From NCBI RefSeq assembly GCF_002288005.1, contig NZ_CP016771.1, forward strand, positions 310,001-374,000: a stretch of 64,000 bases of DNA. The letters are read 5' to 3'. Within the stretch, counting starts at the first letter, position 1; each line of letters begins with the position of its first letter. The notes beneath the pieces are model-generated. The model was not told where the DNA came from. It made no database searches and saw nothing but the letters and a program-made list of their open reading frames with translations. Shown here one piece after another: positions 1 to 64,000 of this stretch. The translations under genes and the position numbers were made by a program. Source of the DNA: Candidatus Nanopelagicus hibericus (GTDB lineage Bacteria > Actinomycetota > Actinomycetes > Nanopelagicales > Nanopelagicaceae).

Positions 1-133
1 CTTCCTGACCGCCACTCTTATCAATCCCATGAATTAATACCTTTGCCCCCTCAGCAACTGCTTTGATTGCAATAGCTTTTCCAATTCCAGAGGTGGCACC
101 GGTAATGATTATTACCTTATCTTTTAAGCGCAT
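1..133 (-). CDS. Short-chain dehydrogenase/reductase, N-terminal fragment
   Basis: The reverse complement from an ATG at 133 reads MRLKDKVIIITGATSGIGKA and continues open to the window edge, so only about 44 residues are visible. The TGATSGIG segment is the glycine-rich Rossmann nucleotide-binding motif that opens classical SDR oxidoreductases, sitting at the usual distance from the start. It begins two bases after the stop codon of the upstream MDR dehydrogenase, so it is the fourth or later gene of a leftward sugar-catabolism operon. The catalytic Ser/Tyr/Lys part lies outside the window, so substrate cannot be judged. Family call is secure; specific function unknown. Confidence 0.85.
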   Translation of the reverse strand, partial: MRLKDKVIIITGATSGIGKAIAIKAVAEGAKVLIHGIDKSGGQE

Positions 134-135
134 GA

Positions 136-1170
136 TTACTCCGGCCTAATTACTGATTTTAAAATCTCACCAGATTGCATCTTTTCAAATGCAGTTTTCC
201 AATCTTTTATTGGAAATACTCCACCTAACACTGGCTTTAGATCTAACGAACCACTCTCCAGCAATCGAAGCACCCGCTCCCACATTGGCCAGTTATGTGA
301 AAAACTTCCACGCAATGTCACATTTTTTGCAACCAAAGGATCCATTGAGAAATCAAGTGGCTGTGGCCCCCAGCCAACCTTTGAAATCCATCCATTTGGG
401 CGGATTACTTCAAGAGCATTTTTTAAGGAAGCACTTACACCGGCGGCATCAACCACACCATCTGCACCCAAACCATCTGCCGCCATTGCCCATTCTTTGG
501 CGTCACCAATAATTACCTCACAACCATAAGTTTTTGCAATATTTAATCGATTCCGATCCTTTTCTAAACCAACCAACGCCACCTCAGCGCCGGCAAGCCG
601 CGCCATTGCAACACAGAGAACTCCAATTGGTCCCGGGCCATAAACCACAATTCGATCCCCTGGTCTAACAAAACCGGGCGCAATAGTTGCGCTGTACGCC
701 ACCGCACATGGCTCAGTCATAGCAGCGTATTCAAATGAGATATTTTCTGGAATCTTATGAAGTAATCGGGATGCAACCTTGGCATATCTAGTCATACCGC
801 CGTTTACGCCATAACCAAAGCCTTTTCGTGTGGGATCTAAGTTGTACTTTCCCTCTCTACTAAGCGGTGATTCAGTATCAATTACCGCAGCAGTCTCAGT
901 TACTACGCGATCACCAACCCTCCACTTACCTACTGATTTAACATTTTTCCCTAACTCTTTTATAACTCCACAAAACTCATGTCCTAAGACAACTGGGTAA
1001 TTTACTGCCCAAGAATTAGTGCCATGCCACTGATGTAAATCGGAGCCACAAACACTTACCGCCTCTACCTGCATAATCACATCATCATCACCAAAGCTTG
1101 GGTAATCAATCTCTTGCAGCTCAACACTGCCTGGCTTGGAGGAGAAATTAACAACTCCGATTGATTTCAT
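136..1170 (-). CDS. Zinc-type MDR alcohol/polyol dehydrogenase lacking structural-zinc cysteines
   Basis: A 344-residue medium-chain dehydrogenase of the threonine/sorbitol dehydrogenase type. Catalytic zinc ligands are visible as C41 (CGSDLH), H64-E65 (GHE) and E153 (TEPCAVA). The NAD(P) site is GPGPIG near residues 178-183. The lobe that normally carries four structural-zinc cysteines (the CG-C-C-x7-C pattern) is aligned by its flanking REGKYNL and KGFGYGV segments, but the cysteines are replaced by D98, S101, S104 and D112. It therefore probably binds only catalytic zinc, as some sorbitol dehydrogenases do. It sits 2 bp downstream of the HUMPS-family gene and 2 bp upstream of an SDR, so it is co-transcribed with them. 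Likely role is oxidation of a polyol or secondary alcohol in sugar breakdown; exact substrate unknown. Confidence 0.88.
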   Translation of the reverse strand: MKSIGVVNFSSKPGSVELQEIDYPSFGDDDVIMQVEAVSVCGSDLHQWHGTNSWAVNYPVVLGHEFCGVIKELGKNVKSVGKWRVGDRVVTETAAVIDTESPLSREGKYNLDPTRKGFGYGVNGGMTRYAKVASRLLHKIPENISFEYAAMTEPCAVAYSATIAPGFVRPGDRIVVYGPGPIGVLCVAMARLAGAEVALVGLEKDRNRLNIAKTYGCEVIIGDAKEWAMAADGLGADGVVDAAGVSASLKNALEVIRPNGWISKVGWGPQPLDFSMDPLVAKNVTLRGSFSHNWPMWERVLRLLESGSLDLKPVLGGVFPIKDWKTAFEKMQSGEILKSVIRPE

Positions 1171-1172
1171 TT

Positions 1173-1886
1173 TTACCTCACTCTTGGTGTAATTGGGATA
1201 TCACCATATGCATGAACCTTTTCACAAATTTTTCTAAGAACCTCTTCCACATTTCCAGCACCCCTTGAAAAAGAGTCAGCATCAATGGCAAGTGGTGCGC
1301 CAATTACTACCAATGGGGCGCCATATGAAGGGCAAGCAATTGCTTGTTCAAGTGATAAGCCACCAACTGCTTGCACTGGAATACCAACCGCATCGACTAC
1401 GGCTTTTAATTGATCAAGTGGATTTGGTGCAACCTTGCCACTTGCAGCAATGCCGCGTCGCTCGTCATATCCAATATGGTGAATGATCATCTGGCAACCT
1501 AAATCTTCAAGTTGTCTTGCACCTGCAACCATATCGTCACAACCTAAGTTATCGCCCATCACAGTAATTCCGTAATCCGCGCCCGCTTTAACAACAACTT
1601 TAATTGTTTCAGGATGCGCTCTTGCCATAACCACAACATGAGTAGCGCCAGCCTTTGCCATCATTTCCGCCTCCAGATAGCCACCATCCATAGTTTTTAA
1701 ATCCGCTACCACTGGGATATTTGGAAACTCTTTTCTAAGTGCGCGTACACCATGTAATCCTTCCGCCAATATAAATGGCGTGCCTGCTTCTAACCAATCA
1801 ACACCAGCGCGCATCGCAGTGTGCGCCATCTCCATCGCCTCTTTGATATCGATTAAATCAAGTGAGACCTGCACAATTGGTTTCAC
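1173..1886 (-). CDS. HUMPS-family protein, 3-hexulose-6-phosphate synthase-like
   Basis: A 237-residue (beta/alpha)8 protein of the OMP decarboxylase/HUMPS superfamily, starting with GTG. The DLKTMDGG segment near residues 62-69 matches the hexulose-6-phosphate synthase form of the active-site signature rather than the DAKIADAG form of 3-keto-L-gulonate-6-phosphate decarboxylase. Family members make or break C-C bonds next to a phosphorylated ketose (formaldehyde plus ribulose-5-phosphate, or decarboxylation). No 6-phospho-3-hexuloisomerase partner is visible, so a formaldehyde role is not proven; a lyase role on a sugar acid phosphate is equally possible given the neighbours. The stop codon of the RraA-family gene directly abuts the start, and HPS-RraA fusions are known in archaea, which supports a functional pair. 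Confidence 0.75.
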   Translation of the reverse strand: MKPIVQVSLDLIDIKEAMEMAHTAMRAGVDWLEAGTPFILAEGLHGVRALRKEFPNIPVVADLKTMDGGYLEAEMMAKAGATHVVVMARAHPETIKVVVKAGADYGITVMGDNLGCDDMVAGARQLEDLGCQMIIHHIGYDERRGIAASGKVAPNPLDQLKAVVDAVGIPVQAVGGLSLEQAIACPSYGAPLVVIGAPLAIDADSFSRGAGNVEEVLRKICEKVHAYGDIPITPRVR

Positions 1887-2558
1887 CTACAACACTCCAT
1901 ACTTAGCAAAGGCCTCACTAGGTGGCATTCCTTCTTTGACAGCTTTTCTAAATAAACTCTCCCCAGAGTTTTTCTCCTCCACTCTGGCAATCACCTCATC
2001 AATTGCACCCTTTGGCACAATTACCACGCCATCAATATCACCAACAATTAAATCACCAGGATTAATTCTTACGCCATCAATAACCGCTGGCACATTATGT
2101 TCAACCACCTCATACCTAGAGTTAATATCAAGGGGGGAAGTTTGCACACCAAAAACTTTAAAACCTAAGGCCTGCATTCTGGTGGTGTCCCTTACCGGTC
2201 CATCAGTTAACGCACCTGCCACACCCTTATGTTTGCACGCGGTTGAAAGTAACTCACCCCAAAATGCTGCCGGATGATCACCACCATTATTTCGATTAGA
2301 TGGTGTTACATAAACTTGATCTCTGCCAACTGCATCTAGTGCTTTAAGTAATCCCACATATGGCACATCAGGGGAAGCAAAAACCGCCTCAACTCTTACT
2401 GGAAACGCATACCCCATCATCACGCCATCACCTGAGATCATTTGAATATCAGATTTTAAAACTTGATTGCGCAATCCCATGTGGTCTAAACAATCAGAGG
2501 CTAAGGCTGCGGTGAAAATGGTGGAGAGTTTTTGCAGATCATAATTTTTGCTACTCAC
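1887..2558 (-). CDS. RraA-family protein (HMG/CHA aldolase-like)
   Basis: A 223-residue RraA/'dimethylmenaquinone methyltransferase'-annotated protein with a GTG start. It contains the G-x20-R-D aldolase signature: GELLSTACKHKG leading to TDGPVRD. These residues bind the divalent metal and pyruvate in 4-hydroxy-4-methyl-2-oxoglutarate/4-carboxy-4-hydroxy-2-oxoadipate aldolases, so this copy is more likely an aldolase, decarboxylase or lyase than the RNase E inhibitor the family is named for. It is the first gene of the leftward operon and is followed with no gap by the HUMPS-family gene. Role within sugar-acid breakdown is inferred from context. Confidence 0.8.
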   Translation of the reverse strand: MSSKNYDLQKLSTIFTAALASDCLDHMGLRNQVLKSDIQMISGDGVMMGYAFPVRVEAVFASPDVPYVGLLKALDAVGRDQVYVTPSNRNNGGDHPAAFWGELLSTACKHKGVAGALTDGPVRDTTRMQALGFKVFGVQTSPLDINSRYEVVEHNVPAVIDGVRINPGDLIVGDIDGVVIVPKGAIDEVIARVEEKNSGESLFRKAVKEGMPPSEAFAKYGVL

Positions 2559-2769
2559 ACCCCAAAGATTAGAGGCTGCACTGGTGATCCAACAGACCCT
2601 TAACCATTACTTGAGGCATTGGGCGTGGGAATTTATAACAATCAGATAAAGTGATGATTATTAAAGCATTGTTAGCATGCCTTTGTTGACTGCTTCTCAT
2701 GCAGTAGTAAGGATTGGCTCAGGTTCGACGAATCTCGTTGTGCCATTCTATATAGAAAAGGAGAAATGA
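2559..2769. promoter_or_regulatory. Divergent intergenic control region of two sugar-catabolism operons
   Basis: This 211-bp gap separates the two divergent operons and must hold both promoters. Rightward, TTGACT at 2686-2691 is a good -35 candidate with a weak TAAGGAT-like -10 near 2708; an inverted repeat ACTGC/GCAGT (2689-2705) lies inside it and could be an operator. A second AT-rich TATATA lies at 2749-2754. A strong AAGGAG ribosome binding site at about 2758-2763 precedes the ATG at 2770. No regulator gene is visible in the window. Promoter assignments are inspection only. Confidence 0.45.
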
Positions 2770-4047
2770 ATGCGTAGAAGTTCATTTCGTCTTGTTGCAG
2801 CTGCAGCAGCTATTGCCCTTGCGGTAACTGGTTGTTCATCATCATCTGATGAAGCAGCGAATGAAGACACAGAGTTTGAAATCTTTACCTGGTGGGCATC
2901 TGGTGGCGAAGCTGCTGGCCTACAAGGAATGATTGACGTTTACTCAGCAGAGAATCCAAACACAGAGTTTATTAACGCTGCTGTTGCTGGTGGTGCTGGT
3001 GTAAACGCTAAGGCTGTACTACAAAGCCGTTTAGATGCTAATGAGCCACCAGATTCATTCCAAGCACACGCTGGTATGGAGCTTGATGGTTATGTAAGAG
3101 GCGGACAGTTAGAGGATCTAACCTCTTTGTACGCATCAGAGGGTTGGGACAAAATATTCCCATCTGATTTGATCAAAACTCTTACTGTTGACGGAAAAAT
3201 TTATTCAGTCCCAGTAAACATTCACAGAGCAAATGTTCTTTGGTGGAATCCAGCAACTGCAACAAAAGCTGGCGTCACAAAAGCACCTGAGACTCTAGAT
3301 GAGTTCTTTGCTGACCTTGAGAAGTTTAAGAAAGCTGGCGTAACTGGTCTAGCACTTGCAGGAAAGGGAGACTGGGCGATTGCTCACCTTCTTGACTGGA
3401 TGCTTCTTGCATCAATGGGTGCAGATAAGTTTGAAGGTCTATACAACGGATCAACTTCTTGGACAGGCCCTGAGGTTGCTGCCGGACTTAAGAACTTCCA
3501 GAAGGCACTTTCTTATGGAAATAAGGGAGCAGGAAACCTTGATTGGCCAGATGCTGGAAAGTTAGTAACTTCCGGTAAAGCTGGATTCTTTATCATGGGT
3601 GACTGGGCTTCAGCACAGTGGCAATCAGATGGTCTAAAGCTTGGAACTGACTACACATTCGCAGCAGCTCCAGGAACTGTTGGTACATACCAATGGCTAT
3701 CAGATTCATTCACACTTCCAGTTGGTGCACCACACCGCAACGCTGCAATTGCATGGTTGAAGGTTTGTGGATCACAAGCTGGACAGGATGCATTTAATCC
3801 AAAGAAGGGATCAATTTCAGCACGTACTGATGCTGATCTATCCAAATACGATGATTATCTAAAATCTGCTTCTGCTGATTGGTCAAAGGATCGCTTAGTC
3901 GGTTCAACTGTCCACGGCGTAATGGGAAATAACGCACTGATGGCTAAGTACAACGCAGCTGTTGGTAAGTACTTCTCAGGCGGATCAAAAGATAACGCCG
4001 GACTTGCTAAGGATCTTGCTGCAGCTTACGAAGCTGGCAAGGCTTAA
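2770..4047 (+). CDS. Sugar ABC transporter substrate-binding lipoprotein (CUT1 type)
   Basis: A 425-residue extracellular solute-binding protein. It has a basic n-region, a hydrophobic core and a lipobox VTGC with C22 as the lipidation site, followed by a Ser-rich flexible tether. The mature part shows the family features: FTWWASGGE near the mature N-terminus, a PPDSFQAH segment, and the central GKIYSVPVNIHRANVLWWN hinge-side strand common in glycoside-binding proteins. It captures a sugar or oligosaccharide at the outer membrane face and hands it to the two permeases downstream. A perfect stem-loop after its stop codon probably raises its expression relative to the permeases. Coupling to lactonase, kinase and aldolase genes suggests a monosaccharide, sugar acid or related ligand. 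Confidence 0.93.
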   Translation: MRRSSFRLVAAAAAIALAVTGCSSSSDEAANEDTEFEIFTWWASGGEAAGLQGMIDVYSAENPNTEFINAAVAGGAGVNAKAVLQSRLDANEPPDSFQAHAGMELDGYVRGGQLEDLTSLYASEGWDKIFPSDLIKTLTVDGKIYSVPVNIHRANVLWWNPATATKAGVTKAPETLDEFFADLEKFKKAGVTGLALAGKGDWAIAHLLDWMLLASMGADKFEGLYNGSTSWTGPEVAAGLKNFQKALSYGNKGAGNLDWPDAGKLVTSGKAGFFIMGDWASAQWQSDGLKLGTDYTFAAAPGTVGTYQWLSDSFTLPVGAPHRNAAIAWLKVCGSQAGQDAFNPKKGSISARTDADLSKYDDYLKSASADWSKDRLVGSTVHGVMGNNALMAKYNAAVGKYFSGGSKDNAGLAKDLAAAYEAGKA

Positions 4048-4066
4048 TAGCAATAAAGAAGTAAAT

Positions 4067-4104
4067 AACTTTGGTGGGCAAGTTAATTGCCCACCAAAGT
4101 TTTC
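4067..4104 (+). terminator. Intra-operon stem-loop between binding protein and permeases
   Basis: A perfect 15-bp inverted repeat, AACTTTGGTGGGCAA (4067-4081) and its complement (4087-4101), encloses a 5-base loop and is followed by TTTTC. This has the shape of an intrinsic terminator or a 3'-end-stabilising hairpin. It lies 20 bp after the binding-protein stop and 63 bp before the first permease, where partial termination commonly gives excess binding protein. Confidence 0.8.
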
Positions 4105-4166
4105 TAATTTAAGGCTAATTCGCTAGGCTCCACCAACTGCTAACTTTTAGGTCAGGGGAGGATTAG

Positions 4167-5081
4167 GTGGCTAAATCAAATACTAATCGCTACCCCCTTC
4201 GGACTCGTATCGGTGGTTTATTATTTGTACTACCCTCAATAATTACCGTATTAATTTTCGTCTACGGAATGATTATTTGGTCAATAAATGTCTCACTAAC
4301 CGATCAAAACTCAGGTCGTGTCAAAGAAATTAAGTATGTTGGACTAAAAAATTACACCGATTTGATTAGTGATGACCGCTTCACGCACTCTTTGAGCAAT
4401 CTAGTTAAATTCACAATAGTATTTATTTTAGGAACTTTGGTAACTGGTTTTATTATGGCCCTTTTACTTGAAAAAGGGATAAAGGGTGAGGGTTTCTTCC
4501 GCTCTTTTTACTTATACCCAATGGCAATCTCATTTATTGCGATGGGAACAGTGTTCAACTGGATACTTAACTCCGCCAGGGATGAAGAGGCGGGTGGTTT
4601 AAATCTTGCCTTACAGAAGATGGGTTTAGGCTTTTTACAAAATGATTGGTATGTATCAGAGCGAGGGGCAATGTATGCGATGGCACTTCCTGCCATCTGG
4701 CAGATGTCTGGTTATGTTCTAGCTCTTTTTCTAGCTGGTTTTCGCGGTATTCCAGATGATATGCGAGAGGCAGCTCGAGTTGATGGCGCCTCTGAATCAC
4801 AGATATATCGCTACGTATTGTTCCCTCAATTAACACCCACATTATTGACGGTACTTATTATTTTAGGCCACATATCTTTGAAGGCATTTGATCTGATTAT
4901 TGGCATTAATGGAAAGTCCTACGTAACTCAGGTAGTAGCGGTTTATATGTGGGAGGCAACCTTTGATGCCCGTGATTATGCCAAAGGAACTGCGATTGCA
5001 ATTGTGTTGCTGGTCTTAATTGCAATAGTAGTGATCCCATATCTTCGATATAACAACAAGCAACAGGCGTACCGTCAATGA
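4167..5081 (+). CDS. Sugar ABC transporter permease (MalF/UgpA type)
   Basis: A 304-residue inner-membrane permease with six predicted membrane segments (first at about 15-38, last at about 272-294). The conserved cytoplasmic EAA loop reads EAARVDGASESQIYRYVLFP around residues 200-220 and docks the ATPase. It starts with GTG after a strong GGGGAGGA ribosome binding site at 4154-4161. It overlaps the next permease by 4 bp (ATGA), which implies translational coupling. With its partner it forms the channel of a CUT1 importer. No ATPase gene is present in this operon, so it likely uses a shared MsiK/UgpC-type ATPase encoded elsewhere. Confidence 0.92.
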   Translation: MAKSNTNRYPLRTRIGGLLFVLPSIITVLIFVYGMIIWSINVSLTDQNSGRVKEIKYVGLKNYTDLISDDRFTHSLSNLVKFTIVFILGTLVTGFIMALLLEKGIKGEGFFRSFYLYPMAISFIAMGTVFNWILNSARDEEAGGLNLALQKMGLGFLQNDWYVSERGAMYAMALPAIWQMSGYVLALFLAGFRGIPDDMREAARVDGASESQIYRYVLFPQLTPTLLTVLIILGHISLKAFDLIIGINGKSYVTQVVAVYMWEATFDARDYAKGTAIAIVLLVLIAIVVIPYLRYNNKQQAYRQ

Positions 5082-5995
5082 GTAAAGATATAGTCGATTT
5101 AATCACCACTAAGCATGGTGTGCGCAACTCAAAGCGCAAGCGAACCGGAAAAGAGAAGTTTTGGCTGATTTTCCGATACGTATCACTTACCTTTATTTGG
5201 TTCTTAATCGTAATGCCTATCTATGTGATGGTAATTAACTCACTAAAAGGTGTAAAAAATGTTTATTTGATCAACGCCTTTAAATTGCCAGAGAAATTGG
5301 ATTTTTCAGCTTGGTCGGTGGCTTGGAGTGGAACTGATTACTTCCCACAATCAATATCGGAGTCAATGACAAGGACCTTATTGTTTGTAATTCAATCATC
5401 AATAATCTCGGCGGTGATTGGCTCAATTAATGGCTATGTTTTTGCCAAATGGAAATTTAAGGGATCAAACTTTATTTTTACACTATTCCTTTTTGGAATG
5501 TTTATTCCCTATCAGGCGATCATGATTCCGTTGGTAAGGGTGGCAACTGAGGTGGGCATAAACAAATCTATCTATGTCTTAGTCTTTGCGCACGTTATTT
5601 ACGGAATTCCAATCTGTACGCTGATTTTCCGCAATTACTATGAAGCTATTCCAAATGAGTTAATTGAGGCTGGCCGGGTAGATAAAGCCTCGATGGTAAG
5701 AATTTATCGCTCAATTATTTTGCCACTATCAATACCAGCATTTGTGGTGGTCTTAATCTGGCAATTCACCTCAGCATGGAATGACTTCCTCTTTGCCATC
5801 TTCTTAACTGGCGGTTCTCCCAAGCTTTCTGTGGCAACTACAGCGCTTAATTTTATTACCGGCTCCTCAAATCAGGTTTATTACGGTGTAAATATGACCG
5901 CTTCATTAATCGTTTCACTACCAACACTTATTGTTTATATCTTCCTAGGACGTTACTTTCTACGAGGATTACTCTCTGGCTCCTTGAAAGGATAA
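5078..5995 (+). CDS. Sugar ABC transporter permease (MalG/UgpE type)
   Basis: A 305-residue second permease of the same importer, with a cytoplasmic N-terminus rich in Lys/Arg, six membrane segments and an EAA loop EAGRVDKASMVRIYRSIILP around residues 204-224. The start ATG overlaps the stop of the first permease by 4 bp, so the two are translated together in equal amounts. It is followed after 2 bp by the SMP-30 lactonase gene, which ties transport directly to catabolism of the imported compound. Confidence 0.92.
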   Translation: MSKDIVDLITTKHGVRNSKRKRTGKEKFWLIFRYVSLTFIWFLIVMPIYVMVINSLKGVKNVYLINAFKLPEKLDFSAWSVAWSGTDYFPQSISESMTRTLLFVIQSSIISAVIGSINGYVFAKWKFKGSNFIFTLFLFGMFIPYQAIMIPLVRVATEVGINKSIYVLVFAHVIYGIPICTLIFRNYYEAIPNELIEAGRVDKASMVRIYRSIILPLSIPAFVVVLIWQFTSAWNDFLFAIFLTGGSPKLSVATTALNFITGSSNQVYYGVNMTASLIVSLPTLIVYIFLGRYFLRGLLSGSLKG

Positions 5996-5997
5996 GC

Positions 5998-6891
5998 ATG
6001 GCGATCGCAGTTGAAGTATTTGATTCTAGATGCAATCAATTGGGTGAGGGTCCAACTGCCACTGGCAAAAATAACAATCAGGTTCAGTGGTGTGACATCT
6101 ATGGCAAAGCGGTTAGGTCAAAGGATTTACTCACTGGACAAAGTAGTGAGTACCTTGCCGATGAACATATTGGCTTTCAAATTCCAAGAAGTGTGGGCGG
6201 TGATATTTTAGGAACCGCTAACGGTCCGGTGCTGCGAGATGCAGATGGAGTAATTCGCAAATTACCAACTCGGGCAGATGTAGATGGTGATAACTATGCA
6301 GGGGTAATTCGCTGGAATGATGCCAAAGTTTCACCAGATGGAGATCTCTTTCTTGGCTCAATGGCATATGAAAATCAAAGTGATCAGGGAGCGCTTTATC
6401 GTTTAAGCAAAGATGGCAAAAAGCTAACAAAGTTATTTGGTTCAGTTGGTATATCAAATGGTATGGATTGGTCAGTAGATAAAAGCAGAATGTTTTATAT
6501 TGACACTTTAACGCTGCGGGTTGATCAATTTGATTATCTCAATGGTGAAATTTCAAATAGAAGGCCATTGGTACAGGTAACAGAGGGTATGGGATATCCA
6601 GATGGAATGTGCTCAGATGCGAACGATAATCTTTGGGTAGCATTTTGGTTAGGCTCTTGTGTCAGATGCTTTGATGGTAAAACTGGTAAGCAACTTGAGG
6701 AAATAAAATTACCCACTCAGAAAATTACCTCCTGTGTATTTGCGGGAGAAAAGCTTGATCAACTAATTATTACCTCAGCCGTTGGAAACCCAGGAGAACA
6801 GGTTGATTTAGATGCGTTTCCACAAGCAGGTATGACATTTATTGCCACCCCTGGGGTAGTGGGTAAAAAAACAAACTTATTTGGTGCCTAA
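5998..6891 (+). CDS. SMP-30/gluconolactonase family sugar lactone hydrolase
   Basis: A 297-residue six-bladed beta-propeller of the SMP-30/gluconolaconase/LRE family. The divalent metal ligands can be aligned: E17 in LGEGP, N107 in RWNDAKVSPDG, N154 in ISNGMDWS and D202 in YPDGM. Family members hydrolyse aldonolactones produced by sugar dehydrogenases to the open aldonate. No signal peptide, so cytoplasmic. Its place between the permeases and a KDG-type kinase fits the lactonase step of a sugar oxidation pathway in which one of the downstream SDRs makes the lactone. Substrate could be glucono-, galactono- or another lactone. Confidence 0.88.
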   Translation: MAIAVEVFDSRCNQLGEGPTATGKNNNQVQWCDIYGKAVRSKDLLTGQSSEYLADEHIGFQIPRSVGGDILGTANGPVLRDADGVIRKLPTRADVDGDNYAGVIRWNDAKVSPDGDLFLGSMAYENQSDQGALYRLSKDGKKLTKLFGSVGISNGMDWSVDKSRMFYIDTLTLRVDQFDYLNGEISNRRPLVQVTEGMGYPDGMCSDANDNLWVAFWLGSCVRCFDGKTGKQLEEIKLPTQKITSCVFAGEKLDQLIITSAVGNPGEQVDLDAFPQAGMTFIATPGVVGKKTNLFGA

Positions 6892-7833
6892 TTGGGCACA
6901 GACTTATTCACCTTTGGTGAGGCACTCTCTGTTTTTATCTCAAGTGATACTGATTCGGTAATGAGCGCAACCAAGTATGAACGGGTTACCGCAGGGGCTG
7001 AGGTAAATGTTGCAGTTGCACTTTCCAGATTGGGTTTAAAAGCTCAATTTTTCTCAAGATTTGGAAATGATCAATTGGGCTCAGTAATGCTGGCTGATAT
7101 TGAGGCAGAGGGTGTTGATACCTCATTAGTTAAGCGAGTTGATTCTTTCACCGGTGCCATGGTGCGAAACTCTGGTAAATCCCAAGCAGTTGAGATAAGT
7201 TATTTAAGAAAAGGCTCAGCCGCATCCACCATTGAACCAGCAGATATTTTAGATTCCTACATATCATCCGCCAAGTGGTTGCACACCACTGGTATTACCT
7301 GTGCGATCTCACAAAGTGGTGAGAAAACTGTAAAGCATGCATTAAAGACAGCACGTGAATTAGGAGTTAAAGCTAGTTTTGATTTGAATATTAGGCGAAA
7401 ACTTTGGAGTGAATCTCAAGCAAGTGCAACCTTGGCACCAATTGCAGAGAATGTTGAATTATTAATTGGTGGAGAAGATGAGTTCAAAGTCGTCTTTGGC
7501 GATAGTGATGCAAAGCGAGTACTTGCACAGATGAATAAACGTGGCTGTAAAATCGCGGTAATGACAAAAGGTGATCAGGTAATGCGTTACTCCATCGATG
7601 GTCAATATGATGAAATCACACCCCCAAAGGTGGTTGCAGTTGATCCAGTTGGTTCTGGAGATGCCTTTACCGGTGGCAGCATCGCTGGATTATTAAGTGG
7701 CTTAGCACCAAGTGATGCCCTCAAACAGGGAAGTATCTGTGGGGCGCTAGTTGCAAGTATGTTTGGGGACTGGACTGGCATGCCAACAGGTAGCGCTGGA
7801 TTAATTTCAGATGAGTTATCAAAAAAGGTTTAG
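6892..7833 (+). CDS. kdgK: PfkB-family sugar kinase, 2-keto-3-deoxygluconate kinase-like
   Basis: A 313-residue ribokinase/PfkB kinase starting with TTG immediately after the lactonase stop codon. It shows the N-terminal substrate motif GAEVNVAVALSRLG (35-48) and the C-terminal signature DPVGSGDAFTGG with D257 as catalytic base. Together with the adjacent KDPG-type aldolase, the best call is 2-keto-3-deoxy-gluconate (or -galactonate) kinase, forming the 6-phosphate that the aldolase splits. Fructokinase or another PfkB activity cannot be excluded from sequence alone, hence the moderate confidence on specificity. Confidence 0.82.
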   Translation: MGTDLFTFGEALSVFISSDTDSVMSATKYERVTAGAEVNVAVALSRLGLKAQFFSRFGNDQLGSVMLADIEAEGVDTSLVKRVDSFTGAMVRNSGKSQAVEISYLRKGSAASTIEPADILDSYISSAKWLHTTGITCAISQSGEKTVKHALKTARELGVKASFDLNIRRKLWSESQASATLAPIAENVELLIGGEDEFKVVFGDSDAKRVLAQMNKRGCKIAVMTKGDQVMRYSIDGQYDEITPPKVVAVDPVGSGDAFTGGSIAGLLSGLAPSDALKQGSICGALVASMFGDWTGMPTGSAGLISDELSKKV

Positions 7834-7842
7834 GGGTTAATT

Positions 7843-8481
7843 TTGAAGACAGTTGATTTCTTGCTCACAGAGAAGATGATGAGTTTGGTCAGGTGTAATT
7901 CTCAAAAAGAAGGTCAAGAGATGGCTGATGCTTTGGTGGCAGCAGGTGTTAAGGCAATTGAGATCACCCTAACTACCCCAGGTGCTTTAAAGATCATTAA
8001 ATCTTTGGTGAAAAATAAGCAGCTATTAGTTGGTGCTGGGACTGTTAGAACCGTAAAAGATGTAAAAAAAGTGGCAGAGGTTGGCGCAAAATTTATTGTC
8101 TCTCCGGATACTAATGAGGATGTAATCCAAGCAACTAAGAAATTGAAATTGGCATCAATGCCAGGGGTTTCAACCCCTACTGAGGTCGGGATTGCAGTTG
8201 ATGCTGGGGCTGATATTTTGAAATTATTTCCAGCATCAGTATTAGGTCCTGATCATTTAAAGTCGATCAGAGAGCCATTTCCAAATAATCGCTGGTGCCC
8301 AACTGCTGGGATTACTCTGGAATCAATTCCAAAGTGGTTTGCAGCTGGAGCGGATCTGGTTGGTTTAGGTGGGCCATTAACCAAAGACGGTGTAAGTGGG
8401 GTAAGTAGAAATGTTTTGGCTTTCCGCACTGCAATTGAGCAAGCTAGTAAGGTAGTTTATAAACATGAAGTTAGCCAATAA
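7843..8481 (+). CDS. eda: 2-keto-3-deoxy-6-phosphogluconate (KDPG) aldolase
   Basis: A 212-residue class I aldolase with a TTG start. The Schiff-base lysine is K127 in ILKLFPA, the general base is E40 in AIEITLTTPGA, and the phosphate/substrate elements VRCN (R17), GAGTV (64-68) and SPDT are present. It should cleave KDPG or the galacto epimer to pyruvate and glyceraldehyde-3-phosphate in the cytoplasm. It lies 9 bp after the kinase gene and its 3' end overlaps the next SDR gene by 17 bp. With the upstream kinase it makes a semi-phosphorylative Entner-Doudoroff branch. Confidence 0.9.
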   Translation: MKTVDFLLTEKMMSLVRCNSQKEGQEMADALVAAGVKAIEITLTTPGALKIIKSLVKNKQLLVGAGTVRTVKDVKKVAEVGAKFIVSPDTNEDVIQATKKLKLASMPGVSTPTEVGIAVDAGADILKLFPASVLGPDHLKSIREPFPNNRWCPTAGITLESIPKWFAAGADLVGLGGPLTKDGVSGVSRNVLAFRTAIEQASKVVYKHEVSQ

Positions 8482-9223
8482 ACATATCTTCGTAACAGGC
8501 GGCGCCAAGGGAATTGGTGAAGCAATTGTTAGGGATGCTGCCGCAGAGGGTGCCAAAGTTTCATTCATTGATATTGATGTAGCAGTAGGTGAAAAACTTG
8601 CTGCTGAATTAAGTGCAACAGGTAAGCAAGTGGCATTTGTAAAAGCAGATGTTGCCAGCTTTGAACAGTTAAAATCTGCATTTGAACAAGTCGTAGCAAA
8701 ATTTGGGGATGTAACTGGCGTAGTTAATAACGCTGGGGTCAATTCACATGCAGACCCAGTAACTATGACTGATAAGCAATGGGATGATTTTTTTGCAATT
8801 GACATGAAGCCAGTCTGGTTAACTGCAAAGTTAGCCTTGCCTGCAATGCGAAAGGCAAAGAGTGGCTCGATTGTAAATATTTGTTCTATTCATGGCCGGC
8901 TTACTTATCCTGGATTTTTTCCTTACGGCGCAGCAAAATCTGCAGTTCTCGGCTTAACTAGAAACTTAGCCTTAGATGAAGGAAAGCATGAGATAAGAGT
9001 TAATGCAGTTTCACCTGGTTATATCCTCACCGATCTAACGAAGAATTACCTTAACGCTGAGGTGGGTAGAGCAGAGCGCGCAAACTCTATTCAACCACTT
9101 GGCAGAATTGGTCAACCAAGTGAGGTAGCAAAGGTTGTCACATTCTTACTCTCCGATAAATCTACATATGTAAGTGGTTCTGACTGGGCAGTTGATGGTG
9201 GATTAGGAGCAAGGTCAGCATGA
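8465..9223 (+). CDS. SDR-family sugar/polyol dehydrogenase (copy A)
   Basis: A 252-residue classical SDR. Motifs: TGGAKGIG (11-18), NNAG (88-91), catalytic S141, Y154 and K158 (YGAAK), and the PG segment after beta 6. An aspartate at the end of strand beta 2 (FIDID, D36) favours NAD over NADP. It overlaps the aldolase gene by 17 bp and the next SDR gene by 4 bp. The neighbouring lactonase suggests it oxidises an aldose at C1 to the lactone. Residue-for-residue alignment with the following SDR puts all motifs at identical positions, so the pair arose by tandem duplication. Confidence 0.88.
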   Translation: MKLANKHIFVTGGAKGIGEAIVRDAAAEGAKVSFIDIDVAVGEKLAAELSATGKQVAFVKADVASFEQLKSAFEQVVAKFGDVTGVVNNAGVNSHADPVTMTDKQWDDFFAIDMKPVWLTAKLALPAMRKAKSGSIVNICSIHGRLTYPGFFPYGAAKSAVLGLTRNLALDEGKHEIRVNAVSPGYILTDLTKNYLNAEVGRAERANSIQPLGRIGQPSEVAKVVTFLLSDKSTYVSGSDWAVDGGLGARSA

Positions 9224-9978
9224 TATTAAAAGGGGAGCATTTATTTGTTACCGGCGGAGCAGCTGGAATTGGTGAGGCATTAGTAATTGGCGGCGCCAAA
9301 GAGGGCGCCAAAGTATCTTTTGTTGATATTGATGATGCGAAAGCCAATGCTTTGGTTGAAAAATTAACAAAAGAAGGGCATCAGGTCCAATATACAAAGG
9401 CAGATGTTTCCAAGTTTGAAACCTTTAAAACAGGTTATGACAAATTAGTTTCAACCTTTGGTCCAGTCACAGTTGCAGTATCTAATGCTGGCCGTAACTC
9501 ATATGCCGATGCGGTTGAGTACAAAGATGAGGAGTGGAATGATTTTTTTGCTCTTGATCTTAAATCAAGTTGGTACCTCGCAAAGCTGTGCCTGCCTGAC
9601 ATGAGAGAAAAGAAGTACGGCTCAATTGTAAATATTTCATCAATTCATGGCCGAATGTCTAGACCAAATTTCTTCCCTTACTCTGCCGCTAAAGGTGGAA
9701 TAATTGGATTGTCTAGAAACTTAGCACTAGATGAAGGAAAGTACGGAATTCGAGTGAATTCAGTATCACCTGGCACAACTGCAACTCCGCTTTTAAAAAG
9801 TTATATGGAGAAATTTCCTGATGAAAAAGCTCATGCACTATCAGTTGCTCCAAATGCCAGATTTGGTTCACCGGAGGAGATCGCAAATGTTATTTTATTT
9901 ACCCTGTCAAAGGATGCATCTTTTATAACTGGAGCCGACTTGATGGTTGATGGCGCTTTACACGCCCGGTATGCATAA
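9220..9978 (+). CDS. SDR-family sugar/polyol dehydrogenase (copy B)
   Basis: A second 252-residue SDR, paralogous to the gene just upstream: TGGAAGIG (11-18), S141, Y154 and K158 (YSAAK) at identical positions, and the shared SIHGR segment after S141. The NNAG motif has become SNAG. The catalytic set is intact, so it is probably active on a different sugar or on a later intermediate. The start ATG overlaps the previous stop by 4 bp. The two genes being kept in one operon argues for two successive oxidations or two related substrates. Confidence 0.88.
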   Translation: MILKGEHLFVTGGAAGIGEALVIGGAKEGAKVSFVDIDDAKANALVEKLTKEGHQVQYTKADVSKFETFKTGYDKLVSTFGPVTVAVSNAGRNSYADAVEYKDEEWNDFFALDLKSSWYLAKLCLPDMREKKYGSIVNISSIHGRMSRPNFFPYSAAKGGIIGLSRNLALDEGKYGIRVNSVSPGTTATPLLKSYMEKFPDEKAHALSVAPNARFGSPEEIANVILFTLSKDASFITGADLMVDGALHARYA

Positions 9979-9985
9979 GCAATAA

Positions 9986-11209
9986 ATGATCAAATCTAAA
10001 CGTAGATTTCCCGATCTTCCGCATTTGGTCTCTTTGATTGATTGGAAGATTCCATCAATTCATAGAAATAGAACCAGGATTACTAGAGCTATGACGATTA
10101 GTGATTTAGCAAAAATTGCAAAAAAGAGAGTTCCAAAAGTGGTCTTTGATTATGTAGAAGGATCAGCCTTAGATGAGGTTAGCTACTCCCGATCTCAAGC
10201 AGCTTTTGATCGAGTTGAATTTACAGCTCACGCACTTCGGGATGTTTCAAAGATAGATCCATCAATTGAAATATTTGGTCAAAAAGTAGATCTTCCAATT
10301 CTATTTTCACCCACTGGCTACACCAGATTCATGTATCACGTTGGTGAACCAGCAGTTGCAAATGTAGCAGCAAAAAATAATTTAATTTATTCACTTTCCA
10401 CTATGGGAACTACCTCACCTAAGGAATTAGCAGATCAGGTGCCCCAGGCACGTCGATGGTTTCAGCTTTATGTGATGCAAAATCGTAAAGATAGTTTGTC
10501 AGTTATTAAACAGGCAAAAGACTCTGGCTTTGAAGCATTAATTCTCACCGTCGATACGCCAGTCAGTGGCATTCGCATCCGAGATATGAAAAATGGTCTA
10601 ACTATTCCGCCGCGAATAAGATTGAGCACAGTTTTTGCAATAGCAAGAAAACCTATTTGGTGGCTGAATTTGTTTACTACCAAAAAACTAGAGTTTGCAG
10701 CCTTTAGGGGTTGGAATAAGACACTTGTTGAGTTAGCAGCGGCAATATTTGATCCAGCGACTAAGTTCGAGGATCTTAAGTGGCTGCAATCGGTATGGGG
10801 TGGCCCAATTATTGTGAAAGGTGTTCAGAATTTAGAGGATGCAAAACGGCTTGCAAAAATGGGAGTAGATGGAATTATTCTTTCAAACCATGGTGGGAGG
10901 CAGTTAGAAAAAGGGCCAGTACCCCTTGAGTTACTACCAGAGGTAGTGAAAGCGATTGGTAAGAAAGCTGATGTTTATATCGACGGTGCTGTCCTATCAG
11001 GTCAAGATGCATATGCTGCAGTTGCAATGGGAGCGAAGGCTGTATTTATTGGACGTGCCTATCTATATGGAATTATGGCAGGAGGAGAATTAGGTGTTGA
11101 AAGAGTGATTGAGATTATGAAGCGAGATTTTATAAATACCATGGCGCTAACTGGAGCTAGAAATATTGCTGAGGTGCAAAAAACTGGCGCAAGGTTGCGT
11201 AACTCCTAG
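9986..11209 (+). CDS. lldD: FMN-dependent alpha-hydroxy-acid dehydrogenase (L-lactate dehydrogenase type)
   Basis: A 407-residue FMN-dependent 2-hydroxyacid dehydrogenase. The N-terminal 35 residues (basic, then RITRAMTISDL) match the extended start of actinobacterial members. Key residues: FDYVEGSALDE near 54, YALSTMGT-like loop (SLSTMGTTS, 137-144), K278 in VVKG-like IIVKGV, and SNHGGRQLEKGPVPLELL with catalytic H302 and R305. The reaction is oxidation of L-lactate or a related 2-hydroxyacid to the keto acid with electrons passed to the quinone pool or oxygen. As the last gene of the sugar operon, it may oxidise lactate or glycolate released by the pathway. Its stop directly abuts the stop of the convergent methyltransferase gene. 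Confidence 0.87.
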   Translation: MIKSKRRFPDLPHLVSLIDWKIPSIHRNRTRITRAMTISDLAKIAKKRVPKVVFDYVEGSALDEVSYSRSQAAFDRVEFTAHALRDVSKIDPSIEIFGQKVDLPILFSPTGYTRFMYHVGEPAVANVAAKNNLIYSLSTMGTTSPKELADQVPQARRWFQLYVMQNRKDSLSVIKQAKDSGFEALILTVDTPVSGIRIRDMKNGLTIPPRIRLSTVFAIARKPIWWLNLFTTKKLEFAAFRGWNKTLVELAAAIFDPATKFEDLKWLQSVWGGPIIVKGVQNLEDAKRLAKMGVDGIILSNHGGRQLEKGPVPLELLPEVVKAIGKKADVYIDGAVLSGQDAYAAVAMGAKAVFIGRAYLYGIMAGGELGVERVIEIMKRDFINTMALTGARNIAEVQKTGARLRNS

Positions 11210-12052
11210 TTAAATACTCAAATCTGCGATCTCAGCAGCACTGATACCGCAGCAACCACCAATAATTTGGGCCCCGGCACCAACCCATTCACTTATTAAT
11301 TGATCGCTAAACCCAGCAGAACCACTTCCTGTCCACACTTTATGTTTTGCATCCCAAACTCTGCCCGAGTTGGGATAGACAATAAAAGGTTTAGATGATG
11401 AAGCAGAGCGCAATAGATCTGTAATCAACTCGGGCCTAGTGCAATTAATACCCACCGCCATTGCCTCCTTTGCTAGATCAACCGCTGCTTGAAAGCTTTG
11501 CCCACCATTTGTTTGATTACCCTGCCTGCAGGAGTAGGAGATCCAAAATGGGATTGGGCAATCCTTTAATAGCTCTAATAAAATCTCAACTTCAAAGGTG
11601 TCTGGCATGGTTTCAAGTGCTAAGTAATCTGGTGAGGTTGAGATTAATAACTCAAGACGTCTGGAATGAAAATCTTTTAATACTGATTTACTAACACCGT
11701 AATTACCTTTGTACTCAGAGCCATCTGCAAGGGATGCTCCGTATGGACCAACCGATGCTGCCACCTTCACACTCTTGCCACTTTGAGTAGCTGCAACTTT
11801 TGCTAATTTGGTTGAGGTAATTAGAGCCTGATCAGTTTCTTGCTCACTCCAACCACGTGCACTACACCCAGGGTAGGAGAGTTGGTAGGAGGAGGTAATA
11901 ATGATTTGCGCCCCAGCATTTATAAAATCTAAGTGCGCCTTGGTTATTTGCGCAGGATTTGATCTAATCAACTCACCTGTCCAAAGTGAGGTTGTTAATT
12001 TATTGCCATTATTTTCTAATGCTGTTGAGAGCCCTCCATCTAATTTAATCAT
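11210..12052 (-). CDS. mmuM: Homocysteine S-methyltransferase (MmuM-like)
   Basis: A 280-residue Pfam S-methyl_trans protein. It opens with LDGGLST, and the three zinc-binding cysteines are C204 (GINC) and C267-C268 (GGCCG). It transfers a methyl group from S-methylmethionine or SAM to homocysteine, giving methionine. Length matches the single-domain MmuM/YagD class and not the large MetH. The start is fixed because the conserved LDGG lies only four residues in. The start ATG is one base away from the 3' end of a tRNA with anticodon CAT on the same strand, and no ribosome binding site fits in that space, so it is probably translated from a processed, leaderless message. Confidence 0.88.
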   Translation of the reverse strand: MIKLDGGLSTALENNGNKLTTSLWTGELIRSNPAQITKAHLDFINAGAQIIITSSYQLSYPGCSARGWSEQETDQALITSTKLAKVAATQSGKSVKVAASVGPYGASLADGSEYKGNYGVSKSVLKDFHSRRLELLISTSPDYLALETMPDTFEVEILLELLKDCPIPFWISYSCRQGNQTNGGQSFQAAVDLAKEAMAVGINCTRPELITDLLRSASSSKPFIVYPNSGRVWDAKHKVWTGSGSAGFSDQLISEWVGAGAQIIGGCCGISAAEIADLSI

Positions 12053-12053
12053 G

Positions 12054-12127
12054 TGGGGCGGGTAGGGCTCGAACCTACGACGACCGGATTATGAGTCCGG
12101 GGCTCTAACCAACTGAGCTACCGCCCC
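12054..12127 (-). tRNA. tRNA-Met (anticodon CAT)
   Basis: The reverse strand folds as a standard cloverleaf: acceptor GGGGCGG paired with CCGCCCC, D-arm GCTC..GAGC with GTTGGTTA loop, anticodon stem CCGGA/TCCGG around loop CTCATAA (anticodon CAT) and a T-arm with GGTTCGAGCC. The anticodon stem lacks the three consecutive G-C pairs of initiator tRNA, so elongator Met is most likely; tRNA-Ile2 (lysidine-modified CAT) is the alternative. The 3' CCA is not encoded. It lies directly upstream of the homocysteine methyltransferase gene. Confidence 0.93.
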
Positions 12128-12218
12128 TAATAAGGAGGTGAGTGTCATACCTTACATCTATCCCAACACTAAGCATTAATTGGCAATATTCACATGCTCA
12201 CACAGGATAATAAAAAGT

Positions 12219-12812
12219 ATGAAAACTAGAGCAGTATTTATCTCTGTCATTTTTCTATTTCTATCAACTCAACCAGCCACCGCTGCCCCTATCTATACCT
12301 TTCCAGTTGCCGGCTGCACCGTTACCTATACCAAATACCATCATGATTATCCGGCCGCAGATATTTTTGGTAAAAAAGGTTGCGCATTTGTCTCACCCAT
12401 TGCAGGTGTAATAGATGAGGTAAACAGTGTTGACAAGTGGAGTGGTAAAACAAATCTTGGCGCAGATCGCGGCGGCCTATCAATCTCAATCATTGGTGAT
12501 GATGGCCTTAGATATTATGGAAGCCATCTTTCTAAAATTGAAGCAAATATTGTGCCCGGCTATCGAGTTACAACTGGGGAAAAGTTAGGTGAGATTGGAT
12601 CATCCGGCAGTGCTCGGGGAACTAAGCCTCATCTGCACTTTGGTATCTCATACCCAACTGAAAAAGGTATTTGGTGGGTGAGACGTGGCGTTGGTTTAGA
12701 GAGTAAAGGTAAGACGCCACCATTTAAATATTTGCAAGCTTGGCAGATGGGTAAAGATTTGAAACCAAAAGTTGTAACACCTGCGGTAATTCCAGCTGAG
12801 CCTACGAAGTAA
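12219..12812 (+). CDS. Secreted M23-family peptidase-like protein
   Basis: A 197-residue protein starting at the ATG that begins MKTRAVFISV, with a signal peptide of about 22 residues ending in ATAA. The LytM/M23 fold is indicated by HHDYPAAD (H42, D48), the GSHL strand (H103) and PHLHFG (H138, H140), matching the zinc site of Gly-Gly endopeptidases. The family cleaves peptide cross-bridges of peptidoglycan outside the membrane. The open frame extends 13 codons upstream to a TTG at 12180, but that adds a charged, non-signal segment, so the ATG is preferred. A ribosome-binding AGGA precedes it. Monocistronic between the tRNA and a terminator. Confidence 0.85.
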   Translation: MKTRAVFISVIFLFLSTQPATAAPIYTFPVAGCTVTYTKYHHDYPAADIFGKKGCAFVSPIAGVIDEVNSVDKWSGKTNLGADRGGLSISIIGDDGLRYYGSHLSKIEANIVPGYRVTTGEKLGEIGSSGSARGTKPHLHFGISYPTEKGIWWVRRGVGLESKGKTPPFKYLQAWQMGKDLKPKVVTPAVIPAEPTK

Positions 12813-12819
12813 ATAAAAA

Positions 12820-12847
12820 TAAGGCCCGCTATTTCTAGCAGGCCTTA
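12820..12847. terminator. Bidirectional intrinsic terminator
   Basis: TAAGGCC-C-GCT (12820-12830) pairs with AGC-A-GGCCTTA (12837-12847) around a 6-base loop, with one internal mismatch. T-rich sequence follows rightward (12848-12856) and A-rich sequence lies leftward, so it can end both the M23 gene and the convergent cold-shock gene. A second small hairpin TTTCGAG/CTCGAAA follows at 12854-12872. Confidence 0.75.
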
Positions 12848-12885
12848 ATTCTTTTTCGAGAGTTGCTCGAAAGGTTAATGGTTAT

Positions 12886-13089
12886 TTATGCAGGGTTTAC
12901 AGCGTCAGCCTGAGGACCTTTTGGACCTTGGACTACTTCGAATGTAACTGCCTGACCCTCTTCAAGGGACTTGTAACCGTTTCCTTGGATTGCTGAGTAG
13001 TGAACAAAAACATCTTGTCCGCCACCATCAACTGCAATGAAACCGAAACCCTTTTCAGAGTTGAACCACTTAACTGTACCTGTTGCCAT
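12886..13089 (-). CDS. cspA: Cold-shock protein, CspA family
   Basis: A 67-residue single cold-shock domain that binds single-stranded RNA and DNA as a chaperone. RNP1 is KGFGFI (14-19) and RNP2 is VFVHY (27-31), with the aromatic W8/F9 and F18 surface intact. The ATG is preceded by AAAGGA eight bases upstream. It has its own 233-bp upstream gap, long enough for a structured 5' untranslated region of the kind that controls cold-shock genes. Highly conserved family, so the call is firm; which of several Csp paralogues it is cannot be told. Confidence 0.97.
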
Positions 13090-13322
13090 TTAGCTTTTTT
13101 CCTTTGATTATGTTGGACTCTTGCAATATAACAAGCGCCGGTCTTTATTCTTACAGCGAATCCCAATCAACAATCAGTGGAACGGGTACTGCCAAGCGTC
13201 GGACTGTTGCAAAGTTTACCCTGCTATTGGCTAATTGCGAAAAGAGATGTATAAATCTCTTACTGCATTAGGCGCTGGTGGGCTGGGGAAGGTCACACCG
13301 AGTGATCTAAAGGCAGGTACTA
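13090..13322. promoter_or_regulatory. Divergent upstream region of cspA and the DUF3145 gene
   Basis: No coding sequence was found on either strand here. The leftward side should carry the cspA promoter and a possibly long 5' leader; the rightward side carries the promoter and an AAGGCAGG ribosome binding site (about 13310-13317) ahead of the GTG at 13323. I could not identify a convincing -10/-35 pair or a riboswitch by eye. Confidence 0.35.
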
Positions 13323-13826
13323 GTGAGTAAATCTCCAATTTATGCTGGGCGAATACTTATTTATTCAACCCCGGCAGCCCTGACTCAACATATTGAGTGG
13401 GCGCTTAATCAAAATCTTGGCTATCAAGTGGAGCCAAATTGGGTCAATCAGCCACTATCACCTGGCGCAAAAGCAACTGAGGTGGATTTTTATAGCGACC
13501 AACCAGTGGCGGCAAAGATTGCAAAAGCTTTAATCAGCTGGCGTTACTTAAGATTTGAGATAACCCAAAAATGCAAGAAAAATGGTGATGCTACTTTGTA
13601 TCGCATCACCCCAGATCTTGGTTTGCACCAAGCATCTCTGGCATCAAATGGTGATGTAGTTTTAAATGAACATCAAGTAAATAAGTTAATTCAAAATGCA
13701 CCTTCACAAAAGAGATTGCAGCAAGATCTTGAGAAAGCACTGGGTAATCAATGGGAGATTGAGTTGGAGCCTTATCGGTTAGCACTTGCAGGTGGATCTG
13801 CAGAGATCTTTTCAAATATTGGATAG
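13323..13826 (+). CDS. DUF3145 family protein (actinobacterial)
   Basis: A 167-residue cytoplasmic protein with a GTG start. The order of conserved blocks matches DUF3145: an N-terminal strand with TPAALTQHIEWAL, the short PLSPGAKATEVDF segment, the ALISWRYLRFEIT helix-strand, PDLGLHQASL, GDVVLNEHQV and a C-terminal WEIELEPYRLALA. The family is nearly confined to Actinobacteria and has no established function. The domain is complete in length. It is followed after 9 bp by the SIMPL-domain gene and may be co-transcribed with it. Confidence 0.82.
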   Translation: MSKSPIYAGRILIYSTPAALTQHIEWALNQNLGYQVEPNWVNQPLSPGAKATEVDFYSDQPVAAKIAKALISWRYLRFEITQKCKKNGDATLYRITPDLGLHQASLASNGDVVLNEHQVNKLIQNAPSQKRLQQDLEKALGNQWEIELEPYRLALAGGSAEIFSNIG

Positions 13827-13835
13827 GATTAGTGC

Positions 13836-14579
13836 ATGAATTTTGAAGCCTCTGATCGGATCAAATTTGCAACCGGTATTTTAGCTGCGGCAATTTTATC
13901 CTCCGGGCTTACTCTTGGGCTTTATAAGGTTGGCTCTGGTCTTGCCTCTCGCGCTGGTAATGCAATTACCGTTACTGGCACCGCCTCTGAAAATGCCACT
14001 GCAGATAATGCAGTCTGGAATTTAAATTTAAATGAATCTCAAAAAACTTTAGCCGCATCGGTTAGCAAAATTGATACCAGCGCAGAAGCATTAAAGAGTT
14101 ACCTATTAAATGGTGGAGTTACTGCAGATCAAATTGAGCTTGGCCCAATTAACAGTAATCCGTTGATGGAGTACATAAATGGAAATCCAACTGGGCGAGT
14201 TATTTCCTATCAGGCATATCGCACCGTAACTGTTAGAACTAAGGATGTTAAGTTGGTTTCAAAGCTAAGCAATGAGATTGGCTCCCTGCTTGCCACTGGC
14301 GTAAATGTGGGAAATTATGGACCTTCCTATTACCTTTCAACCTTAGATCAAATGCGTGCAAAATTATTAGCTGCTGCCATGTTGGATGCAAAGGCCAGGG
14401 CGCAGGCGATCACGGAAGCGGTTGGTGGTGAGGTAGGTTCTCTTATCTCCGTCTCATCTGGTCCAACCCAGGTGACAACTAAGGATTCACTTGAGCGGAC
14501 AGCTGGTGGCTTTTATGATGTTTCAACAATTGATAAAACAGTTAATGTCACTTTATCTGCAAGTTTTAAAACTAATTAA
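13836..14579 (+). CDS. Membrane-anchored SIMPL-domain (DUF541) protein
   Basis: A 247-residue protein with one N-terminal membrane segment (about 10-30) and an extracytoplasmic SIMPL/DUF541 domain: ITVTGTASENATADNAVWNL opening strand, the helix with SVSKIDTSAEALKSYLL, and the central ISYQAYRTVTVRTKDVKLV strand. SIMPL proteins such as BP26 and YggE are oligomeric envelope proteins linked to stress tolerance; no enzymatic activity is known. Its stop overlaps the convergent SGNH hydrolase gene by 4 bp. Confidence 0.85.
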   Translation: MNFEASDRIKFATGILAAAILSSGLTLGLYKVGSGLASRAGNAITVTGTASENATADNAVWNLNLNESQKTLAASVSKIDTSAEALKSYLLNGGVTADQIELGPINSNPLMEYINGNPTGRVISYQAYRTVTVRTKDVKLVSKLSNEIGSLLATGVNVGNYGPSYYLSTLDQMRAKLLAAAMLDAKARAQAITEAVGGEVGSLISVSSGPTQVTTKDSLERTAGGFYDVSTIDKTVNVTLSASFKTN

Positions 14580-15433
14580 CTAGCTTTTAGCAGGGCGCGT
14601 ATTTGAGGGTCTTGCTCAATTTTGGCTAGAAATGGCAGCTCTGCTGCTTTTTTATGTGGATTAATTTTTTCAAAAATAATTCTCCCCATTTCAAAGGCCA
14701 TCAAAATTAAGGCTGCAGGCAGAAGATCCACGCTGCGCTTTAAGAACCAAGGAGTGCCATTACGTAGCATCCACTTGACCTTCTGCGCCCGACTTTTGTG
14801 AGTTACAGATAATTCATATGGCAATGAGATTGCCCAGCCGCGCTGGCGTAATTGCATTGCGATATTTCTTGCCAACATAAAATGGCCAGCAGGGCCAGGA
14901 TGCATTCGATCTATATGCCAATTCCGCAGGTTATGAACATCATTTATCGCTCTAGTTTTGATGGTTACGATCTCAAACTCCAGGGCTACTTTGCGATAGA
15001 CCGCATTTACCGCATTAACTCTTCTGCTGAGCACCCTACTCATTAACCTTGGCAATCTAAGCAACTTATTTGGATCATGTAACTCCACCATGATTATTTC
15101 ACTACCCATTGCCAGTAATTGTTGGCAGCAACTGCGTAGATTGTTATAAAGCGTAATTGGGTCAAAACCATTACGGAGCATGTCATTACCACCCACAATT
15201 ACCGCACAAATATCTGGATTTTGTCGCAGCGCTTTTGGTAGTTGCACCGCTAATACTTCAGCGGATTTCGCACCTGGCCTAGAAAAATTATAGTAATCAC
15301 AGCCATCTTGAAAGGCATCTGCTAGGAATCCAGCCCAGCCACGAAACTTTCCTTTATTGACTTCATCTCCAGTACCAAATGCTGCGCTGTCGCCAAGGAC
15401 TACAAAGGTTGGATGAGATCTAATCGCATCCAT
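14576..15433 (-). CDS. SGNH/GDSL-family hydrolase
   Basis: A 285-residue SGNH hydrolase. The four blocks are clear: GDSAAFG (S16), PGAKS (G54), GGND (N83) and DRMHPGPAGH (D175, H178). The family includes esterases and acyl/acetyl-transferases acting on lipids or glycans. The ATG at 15433 lies two bases after the stop of the upstream glycosyltransferase and has an AAGAG about ten bases upstream; a TTG three codons earlier is possible. A Cys-free, signal-free N-terminus suggests a cytoplasmic enzyme. The conserved grouping with two glycosyltransferases suggests a role in glycolipid or surface glycan modification. Confidence 0.85.
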   Translation of the reverse strand: MDAIRSHPTFVVLGDSAAFGTGDEVNKGKFRGWAGFLADAFQDGCDYYNFSRPGAKSAEVLAVQLPKALRQNPDICAVIVGGNDMLRNGFDPITLYNNLRSCCQQLLAMGSEIIMVELHDPNKLLRLPRLMSRVLSRRVNAVNAVYRKVALEFEIVTIKTRAINDVHNLRNWHIDRMHPGPAGHFMLARNIAMQLRQRGWAISLPYELSVTHKSRAQKVKWMLRNGTPWFLKRSVDLLPAALILMAFEMGRIIFEKINPHKKAAELPFLAKIEQDPQIRALLKAS

Positions 15434-15434
15434 T

Positions 15435-16595
15435 TTAAGCAACTCTTAACCTACGTTTTGTAACCACCATGGGTTGCTTAGCACCATGTAGCTCCAGCAT
15501 TTTGTGAACAGTATTTGTCCAAGAGTAAAGCTCTGCCTGCTTTCTGGCAGTAACTCTTAAAGAGCTATCACGGAGTAATTTATTTATCTCATTAGCAAAG
15601 GATGCACCATTATCTTTCGCCACCGCCCCGGCCGGGTTAGTAGATGTAATATCTAAAATCTCACCCACCGCGCTAGATGCCGAGGCAACAACTGGTGTGC
15701 CAGAGGCAAGTGATTCAAGTGCGGATAAGCAAAAGGTTTCAAGTGGGCCAGGTGCGATTGCCACATCAGCTGAGGCTAGATACTCAGCAACTTTTTTACG
15801 ATTTGCAATATATCCCAACATCTCAACCGGCAAATTGCTGCTTTGTTTTCTAATTTTTTTCCACAACGGGCCGCCACCAATAATTACTAGTCGCACATCA
15901 ATCCCAGCTTCTATCAGTTTTTCTACCGCCTGCACACTTCTTGCTGGCTCTTTTTCTGGTGAGAGCCGGCCGCAGTGAATTAGTAGATATCGTGATCCTT
16001 TGAGAAGTGAGGTACGTAGCGCCAAATCACGATTTGCTGGATTGAACTGCTCTAGATCAACACCTAAGGCAATTTTATTTAAATTGGTTATTCCAATTTG
16101 CTCAAACTCAGCTGCGGCAAAATTGGTAGTAGCAATTACCTGATCAAAATTGCTGGCTAATTTTCTATTATGCCAGTTCACAAATTTGCTGCGAATAGCT
16201 GTGGGGATAAAGCCGGCATACTTTTTAACTAGACCATTTAAGGTTTCATGGGAGAAAACTAAGCTGGCAATCTTGTTTTGCTTCGTCCATTTTCCAACCT
16301 TCATCAAGGTGAAGCGATCTGAGACCTCCACCCGATCCGGGTGTAAAAACTCTAAAAGATTAAGTAATTGCCGGTTGCTGCGGATAATTTGATACCCACC
16401 GCTACCGATCAAGGTGATGCTAGGCAAGCTGATTTTCAGCCCAAATGGGGTCTGCTCCTTTAAATACCTTGGGCCAGGGACAATATAAATAAACTCATGA
16501 CCATACTTTAAATAACCGGCGCCCAACTCATGCAGAGTTGTTTTAATACCACCAGAGCTTGGGCCATAAAAGTTTGCTACATGGACAATTCTCAC
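15435..16595 (-). CDS. GT-B glycosyltransferase (GT4-like)
   Basis: A 386-residue GT-B fold enzyme starting with GTG (VRIVHVANFYGPSSGG). Donor-site features are GRLSPEKEPA in the C-terminal half and an EX7E motif ETFCLSALE followed by SGTPVVAS. The start codon overlaps the stop of the second glycosyltransferase gene by 4 bp (GTGA). A longer open frame exists upstream, but its first 30 residues lie inside that gene and are not family-like. It probably transfers a hexose (mannose is common in this class) onto a lipid or glycan acceptor at the cytoplasmic membrane. Confidence 0.87.
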   Translation of the reverse strand: MRIVHVANFYGPSSGGIKTTLHELGAGYLKYGHEFIYIVPGPRYLKEQTPFGLKISLPSITLIGSGGYQIIRSNRQLLNLLEFLHPDRVEVSDRFTLMKVGKWTKQNKIASLVFSHETLNGLVKKYAGFIPTAIRSKFVNWHNRKLASNFDQVIATTNFAAAEFEQIGITNLNKIALGVDLEQFNPANRDLALRTSLLKGSRYLLIHCGRLSPEKEPARSVQAVEKLIEAGIDVRLVIIGGGPLWKKIRKQSSNLPVEMLGYIANRKKVAEYLASADVAIAPGPLETFCLSALESLASGTPVVASASSAVGEILDITSTNPAGAVAKDNGASFANEINKLLRDSSLRVTARKQAELYSWTNTVHKMLELHGAKQPMVVTKRRLRVA

Positions 16596-17740
16596 GCCAC
16601 ACCTACCGAATCTGATTGGCTGGCTGATTTTTCGCTGATTACCTGCTGATAATGCTGGCGTAGTTGATCCATAATATTTTGCCAAGTGCGCATACTTACT
16701 GAATCTCTGGCAGCAATTCGCATCTGCTTGCGATCTAATCTGCCTCGGTGTTTGGTTACTGCTTGCAACAAAGCGGCGCCATCTTTGGTATCAATAATGT
16801 ATCCGGTGCGGTTATCAACTACTAAATCTGCTGGCCCACCAGTAAGTGGCACAATCGCTGGCACACCACTAGCAAGTGCCTCCTGCACCGCCTGACAAAA
16901 AGTTTCATTAGGGCCAGGATGAATAAACAGATCAAAGCTGGCGTAGATTTTGGCCAACTCATCTGCAGATTTAAAGCCAAGAAATATTGCGCCAGGCAGT
17001 AACTGCTCAAGTTTTTTACGATGAGCGCCATCTCCCACAATTACCAGTTGAATATCAGGATTGTTAGCTAAAACAGCTAGATCACTAATTCGTTTTTCCT
17101 GCGCCAATCTGCCGACAAAGCCAATAATGGTTTTCTCTTGGTTGATGCCACGCCAGCGAGTGCGCAACTCTTCATCTCGTTTTGCTGGATTAAACAAGTT
17201 GCTATCAACACCTCGTTGCCACAGGTGCACATTTGGTACACCAGCAAGATGTAGATCTAGGCAGGCGGAGTTTGACGGCGCCAAGGTGCGATCTGTTTGG
17301 GAGTGAATTCGATAAAGAATTTTCTGCAGAGAGTTTTGAGCCGCACCCAAGCCATACTGTTTGGCAAAGCCACCTAAATCAGTTTGATAAACTGAAACTG
17401 TAGGAATTTCTAACTGCTTGGCTAATTTTCCAGCGTAGGAGCCAAGGGCAAAAGGTGAGGCCAAGTGAATAACATCGGGTGAGAAGCCATCTAGTAAATG
17501 TTTTAATTTTCGTTGTGGTAAACCCATCGGCATATTCACTGGTAAAAAGTTTTGAGTTGGAATCGCTGGTGTAGTTCGTACTTGGTGGCCGGCGTAAGAT
17601 CGAGGTGTACCAGGACAGGTTGGCGCAATTACCAATGCTTGATCATTGTTTTGAGCTAAGTTTTCTAAGATGCGAAGTACTGAGTTGGTAACGCCATTTA
17701 CATTTGGCAAAAATGATTCTGTGACCACCGCAACTCTCAT
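16592..17740 (-). CDS. GT-B alpha-mannosyltransferase-like glycosyltransferase (MgtA/PimB' type)
   Basis: A 382-residue GT4 enzyme. MRVAVVTESFLPNVNGVTNS at the start is the typical N-terminal strand-loop of actinobacterial GDP-mannose-dependent mannosyltransferases. The C-terminal domain shows GFVGRLAQEKRI and an EX7E motif ETFCQAVQE with ALASGVPAI. The ATG at 17740 is chosen over a GTG six codons upstream because it matches family N-termini. The gene is first in a GT-GT-SGNH operon, with 4-bp and near-zero spacing throughout. Expected product is a mannosylated membrane glycolipid; acceptor unknown. Confidence 0.87.
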   Translation of the reverse strand: MRVAVVTESFLPNVNGVTNSVLRILENLAQNNDQALVIAPTCPGTPRSYAGHQVRTTPAIPTQNFLPVNMPMGLPQRKLKHLLDGFSPDVIHLASPFALGSYAGKLAKQLEIPTVSVYQTDLGGFAKQYGLGAAQNSLQKILYRIHSQTDRTLAPSNSACLDLHLAGVPNVHLWQRGVDSNLFNPAKRDEELRTRWRGINQEKTIIGFVGRLAQEKRISDLAVLANNPDIQLVIVGDGAHRKKLEQLLPGAIFLGFKSADELAKIYASFDLFIHPGPNETFCQAVQEALASGVPAIVPLTGGPADLVVDNRTGYIIDTKDGAALLQAVTKHRGRLDRKQMRIAARDSVSMRTWQNIMDQLRQHYQQVISEKSASQSDSVGVA

Positions 17741-17849
17741 AAAGGTAGGGTGAGGCACTCAGGAAGCCTTAAGTAAAGGTTGAGGTTAAATGTTGATGAA
17801 GGCCAGGTGAAAATAGGCGCCGCAATCTACCCCCGAGTAACATTGAGGT

Positions 17850-18659
17850 ATGAAAATCGCAGTCTGCATTAAACAGGTTCCAGACTCTTGGGCTGAGAAA
17901 AAAATGGCGGGTCAAGTTTTAGATCGCGCCAATGTTGATGCAGTTTTAAATGATTTAGATGAGTACGCAGTTGAAGAGGCACTTCGGATTGTGGAGGCAA
18001 ACTCACCAAGTAAAGAGGTGGGTGAGGCAAGTGGCCATACCATCACATTAATTTCTATGGGACCAGAGCGAGCTAGCGAGGCAATCAGAAAAGGTTTATC
18101 CATGGGCGCTGACAATGCGATTTTGGTAAGTGATGCATCTTTGGCAGGGTCGGATGCACTCGCCACCTCATTAGTTTTATCTGAGGTAATTAAAAAAGAA
18201 AATTATGATCTAGTTATTTGTGGCACCGAAAGTACTGATGCCCGAATGAGTGTAGTGCCAGCAATGATTGCTGCTCGATTGGGTTGGGCGCAATTAACCT
18301 TCGCCGGAAAAGTTAAGGTTGATCTTGCTAATACAGCTGTTGAGATTGAGCGGGTGACTGAGTTTGGTAATCAAGTCATGAGTGCAAAATTTCCAGCACT
18401 TTTATCGGTGGTTGAAAAGATAAACGAACCAAGATATCCATCATTTAAGGGAATTATGGCGGCAAAGAAGAAAAGTATTACCACGATGACAATTGCAGAT
18501 ACTGGAGTTGATGCCAGCTCAGTTGGCCAATCTGCTGCTTGGAGCGCGGTTAAAGATGCCCTACCAAGGCCACCACGTGGTGCTGGTGTGAAATTAACTG
18601 ATGAGGGAAGCGGCGGCGAAAAGTTAGTTGAGTTTTTGGTAGAAAAGAGGCTGGCATGA
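17850..18659 (+). CDS. etfB: Electron transfer flavoprotein beta subunit
   Basis: A 269-residue ETF beta subunit. The N-terminal MKIAVCIKQVPDSWAEKKM and the ALEEALR-like YAVEEALRI helix are diagnostic, as is the CGTESTDARMSVVPAMIAARLGW segment that binds AMP and contacts the alpha subunit. The heterodimer carries electrons from acyl-CoA or other flavoprotein dehydrogenases to the membrane quinone pool. It overlaps etfA by 4 bp. The gene diverges from the glycosyltransferase operon across about 110 bp. Confidence 0.95.
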   Translation: MKIAVCIKQVPDSWAEKKMAGQVLDRANVDAVLNDLDEYAVEEALRIVEANSPSKEVGEASGHTITLISMGPERASEAIRKGLSMGADNAILVSDASLAGSDALATSLVLSEVIKKENYDLVICGTESTDARMSVVPAMIAARLGWAQLTFAGKVKVDLANTAVEIERVTEFGNQVMSAKFPALLSVVEKINEPRYPSFKGIMAAKKKSITTMTIADTGVDASSVGQSAAWSAVKDALPRPPRGAGVKLTDEGSGGEKLVEFLVEKRLA

Positions 18660-19600
18660 GTGAGGTTTTATTTTTAGTAGATCATCTTGGTGGAAAGATA
18701 AGTAAAGCAACGGGTGAGCTTGCCACCTACGCTAAATCAATTGGTGATTCGGTTGCGGTAGTTTTTGCGCAAAGTGCAGATGAGATTACTTCACAATTAA
18801 AGGTATTTGCAGTCGATAAGGTAATTACCGTTGCAGGTGAATGGGACAAGTACGGCGCTCCGGCAATTGCTGATGGTCTAGCGCAGTTAATAAAGGCTAA
18901 AAACCCAGCTGCAGTTTTGATCACCTCATCGGCAAATGGCAAAGAGATTGCCGGCAGAGTTGCGGTTATTTGTGGCTCTGGCATTATTACCGATGCGGTA
19001 AATGTAGATAAGGATTTAATCACCACCCAATCAGTTTTTGGTGGCTCAACAACTGTTCACTCAACTGTGACCAAGGGTGTGCCAATCATTACTTTGCGGG
19101 CTAATTCAATTGAGGCGGTAAGTGCCACCTCATCACCAACAGTTGAAACCTTTGCTGCAACTATTTCTGCGGCAGCCAAATTGGCACCGATCTCATCTGC
19201 CACTCCAGTAGTTAAGGGCGGGCGACCAGATTTAACTGAAGCATCAATTGTGGTTTCAGGCGGGCGTGGCACAAATGGAGATTTCAAACCAGTTGAAGCG
19301 TTAGCAGATGCGCTGGGCGCAGCAGTTGGCGCTTCCCGTGCTGCCACCGATGCTGGTTGGTATCCACACTCACACCAGGTGGGCCAAACTGGAAAAACTG
19401 TTTCACCACAGCTCTACGTTGCAGCCGGAATTTCAGGTGCGATTCAACATCGCGCTGGTATGCAGACAAGCAAGACAATTGTGGCAATTAATAAAGATCC
19501 AGAGGCACCAATTCTTGAGATCGCAGATTTTGCAGTAGTTGGTGATTTATTTAATGTTTTGCCACAAGCCACCGCACAGATTGTTGCGCGAAAGGCTTAA
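18656..19600 (+). CDS. etfA: Electron transfer flavoprotein alpha subunit
   Basis: A 314-residue ETF alpha subunit. The C-terminal FAD domain is intact: [35 protein letters not shown], the [14 protein letters not shown] loop, [12 protein letters not shown] and VGDLFNVLP. The N-terminal domain (about 1-195) is more divergent, as is usual. ATGA overlap with etfB ensures equal synthesis. The next gene, a cysteine desulfurase, begins 38 bp later in the arrangement often seen in Actinobacteria. Confidence 0.95.
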
Positions 19601-19638
19601 ATTACATCACCAATCGGTGCAACCTTTAGACTTACTAC

Positions 19639-20792
19639 GTGAGTATCTATTTTGATCATGCTGCCACCACACCTATGGCAGAGGCTGCAGTAATTGCACT
19701 TAATACTCAATTAAAAAAATTAGGTAATGCCTCCTCACTGCACTCAGCTGGCAGGTCGGTGCGAAAAGATTTAGAGGCGGCGCGGGAGGGGATTGCTAAG
19801 GCTATTACTTGTGAAGCTAGTGAGGTGATATTTACCGCAACTGGCACTGAGGCAAATAATTTGGCGGTCAAAGGGCTGTATTGGAAGGGTGTGAAGGAGA
19901 ATAAAAAAGTAATTATCACCTCAACCTTTGAACACCATGCAGTAATGGATCCAATTGTTTGGTTGGCAGAGCATGAAGGTGCTCAGGTCGTGGGGATAAA
20001 TGTTGATTCCAAAGGATTTATAAAATTAGATGAGTTGAAGCAAGCGGTTTCAGAGCATGCTGGTGAAGTTGCATTGATTTCAATTATGCATGCAAATAAT
20101 GAGGTGGGCAGCATTCAAGATATCGCCCAAGTGGTAGCAATTGCTGGGCAGATTCCAGTTCATGCAGATTGTGTGCAAAGTTTTGGCAAAGTTGAGCTTT
20201 CATTTAAGAAACTGGGCTTAACTGCAGCCACAATTAGCGCACATAAGCTCGGTGGCCCGTTGGGAGTTGCCGCTTTAATCTTAAAAAAAGGTTTAGATAT
20301 CGAACCAGTTTTACATGGCGGCGGTCAGGAGCGAGATCTTAGAAGTGGCACATTTAATGCTCCAAGTATTGTCTCCTTTGCAGCTGCTGCAACTGATGCG
20401 CAGGCAAATCGAAAAGTGCGAGAGCAAACTGTTAGGGGATTGAAGCGGGAGTTAATTCAAAGTATAAAGAAGAGTGTGCCAGAGGCACAGGTAAATGGAG
20501 ATCTTGAAAAATCTCTACCAGGAATCGTCTCAATTACATTTCCTAAAACAGACTCCGAAGGTTTATTGCTACTGCTCGATGCAGAGGGAATTGCATGTTC
20601 AACTGGCTCTGCCTGCAGTGCTGGAGTGCAGCGACCAAGTCATGTGTTGATGGCGATGGGATTAAGTGAGGATGAAACCACCTCCACGCTAAGATTTTCA
20701 TTAAGCCATTTGAATACCATCAATGAGATTGCCAGATTAGGATCGGTGATTGCATCGGTTGTGGCTAGATCAAAAGCAGCCTCAGGGAAAAA

Positions 20793-20796
<4 letters not shown>
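19639..20796 (+). CDS. iscS: Cysteine desulfurase (IscS/NifS class)
   Basis: A 385-residue class V PLP enzyme starting with GTG. YFDHAATTP opens the protein; H100 lies in FEHHAV; PLP lysine is K203 in ISAHKLGGP; the catalytic persulfide cysteine is C326 in STGSACSAGVQRPSHVL, on the longer class I loop. It removes sulfur from cysteine and here very likely feeds MnmA, whose gene overlaps by 4 bp, for tRNA thiolation. It may also serve Fe-S assembly. Confidence 0.93.
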
Positions 20797-23908
<3,112 letters not shown>

Positions 23909-23918
23909 TCAAGTGATA

Positions 23919-24032
23919 ATGCTTAATGAGAATCTGCGGGAACTACCGATGTCGCCAGCATTATTTGGCTTGGTTACCTTTGGAATTCTCTCACTCCTGC
24001 TTTATTTAACCCTTCGTATTGACCGGGATTAA
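23919..24032 (+). CDS. Small single-pass membrane protein upstream of nadD
   Basis: A 37-residue open frame, ATG at 23919 to TAA at 24030-24032, that reads MLNENLRELPMSPALFGLVT and then a Leu-rich segment ending LTLRIDRD. It has an acidic/charged N-terminus, one membrane helix (about 13-31) and a basic tail, so the N-terminus is probably outside or peripheral. A GTG two codons upstream (23913) is in frame. Similar small membrane proteins commonly sit just ahead of nadD in Actinobacteria (from memory, not checked). Its stop codon overlaps the apparent ATT start of nadD by one base, which suggests translational coupling. Function unknown. Confidence 0.7.
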   Translation: MLNENLRELPMSPALFGLVTFGILSLLLYLTLRIDRD

Positions 24033-24613
24033 TTATCAGCGCAGTAAGTAAAGAGTTTGCAATATTTGGTGGAACTTTTGATCCCATTCATCTCGGTCAC
24101 CTACATCTTATAAAAGAGATCTCAAATAAATTTGAAAAAGTGCTGGTTATTCCAGCAGGAGCTCCTTGGCTCAAAGACAACCCACCGCTGGCAAATTCTG
24201 AACAGCGATTTCAAATGGCTGACCTTGCTGTTACCTCAATGGGCCTTGCTGAAAAAGTAGAGGTACTTCCAATTGAAATTAGAAAAGCGGGTAGCAGCTA
24301 CACAATAGATACTGTTGAGGATCTTAAGCAGATTTATCCAGAGGCCAACTTCACCTTGGTAATCGGCTCTGATGCCGCGTTGCATCTAGATAAATGGCAT
24401 AGATCTGCTGATTTATTAAAGTTAGTGAAGATATTGGTGGTCAAGCGACCAGCAACTCCACCCTCAGATTTTGAGGAAATCTCAATTAAAGCATTGGATA
24501 TCTCATCAACAAAGGTGAGAAAATCAATATCTAATCGAGAGAATGTAAGCAGTTTATTACCACCCAAGGTGGTTACATTTATTAGAGAGTATGGGTTATA
24601 TGGCAGTCGGTAG
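24032..24613 (+). CDS. nadD: Nicotinate-nucleotide adenylyltransferase with apparent ATT start
   Basis: A 193-residue NadD. The nucleotidyltransferase signature FGGTFDPIHLGHLHL is encoded at 24065-24109 and the second signature ISSTKVRKSI near the C-terminus is intact. The frame opens after a TGA at 24020-24022 and contains no ATG, GTG or TTG before the HxGH motif; the first standard start (GTG 24140) would delete that motif and inactivate the enzyme. The best start is ATT at 24032, giving ISAVSKEFAIFGGTF, overlapping the upstream TAA as TAATT where TAATG is the usual coupled arrangement. Alternatives are ATC, ATA, or a sequence error. NadD adenylates nicotinate mononucleotide in NAD synthesis. 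Confidence 0.85.
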   Translation: MISAVSKEFAIFGGTFDPIHLGHLHLIKEISNKFEKVLVIPAGAPWLKDNPPLANSEQRFQMADLAVTSMGLAEKVEVLPIEIRKAGSSYTIDTVEDLKQIYPEANFTLVIGSDAALHLDKWHRSADLLKLVKILVVKRPATPPSDFEEISIKALDISSTKVRKSISNRENVSSLLPPKVVTFIREYGLYGSR

Positions 24614-24965
24614 TGAAACTATAGAGTTAACCAAGATTGCAGCTGCAGCATTGGCAGAAAAACTAGGTAGTGAAATTGTGGCAATTGATTTGTCTGAACA
24701 ATTAGTTTTAAACCAAGTTTTCCTAATTGCAACTGGAAATAATGAGCCACAATTACAAGCGTTAGCTGATGAGGTTGAGAAAAAGTTGGCTGCTATTGGT
24801 CAGAAGCCTGCTCGAAAAGAGGGAAGTAACTCCTGGATTTTGTTGGATTACACCGATTTAGTTGTGCACATTCAAAGCAGTGAGCTTCGAAATTACTACA
24901 TGCTAGATCGCCTTTGGAATGATTGTCCAACAATTGAATTAGAGTTAGAGCAGGTGAATCGGTAA
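24600..24965 (+). CDS. rsfS: Ribosome silencing factor RsfS
   Basis: A 121-residue RsfS/Iojap protein. Conserved elements: DLSEQLVLNQVFLIATGNNEPQLQAL and the WILLDYTDLVVHIQ core followed by RNYYMLDRLW. It binds L14 on the large subunit and blocks subunit joining during starvation. The ATG at 24600 (MAVGSETIEL) is preferred over one three codons upstream because a GAGAG lies at a suitable distance from it; either way it overlaps the nadD 3' end, as is normal for this pair. Confidence 0.92.
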   Translation: MAVGSETIELTKIAAAALAEKLGSEIVAIDLSEQLVLNQVFLIATGNNEPQLQALADEVEKKLAAIGQKPARKEGSNSWILLDYTDLVVHIQSSELRNYYMLDRLWNDCPTIELELEQVNR

Positions 24966-25627
24966 TGAGTAGTGCTAACACACCAATACGAGTGGTTTTA
25001 TGGCGACATGGACAGACTGATTGGAATGTTGAAAATCGATTTCAGGGACATTCAGATATCCCATTAAATAAAGTGGGTGAGTATCAAGTGGTTGAAGCGG
25101 CAAAAGTACTTGCTGCTTTAAGGCCAGATCGAATTATCTCCAGTGATTTAATCAGGGCGCAAAAAACTGCTGCTGCCCTTGCCGATTTAACTAACATTAA
25201 AGTTGAAATAAATCCGGGAATAAGAGAGACCAACGGAGGATTATGGGAGGGCAGAACCGCTACGGAAAACAGAGCTTCCCACGGTGATTTATTTGCTAAG
25301 TGGTATGAAGGTGGAGATGAACCAGCGGGTGTGACTGGTGAGCGAAGGAGTGATGTAGCAAAGCGTGCGGTAGCGGTAATTGAAAAAGAAACAGATAATT
25401 TCTCTGGCACGGTAGTTTTTGTAACCCACGGCGGAACTGTAAGAAGTGTTTTAGGTTCAATTCTTAAATTACCGATTCCACAATGGGGAATCATCGGCGG
25501 CCTTTCAAATGCATGTTGGTCAGTCCTAGAGTTAACAAAGCATCACACTGGCAGTAAGTGGTATTTAGCAGAGCACAATGCCGGCTCATTACCTGAGCCT
25601 GTCTTTGGAGATGATGCGGTCAATTAG
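24965..25627 (+). CDS. Histidine phosphatase (phosphoglycerate mutase-like)
   Basis: A 220-residue histidine phosphatase. RHGQTDWN with H15 as the phosphohistidine, R in RFQGHSD, E in RETNGGLWEG and the second histidine in VTHGGTVRS complete the active site. It overlaps rsfS by one base (TAATG). Members found after rsfS in Actinobacteria are often glucosyl-3-phosphoglycerate or other small-molecule phosphatases; mutase activity is less likely. Substrate cannot be fixed by sequence. Confidence 0.88.
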   Translation: MSSANTPIRVVLWRHGQTDWNVENRFQGHSDIPLNKVGEYQVVEAAKVLAALRPDRIISSDLIRAQKTAAALADLTNIKVEINPGIRETNGGLWEGRTATENRASHGDLFAKWYEGGDEPAGVTGERRSDVAKRAVAVIEKETDNFSGTVVFVTHGGTVRSVLGSILKLPIPQWGIIGGLSNACWSVLELTKHHTGSKWYLAEHNAGSLPEPVFGDDAVN

Positions 25628-25655
25628 ATAAGGTTGCACCTTCTAATACACAAGC

Positions 25656-25728
25656 GGGGCTGTGGCGCAGCTGGTAGCGCACTTGCATGGCATGCAAGGG
25701 GTCAGGGGTTCAAATCCCCTCAGCTCCA
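25656..25728 (+). tRNA. tRNA-Ala (anticodon GGC)
   Basis: Cloverleaf visible: acceptor GGGGCTG/CAGCTCC (one G-U), D-arm GCGC..GCGC with AGCTGGTA loop, anticodon stem CTTGC/GCAAG around ATGGCAT (anticodon GGC), T-arm AGGGGTTCAAATCCCCT. The discriminator is A and CCA is not encoded. It lies between the histidine phosphatase gene and leuS on the same strand. Confidence 0.95.
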
Positions 25729-25758
25729 CGTTATTTAAATCAACAGGTAAGGGGAGTA

Positions 25759-25833
25759 GTGGTAGTGAAGACTTTATCAATGCCAAAACCCTTACTCATT
25801 TTTGTAGTAAAAAAAATTATTGGTACTAAGTAA
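25759..25833 (+). CDS. 24-residue leader ORF overlapping leuS
   Basis: A short open frame, GTG at 25759 to TAA at 25831-25833, preceded by a strong AAGGGGAG ribosome binding site (25749-25756). It would encode [20 protein letters not shown] plus four residues. The stop overlaps the leuS start as TAATG, and leuS has no Shine-Dalgarno of its own (upstream bases are A-rich only), so leuS translation is probably coupled to this leader. It includes three leucine codons, two adjacent, which invites a link to charged tRNA-Leu supply, but no attenuator hairpin pair is obvious. Could also be just a coupling device. Confidence 0.55.
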
Positions 25834-28289
25834 TGCAAGAGGCGTATGACTTTAAGGCGGTGCAAGATAAGTGGCTGCCACTCTGGGATAAGTTAGCGCC
25901 ATTTAAATCTGGCAAGGATGATGACAAGCGTCCTAAGAAATATGTTTTGGATATGTTTCCTTATCCATCAGGTGATCTACACATGGGTCATGCTGAGGCT
26001 TATGCATTAGGGGATGTGATTGCCAGGTATTGGATCCAAAAAGGATTTAATGTTATGCACCCAATTGGTTGGGATGCATTTGGATTACCCGCAGAAAATG
26101 CGGCGATAAAGAGAGATGCTGATCCAAGGCAGTGGACCTATGAAAATATTGATGTCCAAAAAGCTTCAATGCGCAGGTATGCCTGCTCCTTTGATTGGGA
26201 TCGAGTACTTCACACCTGTGACCCTGAGTATTACAAATGGAATCAATGGTTATTTCTTAAGATGTTTGAAAAGGGGCTGGCTTATCGCAAAGACTCAGCG
26301 GTTAATTGGTGCCCTGATTGCCAAACTGTTTTGGCTAATGAGCAGGTAGTAGCAGGATTATGTGAGAGGTGTGATAGCGCTGTTACAAAAAAGAAATTAA
26401 ATCAATGGTACTTAAAGATCACTGATTACGCAGATCGCCTGCTAGATGACATGGAGCAATTAGAGGGGGCTTGGCCGGAGAAGGTTTTGCTTATGCAACG
26501 CAACTGGATAGGCAGATCAACTGGCGCGCAAGTTGATTTTGCAATTGATGGCTCTGATAAAAAAATAACGGTTTACACCACCCGGCCAGATACTTTGTAT
26601 GGTGCAACATTTATGGTGGTAGCGGCAGATTCAACCTTGGCAGCAGATTTAGTTGCAAATACACCAGTTGAGGCAGAGTTTAAAAAGTATTTAGAAACTG
26701 TTAAATCTGCCTCTGATATTGATCGCCTGGCTACAGATCGCATTAAAAGTGGCGTGTTTTTAAATCGTTACGCAATTAATCCGGTCAATAATGAAAAAAT
26801 TCCAATCTGGGCCTCGGATTATGTTTTAGCTGATTATGGAACAGGTGCGATCATGGCTGTTCCAGCACATGATCAACGAGATTTAGATTTTGCTAAAGCA
26901 ATGAAGCTACCGATCCGAGTGGTGATTGATACTGGCCTTGAGGATCCAAACACTTCAGGGATCGCCACCGATGGAGATGGCTTAGTAATTAACTCTGGCT
27001 CAATCACTGGATTAAAAAAAGATGATGCCATAAATAAGATTATTAGTGAATTGGCAGAAAAGAAATTAGGTAAGGCGACTAAGAATTATCGCCTGCGCGA
27101 CTGGTTGATCTCCCGCCAACGTTTTTGGGGAACGCCAATTCCTATTATTCATTGTGACAAGTGCGGCTTAGTCCCAGTGCCGCAAGATCAACTGCCAGTG
27201 AAATTACCAGATGCCAAAGGTTTAGATTTAAAGCCAAAAGGTTCATCCCCACTGGGAGCAGCCTCTGATTGGGTAAATGTTAAATGTCCAAAGTGTGGCT
27301 CGGCTGCAAAACGCGATGCTGACACCATGGATACATTTGTGGACTCATCTTGGTACTTTCTTCGCTATACCTCAGTAAATAACCATGAGCTTGCTTTTGA
27401 TAAAAAGTCTGTTGAAACCTGGCTGCCGGTTGATCAATATGTAGGTGGGGTCACCCACGCAATCTTGCACCTGCTTTACTCCAGATTCTTCACTAAGGTG
27501 TTAAATGATCTTGGTTTGCTTAATTTCAATGAGCCATTTACTAGATTACTAAATCAAGGAATGGTGTTGATGGATGGTTCGGCAATGAGCAAGAGCCGAG
27601 GCAATCTTGTGAAATTATCTGATGAGTTAGATAAACATGGTGTGGACGCAATTAGAGTTTCCTTGGTATTTGCTGGCCCACCTGAAGATGATATTGATTG
27701 GTCTGATGTGTCACCAGCTGGCTCATTAAAGTTTTTAAACCGTGCATGGAAGATCAGCCAAGAGGTAGATAGTAAGCCGGGGGTAGATTTTTCTAAAGGT
27801 GATCTCACACTTCGTAAAGTAGTTGCCAAGGCGGTATCTGATATTGAGATTGCAGTTGAATCATTTCGATTTAATGTAGTAATTGCCAGAGTGATGGAGT
27901 TGGTAAATGCCACTCGCAAAGCGATTGACTCTGGATGCGGCGCTGGTGATCCAGCGGTGAGACAAGCGAGTGAGGCGATTGCGATCTGTCTTTCACTTGT
28001 TGCTCCCTACACCGCAGAGGATATGTGGGAAAAACTTGGCCATAAACCTGCCATCGCCAATGCTGGTTGGCCAGTGGTAGATAAATCATTACTTGGGGCT
28101 GATAATGTAATTGCAATCTTGCAGATTAATGGCAAAATAAAAGATCGGATTGAAGTTTCACCAAATATTTCAAAGGATGAGTTAGAGAGATTAGGTATGG
28201 AAAATGCGCAGATCAAAGCTGCACTCGCGGGCAGCACAATTCAAAAAGTAATTACTGTTGCACCAAAATTAGTTAATTTTGTTATTTAA
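25833..28289 (+). CDS. leuS: Leucyl-tRNA synthetase
   Basis: An 818-residue class I synthetase of normal bacterial length. HIGH-type motif HMGH in [15 protein letters not shown] (about 46-60), a zinc-ribbon-like CPDCQTV/CERC region, the CP1 editing domain with [12 protein letters not shown] and [15 protein letters not shown], and the MSKSRGN (KMSKS) loop near 580. It charges tRNA-Leu and edits mischarged residues. The start is placed by the coupling to the short upstream frame. An intrinsic terminator follows 5 bp after the stop, ending the transcription unit. Confidence 0.97.
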
Positions 28290-28294
28290 ACTGT

Positions 28295-28328
28295 AAAAGC
28301 CCCGCAGGAAGGGTGGGCGGGGCCTTTA
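28295..28328 (+). terminator. Intrinsic terminator of leuS
   Basis: AAAGCCCCGC (28296-28305) pairs with GCGGGGCCTTT (28317-28327) with one bulged base around an 11-base loop, giving a GC-rich stem that ends in T's. Position directly after the leuS stop codon supports a terminator. Confidence 0.8.
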
Positions 28329-28370
28329 CCAAAGGGCTTGATTGAGCCACTTTGTAGGAGGATCTACTGT

Positions 28371-28395
28371 CAGATTTATCTCGCGCATAAATCTG
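28371..28395. repeat. Inverted repeat upstream of the TPR gene
   Basis: CAGATTTAT (28371-28379) and ATAAATCTG (28387-28395) are perfect 9-bp arms around CTCGCGC. There is no T-run on either side, so it is not a standard terminator. A second, looser pair AGGTGAA/TTCACCT lies at 28460-28466 and 28480-28486. Both are in the 199-bp gap between the leuS terminator and the TPR gene, which otherwise shows no gene. Confidence 0.5.
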
Positions 28396-28527
28396 TCACG
28401 TAAACCAAATGGAATCTTTCATTTGTTTATTAATTTCCAGTTAACTAGATCACTTTATTAGGTGAAGGCGGGATTAAGTTTCACCTCCTTAATTCCCTGT
28501 GGATAGAAAGCAATATAAGATATCCAC

Positions 28528-29052
28528 ATGCAAAAGCTGTTAATCCTCCTGCTAGTTTTTGGTTTATCCCCAGCTGCAAATGCTGTTGATCGCAGTACAC
28601 CTGCGCCAGCACCTGCCGCCACCACAGCGCCAGCACCTGCCGCAACACCTACGCCTACGCCAACTCAAGTGGCATCCACCCCCACTGCTGCAGCTAAGAG
28701 TTTAAATGGTGAACTGACAACAATTAGGGCTTTGATTGCTAAAAATGATTTCACGAAAGCGCTGGCAGCTTTGAAGATAGCCGATCAAGATTTCCCAAAT
28801 AATGCTGATATTAATAATTTGCTAGGTTATAGCTCAAGAAAATTGAAGCAATATAAGCCAGCTGCCACTTACTACACCAAAGCTTTAAAGATTGATCCTA
28901 AACATCTGGGCGCCCTGGAGTATCAGGGTGAGTTATTTATGCTGACTAAAAAAACTGCGGATGCAAAGAAAAACCTAGCGAAATTAAAGAGCTTGTGTGG
29001 TGTTACCTGTGAAGAGTATCTAGATCTGAAGAAGGCAATAGGTAATAAATAA
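28528..29052 (+). CDS. Secreted TPR-repeat protein with Pro/Ala/Thr linker
   Basis: A 174-residue protein with a signal peptide (about 1-19, ending ANAVD), a low-complexity TPAPAPAATTAPAPAATPTP linker at about 24-50, and a C-terminal domain of two to three tetratricopeptide repeats (helix pairs around 56-85, 88-120 and 122-150; ALEYQGELFMLTKKTADAKK is typical). TPR domains bind partner proteins; here outside the membrane. Two cysteines near the end (C158, C162 region, LCGVTC) could form a disulfide. Function unknown. Confidence 0.72.
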   Translation: MQKLLILLLVFGLSPAANAVDRSTPAPAPAATTAPAPAATPTPTPTQVASTPTAAAKSLNGELTTIRALIAKNDFTKALAALKIADQDFPNNADINNLLGYSSRKLKQYKPAATYYTKALKIDPKHLGALEYQGELFMLTKKTADAKKNLAKLKSLCGVTCEEYLDLKKAIGNK

Positions 29053-29076
29053 GTCTTCAACTAGTACTCTTATAAG

Positions 29077-29883
29077 ATGAAGTTTGTAATTGGATTATTA
29101 AAAGCAGCACACTTTGGTCCAACAATTGCAGTTACTCTGGTTTCATTACTGCTTGCGAAAAACCTTTGGTGGGAAGGTCCGGCACTTGTAATCGCTTTTG
29201 GGATTTTTCTTGGCCAATTATTAGTTGGCTGGTCTAATGACTTAAATGATTATCAGGATGATTTAAAGCATAATCGCAGCAGCAAACCATTAGTTTCTGG
29301 GGTAATCACTACAGCTCAATTATTGCGGGCGATTAAGATCACCGCTCCGGCTGCAGTTGTACTCAATCTGTTTGGACCGTTGGGAATTAAAGGCGGGCTA
29401 CTCTATTTATTTGGGGTGGGAATGGGTGTTGCCTATAACTTTTACTTCAAATCAACCCTGCTATCACCACTGCCATATGCATTAGCTTTTGCAGCACTTG
29501 TCTCATCCTTGGTGATCTCAACTGATCGCCTAGTGCCAATCTGGTTAATTACAGCAGGAGCCTTACTTGGTGTGGCAGCACACTTTGCCAATGTGCTCAA
29601 AGATTTAGATCAGGATCTAACCTCTGGCATAAAGGGATTACCGCAGCGGTTGGGCAAAAGAGCTAGCCGAGTCATCACCGCCAGTTTATTGATATTAACC
29701 ACCCTGCTATTGCATGCAACTGTTGCCAACACTTCGTTGTTGGTAGTTGGTTTAATTGCTGCGGTGATTACTAGCGCTGCGCCAGACTCAGTAATCTTTA
29801 AGTCTTTAATGGTCACTGTGATTGTGGATGTAATTTTGTTAATAAATGCAACAAACTCAAAGATTGGCAGCTTTGTAGTTTAA
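29077..29883 (+). CDS. UbiA-family prenyltransferase
   Basis: A 268-residue integral membrane protein with about eight helices. The first Asp-rich motif NDLNDYQDD (N54, D55, D58, D62) fits NDxxDxxxD exactly, and the second motif is KDLDQDLTSGIKGLPQRLG near 188-206. The family attaches prenyl chains to aromatic acceptors or related substrates in the membrane (quinone, heme O, chlorophyll, decaprenyl-phosphoribose synthesis). Absence of nearby menaquinone or heme genes means the acceptor cannot be named. Confidence 0.85.
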   Translation: MKFVIGLLKAAHFGPTIAVTLVSLLLAKNLWWEGPALVIAFGIFLGQLLVGWSNDLNDYQDDLKHNRSSKPLVSGVITTAQLLRAIKITAPAAVVLNLFGPLGIKGGLLYLFGVGMGVAYNFYFKSTLLSPLPYALAFAALVSSLVISTDRLVPIWLITAGALLGVAAHFANVLKDLDQDLTSGIKGLPQRLGKRASRVITASLLILTTLLLHATVANTSLLVVGLIAAVITSAAPDSVIFKSLMVTVIVDVILLINATNSKIGSFVV

Positions 29884-29922
29884 ATACTTGCCTTATCTAA
29901 GTATTACTAAGAGTATTGCGGG

Positions 29923-30552
29923 ATGAGACGGATAGTTGTACTTGGCTTACTGCTCACACTTCTGCCCACCACAGCGCCAGCTGCTGCCAATGATGCCCTT
30001 ACCGCTTTAAATCAATTAGAGGTGAAGGGGCGTGCTGCTAAAACTGGATACAGTCGCGCTCAATTTCCTCACTGGTCTGATCCAGATCGAAATGGTTGTG
30101 ATGCTAGAAATGACACACTTAAACGAGATTTAACAAATATTACCTACAAAGTGGGGACCAGAGATTGCAAGGTGGTAGGTGGGCAATTATTAGATCCATT
30201 TAGTGGCAAATCAATTACCTTTAGTAGCACAAAATCTAATATTGATATCGACCATCTAGTGGCATTATCAAATGCTTGGCAAACCGGGGCGGCCTACTTT
30301 GACAAGGCAAAACGTACTCAAATTGCCAATGATCCACTTAATCTTTTGGCAGTTGATGCCAAGTTGAATCGTCAAAAAGGAGATGGTGATGCTGCCACCT
30401 GGTTGCCACCAGCCAAATCTTTTCGATGTGAATATGTGGCAGCTCAGATCGCAGTGAAGTTGAAGTACTCACTTTGGCTTACTGCGCCTGAAAAAAGTGC
30501 GATGAGTAGGGTATTGGAAAGCTGTCCAGAGCAATTACTGCCAGTAGATTAG
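29923..30552 (+). CDS. Secreted HNH-family (DUF1524) nuclease, copy 1
   Basis: A 209-residue protein with a signal peptide (about 1-22, PAAAND). The HNH/DUF1524 core is DIDHLVALSNAW with the metal-binding His, followed by NDPLNLLAVDAKLNRQKGDG containing the Asn residues, and WLPP. Conserved cysteines (GCDARND, RDCKV, FRCEY) likely form disulfides outside the cell. Probable role is degradation of extracellular DNA for nutrients. A close paralogue is encoded at 49581-50219 with an almost identical core; the two are 19 kb apart on the same strand. Confidence 0.85.
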   Translation: MRRIVVLGLLLTLLPTTAPAAANDALTALNQLEVKGRAAKTGYSRAQFPHWSDPDRNGCDARNDTLKRDLTNITYKVGTRDCKVVGGQLLDPFSGKSITFSSTKSNIDIDHLVALSNAWQTGAAYFDKAKRTQIANDPLNLLAVDAKLNRQKGDGDAATWLPPAKSFRCEYVAAQIAVKLKYSLWLTAPEKSAMSRVLESCPEQLLPVD

Positions 30553-30565
30553 TTAGAATTAGTAA

Positions 30566-31294
30566 ATGTGTGGCAGATACGCGCTTAATATCTCAGGTGA
30601 GGATTTAGCGGTTGAGTTTGCAGCAGGTAATGCCAATATTGCAATCACACCAAGTAATTGGAATATCTCACCCACCACACCAATTCTATTTATTGCCGCA
30701 GATAATCTGGCAGGTGATAATCGACAGATTCATCTGGCAAGGTGGGGCTTAATTCCATCCTGGGCGAAGGATGCAAGCAGGCAATCAAATGCAATTAATG
30801 CCAGAGTGGAATCAATTGCTGAAAAACCAAGCTTTAAGAGTGCATTTAAATCAAGAAGATGTTTAATACCTGCCACTGGTTATTATGAATGGGCAACAGA
30901 GCTGGGTCAATACAAACCAAAGCAGCCCTTTTATATCTCAAATACAGATAAGAGCAGCATTGCTATCGCTGGTATTTATGAAGAGTGGATTAATCCACAA
31001 ACATCCTCACCAATTACCACCGCAGCGATTATCACCCGCGAGGTTGCTGGGATATTAAAACCAATTCACCATCGCATGCCGTTGATCTTGCCAAAAAGTT
31101 TATGGAGCAGCTGGCTTAGTAGTAAATCACTTGCAGCAGATGAGATAGATCAGTACCTAAAGATGATTGATTTAAAATCACCAGATGCCGGGCTAACCTT
31201 TTGGCCAGTAGCTGATGAGGTTAACAATGCCCGAAATACTGGCCCAGAGTTGGCAGCACAAATAGAGCTGCCACCTGCCGGCACACTCTTTTAA
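30566..31294 (+). CDS. yedK: SRAP domain protein, abasic-site crosslinker (HMCES/YedK)
   Basis: A 242-residue SOS-response-associated peptidase family protein. Catalytic set: C2 (after initiator Met removal, MCGRYAL), N78 in NAINAR, E108 in ATGYYEW, and H169 in HHRMPLIL, matching E. coli YedK C2, N75, E105 and H160. It binds single-stranded DNA at abasic sites and forms a thiazolidine crosslink through C2, shielding the lesion. It lies immediately ahead of a LexA-controlled polymerase unit, consistent with a damage-response cluster, but has no visible SOS box of its own. Confidence 0.95.
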   Translation: MCGRYALNISGEDLAVEFAAGNANIAITPSNWNISPTTPILFIAADNLAGDNRQIHLARWGLIPSWAKDASRQSNAINARVESIAEKPSFKSAFKSRRCLIPATGYYEWATELGQYKPKQPFYISNTDKSSIAIAGIYEEWINPQTSSPITTAAIITREVAGILKPIHHRMPLILPKSLWSSWLSSKSLAADEIDQYLKMIDLKSPDAGLTFWPVADEVNNARNTGPELAAQIELPPAGTLF

Positions 31295-31318
31295 TCTTCT
31301 AACCTCAAGTAGCCCAAC

Positions 31319-31364
31319 TTGCCACTGTCAGTAGGGTTTAGTATCTTATCGAACAAATGTTCGA
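31319..31364 (+). promoter_or_regulatory. LexA (SOS) box over a promoter with leaderless start
   Basis: TCGAAC-AAAT-GTTCGA at 31349-31364 is a perfect match to the actinobacterial LexA operator TCGAAC-N4-GTTCGA. Upstream, TTGCCA (31319-31324) and TATCTT (31342-31347) form a promoter with 17-bp spacing. The predicted start site, 7-10 bases after the -10, falls at about 31354-31357, which coincides with the ATG of the DUF6504 gene (31357). LexA bound here would block both initiation and the start codon region. Confidence 0.85.
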
Positions 31365-31665
31365 ACACAAATTAAGCCCAAACTCACCGCAAAATACCGC
31401 TGCCAAAATCTGCCTGACCAATCAAGCTGGTGAACCAGTTGAGTTTATTTATCAAGGTGTGCGCTTTCATATTAACTCGGTGCTCACTACCTGGCTACAA
31501 AGCAGCTCTTGGTGGCAGCAAATTGATTCTGATCAGATTAATGAGCAGGTGAGTAGGTATTGGCAGGTGGAGGCGGCGCCAATTGGCGCACTTACCACCT
31601 TTGAGATTGAGTTTAATCAAGGCGATAACTCTTGGCAGATTCGGCCAAGCTCAAGAGGAAAATAA
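31357..31665 (+). CDS. DUF6504 family protein, SOS-controlled, upstream of dnaE2
   Basis: A 102-residue protein. The block GEPVEFIYQGVRFHINSVLTTW followed by SSSWWQ..RYWQVEAAP and a C-terminal NSWQIRPSSRGK fits DUF6504, a small actinobacterial domain found beside ImuB/DnaE2 mutasome genes. Function unknown; association suggests an accessory factor of translesion synthesis. The ATG lies inside the LexA box and is probably the first codon of a leaderless mRNA. Its stop is followed one base later by the dnaE2 start, so the two genes form an operon. Confidence 0.78.
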   Translation: MFEHKLSPNSPQNTAAKICLTNQAGEPVEFIYQGVRFHINSVLTTWLQSSSWWQQIDSDQINEQVSRYWQVEAAPIGALTTFEIEFNQGDNSWQIRPSSRGK

Positions 31666-31666
31666 A

Positions 31667-34600
31667 ATGCTCAAATCATTTACCCATCTATCTGCCTGCT
31701 CTAACTACTCCTTTAAGTACGGGGTTAATCATCCAGATCAACTGGTGGCAAGGGCTGCCCAATTAAATATGAATACCCTGGCATTAACCGATGTTGATAA
31801 TTTAGCTGGGGCAATTAGATTTGCTCAGAGCTGTGAAACATATGGCATTACGCCAATTCTGGGAGTAAATATTGGCTTTATTCAAAAACAATCTCGGCTT
31901 ACCTTACTTGCTAAAAGCGGCAAATTATCATCTCTTTATAGATTAATTACTGCAATTAATACCAACACCAGTGATGGGGTATTAACTGTTGAGTTACTTG
32001 AAAAATTTAATCAATACTCATCTGATCTAATCGCACTCTTTGGTGTGCAATCACAGTTGATTAGCAATCTACTGGCTAGAAAGGAAGGGGCAGCTTTAAG
32101 TATCTATCAGCTAGCAAAGAGCCACTTTAATCAGGTAGTAATTGAGTGTGTTAGCCACTTAGAGCGGAGTGGAAACTTAAGATCAACCTCAAATGCTGCT
32201 AAATCACTCACCTTTGCTAATAAGCACCAAATACCAGCGGTAATTACCAATGCAGTTAGATTTTTAGATCGATCAGATGGCCCAGTTGCAGATCTGCTAG
32301 ATGCCAGTAGAAAGTTATCGCTAATTAGTGATGCCAGTATTGAGCGCAGCAATGGTGAGGCTTACTTAAAAGATAGTAAGCAGATGTATGAATTAGCTGA
32401 TCAAATATCACAGCAGGCGGGCCTTTCTGATGGGTATCAATTAATAAAAACCACCTTAGATATTGCCCAAAGCTGTGAATTAAAGCCAAGAGGTGAGATT
32501 GGCCTTGGTGGGGTGCACCTGCCGGAGCCAACATTATTTAACGCAAGTAACCAAGCGCAGTTACTGACGCAGCTTGAGCAAAAAGCAGCTGGTGCTATTA
32601 CTTACTACTACCCAGCTGATTTAAAAAAAACTGCTAACGACCGGCTTGCCCAAGAGATAAACACAATTGGCCAATTAGGTTTTACCTCCTACTTTCTAAC
32701 AGTTGCAGGTGTTGTGGATGCAGCTAGATCACTTGGCATCAGAGTTGCAGCCCGGGGAAGCGCCGCCGGTTCCCTTACCTGTCACCTACTTGGTATCTCA
32801 GAGGTTGATCCAATCAGTAATGGTTTATTAATGGAGCGGTTTTGCTCACTGGAGCGAAATGAGTTACCAGATATTGATATTGATGTTGAGTCAGATCGAA
32901 GGTATGAGATCTATGACTTAATCTTTAAAAGATATGGCGAAAGTGATTGGGCAAAGGTTAATAATCAAAGTCGGTGCGCCACAGTCTCGATGGTGGAGCG
33001 ATACCGCGCTCGCCATGCCATCAGAGATGCCGGAAACGCATTAGGGGCAGATCGAACCCAGATTGATCTACTGGCAAAATCTATGCCACATGTCAGCGCT
33101 AGAAATATTGGCAATGCAATAAATCAGCTACCAGAGTTAAGAAGATTAGATCTTTCCTCCCCATTAATTAAGGCAACTATTAACTTAGCAATGCGGCTAG
33201 ATAAGCTGCCTAGGCATCTATCGATGCATCCATGTGCGGTAGTGATCTCAGATAACAGATTGTTAGATTTTTCACCCATTTCAATTAATCAAAGTAATTA
33301 CCCAATGCTCTCCTTTGATAAGGATGATGTGGAATCACTTGGCTTTTTAAAGTTAGATGTGCTGGGAGTACGAATGCAATCTGCCATCGCCTATACCATC
33401 AAAGAAATCGCAGAGTGTGAGGATGAGCTCCTAGATATAAATAAAATCCCACTAGATGACAAGCTAACCTTTGATTTAATCAAATCAACTAGAACCTTAG
33501 GTTTATTTCAGGTGGAAAGCCCAGGACAGCGGGAGTTAGTTGGCAAGTTAGTTCCTGATCAATTTAATGATCTAGTAATTGGTATCTCACTCTTTCGGCC
33601 AGGTCCAATTAAATCTGAGATGATCACACCCTTTTTAAATGCTAGAACTGGCGCGGTAAGTGCCAATTTAATTCATGATGATTTAGCACCAATTCTGGCG
33701 CAAACCAAAGGGGTAGTGGTCTTTCATGAGCAGGTAATTGAAATAATCTCCAAGATGACTGGCGCCACCTTCGGCGCAGCAGATCAGATGCGTCGAAACA
33801 TGGGCAGTAAAGAGGGCGCCCAAGAGGTTTGTGATTGGTTTTATCAAAGAGCAGCAAAACGTGGTTATGCAAAATCAGTTGTTGATTACACCTGGCAGAT
33901 CCTGCGAGATTTTGCCTCCTTTGGATTTTGTAAAGCCCATGCATCTGCCTTTGCAATGACCACATATCAATCTGCTTATTTAAAAACCCATCACACCGCA
34001 GCTTTCTTAGCAGCAGTTTTAACTCATGAACCAGGGATGTATCCAAAGCGATTAATAATTGATGAGGCAAGGCAGTGGGGGATTGAAATCTTGCCGGTAG
34101 ATATAAATAAATCAGCTGCCGGTTATAAAGTAGAGAAGGTGGTGAGTGAAAAAGATAAGTACCTCTATACCGCACCAAATACAAAAAGCAGCGGTGCTAA
34201 ATTAACTCTGCCAGATGCTAGCGGTTATGGAATCAGAGTATCCCTGGCAGATATTGCTGGGATATCTGCCTCTGAGATTAAATCAATTATTGAAAACCGC
34301 CCCTATACAGATCTAGCTGATTTCACCTATCGCTCAGGTGCTCATTGGCCAACTACCCAAATTTTGGTTGAGATCGGCGCCTTTGATCTACTTCATGGAA
34401 TTACAAAGGGAAGCAAATTAAATCGGCGAGATCTCTATGTTCACCTATCTGAGTTAAAACAATTAAATGCTGGCAAAGCAGCAAATGGTCAATTATCCCT
34501 TGCCTTATCCCCAGGTGAGATAGATAGTTTGGGACTTCCAGATATTACAAAAAGTGAGCAGATTGGTAGTGAATTACAAAACCTAGGTCTTGATATCACC

Positions 34601-35008
34601 GAGCACCTACTTAAACAATACGCCCCATTTTTAGATGCACTTAATGTTTGTAAATCAAGTGAGCTAATAAAGGTGAGATCAAATCAAGAGGTATTAGTAG
34701 TTGGCGTGAAGGTGGCGCTGCAATCACCCCCAATTAGAAGTGGTAAACGAGTCTTATTTTTAACCTTAGATGATGGCTTTGGTTGTAGTGATCTAAGCTT
34801 TTTTGAGGATACGCAACAAAGTTATGCTCATGTTATTAAAGGAAATAATCTAATTGTGGCAAAGGGTGTGGTTAGAAGAACTGGAGCAAGGGGAGTATCA
34901 ATTAGAGCATCTGCTGCCTGGAGTTTGGATGAGTTATATGAAAAATGGGTATCTGAACAAAATCTTATTGCCCAACCTGAATTGATGAATCAAACTGTTC
35001 TTCAATAG
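31667..35008 (+). CDS. dnaE2: Error-prone DNA polymerase III alpha subunit, DnaE2 type
   Basis: A 1,113-residue C-family polymerase. The start ATG follows AAGAGGAAAATAAA and lies one base after the DUF6504 stop; a 28-codon longer frame overlaps that gene and is rejected. The N-terminal PHP domain lacks its metal histidines (THLSACSNYSF and TDVDNLAG in place of LHxHSxFSF and TDHDGL), so it should have no PHP nuclease. Polymerase catalytic residues are present: PDIDIDVESDRR with D402 and D404, and LKLDVLGVRMQS. A helix-hairpin-helix and a C-terminal OB fold follow. It performs translesion synthesis after DNA damage. No ImuA' or ImuB gene is adjacent, and the 3' end overlaps an antisense hicB by 44 bp. 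Confidence 0.92.
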   Translation: MLKSFTHLSACSNYSFKYGVNHPDQLVARAAQLNMNTLALTDVDNLAGAIRFAQSCETYGITPILGVNIGFIQKQSRLTLLAKSGKLSSLYRLITAINTNTSDGVLTVELLEKFNQYSSDLIALFGVQSQLISNLLARKEGAALSIYQLAKSHFNQVVIECVSHLERSGNLRSTSNAAKSLTFANKHQIPAVITNAVRFLDRSDGPVADLLDASRKLSLISDASIERSNGEAYLKDSKQMYELADQISQQAGLSDGYQLIKTTLDIAQSCELKPRGEIGLGGVHLPEPTLFNASNQAQLLTQLEQKAAGAITYYYPADLKKTANDRLAQEINTIGQLGFTSYFLTVAGVVDAARSLGIRVAARGSAAGSLTCHLLGISEVDPISNGLLMERFCSLERNELPDIDIDVESDRRYEIYDLIFKRYGESDWAKVNNQSRCATVSMVERYRARHAIRDAGNALGADRTQIDLLAKSMPHVSARNIGNAINQLPELRRLDLSSPLIKATINLAMRLDKLPRHLSMHPCAVVISDNRLLDFSPISINQSNYPMLSFDKDDVESLGFLKLDVLGVRMQSAIAYTIKEIAECEDELLDINKIPLDDKLTFDLIKSTRTLGLFQVESPGQRELVGKLVPDQFNDLVIGISLFRPGPIKSEMITPFLNARTGAVSANLIHDDLAPILAQTKGVVVFHEQVIEIISKMTGATFGAADQMRRNMGSKEGAQEVCDWFYQRAAKRGYAKSVVDYTWQILRDFASFGFCKAHASAFAMTTYQSAYLKTHHTAAFLAAVLTHEPGMYPKRLIIDEARQWGIEILPVDINKSAAGYKVEKVVSEKDKYLYTAPNTKSSGAKLTLPDASGYGIRVSLADIAGISASEIKSIIENRPYTDLADFTYRSGAHWPTTQILVEIGAFDLLHGITKGSKLNRRDLYVHLSELKQLNAGKAANGQLSLALSPGEIDSLGLPDITKSEQIGSELQNLGLDITEHLLKQYAPFLDALNVCKSSELIKVRSNQEVLVVGVKVALQSPPIRSGKRVLFLTLDDGFGCSDLSFFEDTQQSYAHVIKGNNLIVAKGVVRRTGARGVSIRASAAWSLDELYEKWVSEQNLIAQPELMNQTVLQ

Positions 35009-35162
35009 TGAAATCAGTTGACTCTAAACAGTACTCAACGCCCTCGACAATCAACTGTCGCAAATTGGCAAGTGAATCAGACCAGGCCACCCAGTTAGTT
35101 AAATCTTTTGAAGTTGCCTGCCAGCTATTTCCATCATTTTCGATCAATACTTGAATTTTCAC
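34965..35162 (-). CDS. hicB: HicB-like antitoxin
   Basis: A 65-residue protein with a GTG start. It has the partial RNase H-like HicB fold: MKIQVLIENDGNSWQATSKDL as the first beta hairpin, then the SLANLRQLIVEGVEYCLE helix. It lacks a C-terminal DNA-binding extension, so it is the short form. The start overlaps the hicA stop by 4 bp. It should bind and mask the HicA toxin and may autoregulate. Its 3' end runs 44 bp into the dnaE2 gene on the other strand. Confidence 0.8.
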   Translation of the reverse strand: MKIQVLIENDGNSWQATSKDLTNWVAWSDSLANLRQLIVEGVEYCLESTDFTIEEQFDSSIQVGQ

Positions 35163-35395
35163 CTAATAACCTCTCTGGCCATAGCTTCTGTTAATCCAAC
35201 CCTCTTAATTAGTAAATCTCTTATATATCTTCCTGAGACTTCATATGAATCGTGGTAGCTAACTCTTATATCTGGGTAGTTCTTACTTTTTAAAGTTCGA
35301 TGCGATCCCCTCTGTCTTACGATTTTATAACAAAGTGGAGATCGGCACAAGCATTTAAGCAACTCTTTTGTCTTCATACTTGAGAATTGGTTCAT
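35159..35395 (-). CDS. hicA: HicA-like mRNA interferase toxin
   Basis: A 78-residue (or 72 if begun at the second Met, 35377) HicA/YcfA family protein. KELLKCL helix followed by KIVRQRGSHRTLKS contains the catalytic His (H32) and the conserved RxxGSH motif. The dsRBD-like fold cleaves translated mRNA when free. Toxin precedes antitoxin, the usual hicAB order. AT-rich DNA upstream (35396-35494) presumably holds the promoter and operator. Confidence 0.82.
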   Translation of the reverse strand: MNQFSSMKTKELLKCLCRSPLCYKIVRQRGSHRTLKSKNYPDIRVSYHDSYEVSGRYIRDLLIKRVGLTEAMAREVIR

Positions 35396-35494
35396 TCACC
35401 AATTCTTTAGTTTTCTTGTTAATCAATGCTTATATTATCCACAAACAAAAATACTTAGAGTAATTAAAAATATTAATTAAAATACTAAAAGTAG

Positions 35495-35956
35495 TTAATT
35501 CAATCTTGCATAGGTAGTGCTCAAGTAGCTAGCGGTAATTACCCAGAGTTGATATGGAATTACTGCAAAAAATAATGGAATTGAAGCTTGATAGATAAAG
35601 TAAAGCATTGGCAGGGTTAATAGTGCTACAAAGCAAAGTGCGATTGAGGCAGCATATAAATTATGTGGTCGATAAAACTGAAAAGCCCAGGTGAGTGCGC
35701 AAGCAACAGAGAGAGCAAAGATAGAAAGGTAAATAATGGCATTTGTAGTACTTAATTTATTTGCCACATATACAGCAGCAAAACCTAAAATAGCAAAGTT
35801 ATATGGCCAGATAATGCCAAAGATGAAATCAGGTGGCTGCCAACTTGGTTGATTTAATGAGCGATACCAGCCATCACGGGTGTTTACCCAAAGCCCAGAA
35901 CCAACTACATAGACAAATACAAGACCAATACCAATTACTGAAAGCATTGATTTCAT
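35495..35956 (-). CDS. tspO: TspO/MBR family tryptophan-rich sensory protein
   Basis: A 153-residue protein with five membrane helices. SLNQPSWQPPDFIFGIIWP is the typical first loop, with later conserved W residues (ALTWAFQFYRPHN) and LWVITASYLSTTYARLN near the end. Bacterial TspO binds porphyrins and in photosynthetic and rhodopsin-bearing bacteria modulates responses to light and oxygen. It lies 5 bp after the photolyase gene on the same strand, so it shares its transcript. Confidence 0.92.
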   Translation of the reverse strand: MKSMLSVIGIGLVFVYVVGSGLWVNTRDGWYRSLNQPSWQPPDFIFGIIWPYNFAILGFAAVYVANKLSTTNAIIYLSIFALSVACALTWAFQFYRPHNLYAASIALCFVALLTLPMLYFIYQASIPLFFAVIPYQLWVITASYLSTTYARLN

Positions 35957-35961
35957 AGTGG

Positions 35962-37434
35962 TTAGATTAGCCCCTTATCTAATCCAGCAAGTACTGCTTG
36001 TGCTCGTTTTCTCACCTCAGGCATATCCTTTAATCTTTTAATTCCAAATAACTGCTGCGCCATCCGATGATTTCCGACAAACTCCTCATGGTTTCTATCT
36101 AAGAAATCCCAGTACAAAGTTGTGAATGGGCAGGCATTTTCCCCGGTTCGAAGCTTTGGGTCATAAATGCAACCTTTGCAGTAATTACTCATCTTTGAAA
36201 TATAAGCACCTCCTGCTGCATATGGTTTTGTCATCATCACCCCGTTATCAGCATGCACACCCATACCAATTACATTTGGCACCATCACCCAATCACTTGC
36301 ATCAAGAAATACCCGGCGCATCCACTGCAGAAATTGTTGTGGATTAGTTCCAGTAATTAAGGCAAGATTACTTAGCAACATCAGCCGGGGGATATGGTGC
36401 ACCCAAGCACGTTCATTAATATCGGTAACAGTTTGCTTAATGCAATTCATTTTGGTCTTATCTGGATCGGTAAATAAAGGCAGAAGTTCACGTTTTGCTT
36501 TTAGATGATTTAGCTCTTTGTAATCCTCACCTAAGTGCCAATACATACCGTTGACGTACTCACGCCAGCCAATAATCTGGCGAATAAAGCCCTCAGCAGA
36601 GGCGATTGGAATATCACCTTTTTCAAATCTTTTTACCGCAGCATCCACCACCTCAGATGGATGAAGCAGACCATTATTAATATATGGACTAAGCAAGGAG
36701 TGATGCAGCGCCCAGTTATCACTAGTCATCGCATCCTCATATGGGCCAAAAAGTGCGAAATGTTTATCTAGAAAGTTTTTTAATACTTTTCTAGCACCAG
36801 CAGTACTAGTAGCCCAAATAGTGGCTGGCTTAATTCCTAACTCTGTAGCAATTCTTTTATCAATCTCATCTGCTTTATGTTCAAGATATGGTGGAAATTT
36901 ATATCCTTTTGGAAGGCTGGAGCGGTTTTCCTTATCAAAGTTCCAAGCCCCGCCAACTGGTTTGCCCTTCTCAACTAAGAGATTTAATCTTATTCGCTGA
37001 TTTCGATAGAAAGACTCCATTAAGTAACTCTTTTGTGATGAGGCCCATTGGGCAAATAAATCTGGTGGGGTTAAAAAGAAATCATTTTCAATAAATTTAA
37101 CACCAAACTCAGCCAATGATTTCTTTAATCTAAAGGAGGAGGGAGTGGCTGAAATTATAGGAAGTTTTGGATATTTCTTTAAGACCTCTTTTAGGCCATC
37201 AACTGTGGTTGCACTTTTTTGATAAATAACTGTATAGCCATCTGCTTGTAATGATTTAACAAAGTGGGCTGCGCTAGATAGTAAAAAGTAGAGCCGCACC
37301 TTATTCCAATGATCACCCGTTACCATTCGGGCGCTTTCAACTAAAACAATTAAATCTTCTTTAGGGTTAGCGTCCTTTAGCGCGCCATACTTGGCATTTA
37401 ATTGATCATGGCTTACATAAATTATGCGCTTCAT
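35962..37434 (-). CDS. phrB: FeS-type cryptochrome/(6-4) photolyase (PhrB/CryPro class)
   Basis: A 490-residue photolyase-related protein ([13 protein letters not shown] start). Four cysteines C331 (NCIKQ), C419 and C422 (YCKGC) and C435 (ACPF) have exactly the spacing known for the [4Fe-4S] ligands of Agrobacterium PhrB (350, 438, 441, 454, all shifted by 19). FAD-domain segments [19 protein letters not shown] and [14 protein letters not shown] are present. It repairs (6-4) photoproducts or acts as a light sensor, using FAD and a lumazine-type antenna. The ATG overlaps the stop of the DUF2256 gene by 4 bp, which fixes the start. Confidence 0.93.
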
Positions 37435-37565
37435 TTGCCGCCACATCTTTTAGAGCAGTACTTAACATTCTCCCAATTTTTGGCCCACTTTTTGCGCCAC
37501 TCAAACTCTAAGTTGCAGGTATGACAAACCTTTGGCTGGAAACCATTTTTCACCTTTGCCCGCAT
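37431..37565 (-). CDS. DUF2256 zinc-ribbon-like microprotein, photolyase partner
   Basis: A 44-residue protein from ATG at 37565 to TGA at 37431-37433. It carries CHTC (C14, C17) and YCSKRC (C37, C41), a probable zinc site, around a [14 protein letters not shown] segment that is the hallmark of DUF2256. The family is commonly encoded next to FeS-BCP photolyases. The stop overlaps the photolyase start as ATGA. Function unknown; possibly a folding or cofactor factor for the photolyase. Confidence 0.85.
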
Positions 37566-37585
37566 AGGGCAATGGTAGAAGGGGC

Positions 37586-37960
37586 TTACTTTCTAGTCAG
37601 ATTAACTAGATATGAGATTGCAAACAAAAAGCCGATTGCAGCGTATACAGCTGTGAAAATGGTTATCTTTGCTGGGATCAACAAGGTTAAAACACCAAGG
37701 GATGCGGCTGAAAATATCATCACCAGAGCCACATATCTAAGCCCAAGGGCGTTGTTACTTAACTTAGAGTTTTGCCACATATTGCCAGCTAGGGCAATTA
37801 GAGTAATTGCAATCATTCGCATTGACCAAACCATCTGATCATTACTTTCTAGATTAAGTAGATCTAAGAAAAGCTTAGGTGCGATAAGTAAAAATACTGC
37901 CGAGGCACCAAAAACAGCGCTTCCTGCCTTTAGGGTTTGTTTTACACCGTGCTGATACAT
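37586..37960 (-). CDS. Small four-helix membrane protein, photolyase operon
   Basis: A 124-residue protein with about four membrane helices (roughly 13-32, 43-61, 73-92 and 97-118) and a short basic N-terminus. No recognised domain. It lies 20 bp upstream of the DUF2256 gene on the same strand, so it heads the operon with DUF2256, photolyase and tspO. It may be a membrane partner in a light or oxidative stress response; this is context only. Confidence 0.7.
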
Positions 37961-38018
37961 ACTAGAAGGCTAGGGCTTGGCTTTACTATCTGCAATAGAG
38001 ATTTTTGAACAATTAAAA

Positions 38019-38062
38019 AACCTAGGGCGTGTGGAAGGGATTCACGCCCTAGGTTATTTTTA
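38019..38062. terminator. Strong intrinsic terminator
   Basis: AACCTAGGGCGTG (38019-38031) pairs perfectly with CACGCCCTAGGTT (38043-38055) around an 11-base loop and is followed by ATTTTTAA. A-rich sequence precedes the left arm, so it can function on both strands. It separates the phoX gene from the start of the photolyase operon. A further hairpin GATTAC/GTAATC with a T6 run follows at 38064-38095. Confidence 0.8.
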
Positions 38063-38093
38063 AGGATTACCCCCTAGGAAAGAGTAATCTTTT

Positions 38094-38120
38094 TTAGGGC
38101 TTGATTTAAATCTGCCCTAA
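38094..38120 (-). terminator. Candidate terminator of phoX
   Basis: On the minus strand TTAGGGC and GCCCTAA (plus 38114-38120 and 38094-38100) form a 7-bp stem just downstream of the phoX stop codon. The following minus-strand bases are A-rich, not T-rich, so termination may instead depend on the stronger stem at 38019-38055. Confidence 0.45.
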
Positions 38121-38128
38121 ATTTATTT

Positions 38129-39733
38129 TTAGTAGATACTGCTCCAATCATTGACCTTCATTACATACCACTGACCACCTTCAATTGCATTTGCAATATC
38201 AGCTGGTGCTGGCACTAAATCAGGACGTGATTTAGCAGGAGTTGCGTGGATCTGTGCCACCATCATGTAGTACTTAGCTTTATCACTCTTACCAGTTCGA
38301 AGGTATGAAGTAACATCAACAATTCCACTTGACTCTTCATCTTGAGTGATAAAGGTTGTTGTGTTTGCTGAGATGAAGTAAGTATCTTTAAATTTCGCAA
38401 TAGTTGCTAATTTGCCATCTGAGATACGGTATGAAACAACTCTGGCAACCAGAGCGTTATTACCTGGATCTTCTTGAATCAAGATATTACCGACGTCATC
38501 CACCACGATGTTATCTGGCTTTGATAGGTAAGGTGCCTCTGAGCCATCTAGCAACATTGTTAGGGTTCCACCCTTAGTTGGATTGTTTACATCAACAAAT
38601 CGCAATCTCCAAAGTGCTCCGCCATCGCGGGATACGGTTGGAGTTGCAGGATTTGGCGCAGTCGCCTTTGGATCCTTATTTGATTCAGTAGTTACAAAGT
38701 AGTAATCATTTGGCTTCTTTGGATCAAAATGACCATCCTCAACTCGAGCCAGGGTCATACCCAACTCACGAGCCTTATCATTTTGTAACTTACCATTTTG
38801 CTTGTAATCAATCACCTTAAATGAGGCTGGTGCTTCTACTCCCTTTGCATACTTTGCGCGGAAGGCGTTGTCATTTAATACATCTGATGCCATCACATAA
38901 AGCTTGCCGTTTGTAAGACCTGCTTTTTCATACCACTCACCAGTTTTTGTCTTGGTGCCGGCATACATAAATAATTGGCTATCAGTTGCTGCGCCATCCT
39001 CATTACCCATTACTACTGTGGCATTTGAGGTAGTTGGTGCGTTAACAAAGGTTTCCCAAGCAGCTAAACCAAAGCCTGGAACCTGAACAAACTCACCATC
39101 TTGATTGCCAGCAAAGCCGCGAGATTCATCTCCGCCTTCTTCACCAGTTAGATAGACCGCACCTTTGTAGCCAAGACCTGTCTTCTTGTTATAGAACTCA
39201 CCAGCATCTGCCAAAGTTGAAGAACAGAAACGATTGATCAAATATGAGTGAGCACTTGATCCATATTGATCAACTAGTACCGCACCAGCTGGAGCAGTTG
39301 GTACTACGCCAAAACTACCGGTTTGGTAGTCATACCACTCAACCCACTCCATAAAATCTTTACCAGCCACAATCGCTTTTTTCTTTAGGTCATAATGCAT
39401 TTCACTGACATATGAACCAGTTGTCATACCGGCAGTTGAAGCACGAGCTGCTGCAATTGGATTTGCATTGCTCCACTCATGGTTGGTTACGACCCGTAGT
39501 TTTCCATTAACAGGAATTACACCCATACCATCTGGAATACCACCGATTAAATATCCACCAATTGAATCACCAGCGGTTGCAAATGGATCCAGGCTAACTC
39601 CTGCAGCTACTGGCTCCATGTAGGTAATACCTGCAGCAGCATTAGCTGGCAGGATTGATGAGAATAATGAGATTGTTGAGATGAAAAGTACCGCTTTGAA
39701 TTTTGCTTTTTTGTAGCTCTTAATTTTAAACAC
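38129..39733 (-). CDS. phoX: PhoX-like secreted phosphatase (DUF839)
   Basis: A 534-residue secreted protein with a Lys-rich signal peptide ending LPANAAAG (about 33). DUF839/PhoX features: TNHEWSNANPIAAARASTAG, LVDQYGSSAHSYLINRFCSS, YLTGEEGGDESRGFAGNQDG, and KPDNIVVDDVGNILIQEDPGNN, consistent with the calcium/iron-bound beta-propeller active site. It hydrolyses phosphomonoesters outside the cell to supply phosphate. Unlike classical PhoX its signal lacks a twin-arginine pair and looks Sec-type. Palindromic elements upstream may mediate phosphate control. Confidence 0.88.
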   Translation of the reverse strand: MFKIKSYKKAKFKAVLFISTISLFSSILPANAAAGITYMEPVAAGVSLDPFATAGDSIGGYLIGGIPDGMGVIPVNGKLRVVTNHEWSNANPIAAARASTAGMTTGSYVSEMHYDLKKKAIVAGKDFMEWVEWYDYQTGSFGVVPTAPAGAVLVDQYGSSAHSYLINRFCSSTLADAGEFYNKKTGLGYKGAVYLTGEEGGDESRGFAGNQDGEFVQVPGFGLAAWETFVNAPTTSNATVVMGNEDGAATDSQLFMYAGTKTKTGEWYEKAGLTNGKLYVMASDVLNDNAFRAKYAKGVEAPASFKVIDYKQNGKLQNDKARELGMTLARVEDGHFDPKKPNDYYFVTTESNKDPKATAPNPATPTVSRDGGALWRLRFVDVNNPTKGGTLTMLLDGSEAPYLSKPDNIVVDDVGNILIQEDPGNNALVARVVSYRISDGKLATIAKFKDTYFISANTTTFITQDEESSGIVDVTSYLRTGKSDKAKYYMMVAQIHATPAKSRPDLVPAPADIANAIEGGQWYVMKVNDWSSIY

Positions 39734-39764
39734 CTTTTCTACTAGTTTTACTAAGTTGATACCT

Positions 39765-39832
39765 GATTTACGACAGGTAAATCACTTTACCTGTGGGGAT
39801 TTGGTGGTAAGTGAACTCACGACAGGTGAACT
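39765..39832. promoter_or_regulatory. Nested palindromes, candidate operator upstream of phoX
   Basis: GATTTAC-GACAG-GTAAATC (39765-39783) is a palindrome with 7-bp arms, and it overlaps ACAGGTAAA-TCAC-TTTACCTGT (39773-39794), a palindrome with perfect 9-bp arms. CGACAGGT occurs again at 39820-39827 followed by GAACT, 49 bp away. On the minus strand the sites read CTGTCGTAAAT and CTGTCGTGAGT, resembling the enterobacterial PHO box half CTGTCATAAAT. Such spaced, related sites between divergent genes look like regulator binding sites. Confidence 0.6.
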
Positions 39833-39938
39833 GAATGCGCATTTGCGGTATCAAAGAGTTAAAATCTAGGTGAAGAGTACAAACTCGCTGATAAATAGTA
39901 GGCTTTAGGTGAGTTCTCAATCTAAAGCGGGGCGGGTA

Positions 39939-40532
39939 ATGAAGTTCTTAGTAGTTGGTTCAACCGGTTTAATCGGCTCCTATGTGGCAAAAACTTTAAG
40001 CAAACACGGCACTGTGATTGGTGTCTCTAGAACTACTCAAATCTCAGTTGATGTGAAAGATCCCGCCGCAATTAAGGCGATGTATGAAAAGGTGGGCAAG
40101 GTTGATGCGGTGGCCTCTTGCATTGGCAAGGTGGTTTACAAACCAATTACCGAGATCTCCTATGAGGATTACCTACTTAGTTTTAAAGATAAGGCACTTG
40201 GTCAGGTTGAGTTGGTAAGAGCAGGTATCAATTACCTAAATGATGGCGGCTCATTCACCCTAATGACAGGGGTATTAGCCAGAGATCCAATCCCCACCGC
40301 CTCTGCTGCGGCCTTGGCAAATGGCGCGATTGAATCCTTTACCTTAGCTGCCGCTATTGATCTGCCAAGGGGATTGCGGATTAATACTGTCAGCCCAAAT
40401 GTGTTAGTTGAGGCAACAAGTTATCACGCAAAGTTTGCTGGTTATCACCAGGTGGGCGCCCAATCTGTGGCCGATGCCTATGTGAAATCTATCTTAGGAA
40501 AGCAGACCGGTCAGATCTATAAATTAGATTGA
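39939..40532 (+). CDS. Short-chain dehydrogenase, atypical small form
   Basis: A 197-residue SDR-like protein (MKFLVVGSTGLIGSYVAKTL) with GSTGLIG as the nucleotide loop, Asp-rich VDVKDPAAIKAMY, a SCIGKVVYKP strand and RINTVSPN after the helix. The usual YxxxK is not seen; the equivalent region reads SAAALANGAIESF, so it may be non-catalytic or use a different proton relay, as in other short atypical SDRs. The ATG at 39939 follows a G-rich stretch; a GTG ten codons upstream is less likely. Confidence 0.75.
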   Translation: MKFLVVGSTGLIGSYVAKTLSKHGTVIGVSRTTQISVDVKDPAAIKAMYEKVGKVDAVASCIGKVVYKPITEISYEDYLLSFKDKALGQVELVRAGINYLNDGGSFTLMTGVLARDPIPTASAAALANGAIESFTLAAAIDLPRGLRINTVSPNVLVEATSYHAKFAGYHQVGAQSVADAYVKSILGKQTGQIYKLD

Positions 40533-41081
40533 TTTTTCTTTAACTCCAGCAGCGACCATATCGCAAAGTAATTTCTGATCCACCTTCCAATCATTGGGGA
40601 GTGCAATAGTCTTTTTAGTAACCCGATACTCCTTAAAGTAGGGGGTGAACCTCTTTAATACCTTCTCACTCCAAGGTGCGATCGATATATGATTTTTAGA
40701 GGTAGAAACTCCAAATACATACTTATCCCCACTTTTAAGCATTGGTTGATTCCAAGCGATTACCAAAGTTAAATTAGGGTGTTTTTTCTTAATCGCAGCA
40801 AAGATTGCCTTCACTAATTTGGCCTGCTTTGGATCTAAGGATTTGTAGTAATCAGAAATTGATGAAAATCTAGCAGCAGATTTAGAGCCTCTTGAATACA
40901 TAACCAAAGCATTTGCGTGGGCTTGGGAAAAGCCGTAATTCTCTTTCAAGTGGGCAATCTGCTCTGGGTATTTCTTACCCGCTAGTTTTTTCATCACCGC
41001 ATGCCAGTAACTCATCTTCTCCCCATACCGTTTTTCAATTAACGGAAAGTAAGAGGTGCGGTCAGTATTTGTAATTGCCAT
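40524..41081 (-). CDS. DUF4287/DUF1801 two-domain protein
   Basis: A 185-residue cytoplasmic protein. The N-terminal part with WHAVMKKLAGKKYPEQIAHL and YGFSQAHANALVMYSRG fits DUF4287; the C-terminal part with LVKAIFAAIKKKHPNLTLVIAWNQPML, FGVSTSKNHISIAPWSE and VTKKTIALP fits DUF1801 (YdhG/frataxin-like fold). Roles are not established; some DUF1801 proteins act as iron chaperones. It overlaps the PLP enzyme gene by one base and the SDR gene on the other strand by 9 bp. Confidence 0.8.
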   Translation of the reverse strand: MAITNTDRTSYFPLIEKRYGEKMSYWHAVMKKLAGKKYPEQIAHLKENYGFSQAHANALVMYSRGSKSAARFSSISDYYKSLDPKQAKLVKAIFAAIKKKHPNLTLVIAWNQPMLKSGDKYVFGVSTSKNHISIAPWSEKVLKRFTPYFKEYRVTKKTIALPNDWKVDQKLLCDMVAAGVKEKSI

Positions 41082-42289
41082 TATTTTTTAGCTAAATACT
41101 CTTCTAACCCCAAGATCAACCGATCAACATCATCCTTAGTTGAGTAAGGAGCAAGCCCTGCTCGCAGCGCCCCAGTATCTCCTAAGCCCAAAGCACGTGA
41201 GACCTCTAGGGCATAAAAATTAGCAGCAGGCAGATTTACCTTTTTGCTGGCCATAAATTTATATAGATCTGCTGCAACTACACCTTTAAAATTAAAGTAG
41301 GCAGTAGGTGTGTGCTGCTTTGCCTTTGAGTAGATTGTAATTGCAGGCAGCTTTGCTAGACCATTGAGCATGTAAACAAAGAGTGATTGCTCATACTCCT
41401 CAAGTGCGGTAAGTGATTTCACTATTCGCTCACGTCTGGTGCCAACTGCTTGATCATCAAGTGCTGCGACATAATCTATTGCTGCGCTGACTCCTGCCAT
41501 TAACTCATATGGCAAGGTGCCAAACTCAAACCGAGCCGGCACCACCATGGTGGAGGGCAGCAGCTTGTCATTACTTAAAGTTTCCAGCAGTGCTGGATCT
41601 GCTACAAAAGATGCGCAATGTGGTCCTAAGATTTTATAAGAGGAGAAACCATAAAAGTCTGCTGGCATATTTTTAAAATCAATTACCGCGTGTGGTGTTA
41701 GGTGAACACCATCTACTAAAAACAATGAGCCATTTGCCTTAACCGCTTTGCCAATTGCCTTGATATCAGGCTTAGTGCCAAGTGTGTTTGAGGCCCCTGT
41801 GACCGCCACAAACTTTGTCTTCGGTGTTAAAAGATCGGTAACGGATGATGTATCAAGCTCTGATGTTTGGGTATTCACCTTTGCCCATTTAACTGTTGCA
41901 CCTTTGGCTTCAGCTGCCTGCACCCAGGGCCTGATATTTGAATCATGATCTAATTGCGAGACGATAATTTCATCCCCGACCCCCCAACTCTTAGCTAAAG
42001 TTCTGGAGAAGTCATAGGTTAATTGAGTCCAACTTCTGCCATAGACCACACCCTTGGGATCACAATTTAATAAATCTGCAACCGCGCTGCGATACTCAAC
42101 TACATAACTTTCTGCATTTTTTTCAGATTCAGTGGTAACTCCTTGATTAGATAATGGCTCGGTAATCGCTTTGGCAATCGCATCTCCAACAACTTTAGGT
42201 GTTTGGGTGCCACCAGGGCCATCAAAGTAGGCAAGACCGGTATTAAGTGAGGGAAAATCTTTTCGAATTCGCTCAACCTGATATGCCAT
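41081..42289 (-). CDS. Cysteine desulfurase-like class V aminotransferase
   Basis: A 402-residue PLP enzyme of the SufS-related 'cysteine desulfurase-like' group. FPSLNTGLAYFDGPGGTQTPKVV opens the protein, D193 in FLVDGVHLTPH pairs with the PLP ring, and the Schiff-base lysine is K219 in GFSSYKILGPH. It lacks the catalytic cysteine loop near the C-terminus (the region reads SRALGLGDTGALRAGLAPY), so desulfurase activity is doubtful. It is probably an aminotransferase, lyase or selenocysteine-lyase relative of unknown substrate. Confidence 0.85.
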   Translation of the reverse strand: MAYQVERIRKDFPSLNTGLAYFDGPGGTQTPKVVGDAIAKAITEPLSNQGVTTESEKNAESYVVEYRSAVADLLNCDPKGVVYGRSWTQLTYDFSRTLAKSWGVGDEIIVSQLDHDSNIRPWVQAAEAKGATVKWAKVNTQTSELDTSSVTDLLTPKTKFVAVTGASNTLGTKPDIKAIGKAVKANGSLFLVDGVHLTPHAVIDFKNMPADFYGFSSYKILGPHCASFVADPALLETLSNDKLLPSTMVVPARFEFGTLPYELMAGVSAAIDYVAALDDQAVGTRRERIVKSLTALEEYEQSLFVYMLNGLAKLPAITIYSKAKQHTPTAYFNFKGVVAADLYKFMASKKVNLPAANFYALEVSRALGLGDTGALRAGLAPYSTKDDVDRLILGLEEYLAKK

Positions 42290-42359
42290 GGCTAAATCCT
42301 AGAGTAAATATCTAATTTACCCACACCTGTTTTTAAGAAATCTATGGTTAAATCCCAAG

Positions 42360-43103
42360 ATGAAGCTTGGGGCAAGGATGGTACTTACACCAGTAATTAC
42401 CACTGCGCTGCTTATGCAACCACAAACCGCTTACGCCCACCAGCCAGTTGATTTGGGATTAAAAAATATTACCGCTGACCAAGGACCAATTTTAGCCGAT
42501 GGCACTGTCTCCTTCGCAATCAGAGCAAATTTTACTAAAGCTAATCAAACCAGAGGCTTTAGAGCAGTATTGAAATCATCTGAGCTTCTTAATTTTGAGT
42601 ATCTTATTGTTGATAGAGCGCCTGAGAATAAATATGCAATGAGTAAATTACCCATCGCCACAATTACCTATCCATCTGGTAAGCAGGTGGTGGTTAAACT
42701 TAATGAACGAAGTAAGTTTTTTGAGCCATACAGCAGCACCAATTACCTATACCTTGGCAGATTTTCTGAAACCGCCGAGGCTGGCATCTATAAAATAAGT
42801 ATTAAATCAAAGAGTGCTGCCAAGATAACGGTGGCAATTGGTCAACAAGAGATTAGAGGTCAGGTGCTGCCCGCCGCTACCTGCCCAATCAGCAGAGCAG
42901 CAGGAGATATCAGTGTTGGTGAAGCTGCCACCTTGGTGGGGATGAGTAAGAGTGCAGGATTAGAGTGCGCAACTAAGTTGAATTGGCAGTTTAGAGTTGG
43001 CGCCGAGGATGATCAGCAGTTCGCCCTAACTAAGGATTATCGATTGGATCGGGTAACAGTTACTATTAAAAATAACTTAATTACCCAAGCTATCCCTGGT
43101 TAG
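42360..43103 (+). CDS. Secreted protein with I78-like peptidase-inhibitor C-terminus
   Basis: A 247-residue protein with a signal peptide (about 1-26, QTAYAHQ). The middle (30-170) is beta-rich and unrecognised. The last 60 residues, with AATLVGMSKSAGLECA, FRVGAEDDQQFALTKDYRLDRVTVTI and KNNLITQAIPG, resemble the inhibitor I78 / potato inhibitor I fold, including the exposed acidic loop before DYRxDR. If so, it may protect the envelope from serine proteases such as those encoded further right. Two cysteines (C179 region and the second near 198) could form a disulfide. Moderate confidence on the domain. Confidence 0.6.
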   Translation: MKLGARMVLTPVITTALLMQPQTAYAHQPVDLGLKNITADQGPILADGTVSFAIRANFTKANQTRGFRAVLKSSELLNFEYLIVDRAPENKYAMSKLPIATITYPSGKQVVVKLNERSKFFEPYSSTNYLYLGRFSETAEAGIYKISIKSKSAAKITVAIGQQEIRGQVLPAATCPISRAAGDISVGEAATLVGMSKSAGLECATKLNWQFRVGAEDDQQFALTKDYRLDRVTVTIKNNLITQAIPG

Positions 43104-43558
43104 GTATTTATAGCCTCACTCGCCTCAATAACAGAGGCAGCTACTACACCTAACTGCAGCTGCTCAATCTCTAGTTTGTATAACAAAAGATAATTACCTC
43201 TTGAATCAACTACCTCAACGCCTTGGCTCACACCAGATGATGTGATCTTGCAATTTTTAAAGGTAAAACCTTGGTTATTAATTAACATTTGATACTGAGC
43301 TGCGATTATCGCGGTGAATTGTTCTAGTTTGATTGAGTTTTGAAATGATTGCGCTGCGTAGGTATAAGCCTTTGACCAATCTTCGGCGGAGATCGCATTT
43401 ATCTGCCCAGTTATGTGTTTTTCAACCGCCACCTGCTGCGTATCACTGCAATCACCTGCAGATAAGGACTCAAACGGTGATGGGCTGCTGCAACTTGTAA
43501 GCAGCGCTGATGCCAATACAAGTTTGATACCGAGCCCTTGCTTGGTGAGGGATTTCAT
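43100..43558 (-). CDS. Putative lipoprotein, DUF4864-like
   Basis: A 152-residue protein with a lipobox LLTSC (C23) after a Leu/Ala-rich signal. The mature part AISAEDWSKAYTYAAQSFQNSI with KLEQFTAIIAAQYQMLI resembles DUF4864/NTF2-like small extracytoplasmic domains. No function known. It is convergent with the I78-like protein gene, overlapping by 4 bp. Confidence 0.65.
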   Translation of the reverse strand: MKSLTKQGLGIKLVLASALLTSCSSPSPFESLSAGDCSDTQQVAVEKHITGQINAISAEDWSKAYTYAAQSFQNSIKLEQFTAIIAAQYQMLINNQGFTFKNCKITSSGVSQGVEVVDSRGNYLLLYKLEIEQLQLGVVAASVIEASEAINT

Positions 43559-43635
43559 CAGATAAGTGTAATTAACCTTTGATCACTCGGTGAGTTTGCA
43601 GGTGAAATAAAGCTGGCGCAGATTAAAATATAGAT

Positions 43636-44118
43636 ATGAAAAAGGACACAACGCCAAAAGATCAACAGGTTGAAACCTCCATTTTGCCGATCAAATATGT
43701 TGATTTAATTGAGGATGTATTTCACGCAGTACTGGCCCTGGCTTTACTGGGAATTGGCATTGGCGCTTTTATCTTTAGTATCAAGCGTTTAATTGAAACA
43801 GATCCATTTTTCCCAAACGGCATGATTCAAGGTGTTAATGACATTCTATTTATTGTAATTATTTTAGAAATCTTGCGCACAGTAATATCTAGATTTACCG
43901 ATGGTGTTTATCAATTAGATAAGTTTTTAATAATTGGAGTTATTGCCGCGGTGCGACACATTTTGACGGTAGGTGCCTCACTCACACTTGAGTCAGGTAA
44001 GAGTGATGAAGCCTTTGATCGATCTATCTATGAGATGGGGCTGAACGCACTAATTGTGGTGGCCTTAGTCTTTGCCTTCTTCTTATCTAAATCAGCACTT
44101 CGTAACTCACAAAGGTAA
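43636..44118 (+). CDS. psiE: PsiE-family phosphate-starvation membrane protein
   Basis: A 160-residue protein with four membrane helices (about 28-50, 66-86, 98-116 and 137-155). The segments IEDVFHAVLALALLGIGIG, ILFIVIILEILRTV and KFLIIGVIAAVRHILTVG are characteristic of PsiE. The family is induced by phosphate limitation in enterobacteria; molecular role unknown. A phoX gene 4 kb away fits a phosphate theme. A GCAGGTGAAA word lies in its upstream region (about 43600). Confidence 0.85.
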   Translation: MKKDTTPKDQQVETSILPIKYVDLIEDVFHAVLALALLGIGIGAFIFSIKRLIETDPFFPNGMIQGVNDILFIVIILEILRTVISRFTDGVYQLDKFLIIGVIAAVRHILTVGASLTLESGKSDEAFDRSIYEMGLNALIVVALVFAFFLSKSALRNSQR

Positions 44119-44119
44119 G

Positions 44120-44242
44120 TTACTCAAAATCTCCACCACGACCAGTTAAATCTGGCTTTTCTTTTTTGTTTGACTCATATTTAAATATAAAAAACAAAAC
44201 AATGGCGGTGAAGGCTACGATAAGAATAAAACCTATCTCCAT
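44120..44242 (-). CDS. 40-residue single-pass membrane microprotein
   Basis: ATG at 44242 to TAA at 44120-44122 encodes MEIGFILIVAFTAIVLFFIF followed by a charged tail KYESNKKEKPDLTGRGGDFE. One N-terminal membrane helix and a hydrophilic cytoplasmic tail with a conserved-looking DLTGRGGDFE end. The start lies behind GGTGAAG. It follows the 3-helix protein downstream of heliorhodopsin by 41 bp on the same strand. The composition is protein-like and the frame is clean, so it is likely real; function unknown. Confidence 0.6.
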   Translation of the reverse strand: MEIGFILIVAFTAIVLFFIFKYESNKKEKPDLTGRGGDFE

Positions 44243-44283
44243 CACTTCACCGCCCTTAATAATTAAAGCTTAATCGCTATTAC

Positions 44284-44658
44284 TTAAGCTAAAACCATCC
44301 ACACGACTAGTGCAAATATGGCTAGACCTGAACCAACAATTGCGATCGCAGAAAGTGAGAGCAATCCACGACTGGATGCAATCACCTTGGCTAAGTTGCT
44401 AGGAGATGAAACCTTTGCTAGATCTGCAAGTAATGCTTCACCTTCACGCACTGCTGCGTATTGGCTAATAATTGCCAAGATGCCAGTTACTGCCACGATT
44501 CCTAATGTTGCATACTTAGTTGCATCTGATGCACCTTCAAATTTTCCAAAGGTAGCGGCAATAACTACACCAACTAGCACTAATGATGGCGCCATTTGAG
44601 CATTGATGATTTGGCTACGCATCTGATTCCATTGATTAATTAATTTTTCTTGATCCAT
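44284..44658 (-). CDS. Unknown three-helix membrane protein downstream of heliorhodopsin
   Basis: A 124-residue protein starting at the ATG of MDQEKLINQW, with a strong GGAGAG ribosome binding site eight bases upstream. A short amphipathic N-terminus (NQWNQMRSQIINAQMAPS) precedes three membrane helices (about 19-37, 50-70 and 101-123) with a conserved-looking cytoplasmic loop AVREGEALLADLAKVSSPSN. No known domain. A longer frame to 44700 exists but runs through the ribosome binding site. The gap of 138 bp from the heliorhodopsin stop contains AGTTCACCT-type words and could hold its own promoter. Confidence 0.7.
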   Translation of the reverse strand: MDQEKLINQWNQMRSQIINAQMAPSLVLVGVVIAATFGKFEGASDATKYATLGIVAVTGILAIISQYAAVREGEALLADLAKVSSPSNLAKVIASSRGLLSLSAIAIVGSGLAIFALVVWMVLA

Positions 44659-44796
44659 TGATTTCTCTCCTACTTGACTTAGTTCACCTTTAGGTAACAC
44701 ATTTGGTCACCTGTGATTTTTAAATATACACCCAAGCCAAATAAAGGTCAGCCGGCAGTTGGTTAAATCTTTGTGAATTAGGTCAACATCCCAGGT

Positions 44797-45564
44797 TTAG
44801 GCAGGTGGTATCAAGGTATTGGCAAAGATCTGCCAAGAAAGGGCTGATTTTGCCACCAGTGACAAGGTGATGTAGGTGGCCTCACCACGTAGGTAATCAC
44901 TCCACTTACCAACCTTTTTGTACTGCAGATACTGCACAAGTGCAAAGGAGTTAAAGAACAAAAAGATAGTTAGCACAATTACGTATACAAAGGCAGGTGC
45001 CTTAGTCTCACCAGCGCCACCAATACCAAATACATAAAAGCAAAGTGCAAGCCATGGAACAGCCCCGGTTATGCAACCAAAGATAAATGGCAGCCAACCA
45101 CCATTTCCTGGGTTCTCATACTTCTCCTGCAACCAGCCAAATAAGATCATTGATGCATTTACACCAAAGATCGAGATGATTGCAGTTATATCTGCAATAC
45201 CTGTCACCTGAGCAATTAAAACAATCATTACCGATGAGCTAATTGAGTACTCAACCCAGCGGAAGTAATTGCGCTGGGCGAGTAGGCCGGCAGAGTAACG
45301 GGGGAAAAACTTTGGCGATGCCACAATAAAATGTGCCAGCGCAGATAAACCTAAGAATATTGCCACAGTTAGACCTATTGGAGTTTCAAATAAAGTTACC
45401 GGTGGAGCATAGGTTGTGCCTGGAGGCCCTGACATATAGGTAGCAGTTATTGGTAGTGAGAAGTCACTGCTTAGGGCTAGAACTGCTGCCATTTGGGCTA
45501 GATGAAGAATGCCTGCATAGATATTGGTTTTGCGTAATCTTTCAGCGGTTAAAGGTTTACTCAT
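44797..45564 (-). CDS. Heliorhodopsin
   Basis: A 255-residue seven-helix protein closely related to the 48C12 heliorhodopsin first found in a freshwater actinobacterial fosmid. The retinal Schiff-base lysine is K239 in LSLVAKSALSWQ, the counterion is E105 in FRWVEYSISSS, and the internal histidines H21 and H78 occupy the expected places. The GPPGTTY loop after helix A and NASMILFGWLQEKYE in helix D are shared with the family. Heliorhodopsins have an inverted topology (N-terminus inside), a slow photocycle and no clear pump activity; a sensory or enzyme-regulating role is suspected. No carotenoid/retinal synthesis gene is visible in the window. Confidence 0.96.
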   Translation of the reverse strand: MSKPLTAERLRKTNIYAGILHLAQMAAVLALSSDFSLPITATYMSGPPGTTYAPPVTLFETPIGLTVAIFLGLSALAHFIVASPKFFPRYSAGLLAQRNYFRWVEYSISSSVMIVLIAQVTGIADITAIISIFGVNASMILFGWLQEKYENPGNGGWLPFIFGCITGAVPWLALCFYVFGIGGAGETKAPAFVYVIVLTIFLFFNSFALVQYLQYKKVGKWSDYLRGEATYITLSLVAKSALSWQIFANTLIPPA

Positions 45565-45656
45565 AGTTAGAGCATACCGATACCAAAGGTGAAATTGCCG
45601 CTACTGCAGGTATTTTTCTAACCAAAGATTGAGTGTGGATAACCAATTCTTCAGCT

Positions 45657-45696
45657 GATCTACTTTATTAACCTAAGTATTTCCTTTAAGTAGATC
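45657..45696. repeat. Long-arm inverted repeat ahead of the toxin-like gene
   Basis: GATCTACTT (45657-45665) and AAGTAGATC (45688-45696) are perfect 9-bp inverted arms separated by 22 bases. They lie 25 bp upstream of the toxin-like gene and about 90 bp upstream of heliorhodopsin on the other strand, so they may be the operator of the toxin-antitoxin pair. Confidence 0.5.
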
Positions 45697-45720
45697 TAAA
45701 AAGATTGGTAGTTAGGGTCA

Positions 45721-45990
45721 TTGACAAATAATTTTGTGGCGCATAATATAGCCCCTGACCAGGTTAGATTTACCCAATCAGCCAGGAAACATCGGATTGG
45801 CAGGGCTCGGGCACTTTATGTGTTGGAGCATTACCTACCGATTCCGGTGTTGGATGGTGAAAGAACTGATCAAAGTTTTCGCTGGATTGGCAAAGATGAC
45901 CGAGGCATTGAGATTGAAATTATTGCGGTGGCAACACCACAATATTTATTGGTGATTCATGTTATGCCTTACCGATATAGGAGGAAGTGA
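45721..45990 (+). CDS. Putative toxin of a type II TA pair
   Basis: An 89-residue basic protein starting with TTG (a GTG five codons in is possible). It has a compact alpha/beta layout: FTQSARKHRIGRARALYVLE helix, RWIGKDDRGIEIEIIAVATP beta hairpin, then LVIHVMPYRYRRK strand with a basic tail. This layout resembles BrnT/RelE-like ribonuclease toxins, though I could not assign a named family. Its stop overlaps by one base the start of a ribbon-helix-helix protein, the usual toxin-first or BrnT-BrnA arrangement. Confidence 0.62.
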   Translation: MTNNFVAHNIAPDQVRFTQSARKHRIGRARALYVLEHYLPIPVLDGERTDQSFRWIGKDDRGIEIEIIAVATPQYLLVIHVMPYRYRRK

Positions 45991-46280
45991 TGGCTAGAAG
46001 TACTCAGTATCGCTTGGGTAAGGATGTAAATCTTAAGAAAGAGATTGTCAGAGATCTTTCTGGCCGTAGGATTACTGATCGACGAGTAAAGCAGATTGTT
46101 AAAGAGGTAAGACAGAAAACAGCTGGTAGACCTTCATTAACCAAGCCAAATGTAATTTCACCAGAGGTTAAGGCTCGGGTACCAATCCAATTAAAGAGAG
46201 CATTAGATCGCAAAGCGGTTCAAAGCGGCAAAAGCCCATCGCAGCTTATTAGAGCAGCGCTTGAGAGGTACTTACTTTGA
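45990..46280 (+). CDS. Ribbon-helix-helix antitoxin-like protein
   Basis: A 96-residue basic protein, ATG at 45990 overlapping the toxin stop (TGATG), preceded by AGGAGGAAG. The last 35 residues, ARVPIQLKRALDRKAVQSGK then SPSQLIRAALERYL, are a CopG/RHH DNA-binding domain. The N-terminal 60 residues (LGKDVNLKKEIVRDLSGRRITDRR) are basic and could contact the toxin or DNA. It would neutralise the toxin and repress the operon. The RHH call is firm; the antitoxin role is inferred from context. Confidence 0.7.
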   Translation: MARSTQYRLGKDVNLKKEIVRDLSGRRITDRRVKQIVKEVRQKTAGRPSLTKPNVISPEVKARVPIQLKRALDRKAVQSGKSPSQLIRAALERYLL

Positions 46281-46705
46281 TTAAGAAATTACTACAACTC
46301 TCACTCGGTGCCTTCCTCACCTCGGCCGGCACCTCCCACCTTGGATCAAACCGAAAAGAGTTCCTAGCCCAAGTACCCACCTGGTTACCCCTAAATGCAG
46401 ATTTTGTAGTTATTGCCTCTGGTTTAGTGGAGATAGCACTTGGTATCTCATTAATTACCACCACATTTATTTTTACCAAATTTCGCCGGCAGGTCGGTAT
46501 TACGGTTGCAGTATTTTTCATTCTGATTTTCCCAGGAAACATTAATCAGTATCTAAATCAGATTGATGCCTTTGGCTTAGATACCGATCAAAAGCGGCTA
46601 ATACGTTTATTTTTCCAACCTCTCTTGGTGCTTTGGGCGTTATGGAGCATGAATGTTATTAGGCTCACAAAAAAATCAAATAAGAACCAACTTTCCTCTC
46701 GGTAA
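46277..46705 (+). CDS. DoxX-like membrane protein
   Basis: A 142-residue protein starting TTG, overlapping the previous stop by 4 bp. It has four membrane helices with the DoxX-like opening LLQLSLGAFLTSAGTSHLG, then ASGLVEIALGISLITTTF, and PGNINQYLNQIDAFGLDTDQ between helices 3 and 4. DoxX/MauE-type proteins are linked to quinone, thiol or oxidative-stress chemistry. Substrate unknown. Confidence 0.75.
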   Translation: MIKKLLQLSLGAFLTSAGTSHLGSNRKEFLAQVPTWLPLNADFVVIASGLVEIALGISLITTTFIFTKFRRQVGITVAVFFILIFPGNINQYLNQIDAFGLDTDQKRLIRLFFQPLLVLWALWSMNVIRLTKKSNKNQLSSR

Positions 46706-46725
46706 GTAATGATATTTTTACCTTT

Positions 46726-47337
46726 ATGACAATAAGCAAAAAGAGCGCTGGGATATTAGCCGCAGTTCTGGTAATTACCTCTGGCTTTTTTGCATACGCC
46801 TTACTTTCTCCAAATGGGACAAAGCAAATGGATGTGATGGATCATTCAGGGATGGGTCATGGCAGCTCTGCCACAGTTACTGAAGGTAAAAATCTCTCCG
46901 CTGATGATGCAATGTTTTTGCAGATGATGATTCCACATCATGCCCAAGCAGTAGTTATCTCTGATTACGCATTAACCAACTCAAAAAATGAGCAGGTACT
47001 AAAGATTGCAAAACAAATAAAATCAGATCAAGCAGGTGAGATCACACAGATGACAAAGTGGCTGACAGATGATGGCCTTGGCACAGATCCTGGCCATTCA
47101 ATGGCTGGGATGGCTGGGATGTTAAGTGACTCCCAACTTAATACCTTAAAAACCAGTAAAGGTGCCTCCTTTGATAAGTTATTTTTAAATAACATGATTG
47201 AGCATCATCAAGGAGCGCTACAAATGGTTGGGATGATTGAAAATAGTAAAGTGGCAGCCCTTCGTGATTTTGCCCGAGCAATTTCCACAGCCCAGCAGGC
47301 TGAGATTGATCAAATGCAAAAACTTTTAGGTAATTAA
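46726..47337 (+). CDS. DUF305 protein, Met/His-rich, probable copper-related
   Basis: A 203-residue protein with an N-terminal membrane anchor (about 7-28), a Met/His-rich tether MDVMDHSGMGHGSS (36-48) and a DUF305 four-helix domain with two HH motifs: MMIPHHAQAV and NMIEHHQGAL. Family members such as CopM bind copper in the periplasm. The HSMAGMAGM segment adds methionine ligands. It follows the DoxX-like gene by 20 bp and may be co-transcribed with it. Confidence 0.88.
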   Translation: MTISKKSAGILAAVLVITSGFFAYALLSPNGTKQMDVMDHSGMGHGSSATVTEGKNLSADDAMFLQMMIPHHAQAVVISDYALTNSKNEQVLKIAKQIKSDQAGEITQMTKWLTDDGLGTDPGHSMAGMAGMLSDSQLNTLKTSKGASFDKLFLNNMIEHHQGALQMVGMIENSKVAALRDFARAISTAQQAEIDQMQKLLGN

Positions 47338-48105
47338 CAAACTTAATTTTTCACTCATTTGCGCAACACTTAACTTATCTGCCTCTTTAAAACTGCTACT
47401 ACATATAACACAACGTATCTGCCACTGCCACCAAGAAGTATCGTCATAACCTAATTTATAGATGGTAACAAAAACCTTTGCCGGCAAGGTCCGGCAAAAC
47501 TGACATCGCCTTGGGGTAATCAACTCATTTACTACCTGAGTTTCAGCTCGATACCCTCTGGCGTATTTAAAGCCAACCCCATAAAGATCAACATCTAATA
47601 AAAAAGCACCTGGATTAATTGAGCCTTCAAATCTTGCCTCATCAATATCACTGTATGCATAAAAGCCGCACTCACACTGTGCAACTGGTGGCACATGCTC
47701 TGAGTTAATACTGCACTTGGCAGATGAATCTGAGAGGTATGTATCTCCAGTTAATCCAGTAAGGGTAGGAGTGCGCCCAGTAATTAATGCCAACTTATAT
47801 CCATGCATCTGCTCAACTGGCAGATCAAAGCCGCTTTGATAATTTAATTTATCAGTATGGTTATTATTTTTTAAAGCTGCCTTATCACCAACTCTGCCAA
47901 TGATTAGAAATGCAATGATAAACACCAGGGGTACTGCGCCTACAAATAAGTACAAAGCGGTGATAACTACCTCTTGTGGAATAAGTGGATCAACTTGATC
48001 AGTAAACCCACCAAGAAGATAAGCAGCTGCCAAGACAGCGATGGCAATTACTGGATAAATACGAATTAATCTGATCAACCGTTGCCGGTTTTGCACATAA
48101 CTCAT
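47326..48105 (-). CDS. Unknown membrane protein with cysteine-rich C-terminal domain
   Basis: A 259-residue protein with two membrane helices (about 16-33 and 45-70) and a long cytoplasmic or outer domain that has CECGFYAY, RRCQFCRTL and IRCVICSSSF cysteine pairs, likely two zinc-binding sites. No family recognised. It is convergent with the DUF305 gene, overlapping by 12 bp. Confidence 0.62.
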   Translation of the reverse strand: MSYVQNRQRLIRLIRIYPVIAIAVLAAAYLLGGFTDQVDPLIPQEVVITALYLFVGAVPLVFIIAFLIIGRVGDKAALKNNNHTDKLNYQSGFDLPVEQMHGYKLALITGRTPTLTGLTGDTYLSDSSAKCSINSEHVPPVAQCECGFYAYSDIDEARFEGSINPGAFLLDVDLYGVGFKYARGYRAETQVVNELITPRRCQFCRTLPAKVFVTIYKLGYDDTSWWQWQIRCVICSSSFKEADKLSVAQMSEKLSLLIT

Positions 48106-48234
48106 ACCTGTAATTAAACACCTACTTTAAGCAGCAGGTGAGGTGATCTAGATCTACCTTTTCTACCTACCCCCGTCATTTACATCGGTAAAATTAAGAA
48201 GTAAGATTTTTTCTTATCCGAGTAAAGGAAAAAT

Positions 48235-48339
48235 ATGGCTGAAATTGGGCAACCAGATCGAGTGGTGCGCCGTGAGCGTGAGCCAGCAATCTCACCAGCC
48301 CTGCCAGTGCCTGCACCAGAGCTTGAGCCAGTTAAGTAA
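48235..48339 (+). CDS. 34-residue Pro/Glu-rich peptide
   Basis: ATG at 48235 to TAA at 48337-48339 encodes MAEIGQPDRVVRREREPAIS followed by a Pro-rich tail ending PELEPVK. An AAAGGA ribosome binding site lies nine bases upstream. It has no hydrophobic segment and looks disordered. The clean Shine-Dalgarno, codon pattern and protein-like composition argue it is real; it overlaps the end of the convergent DCC gene by 8 bp. Function unknown. Confidence 0.55.
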   Translation: MAEIGQPDRVVRREREPAISPALPVPAPELEPVK

Positions 48340-48685
48340 TTCTTTTAATAAATCTAGATAACACACTGACCAACACTGATTGCCTATTTCCGGCAATCAT
48401 TTTGTAGCCAAGTGCGCCAATAGGACCTAATACTCTAAGTAAAAAAGTGCTCACCTTATTACCACGTGCATTAAGTAAAAAGGTCACCGCAGTAATCCCA
48501 CCATATTTTTTATCACCAGATATGGCGTAAACCTGCTTCTCACACTGCGCAATTGTTAAGCCAAATTTTGCAAGGGGTGCGCTTTGATAGGCAATCGCAT
48601 CAAAGGTTAGTTTTTTGGAGAGCCAATTTATGGAGTTGATACACAACTGACAATTACCATCAAAGATAACGGTAATACCGCTCAT
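48332..48685 (-). CDS. DCC-family (DUF393) thiol-disulfide oxidoreductase-like protein
   Basis: A 117-residue protein. FDGNCQLCINSINWL carries the DxxCxxC motif near residues 9-15 that names the family. YGGITAVTFLL and PIGALGYKMIAGNR are the usual downstream segments. Thioredoxin-like fold, probable redox role; substrate unknown. Confidence 0.88.
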   Translation of the reverse strand: MSGITVIFDGNCQLCINSINWLSKKLTFDAIAYQSAPLAKFGLTIAQCEKQVYAISGDKKYGGITAVTFLLNARGNKVSTFLLRVLGPIGALGYKMIAGNRQSVLVSVLSRFIKRIT

Positions 48686-48778
48686 ATGTGGCTTATCTCA
48701 TTACAAATCATAGTTAAATCCTAGCCTAGCCAAATTTATAAACTACAATTATGGGAGTGATTTATTACAAGGAGTGCT

Positions 48779-49246
48779 TTGAAAAACCTTACTGATTTTA
48801 AAAACTTTAATCTCAAGCAGTTTGATACCTTGCTTATCAACTACCTAAGCAAGATCTCACTGCCAGTACTTAGAGTCTCACTGGGAATAGTTTTTATCTG
48901 GTTTGGCGCTCTTAAGCCCTTTGGTAACTCATCAGCTAATGATGTAATAACTAAAACTATTTACTGGTTTGATCCAGATATCTTTATTCCGATACTTGGC
49001 TACTGGGAGATGCTAATTGGGCTCTGTCTGCTCTACGCTCCATTGATTCGAATTGGGCTTTTCTTATTGGCACTGCAAATGCCCGGCACCTTTCTGCCGC
49101 TTATCCTGCGCCCTGAAATCTGTTTTGTTGAATTTCCATTTGTTCTCACCCTGGAGGGTCAGTACATCATCAAAAACTTAGTATTAATTGGCGCAGCGAT
49201 GGTGGTAGGCAGCAAGCTGGTGCCGATATTAGAAAAGGATAAGTAA
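48779..49246 (+). CDS. DoxX/YkgB-like membrane protein
   Basis: A 155-residue protein with a TTG start behind AAGGAG. Four membrane helices; LRVSLGIVFIWFGALKPF, DIFIPILGYWEMLIGLCLLY and GQYIIKNLVLIGAAMVVGSK are typical of DoxX-like/DUF417 proteins. It lies next to a DCC protein and near another DoxX-like gene, suggesting a redox or quinone theme. Function unknown. Confidence 0.78.
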   Translation: MKNLTDFKNFNLKQFDTLLINYLSKISLPVLRVSLGIVFIWFGALKPFGNSSANDVITKTIYWFDPDIFIPILGYWEMLIGLCLLYAPLIRIGLFLLALQMPGTFLPLILRPEICFVEFPFVLTLEGQYIIKNLVLIGAAMVVGSKLVPILEKDK

Positions 49247-49252
49247 TCAATT

Positions 49253-49489
49253 ATGGATTTCACACCAATAATCTTCGCCCTTGGCGTGGTGATCGGTACT
49301 ATCTTGTTAATAGTCTTCACCGAGGTGTTGGAGAAACCAGTACTGGGTGAGATCCGAAGAGTTAAGTATGGATATGACTCCCCAAAAAAGCTGCCAAAAC
49401 CATGGGTGCAAAGTTTTCACACCACGCTGATTATTTTTAGTTATCTAATTGGCCAGCTTCTGGCCTACTTTCTGCTCGCCGTACTTTAA
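49253..49489 (+). CDS. Small two-helix membrane protein
   Basis: A 78-residue protein with membrane helices at about 3-24 and 55-77 and a basic loop VKYGYDSPKKLPKPWVQ between them. No known domain. It starts 6 bp after the DoxX-like gene and is likely in its operon. A weak stem GCCCA/TGGGC follows at 49498-49514 and may end the transcript. Confidence 0.6.
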   Translation: MDFTPIIFALGVVIGTILLIVFTEVLEKPVLGEIRRVKYGYDSPKKLPKPWVQSFHTTLIIFSYLIGQLLAYFLLAVL

Positions 49490-49580
49490 CCACCTTCGCC
49501 CAAAGTCAGTGGGCAATTGCTCTTTTGCTTTAAGTAGTGATTTGCTTGCTTAGAGTGTGTTTATACGGAACTATATTCAT

Positions 49581-50219
49581 ATGAAGAAATTATCTCTTTT
49601 TTGCTTATTGATTTTTGTTGTAATTTCTCCACCAGTTTTTGCGGCAGAGCCACCAACAGCTATTTCAGTACTAAATAAGCTAGAGGTAAAGGGTAGGGCT
49701 GCCAAGACTGGCTACACCAGGGCACAATTTCCCCATTGGTCAGATCCTGATCGCAATGGTTGCGATAGTAGAAATGATATTTTGAAACGCGATCTTAAAG
49801 ATACTGTTTTCAAAGAGGGCACAAGAGACTGCAAGGTGATTAGTGGGCAGTTAATCGATCCTTTTAGCGGCAAGATTATTACTTTTGATTTAAATGCATC
49901 AGCCTCTAATATCGACATTGATCATATCGTGGCACTATCAAATGCCTGGCAAACAGGTGCTGCTTACTTTGAAAAAGATTTGCGCACAAATATTGCGAAT
50001 GATCCGCTAAATCTCATGGCAGTTGACGCCAGATTAAACCGCCAAAAAGGGGATGGGGATGCTGCTACCTGGCTTCCGCCACTGAAAGCGTTTAGATGTG
50101 AGTATGTGGCAAGACAAGTGGCTGTCAAATACAAATATAAATTGTGGGTTACTGCTCCAGAAAAAGCTGCAATTACAAATATATTATCAAAATGTAATAA
50201 GCAAAAAATTCCTAAGTAA
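49581..50219 (+). CDS. Secreted HNH-family (DUF1524) nuclease, copy 2
   Basis: A 212-residue paralogue of the nuclease at 29923-30552. MKKLSLFCLLIFVVISPPVF is its signal peptide; a GTG eight codons upstream is rejected because it weakens the signal. The core DIDHIVALSNAWQTGAAYF, NDPLNLMAVDARLNRQKGDG and ATWLPP is nearly the same as copy 1, while the signal and last 15 residues differ. A two-residue insertion precedes SNIDIDH. It abuts the PrsW gene (next base after its stop is the start), implying coupling. Confidence 0.85.
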   Translation: MKKLSLFCLLIFVVISPPVFAAEPPTAISVLNKLEVKGRAAKTGYTRAQFPHWSDPDRNGCDSRNDILKRDLKDTVFKEGTRDCKVISGQLIDPFSGKIITFDLNASASNIDIDHIVALSNAWQTGAAYFEKDLRTNIANDPLNLMAVDARLNRQKGDGDAATWLPPLKAFRCEYVARQVAVKYKYKLWVTAPEKAAITNILSKCNKQKIPK

Positions 50220-51149
50220 ATGACAAATTTACAGGGGTTTAGTATCGCTGAGGTAAAGCCAGTTGGTGCAAAATTAGCTGATTGGATATTCACTTTAATT
50301 TGCGCTGTAATAATTTTATTTCAAAGTAGACCATGGGAAGTAATGCAGATTCATCATGTAATTTTACTTGCCATGATTTCATCTTCAGTATTTTTCTTAC
50401 TGTGGTGGTCTGATAGATATGAGCGAGAACCGAATGGCTCAATTTTATGGGCACTAGCTTGGGGAGCATTTCCAGCATGTTTTTTATCCATAATTTTTGA
50501 GTCCTTTGCATTTACTACTTTGGCAGGTGCTTTTATTGAAGAAGCCTCCAAACTTCTAGGCCTGGTAGTGGCATACAGGCGACTAAACATTCAATCTTGG
50601 ATGGATGGCTTAATCATCGCAGGTTATATTGGGCTTGGTTTTGCTATATGTGAAGATGTTCTCTACGCAATTTCAAGCACTGATATCACAGCAATGATAG
50701 TAGAACGCGGAATATTCTCGATCTTTTCTCATACATTCTTTTCAGGATTAGGTGGCATAGTAATAGTCTTTGGCTTTTTGAGCAGGCGAATTTGGATTTC
50801 ATTAATTGGATTTACCATAGCCTTCACTTTGCATTTGCTTTGGAATACCGTACTTTTTTTAGAGATTTTCACTGAAAGCAACGGTGTATTTTTCATCATA
50901 TATGCGGTGATTCCACCTGTAATTGTAATTATTAGTTCGGTTATTTTGCGCTTAAATGAAAAAAGTGAGCTAAAGCGAAAAGGGAATCTGGCTATAGAAA
51001 GTGGGCAAATTACCGAAGAAAGATTAAATCTTATAAGTTCACTGAAAATGAGGCGGGATTATGCCAAGAAAATTTCGACTAAACTTGAACGAAGCCAATT
51101 TAAGCGCTCTTTACATGAAGATGCCAGAAAAATTCTAAGTCATCCGTAA
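50220..51149 (+). CDS. PrsW-family intramembrane metalloprotease
   Basis: A 309-residue protein with about nine membrane helices. Motifs of the PrsW/glutamic-type membrane protease family are present: FIEEASK (E107, E108, K111), GFAICEDVLYA (E145), FSHTFFSG (H171) and LHLLWN (H205). The family includes PrsW, which cleaves an anti-sigma factor. The C-terminal 60 residues are charged and cytoplasmic. No anti-sigma/sigma pair is adjacent. It starts immediately after the nuclease stop. Confidence 0.85.
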   Translation: MTNLQGFSIAEVKPVGAKLADWIFTLICAVIILFQSRPWEVMQIHHVILLAMISSSVFFLLWWSDRYEREPNGSILWALAWGAFPACFLSIIFESFAFTTLAGAFIEEASKLLGLVVAYRRLNIQSWMDGLIIAGYIGLGFAICEDVLYAISSTDITAMIVERGIFSIFSHTFFSGLGGIVIVFGFLSRRIWISLIGFTIAFTLHLLWNTVLFLEIFTESNGVFFIIYAVIPPVIVIISSVILRLNEKSELKRKGNLAIESGQITEERLNLISSLKMRRDYAKKISTKLERSQFKRSLHEDARKILSHP

Positions 51150-51163
51150 ATCTAAAAAGTTGA

Positions 51164-51664
51164 TTATCTTGACTCGTTTACAACAATTGTTCTAGCCCAG
51201 ACGTCGGTCAATCTTCTGATGCCGCCATCCTTGAACACCCAAAGTGCATCAAGAAGAAGGATCGCAAAATATACAATGTAGCCAATAACTAGGGTGCCGC
51301 CAACAGAGTAGTCAGACACATTTTCAATGGCTAGTGATAATCCGGCTATAAAAAATGGTAGATAAACCATCGAGAAAGTACTGGGTATCAAAAACTGTCT
51401 TATAGCCATATGTCCCCAGGAGGCCGGCTTTCCAGTATCCACACTGTATACACGCATCTTCAGAATTTGCTTTGAAGGGGTTTGGCCCTGACCCCAAACT
51501 ACAAAACTCCAGATTATCCAAGCCAATCCAACTGTTATGAACGAAGAAATAATCAAGGCAATTTCAAGCATTGCACCACCAAATCTATGCTGCGTAGTTG
51601 CCAAAACCAGACCGGAGGTTGAAGCCTTTACAGGCTGATCTTCTAGCGGGTTATTTAGCTCCAT
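51164..51664 (-). CDS. RDD-family membrane protein
   Basis: A 166-residue protein with three or four membrane helices. RFGGAMLEIALI replaces the RxxDxxxD-type opening, and WGQGQTPSKQILKMRVYSVDTGKPASW followed by FKDGGIRRLTDVWARTIVV is clearly RDD-type. RDD proteins are found beside transporters and proteases with undefined function. It faces the PrsW gene with a 14-bp gap. Confidence 0.82.
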   Translation of the reverse strand: MELNNPLEDQPVKASTSGLVLATTQHRFGGAMLEIALIISSFITVGLAWIIWSFVVWGQGQTPSKQILKMRVYSVDTGKPASWGHMAIRQFLIPSTFSMVYLPFFIAGLSLAIENVSDYSVGGTLVIGYIVYFAILLLDALWVFKDGGIRRLTDVWARTIVVNESR

Positions 51665-51854
51665 ATTTATACCTCCAAATTAATTATTCGGTTGTAGGGA
51701 TTCTAGGCTAACTACAGCGACGTAGGCATCACAGCTTTTTGCCACACCCGTAAAGGACTGGCTGCAGATTAGAGTTTTTGGTGGTGTGGAACCTTTCCCA
51801 ACCCGCAGACGTCTAATCTTCAAGGGATATACCAAGAGGATTGCGAGCGGATAC

Positions 51855-54800
51855 ATGTTTAAGAAATCAACAATACGCGTAATTTCAGCCATGTTTGGAT
51901 TACTTGTTTTGATAGGCACAACACCTGCGCCCGCCCAAGCTGCCTTAAACTTAGGCACTTCCTCTCTATACATAATTAAAGTAACCCCATCAGCAAGAGC
52001 TGCCATTGAGACCGCTGTTAAAAATGCAGGTGGAACTATTGAAGCTAAATATCAATATGCATTTGATGGCTATGTAATCAAATTACCAGATATGTTAGCA
52101 ACACTCTTAGCTAGGATCCCAAATGTTTTGACGGTAGAAAAAGATGCACCTGTTACTGCCATAAATACTCAGCAATACCAAACTCCAGCTTATTGGGGTT
52201 TAGATCGAATTGATCAACGCATAAAAATTCCAACTGCAGATCCAGCATATAAATCTACTTTTGGATATAAGAGCGCTGGTGCGGGATCAACAATTTATAT
52301 CGGTGACACTGGCGTTTACCCACATGAAGATCTTGCAGGTCGAATTTCACCAGTTGGTTATGACGGTTTTGGTGGTGGATTCTCGGACTGCAATGGTCAC
52401 GGCACACATGTTGCTACCACTGCTGCTGGCAAAAAATATGGTGTGGCAAAAAATGCCACAGTAGTAGCACTTAGATTATTAGGTTGCTCAGGAAGTGGTT
52501 CTTACTCAGGAGTGATCTCTGCCTTAGATTGGATCTTAAGTCCAAGTAATACTAATTCTAAATCTAATGCGGTATTAAATTTAAGTATTGGCGGACCTAA
52601 GTCGACTGCATTAAATGATGCCATCACCAGACTTACCACTGCTGGAATCTCAGTGGTAGTAGCTGCTGGAAACTCAAACGCGGATGCTTGTAATTACTCA
52701 CCTTCATCTGCCTCATCTGCTATTACAGTTGGAGCAACTGGGGTAGATGATGCAAAAGCTAGCTTTTCAAATTGGGGCTCATGCGTTGATATTCAAGCAC
52801 CCGGCTATGGCATCACCGCTGGTTGGTATACAGCTGCAAATGCAGAGAAAACTATCTCTGGCACCTCAATGGCGTCACCACATGTGGCAGGAGCTGTCGC
52901 GGTTTATCGTGGTTTAAATCCATCTGCAACTGTTGAGCAGGTAAGTGAGGGCGTTATTTCACAAGCAACACAATCTGTAATTGAGAATTTACCTGACGGT
53001 ACTGTCAATAAATTCTTATACGTTTCACCAATTGATGTTCCATCAACAGATGTTCCAGTAGTGCCAACTCCACCAACTGGTCCAGATTTGGTTAAACCAG
53101 TGATTGTAGATGGTTCATCTGAATATGTAAGTGGTTGGACATTCACTCTCGGTATGACACCAGTCTTAAGTTTGAAGGCAAATGATGAATTTGGTGTCAC
53201 AAAAGTTACGGTATCCCTTGAAGCAAATAAGGTAATTGTTGGATCATTCCCAGCAACTCTTTATAGCGGCACCAGCACAAAAGGTGTCTGGCGATCAACC
53301 TTAAGCTTTACTGGCTCTAACTTTGTGGGAACTTGGAAAATATATGCAACTGCTCAAGATGCAGCGGGCAACGTATCGACTCAAGTCATGTTGCGTGAGG
53401 TACCAGTATCTGCTGCTCCAACACCAACACCAACTCCAACACCAACCCCAACTCCAACACCAACTCCAACACCAACTCCAACACCAACTCCAACACCAAC
53501 TCCAACTCCAACTCCAACTCCAACTCCAACACCAACTCCAACACCAACTCCAACACCAACTCCAACACCAACTCCAACACCAACTCCAGGAGTTGATATA
53601 GAGAAACCAGTAATTATTAGTGGCTACACCAATCCACAAATCCTTGAAGTGTGTAAAACTGTTGAAGAGATGTCAGTCAAAGCCTCTGATAACGTCGGGA
53701 TCACTACTGTAAATATGCGCATCTACCACACAGATACTGGGCGCATGGTCTATTCAACCTTTATGTATAAAACTGCAGGAACTGAACAAAATGGAACATG
53801 GAAAAATGACTGGGCAATTCCCTGCACTGCATTAGTTGGTAAGTACCAGGTTGATGTACAAGCATTAGATGCTGCTCGTAATGCAACTACCTGGAGCTCT
53901 ATTCCAAACTTTTGGGCACAACCATCAACAATTGAAGATAGATCTGTGCCAGTTTTTCTCTCAGGAACGGTGTCAGCTGGGCCTATTGTGATTGGCAAAA
54001 CTATTCCTGAGATGAATGCTCGCTTTACCGACGATGTTGGTATTAAAACTGTCAAATTCTCGTTATCAGATCCAAATGGAAATATCGTTGCCTATATTCC
54101 TGGCTACCGTTCTTCAGGTAGTAAAACAGATGGTGTGTATAAAAATGATTGGGCAACAAAATCAACCTATATAGTTGGTCGTTACTCAATCTATGTAGAG
54201 GGTGAGGACGAGTGGCAGAAGAAATCTGGATCAAAATTTGTTGGCTATGTTGAGTTAGTTTCTGGGGTAGCTCCAACACCAACACCAACACCAACACCAA
54301 CACCAACACCAACACCAACACCAACTCCAGATAAGTTGGCTCAAGTTATTAACTTTCCTGCACTCCCAAATATGGATTTAGGTAAGGCAGGAACCAGTCT
54401 TCTAGCTTCGGCCACATCTAGGCTACCGATTAGTTACACCACAACTACTCCTGCTGTCTGTCAGATTCTTGAGCCGAGGTCACGTAGATTTGTTGTTCAA
54501 TATCAATCACCAGTAGTAATGCCTGAAGTTTCAACTTGCACGATTATTGCTAATCAAGTGGGGGATTCTAAGTATTTACCAGCAACCCCAGTTGTCCGCA
54601 GCTTTACCTACTCAAAATCAGCATCCAAAATAAATGTGAAGCAGATGGCTCCAATTACAGATAGAGGAGCATTTATTTATGGCACTGCAGCAAGAGTAAA
54701 TGGTGTCGGCGGTAGTGCTACGCCACTGCTCATTACTACATCATCACCAGATATTTGTTCTATAGAGGATGTTTACTATACCTATACGCCTGAAGGAACT

Positions 54801-55538
54801 AGAGCAACAATTAGGGCTATTAAAAATGGAAGCTGTTCAATTAAATTGATTTTCCCAGGTGATCAAGTAATGTTGCCAGCAACTACAATCTGGACTACTA
54901 CTATCTCAGGAGTAATCGAAGTACCACCAGGAAGTAATACCCCACAAACAATTACCTTTGCACCTCTGGCAGATCGTGAATATGGTGGTGGCTTATATCT
55001 AAAAGCAACTACTACATCTAGTCTTGCCATAACATACAAATCTTTAACACCAACAATCTGTTATATCCTCTATCCACCTGCTGGAGCCGCGGTGCAAGCT
55101 GTCTATCCATTGACTGGACGAGACTCCGTAAATTGCATTGTTGAGGCCTCTCAACCAGGAGATAGTCGGTATGCAGCAGCTGTATCAGTACAGCAATCCT
55201 TTAATTGGATTAAATCTGCAATGAAAATTACTGTGAGCCGATCAACTTCATTAGTTGGTAGAGGGCCGCACAGAATCGATGCAGCGGTCTCCTTTGCTGA
55301 TACATCTAAAATGGGCGGCTTACGCAGCCTTGGTCACCCCTTAGTGGTTACCACTTCAACTCCCACTGTCTGTACTGTGTCCAGTACCGCCCCATCGGAT
55401 CAACGGGGGGGTATTTACTCCCAGACCACTGTTAACTCACTTGCGAATGGCACCTGCACCTTAAACTTCAGCTTTGTTGGAAGTGATGATCGCAAACCTA
55501 CTGCTCTGCAGTGGAGTGCTACTGTTTCGAGGGTTTAG
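51855..55538 (+). CDS. Large secreted subtilisin-like serine protease (S8) with Ig-like modules
   Basis: A 1,227-residue exoprotein starting at [15 protein letters not shown]; a longer frame from 51786 is rejected because the signal peptide (1-29, PAQAA) begins at this Met. An I9-type propeptide occupies about 35-105. The S8 domain (110-405) has D151 (IGDTGV), H182 (NGHGTHVA), oxyanion N273 (AAGNSN) and S338 (GTSMASPH), of proteinase K type. Then come repeated Ig-like modules beginning (D)xxKPVI and ending DAAGN, separated by Pro-Thr linkers at 522-578 and 807-825, and three further repeats with QxITFxxLxDxxxG and TPxxCxI cores. Likely degrades external protein; C-terminal repeats may bind surfaces. 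No LPXTG anchor seen. Confidence 0.93.
53418..53588 (+). repeat. Coding minisatellite (Pro-Thr linker 1 of the subtilase)
   Basis: A 171-bp array of CCAACA/CCAACT hexamers in frame, most often as a 12-bp unit CCAACACCAACT, encoding an uninterrupted Pro-Thr run. Third-position variants (CCAACC, CCAACT) are interspersed. It is a flexible spacer between the first and second Ig-like modules and a likely site of slipped-strand length change. Confidence 0.95.
54273..54329 (+). repeat. Coding minisatellite (Pro-Thr linker 2 of the subtilase)
   Basis: A 57-bp array of CCAACA hexamers with little variation, encoding a shorter Pro-Thr spacer before the third group of repeats. Its higher uniformity compared with linker 1 suggests more recent expansion. 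Confidence 0.95.
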
Positions 55539-55544
55539 GAGTAT

Positions 55545-56015
55545 ATGATCTTGGACATGAAGATACGTAAAAAGTTCGCTTTTATTCTGTCGATAGCATT
55601 ACCTATTATCACAACCTCGCATATACCCAACGCAAATGCAGCCGCAAAACCGATGCCAAAGGTAGGTAGTTGCTACAACTTAACTAAGGCTGATGTTGCT
55701 GCAGATTATTCAGATATTGCACCTATTAATTGTTTGAAAGAACACTCAGCGGAGACTTATCGAGTAGTGAAATTAAAAGCCAATGATCTAGCTGTGAATT
55801 ATGATCTAAAAAAAGCCATAACAGTTTGCGCACCTTGGAAAGGCCGATCAAAATTTTTAAATTATTGGGCATGGTATATACCAAACCCTGAGCAGCAAAA
55901 AGCCGGTCAAAACTGGATTCGTTGCGACGGGATGATAACTCAGAATTATGATGAAGCGACTGGTGACTATACAGCGGTCACCACATGGAAAGGTAAGCGA
56001 CTCGATTTCAGATAA
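55545..56015 (+). CDS. Secreted protein, septum-formation-like
   Basis: A 156-residue protein with a signal peptide (about 1-33, NANAAA). VGSCYNLTKADVAADYSDIAP then NCLKEHSAETYRVVKL resembles the PF13845-type 'septum formation' domain, in which an early Cys, a second Cys and an xH-AE-Y motif recur. Two further cysteines (VCAPWKG and RCDGM) may form a disulfide. It starts 6 bp after the subtilase stop behind AGGAG and is likely co-transcribed. A related protein is encoded at 58581-59114. Function unknown. Confidence 0.65.
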   Translation: MILDMKIRKKFAFILSIALPIITTSHIPNANAAAKPMPKVGSCYNLTKADVAADYSDIAPINCLKEHSAETYRVVKLKANDLAVNYDLKKAITVCAPWKGRSKFLNYWAWYIPNPEQQKAGQNWIRCDGMITQNYDEATGDYTAVTTWKGKRLDFR

Positions 56016-56045
56016 ATACCTTTTACCATATCAGCAAAGAAATAA

Positions 56046-56723
56046 TTAAGAGGTTGGTAGGAATGCACCATCGGGAATAGCGTCTGTCTTTACGCCTGGA
56101 TCGGCAGAAAAAGTGACCTTAATTTCACCATTGTCTAGATAGTAAACCACTGCAATAGTTGATCGACTCGGCAGCGTTAGCCCAGGTCGCGCAAGTCGAA
56201 AAATTGTTGTAGCTTCACAAACAAATAAATTATATTTCTTTCCTGCCATCGGATAATTTATAGTCTTGCGGTTATCTTCGGCAATTCTAATATTTTCAAT
56301 AGTCTCAATTTTTATTCCCAGAGCCGCTGTTACAGCTCTCATCTCAGCCATCTCTTTTGCATATGTGTCACCGAATCCGAGCCAACTTTCAAAAAAAAGT
56401 TTGCACATAACATCTAATTCCCGCTGGCTCTGAAGTTCCCCCCAATCCTTGGCAAGTTTTTTTCGAAATTCCACTGATTGAGTGTCACTCCTAACTACTT
56501 TTTCTGTTATCGGAGCTGCTGAGCGGTCAAAAAATTCCCTTGAAGGGGCAGATTTTGGGAGATTTGCCTCCCACTCGCTAACAGCATTCTCTCTCAGTGC
56601 GAATTGAATTTGTTCTAGTTGACCTTGACGCTGGGCTAATTGCTCATTTTCTCTGTCAGTTGTGCAAGAAGTAAGTAGCACAATTGATAGAGAAAACAGA
56701 ACAGATTTAAACGGCTTTTTCAT
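56046..56723 (-). CDS. Putative lipoprotein, end of DUF4436 operon
   Basis: A 225-residue protein with lipobox LLTSC (C20). A charged helix region follows (ENEQLAQRQGQLEQIQFALRE, about 25-45), then a mixed domain with two cysteines (MCKLFF, FVCEAT) and a C-terminal beta sheet. No recognised family. Its start overlaps the DUF4436 gene upstream by 17 bp, so translation is coupled. Last gene of the five-gene operon. Confidence 0.6.
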   Translation of the reverse strand: MKKPFKSVLFSLSIVLLTSCTTDRENEQLAQRQGQLEQIQFALRENAVSEWEANLPKSAPSREFFDRSAAPITEKVVRSDTQSVEFRKKLAKDWGELQSQRELDVMCKLFFESWLGFGDTYAKEMAEMRAVTAALGIKIETIENIRIAEDNRKTINYPMAGKKYNLFVCEATTIFRLARPGLTLPSRSTIAVVYYLDNGEIKVTFSADPGVKTDAIPDGAFLPTS

Positions 56724-57678
56724 TCTCTATGTCCCAGTCTGCCCTGGCCAGCCAGAAGAAAGTATTTGCAATTCCTAACAACAGCAGCAAACTCAAAACT
56801 GGAAAAACAATGAGGTAGTCAATTAGAATTCCTAGTGGTGGGCCTCCTGGAAAATTTCCCCGAACTTGAATTATCGCAAAAAGTATTGTTGCAAGCCATA
56901 GCAGTAAATTCATAGAAGGAGGCCGATTGCCACTAGAAATTGATCTTGTTATCGCAAAGCCTGAAACCAGAGCGATCATCATTAAAAATATGAGCAAAAT
57001 AATGGCGATGAAAATTACATTTGCTCGCTTTAACTCCCAAGAAATCTTAGCTAAGCCATCTCCATAAATTATTTTATCCCTCGACTCTGGTTCAGGCTCT
57101 CCTGATTGCGAGAATTTAAGTTGCCATCCTGATAGGGATTGCACCCCAACACTTACTGTGCTTGGAATGGTCGACTTTGTCTGAAAATCAGTTGCTTGCA
57201 AAGTTATTTCACCAACATAAAAATCAAAAGGGTAATAAAAAAGAGCATTCTTGGTCGACATTTTCGATCTAGAGTTGATGCCAATAGTTGCATTACTTGA
57301 GGTATTAAGAGTCCTTGCAGCATCTACGCTATCCAAATCCACCGTAAACGCTCGGTTAGTGAAGCCTGAATTTCTCTCTGCCACTCCATATAGACCACTT
57401 GGGGCTGTTACTACACGAGTTACGAGTTCAGATGCTGCTTCATTCACAAAAGATGGCAATAAATAAAACTCAATAAGGTCCGGACAGCCATCTTTATTAT
57501 CGGAGTAATAAACACTAGTACTCCATTGTCCGGGGTCACAGCTCAATAAATTTTTAGAGTGCTTGTCGACAGAGGTTGTTCCACCACGCGCAAAAAAAGC
57601 TAGAATGACTGCAATAAAAATTATTGCACCCAAAATCGTTTTTGTATGCCTATCTTGCAAATTAATTTTTGGGAACAT
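56707..57678 (-). CDS. DUF4436 membrane protein (copy B)
   Basis: A 323-residue protein with one N-terminal helix (about 13-30), an extracytoplasmic beta domain (40-225) containing FYYPFDFYVGEITLQ, and three C-terminal helices; the helix-loop SSGNRPPSMNLLLWLATILFAIIQ and NFPGGPPLGILIDYLIVFP is diagnostic of DUF4436. Function unknown; mycobacterial relatives are membrane proteins. It is paralogous to the next upstream gene, which it overlaps by 17 bp, and overlaps the lipoprotein gene by 17 bp. Confidence 0.8.
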   Translation of the reverse strand: MFPKINLQDRHTKTILGAIIFIAVILAFFARGGTTSVDKHSKNLLSCDPGQWSTSVYYSDNKDGCPDLIEFYLLPSFVNEAASELVTRVVTAPSGLYGVAERNSGFTNRAFTVDLDSVDAARTLNTSSNATIGINSRSKMSTKNALFYYPFDFYVGEITLQATDFQTKSTIPSTVSVGVQSLSGWQLKFSQSGEPEPESRDKIIYGDGLAKISWELKRANVIFIAIILLIFLMMIALVSGFAITRSISSGNRPPSMNLLLWLATILFAIIQVRGNFPGGPPLGILIDYLIVFPVLSLLLLLGIANTFFWLARADWDIENEKAV

Positions 57679-58600
57679 TTTTTAAATCCCAGTCATCTCG
57701 CCGTATCCATAAATAAACAACAGCAGCCATCTCTGCAAGAAGTACGATTAAAATTGGGTAAAAGATTATTAAGTCAAACAAAGTTCCACTCGGTGGTGTA
57801 CCGGGCAAACTCGCTCTAATTTGAAACATTGCAAAGAGAAATGCTGCGAGCCAAGCCAAGGCATTAATTGATGGTGGTCGCTTGCCGCTCCATACAGCCC
57901 GAGTTACTGAAACGCTAGCCCCTGCAGATATCAGCATTAGAATCGCCAAGAGGATTGCAGCATATATATCTCCAGGCAAGCGCATTATCCGCCACTCAAT
58001 TTGTGCGATGCCCTGAGTTAAATCGCTGATAATTTTTTCATCTCTGGTGGAGTCAGTTGGGTATAAATCTTCACGATAATTTGGAATAAGTCTTGAGTTT
58101 GCTCGGAAACCAGGCAAATACTCCTTTACTTCTGTTAGTAGAAGTGATGAATTTTCGAATTTTGAATCAATTAGACCAACTCCGGTTCGGTAGTTATCAA
58201 ATGGATATCGCCATGAATTACCCTTTAGAAGAATTTTAAACTCTTGCCTACCAACTACCTGTCCAATTTCGGAAGAGAATTTACCGCTACCTTGGAATGA
58301 ATCCACAAGCAATTCCACATCTTTAAAGGTTAAACTACCATTTCTAGTAACTTCACCATAGTTACCTTGGAATCTAGGGGTAATAGTGATGGTGGCTAGG
58401 TTTTCTTCAACATCAATTTTAGAAACAGAAATATCAAATTTATAATCTGATTTTAGCGCACTTCCATCGAGTAAAGAATCCGTGGTGGGCCTAATAACAG
58501 CTGATACAACAATTGGTGTAATAATTAATATTAATAATCCAAGTGAAACGGCAACTTTCCATTTGAAAAGTATTTTTGAATTAATTATCATATTTTTCAT
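57662..58600 (-). CDS. DUF4436 membrane protein (copy A)
   Basis: A 312-residue paralogue of the downstream DUF4436 protein with the same architecture: N-terminal helix (about 13-33), beta-rich outer domain including WRYPFDNYRTGVGLI, then three helices with SGKRPPSINALAWLAAFLFA and SLPGTPPSGTLFDLIIFYP. The outer domains of the two copies are strongly diverged while the helix-loop region is conserved, suggesting a heteromeric complex with a common membrane core. It overlaps the upstream secreted-protein gene by 20 bp. Confidence 0.8.
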   Translation of the reverse strand: MKNMIINSKILFKWKVAVSLGLLILIITPIVVSAVIRPTTDSLLDGSALKSDYKFDISVSKIDVEENLATITITPRFQGNYGEVTRNGSLTFKDVELLVDSFQGSGKFSSEIGQVVGRQEFKILLKGNSWRYPFDNYRTGVGLIDSKFENSSLLLTEVKEYLPGFRANSRLIPNYREDLYPTDSTRDEKIISDLTQGIAQIEWRIMRLPGDIYAAILLAILMLISAGASVSVTRAVWSGKRPPSINALAWLAAFLFAMFQIRASLPGTPPSGTLFDLIIFYPILIVLLAEMAAVVYLWIRRDDWDLKNVPKN

Positions 58601-59114
58601 GTCCTTTCACTATAGGATAGTCAATTTCTTTTATAAATAGCATTGATTCAGTAGAGACGACGGCATAACAAATGGATCGATTTGGAAACCTTTGGGATTC
58701 AACACCATAATCACTCGTCCAGTTACCTATCACTTGCATCTCGTCGGGAGTGTAGTTGTAAAAATTTGCATTCCGACCCCAAAATCCATACTCCTTAGAT
58801 TTTTGCGAACAGCTAGATACCACTGCGCGTCCATCAGCTCCGACCTTTCCGATTTTTGTTGAAAACTGACCAGCCCAAAAAACTTCAAAGTGGTGTGGTG
58901 CGAAACAAGAAACTGGATAAATCTTTTTAATGGAATATAAGGGTATTGTTTGAATGGATTTTGAATACGCGGCGTAACACCCTGGTTTAGCAAACATATA
59001 AAAGATCGGTTTCTCTTGGGAATAAGCTGCACTGGGATTAGCAAATATTGAAGAAAGACAAAAGACACAAGCAATAATTACCTTGCTAAGTTTGGAACGA
59101 GAAGCCGAATTCAT
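58581..59114 (-). CDS. Secreted septum-formation-like protein, DUF4436 operon
   Basis: A 177-residue protein with a signal peptide (about 1-33, SAAYS). Mature cysteines: GCYAAY, VSCFAPHHFEVFW, SSCSQKS and ICYAVV, with the C-x-H-E-V arrangement seen in septum-formation-like domains. It resembles the protein encoded at 55545-56015 in layout. It starts 17 bp after the ion channel gene and overlaps the DUF4436 gene by 20 bp. Confidence 0.62.
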   Translation of the reverse strand: MNSASRSKLSKVIIACVFCLSSIFANPSAAYSQEKPIFYMFAKPGCYAAYSKSIQTIPLYSIKKIYPVSCFAPHHFEVFWAGQFSTKIGKVGADGRAVVSSCSQKSKEYGFWGRNANFYNYTPDEMQVIGNWTSDYGVESQRFPNRSICYAVVSTESMLFIKEIDYPIVKGHEKYDN

Positions 59115-59131
59115 TAGATAACGATAGCCTC

Positions 59132-59962
59132 TTATTCTTGTTGTTTTTGGGATGCAAGTCTTTCAAGAATCGTCAACTTCTCCCGGAGTTGCTTGATCTC
59201 CTCTTCAGTGACTTTTCCATCGGCTGTAATTAGCTCTACTTCCTGAATGATTTGATCTAGCTGCTTAACTTTATCAATCCGTTTTTTATTGTCAGATCGA
59301 GCTTCATCCATAGCATTTAGAACAATTCCAATCAGCACGTTGAGCACGGTAAAAACAATAATGAAAATATATGAAAGATAAAAAGGCAATGCCCAGGGGC
59401 TCACTAGGGTTGCTTCTTCAAGATAGTTAGGAAAGTTTTCCAAAGTTAGCAAGATAAATAGAGTTGTTAGTGCCTTAGAAATATCTCCCCAGTGATTTGG
59501 TATCTCATCACCAAATACGTAGACCCCTGCCATTCCATAAATAAACAATGCCAAGAAAATTAGTACACCCATACTAAGCAGAGGGGGTAGCGATCTGGCT
59601 ATCGATGAGGTCAATACGCGCACTTCAGGTAAAAACCTAAAAATGCGGATCAATCTGAGCAATCTAAGTAGCCGCAAAATCACTATTTGACTTGCAAATA
59701 TTGGGGATAGCGCAATTATTGAGAAATCAAAAATATTCCACGGTTTCTTAAAAAACTCCCATGGCTTGATGCCATAAGAGGTCATTCTTAAAAGCAACTC
59801 TCCGACGTAAACATAAAAAGCGTAGCGATCTAGAGTCTCATAAAATGATCGAGTAGTAGAATTAGAATTAGGCATAGTTAACAGCGCTAATGAAATTGCG
59901 TTAACTAAAATTACAAATGCAATAAGTAATTCAAATGGACTGCTATAAACAATTCTGGACAA
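59132..59962 (-). CDS. Voltage-gated ion channel (NavBac-like) with C-terminal coiled coil
   Basis: A 276-residue six-helix cation channel subunit. S4 has regularly spaced arginines R97, R100, R103, R106 and R109 (ILRLLRLLRLIRIFRF). The pore region has TLENFPN at 173-179 where NavAb/NaChBac have TLESW; the filter Glu (E175) is kept, but the S and W positions are N and F. S6 is followed by a charged coiled coil (about 221-275) like that which tetramerises bacterial Nav channels. The start is TTG; no ATG/GTG lies upstream in frame. First gene of the overlapped five-gene operon. Confidence 0.88.
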   Translation of the reverse strand: MSRIVYSSPFELLIAFVILVNAISLALLTMPNSNSTTRSFYETLDRYAFYVYVGELLLRMTSYGIKPWEFFKKPWNIFDFSIIALSPIFASQIVILRLLRLLRLIRIFRFLPEVRVLTSSIARSLPPLLSMGVLIFLALFIYGMAGVYVFGDEIPNHWGDISKALTTLFILLTLENFPNYLEEATLVSPWALPFYLSYIFIIVFTVLNVLIGIVLNAMDEARSDNKKRIDKVKQLDQIIQEVELITADGKVTEEEIKQLREKLTILERLASQKQQE

Positions 59963-60054
59963 CCACTTTATTCGATAGTCTGAAAGTTCAACTACTTCAC
60001 CATAAGCCTTTACGGTTTTAATGGCTAGAACCCCATTCTATTTCAGGTAAATAA

Positions 60055-63000
60055 TTATAACTTTGTATTACTTACCGTGGCAAGTGTTACTCGACCGCTC
60101 CAATTTCCGTAAGCATCTGCTGCCTCAGCGATAATTTTAAGATTTCCGCTAGGTGCATCAGCTGAAATTACAAAATTACAAACCCATGTGCCATTTTTGA
60201 CATCACCGCTTTGAAGCTGCGCTTGTAGTAAGACCCAATGTGTACTTTCTGATGTATCCCAAAGGCCACAATGAGAACCAGTGCCTCCTACTTTGGCAGG
60301 TGAAACACCGGTTGCATCGGAAACTTGAAACTGAACAGTCATGCTTTGCCCAGTTTTTGTGGTCAGTGATGAAACATAGGCAGAACCAATATTTATAGCA
60401 GGCGCCACTGAGTCAGCTGGAGCAAGGGTTGTAACTGTTAGTGGAGATGAAACTCTTGTTTGTCCCGCAGAATCAGTCGCAACAAGTACCACATTATAGG
60501 TAGTTGAACCTGATAACCCAGTGATATATGTTTGATTTGACCCCACTGGCATTGAACTAATAAGCGCTCCAGATGTGGTTAATGTTCGGACAGTCCAGGT
60601 AAAATTACTTGGAGCAGCTCCTAAATTTCCAAAATTAAATCCGTTCAAAACTATTTGATCTACATAATTAATCCCAATAGTTGTAGGTATCGGCAGTGAG
60701 GACAAAGTACTAACAGAGGCACCAGGCTTTATAAAGGTGCCCCCCACATTTACGAGAGAGCTGGTATTTCCGAGCAAATCTGTAGCAGCAATTTTCACAG
60801 TGTAATTTCCTGGATTGAAGGCACTATTTTGTAAATCAAAAGAAACCCTCCAAGCACCGCTCGTTGAGGTGCCAGAGACCCTTAGACAATTTGTGTTGGA
60901 TGCAACGTCAATATTATTTGAGTTGTAAAGGACTGCCCGACAACTCGAAACACCTGAAACATCAACTAAATCAACATCAACTGTTGCAAAGCCGGTCAAT
61001 GGACCGTATGAGATCGTTCCTGAACCAACCAGTGGAGCCTGCGTATCTGGATCTGCAGTTGGCATTGTGAAGTAAATGATCGTTGATTTAACTTCATATC
61101 CATCAGAAAGTCGCCTCAAGACAACATAACCGGTATGAGTTTTGCCTGAGTTGGCATTCACTTCAATACTTTTTGCAGACCCGTCAATACCTACTGCAGT
61201 CAGACTTGTCTGCCAGTAAATATAAAGTTGGGCAATCATTGTATTTGCATTAAATCCTGGGATACCTGGCAAAGTAACCTTAACTTTTGTTGAGGAGATC
61301 GGTGTAAATGTTGGAGCTACTGGAGTAGGAATACTCACCTGATTGGTAACTGTAAAATTGCCTAAATAAAACCAAGCAGATAAATTTCCGGCAGCATCAC
61401 GTGCTTGCGCCTCAATGCGATAAGTGTCACCTGCTACAGGACCACTTGACGCTGTCGCAATATTTGCACGGTAGGCACCATCGGTTGTGCTACCGCTTTG
61501 AAATACACCATTCGTAGTTGATACGACTACATTCGAAGGATTAATTAACCGCACTGAGGTGCTATAAACACCAATATTATCTCGAGCAACAAATCTAACT
61601 GCGATCTCTGTCCCAGGATTTGCACTTGTTGGAATAATTTTTTCATAACCAGTGTATTGATATGAAGAATCTATAATGGTGGGCGTAACATTGTCGTTAG
61701 AAGACAAGCTATTGGTGGTAAATCTAAGATTCTCTGAAGTTCGACTAGTTCCAGTGCCGGTTCTAGGTGAGAGTGTGATATCTGCAAGGTATGTGGTATT
61801 TGCTGATAAACCCGCGCACTCATATGCCTGACCAGGAACAACCTCAATATTGCGACAGCTTGGTGCATTCATAAGATTAAGCACAGCTTTCATTGTGGTT
61901 GCGTTATAGCTTGAGATAAATGGAATACGAATCCGTACTGCAATTGAGGTTGTTGATGGGGTTTGCAAATCAACGGTTGGTGGATTAGGAAACGGCACCT
62001 GGATGACTGTCGCAGGGATTAGAAGGCTAGCTGCAGATGCTGTGGATCCAATGCTGTTTGTAATCATTACAACGCAAGTTAGATAAGAGTTACCTAATTG
62101 TGTGATATCACTACTACTTAATGTGTAATAACTATTTGTAGAGAGAACTTGGCCCTCAATAGCGCTTGAACCAGCTACAGAGGTTTTACCCCACTGATAT
62201 GTGGTGGTAGTACTCCATGGGGTACTGGAATTGAGATTGCAATAGGCAGTTTTTCCAGCCTCGGCAGCTCCTGAGATACTGATACTTACATTTACAGCAC
62301 TTGGCAGATTCTCAAAGCTGTTATAGCTAGAAGCAATTTTCATTGCCTCACCGCCAGAGTTACTTACTGTCACTTTACAAGCAAGTGGTTTTCCAGCCGC
62401 TTGTATCGCAATCTCTTTAGTAATTGAAATCTTTGTGCCAGATACTCCTTGAATCTGTGAGAAATAACCAGAGTTAGATGTGTAACCCCAATCTATTCTT
62501 GCTACCTCAACATCACCATAGGCGGAGTAGGAGCAGCTTGCGGTATTGCCAACAGAGAGTGAATAGGCACTTACCGATACATTACTAAGTGATGGTGGTG
62601 CTGGTGTAGTTATGAATTTACTGCTGGTGAAGTGGGCTTCAAACCCATCTCTAACACCTGTCACCTGACAGATTAGATAGCGACCATTTTCATCTTTTAG
62701 GATGGATGAGTCAAAGGTAATTGAAGAGCCAGATCCAATCTGCCTGCCATTAACCGGCACAGATGGTGCTGAAGTGGCTGCTGTAAACCAAGTAACCCGC
62801 TCACTATCAACTGGTGTTCGCCAATTCCATCCTTCACATCTAGCTGTCATACCCGTTTTAAGGGTATAGCCAGTTCCAATACCTGAAATTATTGGCGCAG
62901 AGGCCAAAGTGGCACTACCAGTTATTGATGTTCTTAACACTCTTCGCACACTGGCAGCTGTCGAGGAGACTATTACCTCACATCGAAACTCTGAGCCTCC

Positions 63001-64000
63001 GTCGGTGGGCAAAACAGTCACTTCATTTTTGGTTGATCCAACTAATCTTGCCGGTGATGTCCAGGCAGTTTGAATTGCAACCGCATTTTTCCAAACTCCA
63101 GGTGAGCACTTAATAACATTTCCTGGCCTGGCTAGACCAGTGAGATCTGGCTCAGTTGTGGCGATAGGTGCAGTCCGATTAACTACCACCGATTGTGCCT
63201 CAACCTCTTTAATGCCTTTACGGATATCTTTTTCATAATAACTAACTCGAGTAAATACACTTGGTTTATTTGGTGAGCAATTTCTTGCCCCCCAACTAGT
63301 TACACCAACAATTACATTTATACCATTTATATTGGAAAGCAAAGGTCCACCTGAGTCACCATTACAAGCACCAGACCAAACATTCTCAGAAGGTATTTTT
63401 CTACCAGCTGCCAACATAGTGGCTGGATTAAAAGATTTTCCAAATGTTTTAACAGCTAGCCCATCTTGCAATGAGAGATTTGAGGTCCTAAGTAGATCAG
63501 CTAGATTTTCATCTTGATCTAAGCCCCATCCAAAAATTGTTAACCTACTAAATTTATTAACAGATTTAGCAGTTACTGAGCTGGCTAAAGTCGGGAATGC
63601 AATATCTTCAAATCTTTCCTCTAGTTTGAGCAAACCAATATCATTTGCATAAGTCTTAGAGCTATATCTTGGACTGGTCCATACGCCACTGACTGCAGTA
63701 AAATTAGTATTGTCGTTTAAGGCATCAGCTCCTACTTTGACAAAGTAAGGAGTGGTGAGAGTTACGCAGTGCGCTGCGGTTAATACAACTTGTGGACCAA
63801 TCAAGGTTCCAGTACAGATAAACTCAGCATCTTTATAATCATTACTTTTTTCCGATGTCCAGATCGAAACTACATATGGAGCATTACTTTTTGGATCAAC
63901 CACCAGCGAGCCATTAGTCACTGCTTGTGCAATTGGCGTCAATACTGAGCTTGCAATAACCAAGCCAAGCACAAATGAAAGTCCTCTATACAGATAAGAG
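60055..64000 (-). CDS. Very large secreted trypsin-like protease (S1) with repeat modules, 5' end outside window
   Basis: A trypsin-family protein of more than 1,305 residues. Numbered from a GTG at 63972, the catalytic triad is H68 (LTAAHC), D111 (ANDIGLL) and S207 (CNGDSGGP), giving a compact S1 domain up to about 255. The remaining 1,050 residues are tandem Ig-like and fibronectin-III-like modules, including TPTIIDSSYQYTGYEK...DAAGNLSAW, the same module type as in the subtilase. The frame is open to the window edge, and the GTG start would leave a signal peptide with no basic n-region; the visible upstream codons read SYLYRGLSF, which supplies it. The true start is therefore probably just beyond 64000. 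Confidence 0.9.
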   Translation of the reverse strand, partial: SYLYRGLSFVLGLVIASSVLTPIAQAVTNGSLVVDPKSNAPYVVSIWTSEKSNDYKDAEFICTGTLIGPQVVLTAAHCVTLTTPYFVKVGADALNDNTNFTAVSGVWTSPRYSSKTYANDIGLLKLEERFEDIAFPTLASSVTAKSVNKFSRLTIFGWGLDQDENLADLLRTSNLSLQDGLAVKTFGKSFNPATMLAAGRKIPSENVWSGACNGDSGGPLLSNINGINVIVGVTSWGARNCSPNKPSVFTRVSYYEKDIRKGIKEVEAQSVVVNRTAPIATTEPDLTGLARPGNVIKCSPGVWKNAVAIQTAWTSPARLVGSTKNEVTVLPTDGGSEFRCEVIVSSTAASVRRVLRTSITGSATLASAPIISGIGTGYTLKTGMTARCEGWNWRTPVDSERVTWFTAATSAPSVPVNGRQIGSGSSITFDSSILKDENGRYLICQVTGVRDGFEAHFTSSKFITTPAPPSLSNVSVSAYSLSVGNTASCSYSAYGDVEVARIDWGYTSNSGYFSQIQGVSGTKISITKEIAIQAAGKPLACKVTVSNSGGEAMKIASSYNSFENLPSAVNVSISISGAAEAGKTAYCNLNSSTPWSTTTTYQWGKTSVAGSSAIEGQVLSTNSYYTLSSSDITQLGNSYLTCVVMITNSIGSTASAASLLIPATVIQVPFPNPPTVDLQTPSTTSIAVRIRIPFISSYNATTMKAVLNLMNAPSCRNIEVVPGQAYECAGLSANTTYLADITLSPRTGTGTSRTSENLRFTTNSLSSNDNVTPTIIDSSYQYTGYEKIIPTSANPGTEIAVRFVARDNIGVYSTSVRLINPSNVVVSTTNGVFQSGSTTDGAYRANIATASSGPVAGDTYRIEAQARDAAGNLSAWFYLGNFTVTNQVSIPTPVAPTFTPISSTKVKVTLPGIPGFNANTMIAQLYIYWQTSLTAVGIDGSAKSIEVNANSGKTHTGYVVLRRLSDGYEVKSTIIYFTMPTADPDTQAPLVGSGTISYGPLTGFATVDVDLVDVSGVSSCRAVLYNSNNIDVASNTNCLRVSGTSTSGAWRVSFDLQNSAFNPGNYTVKIAATDLLGNTSSLVNVGGTFIKPGASVSTLSSLPIPTTIGINYVDQIVLNGFNFGNLGAAPSNFTWTVRTLTTSGALISSMPVGSNQTYITGLSGSTTYNVVLVATDSAGQTRVSSPLTVTTLAPADSVAPAINIGSAYVSSLTTKTGQSMTVQFQVSDATGVSPAKVGGTGSHCGLWDTSESTHWVLLQAQLQSGDVKNGTWVCNFVISADAPSGNLKIIAEAADAYGNWSGRVTLATVSNTKL

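Follow-up and report, generated by a model that had tools for sequence, protein, structure and literature searches.

A probable non-canonical start codon for nadD beside the stop codon of a small membrane-protein reading frame in freshwater Nanopelagicaceae

Introduction

Near-cognate start codons are normally inefficient. Hecht et al. reportedly obtained initiation from all 64 codons in 2017, and Binns and Masters reportedly described an AUU start for pcnB of E. coli in 2002. The infC gene, which encodes initiation factor IF3, starts with AUU in E. coli and with ATC in Streptomyces, and sigR of Streptomyces has a conserved GTC start that limits its output; the near-cognate starts of both genes are repressed by IF3, as was found for sigR by experiment (PMC5472188). 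In Staphylococcus grown in poor medium, reporters for the starts of cvfC1 (AUU) and ccpN (AUA) reached about 10% of the expression obtained with AUG (PMC13009471), and AUU is disfavoured in vitro, with the normal initiator anticodon, as IF3 rises (PMC10158994). Our search of the open-licence literature found no paper tying nadD to non-canonical starts. Here we report that nadD of a freshwater actinobacterium is probably translated from such a start, a reading to which we give a probability of roughly 0.85 on the basis of sequence comparisons.

Reading frame and candidate starts

The genome is one contig of 1,223,088 bases, and the window, a stretch of 64,000 nucleotides, covers its positions 310001-374000. 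The features that concern us are listed below in window positions.

23913..24032, + strand: small membrane-protein ORF with a single transmembrane segment, 39 aa; a conserved ORF adjoining nadD family-wide
24025..24028, + strand: GGGA, a weak Shine-Dalgarno-like element
24030-24032: TAA, stop of the small membrane-protein ORF
24032..24034, + strand: ATT, candidate nadD start, overlapping the small-ORF TAA; invariant in the genus (16/16)
24035..24037, + strand: ATC, alternative candidate nadD start; ATT in 14/16 genus sequences
24032..24613, + strand: nadD, nicotinate-nucleotide adenylyltransferase, 193 codons plus the TAG stop
24068..24100, + strand: GGTFDPIHLGH, nucleotide-binding/catalytic motif, 5' of the first standard start
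24140..24142, + strand: GTG, first in-frame standard start codon; a start here deletes the active-site motif

After TGA at 24020-24022 the nadD frame reads CCG GGA TTA ATT (24032) ATC (24035), and then AGC GCA GTA AGT AAA GAG TTT GCA ATA TTT until the GGT (24068) of the motif. When the frame was read codon by codon, neither ATG, GTG nor TTG was found from this TGA until GTG 24140. The first-pass annotation had likewise reported a stretch free of standard starts between the TGA and an intact GGTFDPIHLGH motif, and an ATT overlapping the small-ORF stop as TAATT; its coordinates proved right, with GGT at 24068 and the stop at 24030-24032. The following codon, ATC 24035, was absent from that annotation and is an equally serious start candidate.

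Identity of the enzyme

The frame from 24032 scores 152.5 bits against the NadD model NF000840 (cut-off 150) and 148.6 against TIGR00482 (cut-off 112.45); with both curated scores reached and a GGTFDP.H..H motif at 24068-24100, the protein belongs to the NadD family. In the alignment with B. subtilis NadD (1kam), which begins six residues in, just before its motif, SKKIGIFGGTFDP pairs with SKEFAIFGGTFDP at the motif region. NadD is normally essential.

GTG 24140 being the first standard start in the frame, it can be supposed that translation begins only there and that nadD is a truncated, degraded remnant. This start would cost the enzyme its active-site motif, as the first-pass annotation had pointed out, and the profile scores fall accordingly: NF000840 drops under its cut-off, TIGR00482 is barely passed (112.9), and the first 29-38 profile positions are lost, including the N-terminal strand and GGTFDPIHLGH. 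Moreover, the gene is single-copy in the genome, and the stretch 5' of GTG 24140 keeps 89% protein identity to G001, where the standard start lies 25 codons further in. This conservation of the upstream stretch already contradicts the remnant reading, which we regard as most improbable. Other acI genomes, of strains different from the window strain, are reported to contain NAD biosynthesis (PMC5301498), as would be expected if NadD works in the group at large.

Conservation within the genus

We compared 16 distinct nadD 5' ends of the genus: that of the window and those of 15 relatives, whose sequences come from independent assemblies. The sequence GATTAATTAT (24027-24036) is invariant in the whole set; all 16 keep GATTAATTAT[T/C], and the junction reads GATTAATTATT or GATTAATTATC. 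On the nadD tree of these 16 sequences, the ten bases 24027-24036 require zero parsimony steps and 24037 one change between T and C (C being the state of the small clade to which the window belongs), whereas the three positions of the next variable codon, 24038-24040, require 4, 5 and 6 changes. The invariance of 24033-24036 is unexplained by the small ORF, because these bases follow its stop, and the conservation pattern is more than chance.

Fifteen of the 16 sequences have no standard start at all. The exception is L007, whose GTG lies eight codons before the motif, within the conserved N-terminus and four codons inside it; in L026 and L027, on an outer branch of the genus, a TTG stands in frame at a distance of 12 codons from the motif. 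These three sequences count against our reading, as does a Shine-Dalgarno match of just 3 bases in the window, and so do the usual essentiality of NadD and the usual inefficiency of near-cognate starts. For it stand the observations that no standard codon gives an intact domain and that a near-cognate codon is conserved across species.

The first-pass annotation also raised the thought of a single-base sequence error. ATT would then be a former ATG altered in sequencing or assembly, and TAATT and TAATG do differ by that base only. ATT is, however, kept in all 15 distinct genus relatives, among them one single-cell and two other complete genomes, and two further genera share TAATT without any standard start. 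Independent assemblies with the same arrangement rule out such an error, and we leave it practically no probability. Close relatives were examined for an ATG at 24032 and for a frameshift that would provide another start, and neither was found. L005 (CAMCVO010000010.1), a record titled Bifidobacterium breve, has a nadD locus grouping in the freshwater genus and appears to be mislabelled.

Choice between AUU 24032 and AUC 24035

The start is probably AUU 24032 or AUC 24035, which we hold about equally likely; conservation slightly favours the former and the spacing of the ribosome site the latter. For AUU 24032, its third base is invariant, as in a start codon, while the T/C variation at 24037 resembles a synonymous position of an Ile codon, and the TAATT overlap is also the form of genera g9 and g12. 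For AUC 24035, the GGA core lies six bases 5', the same as in infC (AAGGAGAACTTATC) and before the g9/g12 ATT. The element GGGA (24025-24028; AAGGA in some relatives) is separated from ATT 24032 by 3 nt and from ATC 24035 by 6 nt. Among 75 sampled ATG genes with a clear Shine-Dalgarno sequence, spacing 4, which fits 24035, occurs in 11 and spacing 1, which corresponds to 24032, in 2; with a match of so few bases in the window, this spacing argument for 24035 is weak.

UUA at 24029 was rejected as a start of nadD, as it is not a known start codon. A past UUG start at this position is possible, given that L028 (genus g13) has TTG there.

Starts across the family

Within the family Nanopelagicaceae, 56 of 110 distinct nadD 5' ends, from six genera, lack a standard start, defined as ATG, GTG or TTG at least 4 codons before the motif. 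Per genus, the start-free sequences are 15/16 in g1, 17/17 in g7, 13/14 in g37, 3/3 in g6, 5/5 in g9 and 3/3 in g12; the remaining genera of the family have nadD with TTG, GTG or ATG. The first-pass annotation called AUU starts very rare; this holds for the sample of this genome, but in the family six genera normally have nadD with a non-canonical start.

The candidate codon and its surroundings differ among these genera. At the junction of g9 and g12, GGATCACTAATT, the TAATT overlap is found again amid different surrounding bases. Of 30 sequences from g7 and g37, 28 have ATC seven codons before the motif, as codon -7, flanked by variable codons -8 and -6; in L054, TAG lies directly 5' of CTC ATC and leaves only 8 open codons for a start. 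The L028 junction, AAGGATTGATTATCC, in which TTG overlaps TGA at the position of UUA 24029, is one G-to-A step from AAGGATTAATTATT of the window genus and may represent an intermediate in start-codon turnover; the comparison suggests that in the window genus AUU may have replaced an earlier UUG start that overlapped TGA.

At the class level, a standard codon lies 4-30 codons 5' of the nadD motif in 28 of 30 relatives. The other two, L223 and L228, have none in that interval, and unusual nadD starts may thus occur outside Nanopelagicaceae.

A tree of 52 NadD proteins, with moderate support among genera and some long branches, and with L007 and L045 (g37) counted as standard, requires at least five changes between nadD with and without standard starts. 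Such turnover among TTG, GTG, ATG, AUU and AUC is what would be expected if the start, though non-canonical, reflected drift in streamlined genomes and had no regulatory meaning. This reading concerns only the functional part of our proposal. Against it, other sampled genes retain standard starts, and AUU or AUC has persisted within genera through long divergence; we consider drift possible but rather unlikely.

The upstream small ORF

Across the family, a conserved ORF of about 40 aa, ending ...LLLYLTLRIDRD, lies directly 5' of nadD. It contains one hydrophobic stretch and begins in the window with GTG 23913, where most genus relatives have ATG; the 37-aa form of the protein has no match in Pfam or PADLOC. 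The stop of this ORF overlaps the nadD start in the window and the genus and lies near it in most relatives examined. Proximity of stop and start together with a conserved arrangement characterizes translationally coupled pairs, and translation of nadD is rather likely to be coupled to the small ORF.

With the two ORFs so close, ribosomal frameshifting or readthrough of the stop might instead extend the small membrane protein into NadD, which would then have no start of its own, and in some relatives the nadD frame is indeed open 40 or more codons back into the small ORF. In the window, however, TGA 24020 means that a shift would have to fall within three codons (24023-24031), where no slippery heptamer was seen; sister genera have normal TTG or GTG starts at the same place. 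Furthermore, all three frame relations between the small-ORF stop and nadD are found across the family, therefore no single fusion mechanism could be conserved and internal initiation fits better than a fused product. We judge the extension highly unlikely. A regulatory RNA or riboswitch was also rejected, as the nadD region has no Rfam match and its folding (z +1.28) is not unusual.

Search for other non-standard starts in the genome

We set about 464 kb of this genome against about 400 kb of a second complete genome from the genus and obtained 221 genes with homologues, of which nadD alone was a clear case; a gene that has a standard codon no more than about 6 codons from its true start escapes this survey. 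In nadD, a recognised protein, a long and conserved coding-like stretch of 37 codons, 89% identical, precedes the first standard start. Genome-wide relaxed initiation was rejected, since nadD was the sole clear case in this sample of 221 genes. Two short start-free ORFs (G000:18539-18943) resemble the antisense shadow of a genuine gene, and the other long start-free 5' extensions read as overlaps with neighbors in other frames or as leaders before an ordinary start, with two exceptions. One of these, L151 12754-13467 (G000:936754-937467), encodes a signal-peptide-like protein whose relative in G001 starts with ATG where the codon here is non-standard; it possibly has a non-standard start or a start moved to GTG. 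The other, L145 1608-2633 (G000:559608-560633), has a signal-peptide-like N-terminus, IILKRVLALLLICSI, 5' of its first standard codon and is a possible second AUU start.

The infC gene of this genome starts with ATC behind AAGGAG (L049 2008-2010, minus strand; G000 about 650082-650084), with no standard start upstream in its frame, and the ATC is found throughout the genus and the class sample. It agrees with the infC start published for Streptomyces (PMC5472188) and lends support to the proposed start of nadD.

Discussion

In the simplest account of the locus, ribosomes that terminate on the small ORF at TAA 24030-24032 would sit at the nadD start and reinitiate, helped by the weak GGGA/AAGGA element, and initiator tRNA would read a near-cognate Ile codon, AUU 24032 or AUC 24035. 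The codon would limit initiation and keep the NadD level low; low synthesis is expected because published near-cognate codons can cut output and are repressed by IF3. Regulation of NadD through its start would follow the same lines: since IF3 is known to reject near-cognate codons, NadD yield may also track the IF3 level, although we consider such control of nadD rather less likely than not. More speculative still, and in our estimate improbable, is the wider proposal that abundant freshwater actinobacteria set their NadD level through a near-cognate start which depends on reinitiation and is sensitive to IF3, with lineages repeatedly swapping the weak codons UUG, AUU and AUC at the coupled junction and thereby tuning that level; if this were true, NAD production would be tied to the state of the translation machinery.

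With nadD, the gene of an essential metabolic enzyme joins the few in bacteria whose conserved start is other than AUG, GUG or UUG, in a group of widespread freshwater bacteria. The swaps among UUG, GUG, AUU and AUC at one junction offer a natural series for studying start strength and the evolution of reinitiation. We predict that annotation restricted to ATG, GTG and TTG cuts NadD below its active site, and surveys could wrongly score these organisms as lacking the NadD step.

Among known systems, infC resembles nadD in being an essential gene with a conserved near-cognate Ile start, which is AUC in the infC of this genome. It differs in its strong AAGGAG and in encoding the very factor that reads the codon, which allows autoregulation, whereas nadD encodes a metabolic enzyme and has a weak site and an overlapping upstream ORF. 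The sigR gene is likewise an actinobacterial gene with a conserved non-canonical start, but its codon is GTC, its product is a stress sigma factor, and the experimental IF3 effect concerns sigR. Conserved non-canonical starts are shared also by cvfC1 and ccpN, the latter linked to central metabolism; these have extended strong Shine-Dalgarno motifs, unlike nadD, whose weak motif abuts an upstream stop. An enzyme gene limited by an AUU start, as pcnB of E. coli is reported to be, would be a further parallel, though in another gene and another lineage. To our knowledge, no comparable exchange of start codons between genera has been described. We conclude that nadD is a further case in the known class of conserved non-canonical starts and that the exchange of weak start codons between genera at this gene is unusual.

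Follow-up and report, generated by a model that had tools for sequence, protein, structure and literature searches.

The small membrane protein pair P2-P3 beside heliorhodopsin in Candidatus Nanopelagicus hibericus follows photolyase and PsiE more closely than heliorhodopsin across related genomes

Heliorhodopsin and two small genes at the locus

The window analyzed here is a stretch of 64,000 nucleotides (G000:C1:310001-374000) from the complete 1.22-Mb genome of Candidatus Nanopelagicus hibericus. On its minus strand, positions 44797-45564 encode a heliorhodopsin (HeR) of 255 residues. Its assignment to the 48C12 type, proposed in a first-pass annotation, was borne out: the product matched the Pfam heliorhodopsin profile over its full length (PF18761, E 6.9e-97, profile positions 1-242 of 242), the NCBIfam HeR profile (E 3.5e-102) and the crystal structure of 48C12 (6su3, E 1.8e-107), and both the retinal-binding lysine K239 and the glutamate counterion E105 are present. 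Compared with 48C12 and with the HeRs of acI actinobacteria such as IMCC26103, it is a plain member of the family. Five genomes (G016, G040, G045, G106 and G135) carry two HeR genes each, the second being about 40% identical to the window HeR where compared. In several genomes of the window's genus (L066-L070), HeR is located near riboflavin genes named by eye as ribD, ribE, ribBA and ribH; lumazine and flavin are cofactors of photolyases. The usual divergent neighbor of HeR in this genus, a MauE/DoxX-like membrane protein recognized by family match (46277-46705, plus strand), is separated from HeR in the window by a toxin-like (phrog_36779) and ribbon-helix-helix antitoxin-like pair (45721-45990 and 45987-46280, both plus strand), and the same insertion was observed in G091.

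Downstream of HeR, on the same strand and after an intergenic distance of 138 bp that agrees with the annotation, two small genes are found. The first, P2 (44284-44658, minus strand), starts at an ATG preceded by AGGAGAG and encodes a 124-residue membrane protein with three helices; the second, P3 (44120-44242, minus strand), encodes a single-pass protein of 40 residues. The description of both given by the annotation held, as did its statement that neither belongs to a known family, since no significant match was obtained for P2 or P3 against the Pfam, NCBIfam and PHROG profiles. Searches of the P2 homologues against Pfam gave weak and scattered matches only, and nothing significant was retrieved with the P2 profile among PDB sequences. 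AlphaFold modeled P2 confidently (pLDDT 94, pTM 0.78) as a three-helix bundle, for which Foldseek returned no match at E 0.001, while the best Z obtained with VIA-align, 12, is a value that common bundle arrangements also reach. Fold comparison was rejected as a guide to the identity of P2, because it retrieved generic helical bundles only and was hence uninformative.

P2 and P3 are real genes, with homologues across the order and a conserved motif in P3. Across 54 sequences, P2 has 17 invariant residues, including W10, R14, Q21, P24, Q66, Y67, R71, E72, D79 and S96. The C-terminus of P3 consists of an invariant GRGGDF with a near-invariant threonine in front of it and a basic stretch before. 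According to the positive-inside rule, the P3 C-terminus and the second loop of P2 are probably located in the cytoplasm.

Occurrence and genomic company of the P2-P3 pair

Homologues of P2 were detected in 56 of the 150 genomes of the order, paralogue-only matches and one genome (G070) being set aside, and strong matches to P3 in 54 of the 150. In loci showing both genes, P3 almost always comes immediately after P2: of 69 loci on 69 contigs of the genome collection, 68 have a gap of -4 to +13 nt and the remaining one has 36 nt. With 41 nt, the window has a longer gap than usual. This near-overlap of the two genes suggests that they may be produced in equal amounts and that their products may form a complex. 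A sample of 246 genomes from elsewhere in the phylum yielded neither P2 nor P3, and viral contigs contained no relative of P2. P2-P3 is therefore a fixed gene pair, limited to the acI order in the genomes searched. A distant paralogue of P2 is encoded without P3 in G027 (L223 6574-10086), directly upstream of an actinorhodopsin gene and in a locus that also holds lycopene cyclase and beta-carotene dioxygenase genes; as it is a single case from one genome, it was set aside as evidence. In G072, a genome without P2, a 16-residue P3-like remnant (L233 near 6676-6723), possibly a decayed copy, lies by photolyase, DUF393 and MauE-like genes.

Across related genomes, P2-P3 follows photolyase and PsiE much more closely than HeR. 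The strongest co-occurrence was that with a DPRP/CryB-type photolyase-related protein, encoded in the window at 35962-37446 (minus strand; PF04244, E 4.5e-43), 7 kb away from the pair. This photolyase is present in 54 of the 56 P2 carriers (odds ratio 40, p 3e-13; as with all p-values of the co-occurrence analysis, the evidence is overstated because the genomes are related, many are incomplete and phylogeny is ignored) and in all 25 P2 carriers among the 67 best genomes. Where photolyase and P2 share a contig, they lie within 10 kb of each other in 28 of 35 cases. The second association is with a PsiE-family membrane protein identified with Pfam (43636-44118, plus strand), convergent with P3 in the window and an immediate neighbor of the pair in many relatives. 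PsiE occurs in 44/56 P2 carriers (odds ratio 25). In 19 of 27 same-contig genomes it is no more than 2 kb from P2, mostly just past P3 in convergent orientation, a tail-to-tail arrangement that recurs in several genera.

These genes belong to a wider island of light- and oxidative-stress genes. In the window, its members further include a TspO/MBR homologue (35495-35956, minus; family match), a DUF4864 lipoprotein-like protein (43100-43558, minus; Pfam), a DUF393/DCC1-like thiol oxidoreductase (48332-48685, minus; family match) and a DoxX-like membrane protein (48779-49246, plus; family match). A gene for a PhoX-family protein (38129-39733, minus) is located within the same region. Around P2 in 49 genomes, the families counted were photolyase (22), DUF393, MauE-like and a secreted 250-residue protein (19 each), PsiE (17), DUF2256 and SDR (12 each), HeR (11, a tally biased because the HeR-centered loci were chosen partly for their proximity to P2), DUF4864, UbiA and a 49-residue CDGSH-like protein (10 each) and TspO (8), the CDGSH-like and SDR names being assigned by eye. 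They occur in many orders and on both strands, heavily reshuffled. Such an island is compatible with published work: PMC8612252 describes acI transcripts that join HeR with peptidase and DUF393 protein genes, and HeR was reported to bind a class 2 CPD photolyase (PMC9769723).

The reshuffling of gene order and strand could also be expected if P2-P3, photolyase, PsiE and HeR were unrelated accessory genes, hitchhiking in one flexible region of lineages from sunlit waters. In line with this explanation, all four correlate with actinorhodopsin, a marker of the photic zone. However, when actinorhodopsin-positive genomes alone were considered, P2 still tracked photolyase (odds ratio 56) and PsiE (odds ratio 23), which argues against habitat alone, and the recurrent convergent adjacency of P3 and PsiE likewise speaks against pure hitchhiking. 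Of the alternatives, it survives best, and we regard it as unlikely.

Relation to heliorhodopsin and transcription signals

The annotation had proposed that conserved small membrane neighbors of HeR may be its signaling partners. If P2 and P3 were dedicated to HeR, light-activated HeR would alter P2/P3, and the signal would be passed on via the cytoplasmic GRGGDF tail. Several observations favor such a link. HeR was detected in 103 of the 150 genomes and together with P2 in 51 (odds ratio 8), and in 11 genomes from six genera the distance between P2 and HeR is at most 10 kb, where fewer than one such genome would be expected from our own estimate. Direct adjacency on the same strand was found as HeR>P2>P3 in the window and in G117, and as P2>P3>HeR in G045. 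Besides, P2 still correlates with HeR when photolyase is given (p 0.002 over the full set and 0.03 over the best genomes), so that some, weaker link to HeR remains. However, these three genomes, with two gene orders, are the only ones with direct adjacency among about 55 carriers; 52 genomes contain HeR without the pair, and 5 genomes, all draft, contain the pair without detected HeR. On the 27 single contigs carrying both, HeR and P2 are at most 2 kb apart in 6 genomes, at most 10 kb in 11 and 11-165 kb in the others, with mixed gene order and strand. Of the 16 complete genomes, 14 show HeR and P2 more than 10 kb apart, with only the window and G010 within 10 kb; in complete Planktophila genomes, the spacing is 35-165 kb. 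Moreover, none of the 25 genomes that have HeR but neither photolyase nor PsiE carries P2, whereas it was present in 38 of the 43 genomes with photolyase, PsiE and HeR.

Of the annotated picture, the conservation of the pair and a proximity to HeR above chance stood, while conserved adjacency and order, and a presence that tracks that of HeR, did not. The absence of the pair beside HeR in relatives, which the annotation had named as evidence against its proposal, is largely what was observed, and the signaling role is mostly refuted: P2-P3 is probably not a dedicated partner of HeR. The proximity above chance is instead explained by the membership of both in the same light-gene island. A broader scheme, in which P2, P3, PsiE, the CryB-type photolyase and HeR would form one acI light-response module, with a P2-P3 complex relaying or buffering a light or singlet-oxygen signal between photoreceptors and envelope, appears to us no less improbable than dedicated partnership.

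ASRT and HtrII are small rhodopsin transducers with genes beside those of their rhodopsins. The likeness to P2 and P3 lies in small products encoded beside a rhodopsin, but P2 and P3 match no known family or signaling domain and do not track HeR. In IMCC26103 (G012), P2-P3 is located about 119 kb from HeR, in contrast to its position downstream of HeR in the window; there, HeR adjoins a glutamine synthetase gene and was reported to bind glutamine synthetase (PMC9529153). In the available text of two surveys of HeR neighbors (PMC8612252, PMC11109279), the vicinity of HeR repeatedly includes genes for DUF393, peptidase, SDR and photolyase proteins, as it does in the window, and P2-P3 is not among the neighbor groups named. 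PMC8612252 applies a neighbor rule of <10 bp, which would miss the 138-bp gap between HeR and P2.

This gap holds a candidate promoter for P2-P3, CTGACC-N17-TATATT (44723-44751, minus strand), identified by consensus match only. Since promoter-like sites are no more numerous in the region than chance would give, support for the candidate comes from its recurrence in relatives: a TGTATATT element is also present upstream of P2 in G010, G018 and G120, genomes in which P2 does not directly follow HeR. In other genera, P2 promoters share a -10-like CTTAnCCT and a GC-centered upstream box. An island regulon based on a shared promoter motif was considered and dropped, as the regions before HeR, photolyase and the other families did not yield the motif. 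Closer to P2 lies a leader hairpin, AGGTGAC-CAAATGT-GTTACCT (44692-44712, minus strand). Over the set of relatives, a hairpin at -50 to -13 before P2 is conserved in structure while its sequence varies (combined p 6e-11, 50 loci); the window's hairpin taken singly was not significant. With the same test, neither positions more distant from P2 nor the leaders of HeR, photolyase, PsiE and the remaining island families included gave a signal. A score was also obtained for the LexA gene (p 0.006), which has a palindrome as its own operator. No Rfam match was obtained in window positions 30000-64000. Taken together, the candidate promoter and the leader hairpin favor a P2-P3 transcript separate from that of HeR, and the promoter-like site of P2 also argues against a dedicated partnership. 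A recent recruitment, by which a small subset of Nanopelagicus would have HeR and P2-P3 on one light-co-expressed transcript and the two would be independent elsewhere, agrees with the order shared by the window and G117 and with the lack of any terminator-like site found in the 138-bp gap, but is the least probable explanation given the candidate promoter and hairpin in that gap and the other genes between HeR and P2 in G010, of the same genus.

Proposed role of P2-P3

We consider it likely, with moderate confidence, that P2-P3 is an autonomous two-gene unit of the acI order (Nanopelagicales), encoding a small membrane complex within a reshuffled light/oxidative-stress island, and not an obligate partner of HeR. 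The complex would reside in the inner membrane and consist of the three-helix bundle of P2 and the single helix of P3, whose basic tail would probably expose the invariant GRGGDF on the cytoplasmic side. The island would comprise the CryB-type photolyase, PsiE, TspO, DoxX/MauE-like, DUF393 and DUF4864 proteins, joined by HeR in part of the order. The position of HeR beside P2-P3 in the window would thus stem from their shared membership of one island, without an obligate signaling pair being formed. Counting against this reading are the correlation of P2 with HeR that persists when photolyase is given, the unusually long P2-P3 gap of the window and the 7 kb that separate its photolyase from the pair. 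Judging from the gene company, that is photolyase, PsiE, TspO, DoxX and DUF393, P2-P3 may protect the membrane or take part in sensing there in sunlight, and would most likely do so together with PsiE. PsiE is among the proteins encoded by the locus of heat resistance of E. coli, a stress island (PMC7010813). The parallel of a small membrane protein in a stress island is a resemblance only: PsiE (PF06146) is a neighbor of P2, P2 itself has no PF06146 match, and the searched genomes show P2-P3 in acI alone.

These results remove P2-P3 from the list of obvious HeR partners. They also reveal a new lineage-specific pair of small proteins, linked with the CryB-type photolyase and PsiE and preceded by a leader hairpin. 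In lakes, acI actinobacteria rank among the most abundant cells, and the pair may bear on how these organisms sense or survive light.
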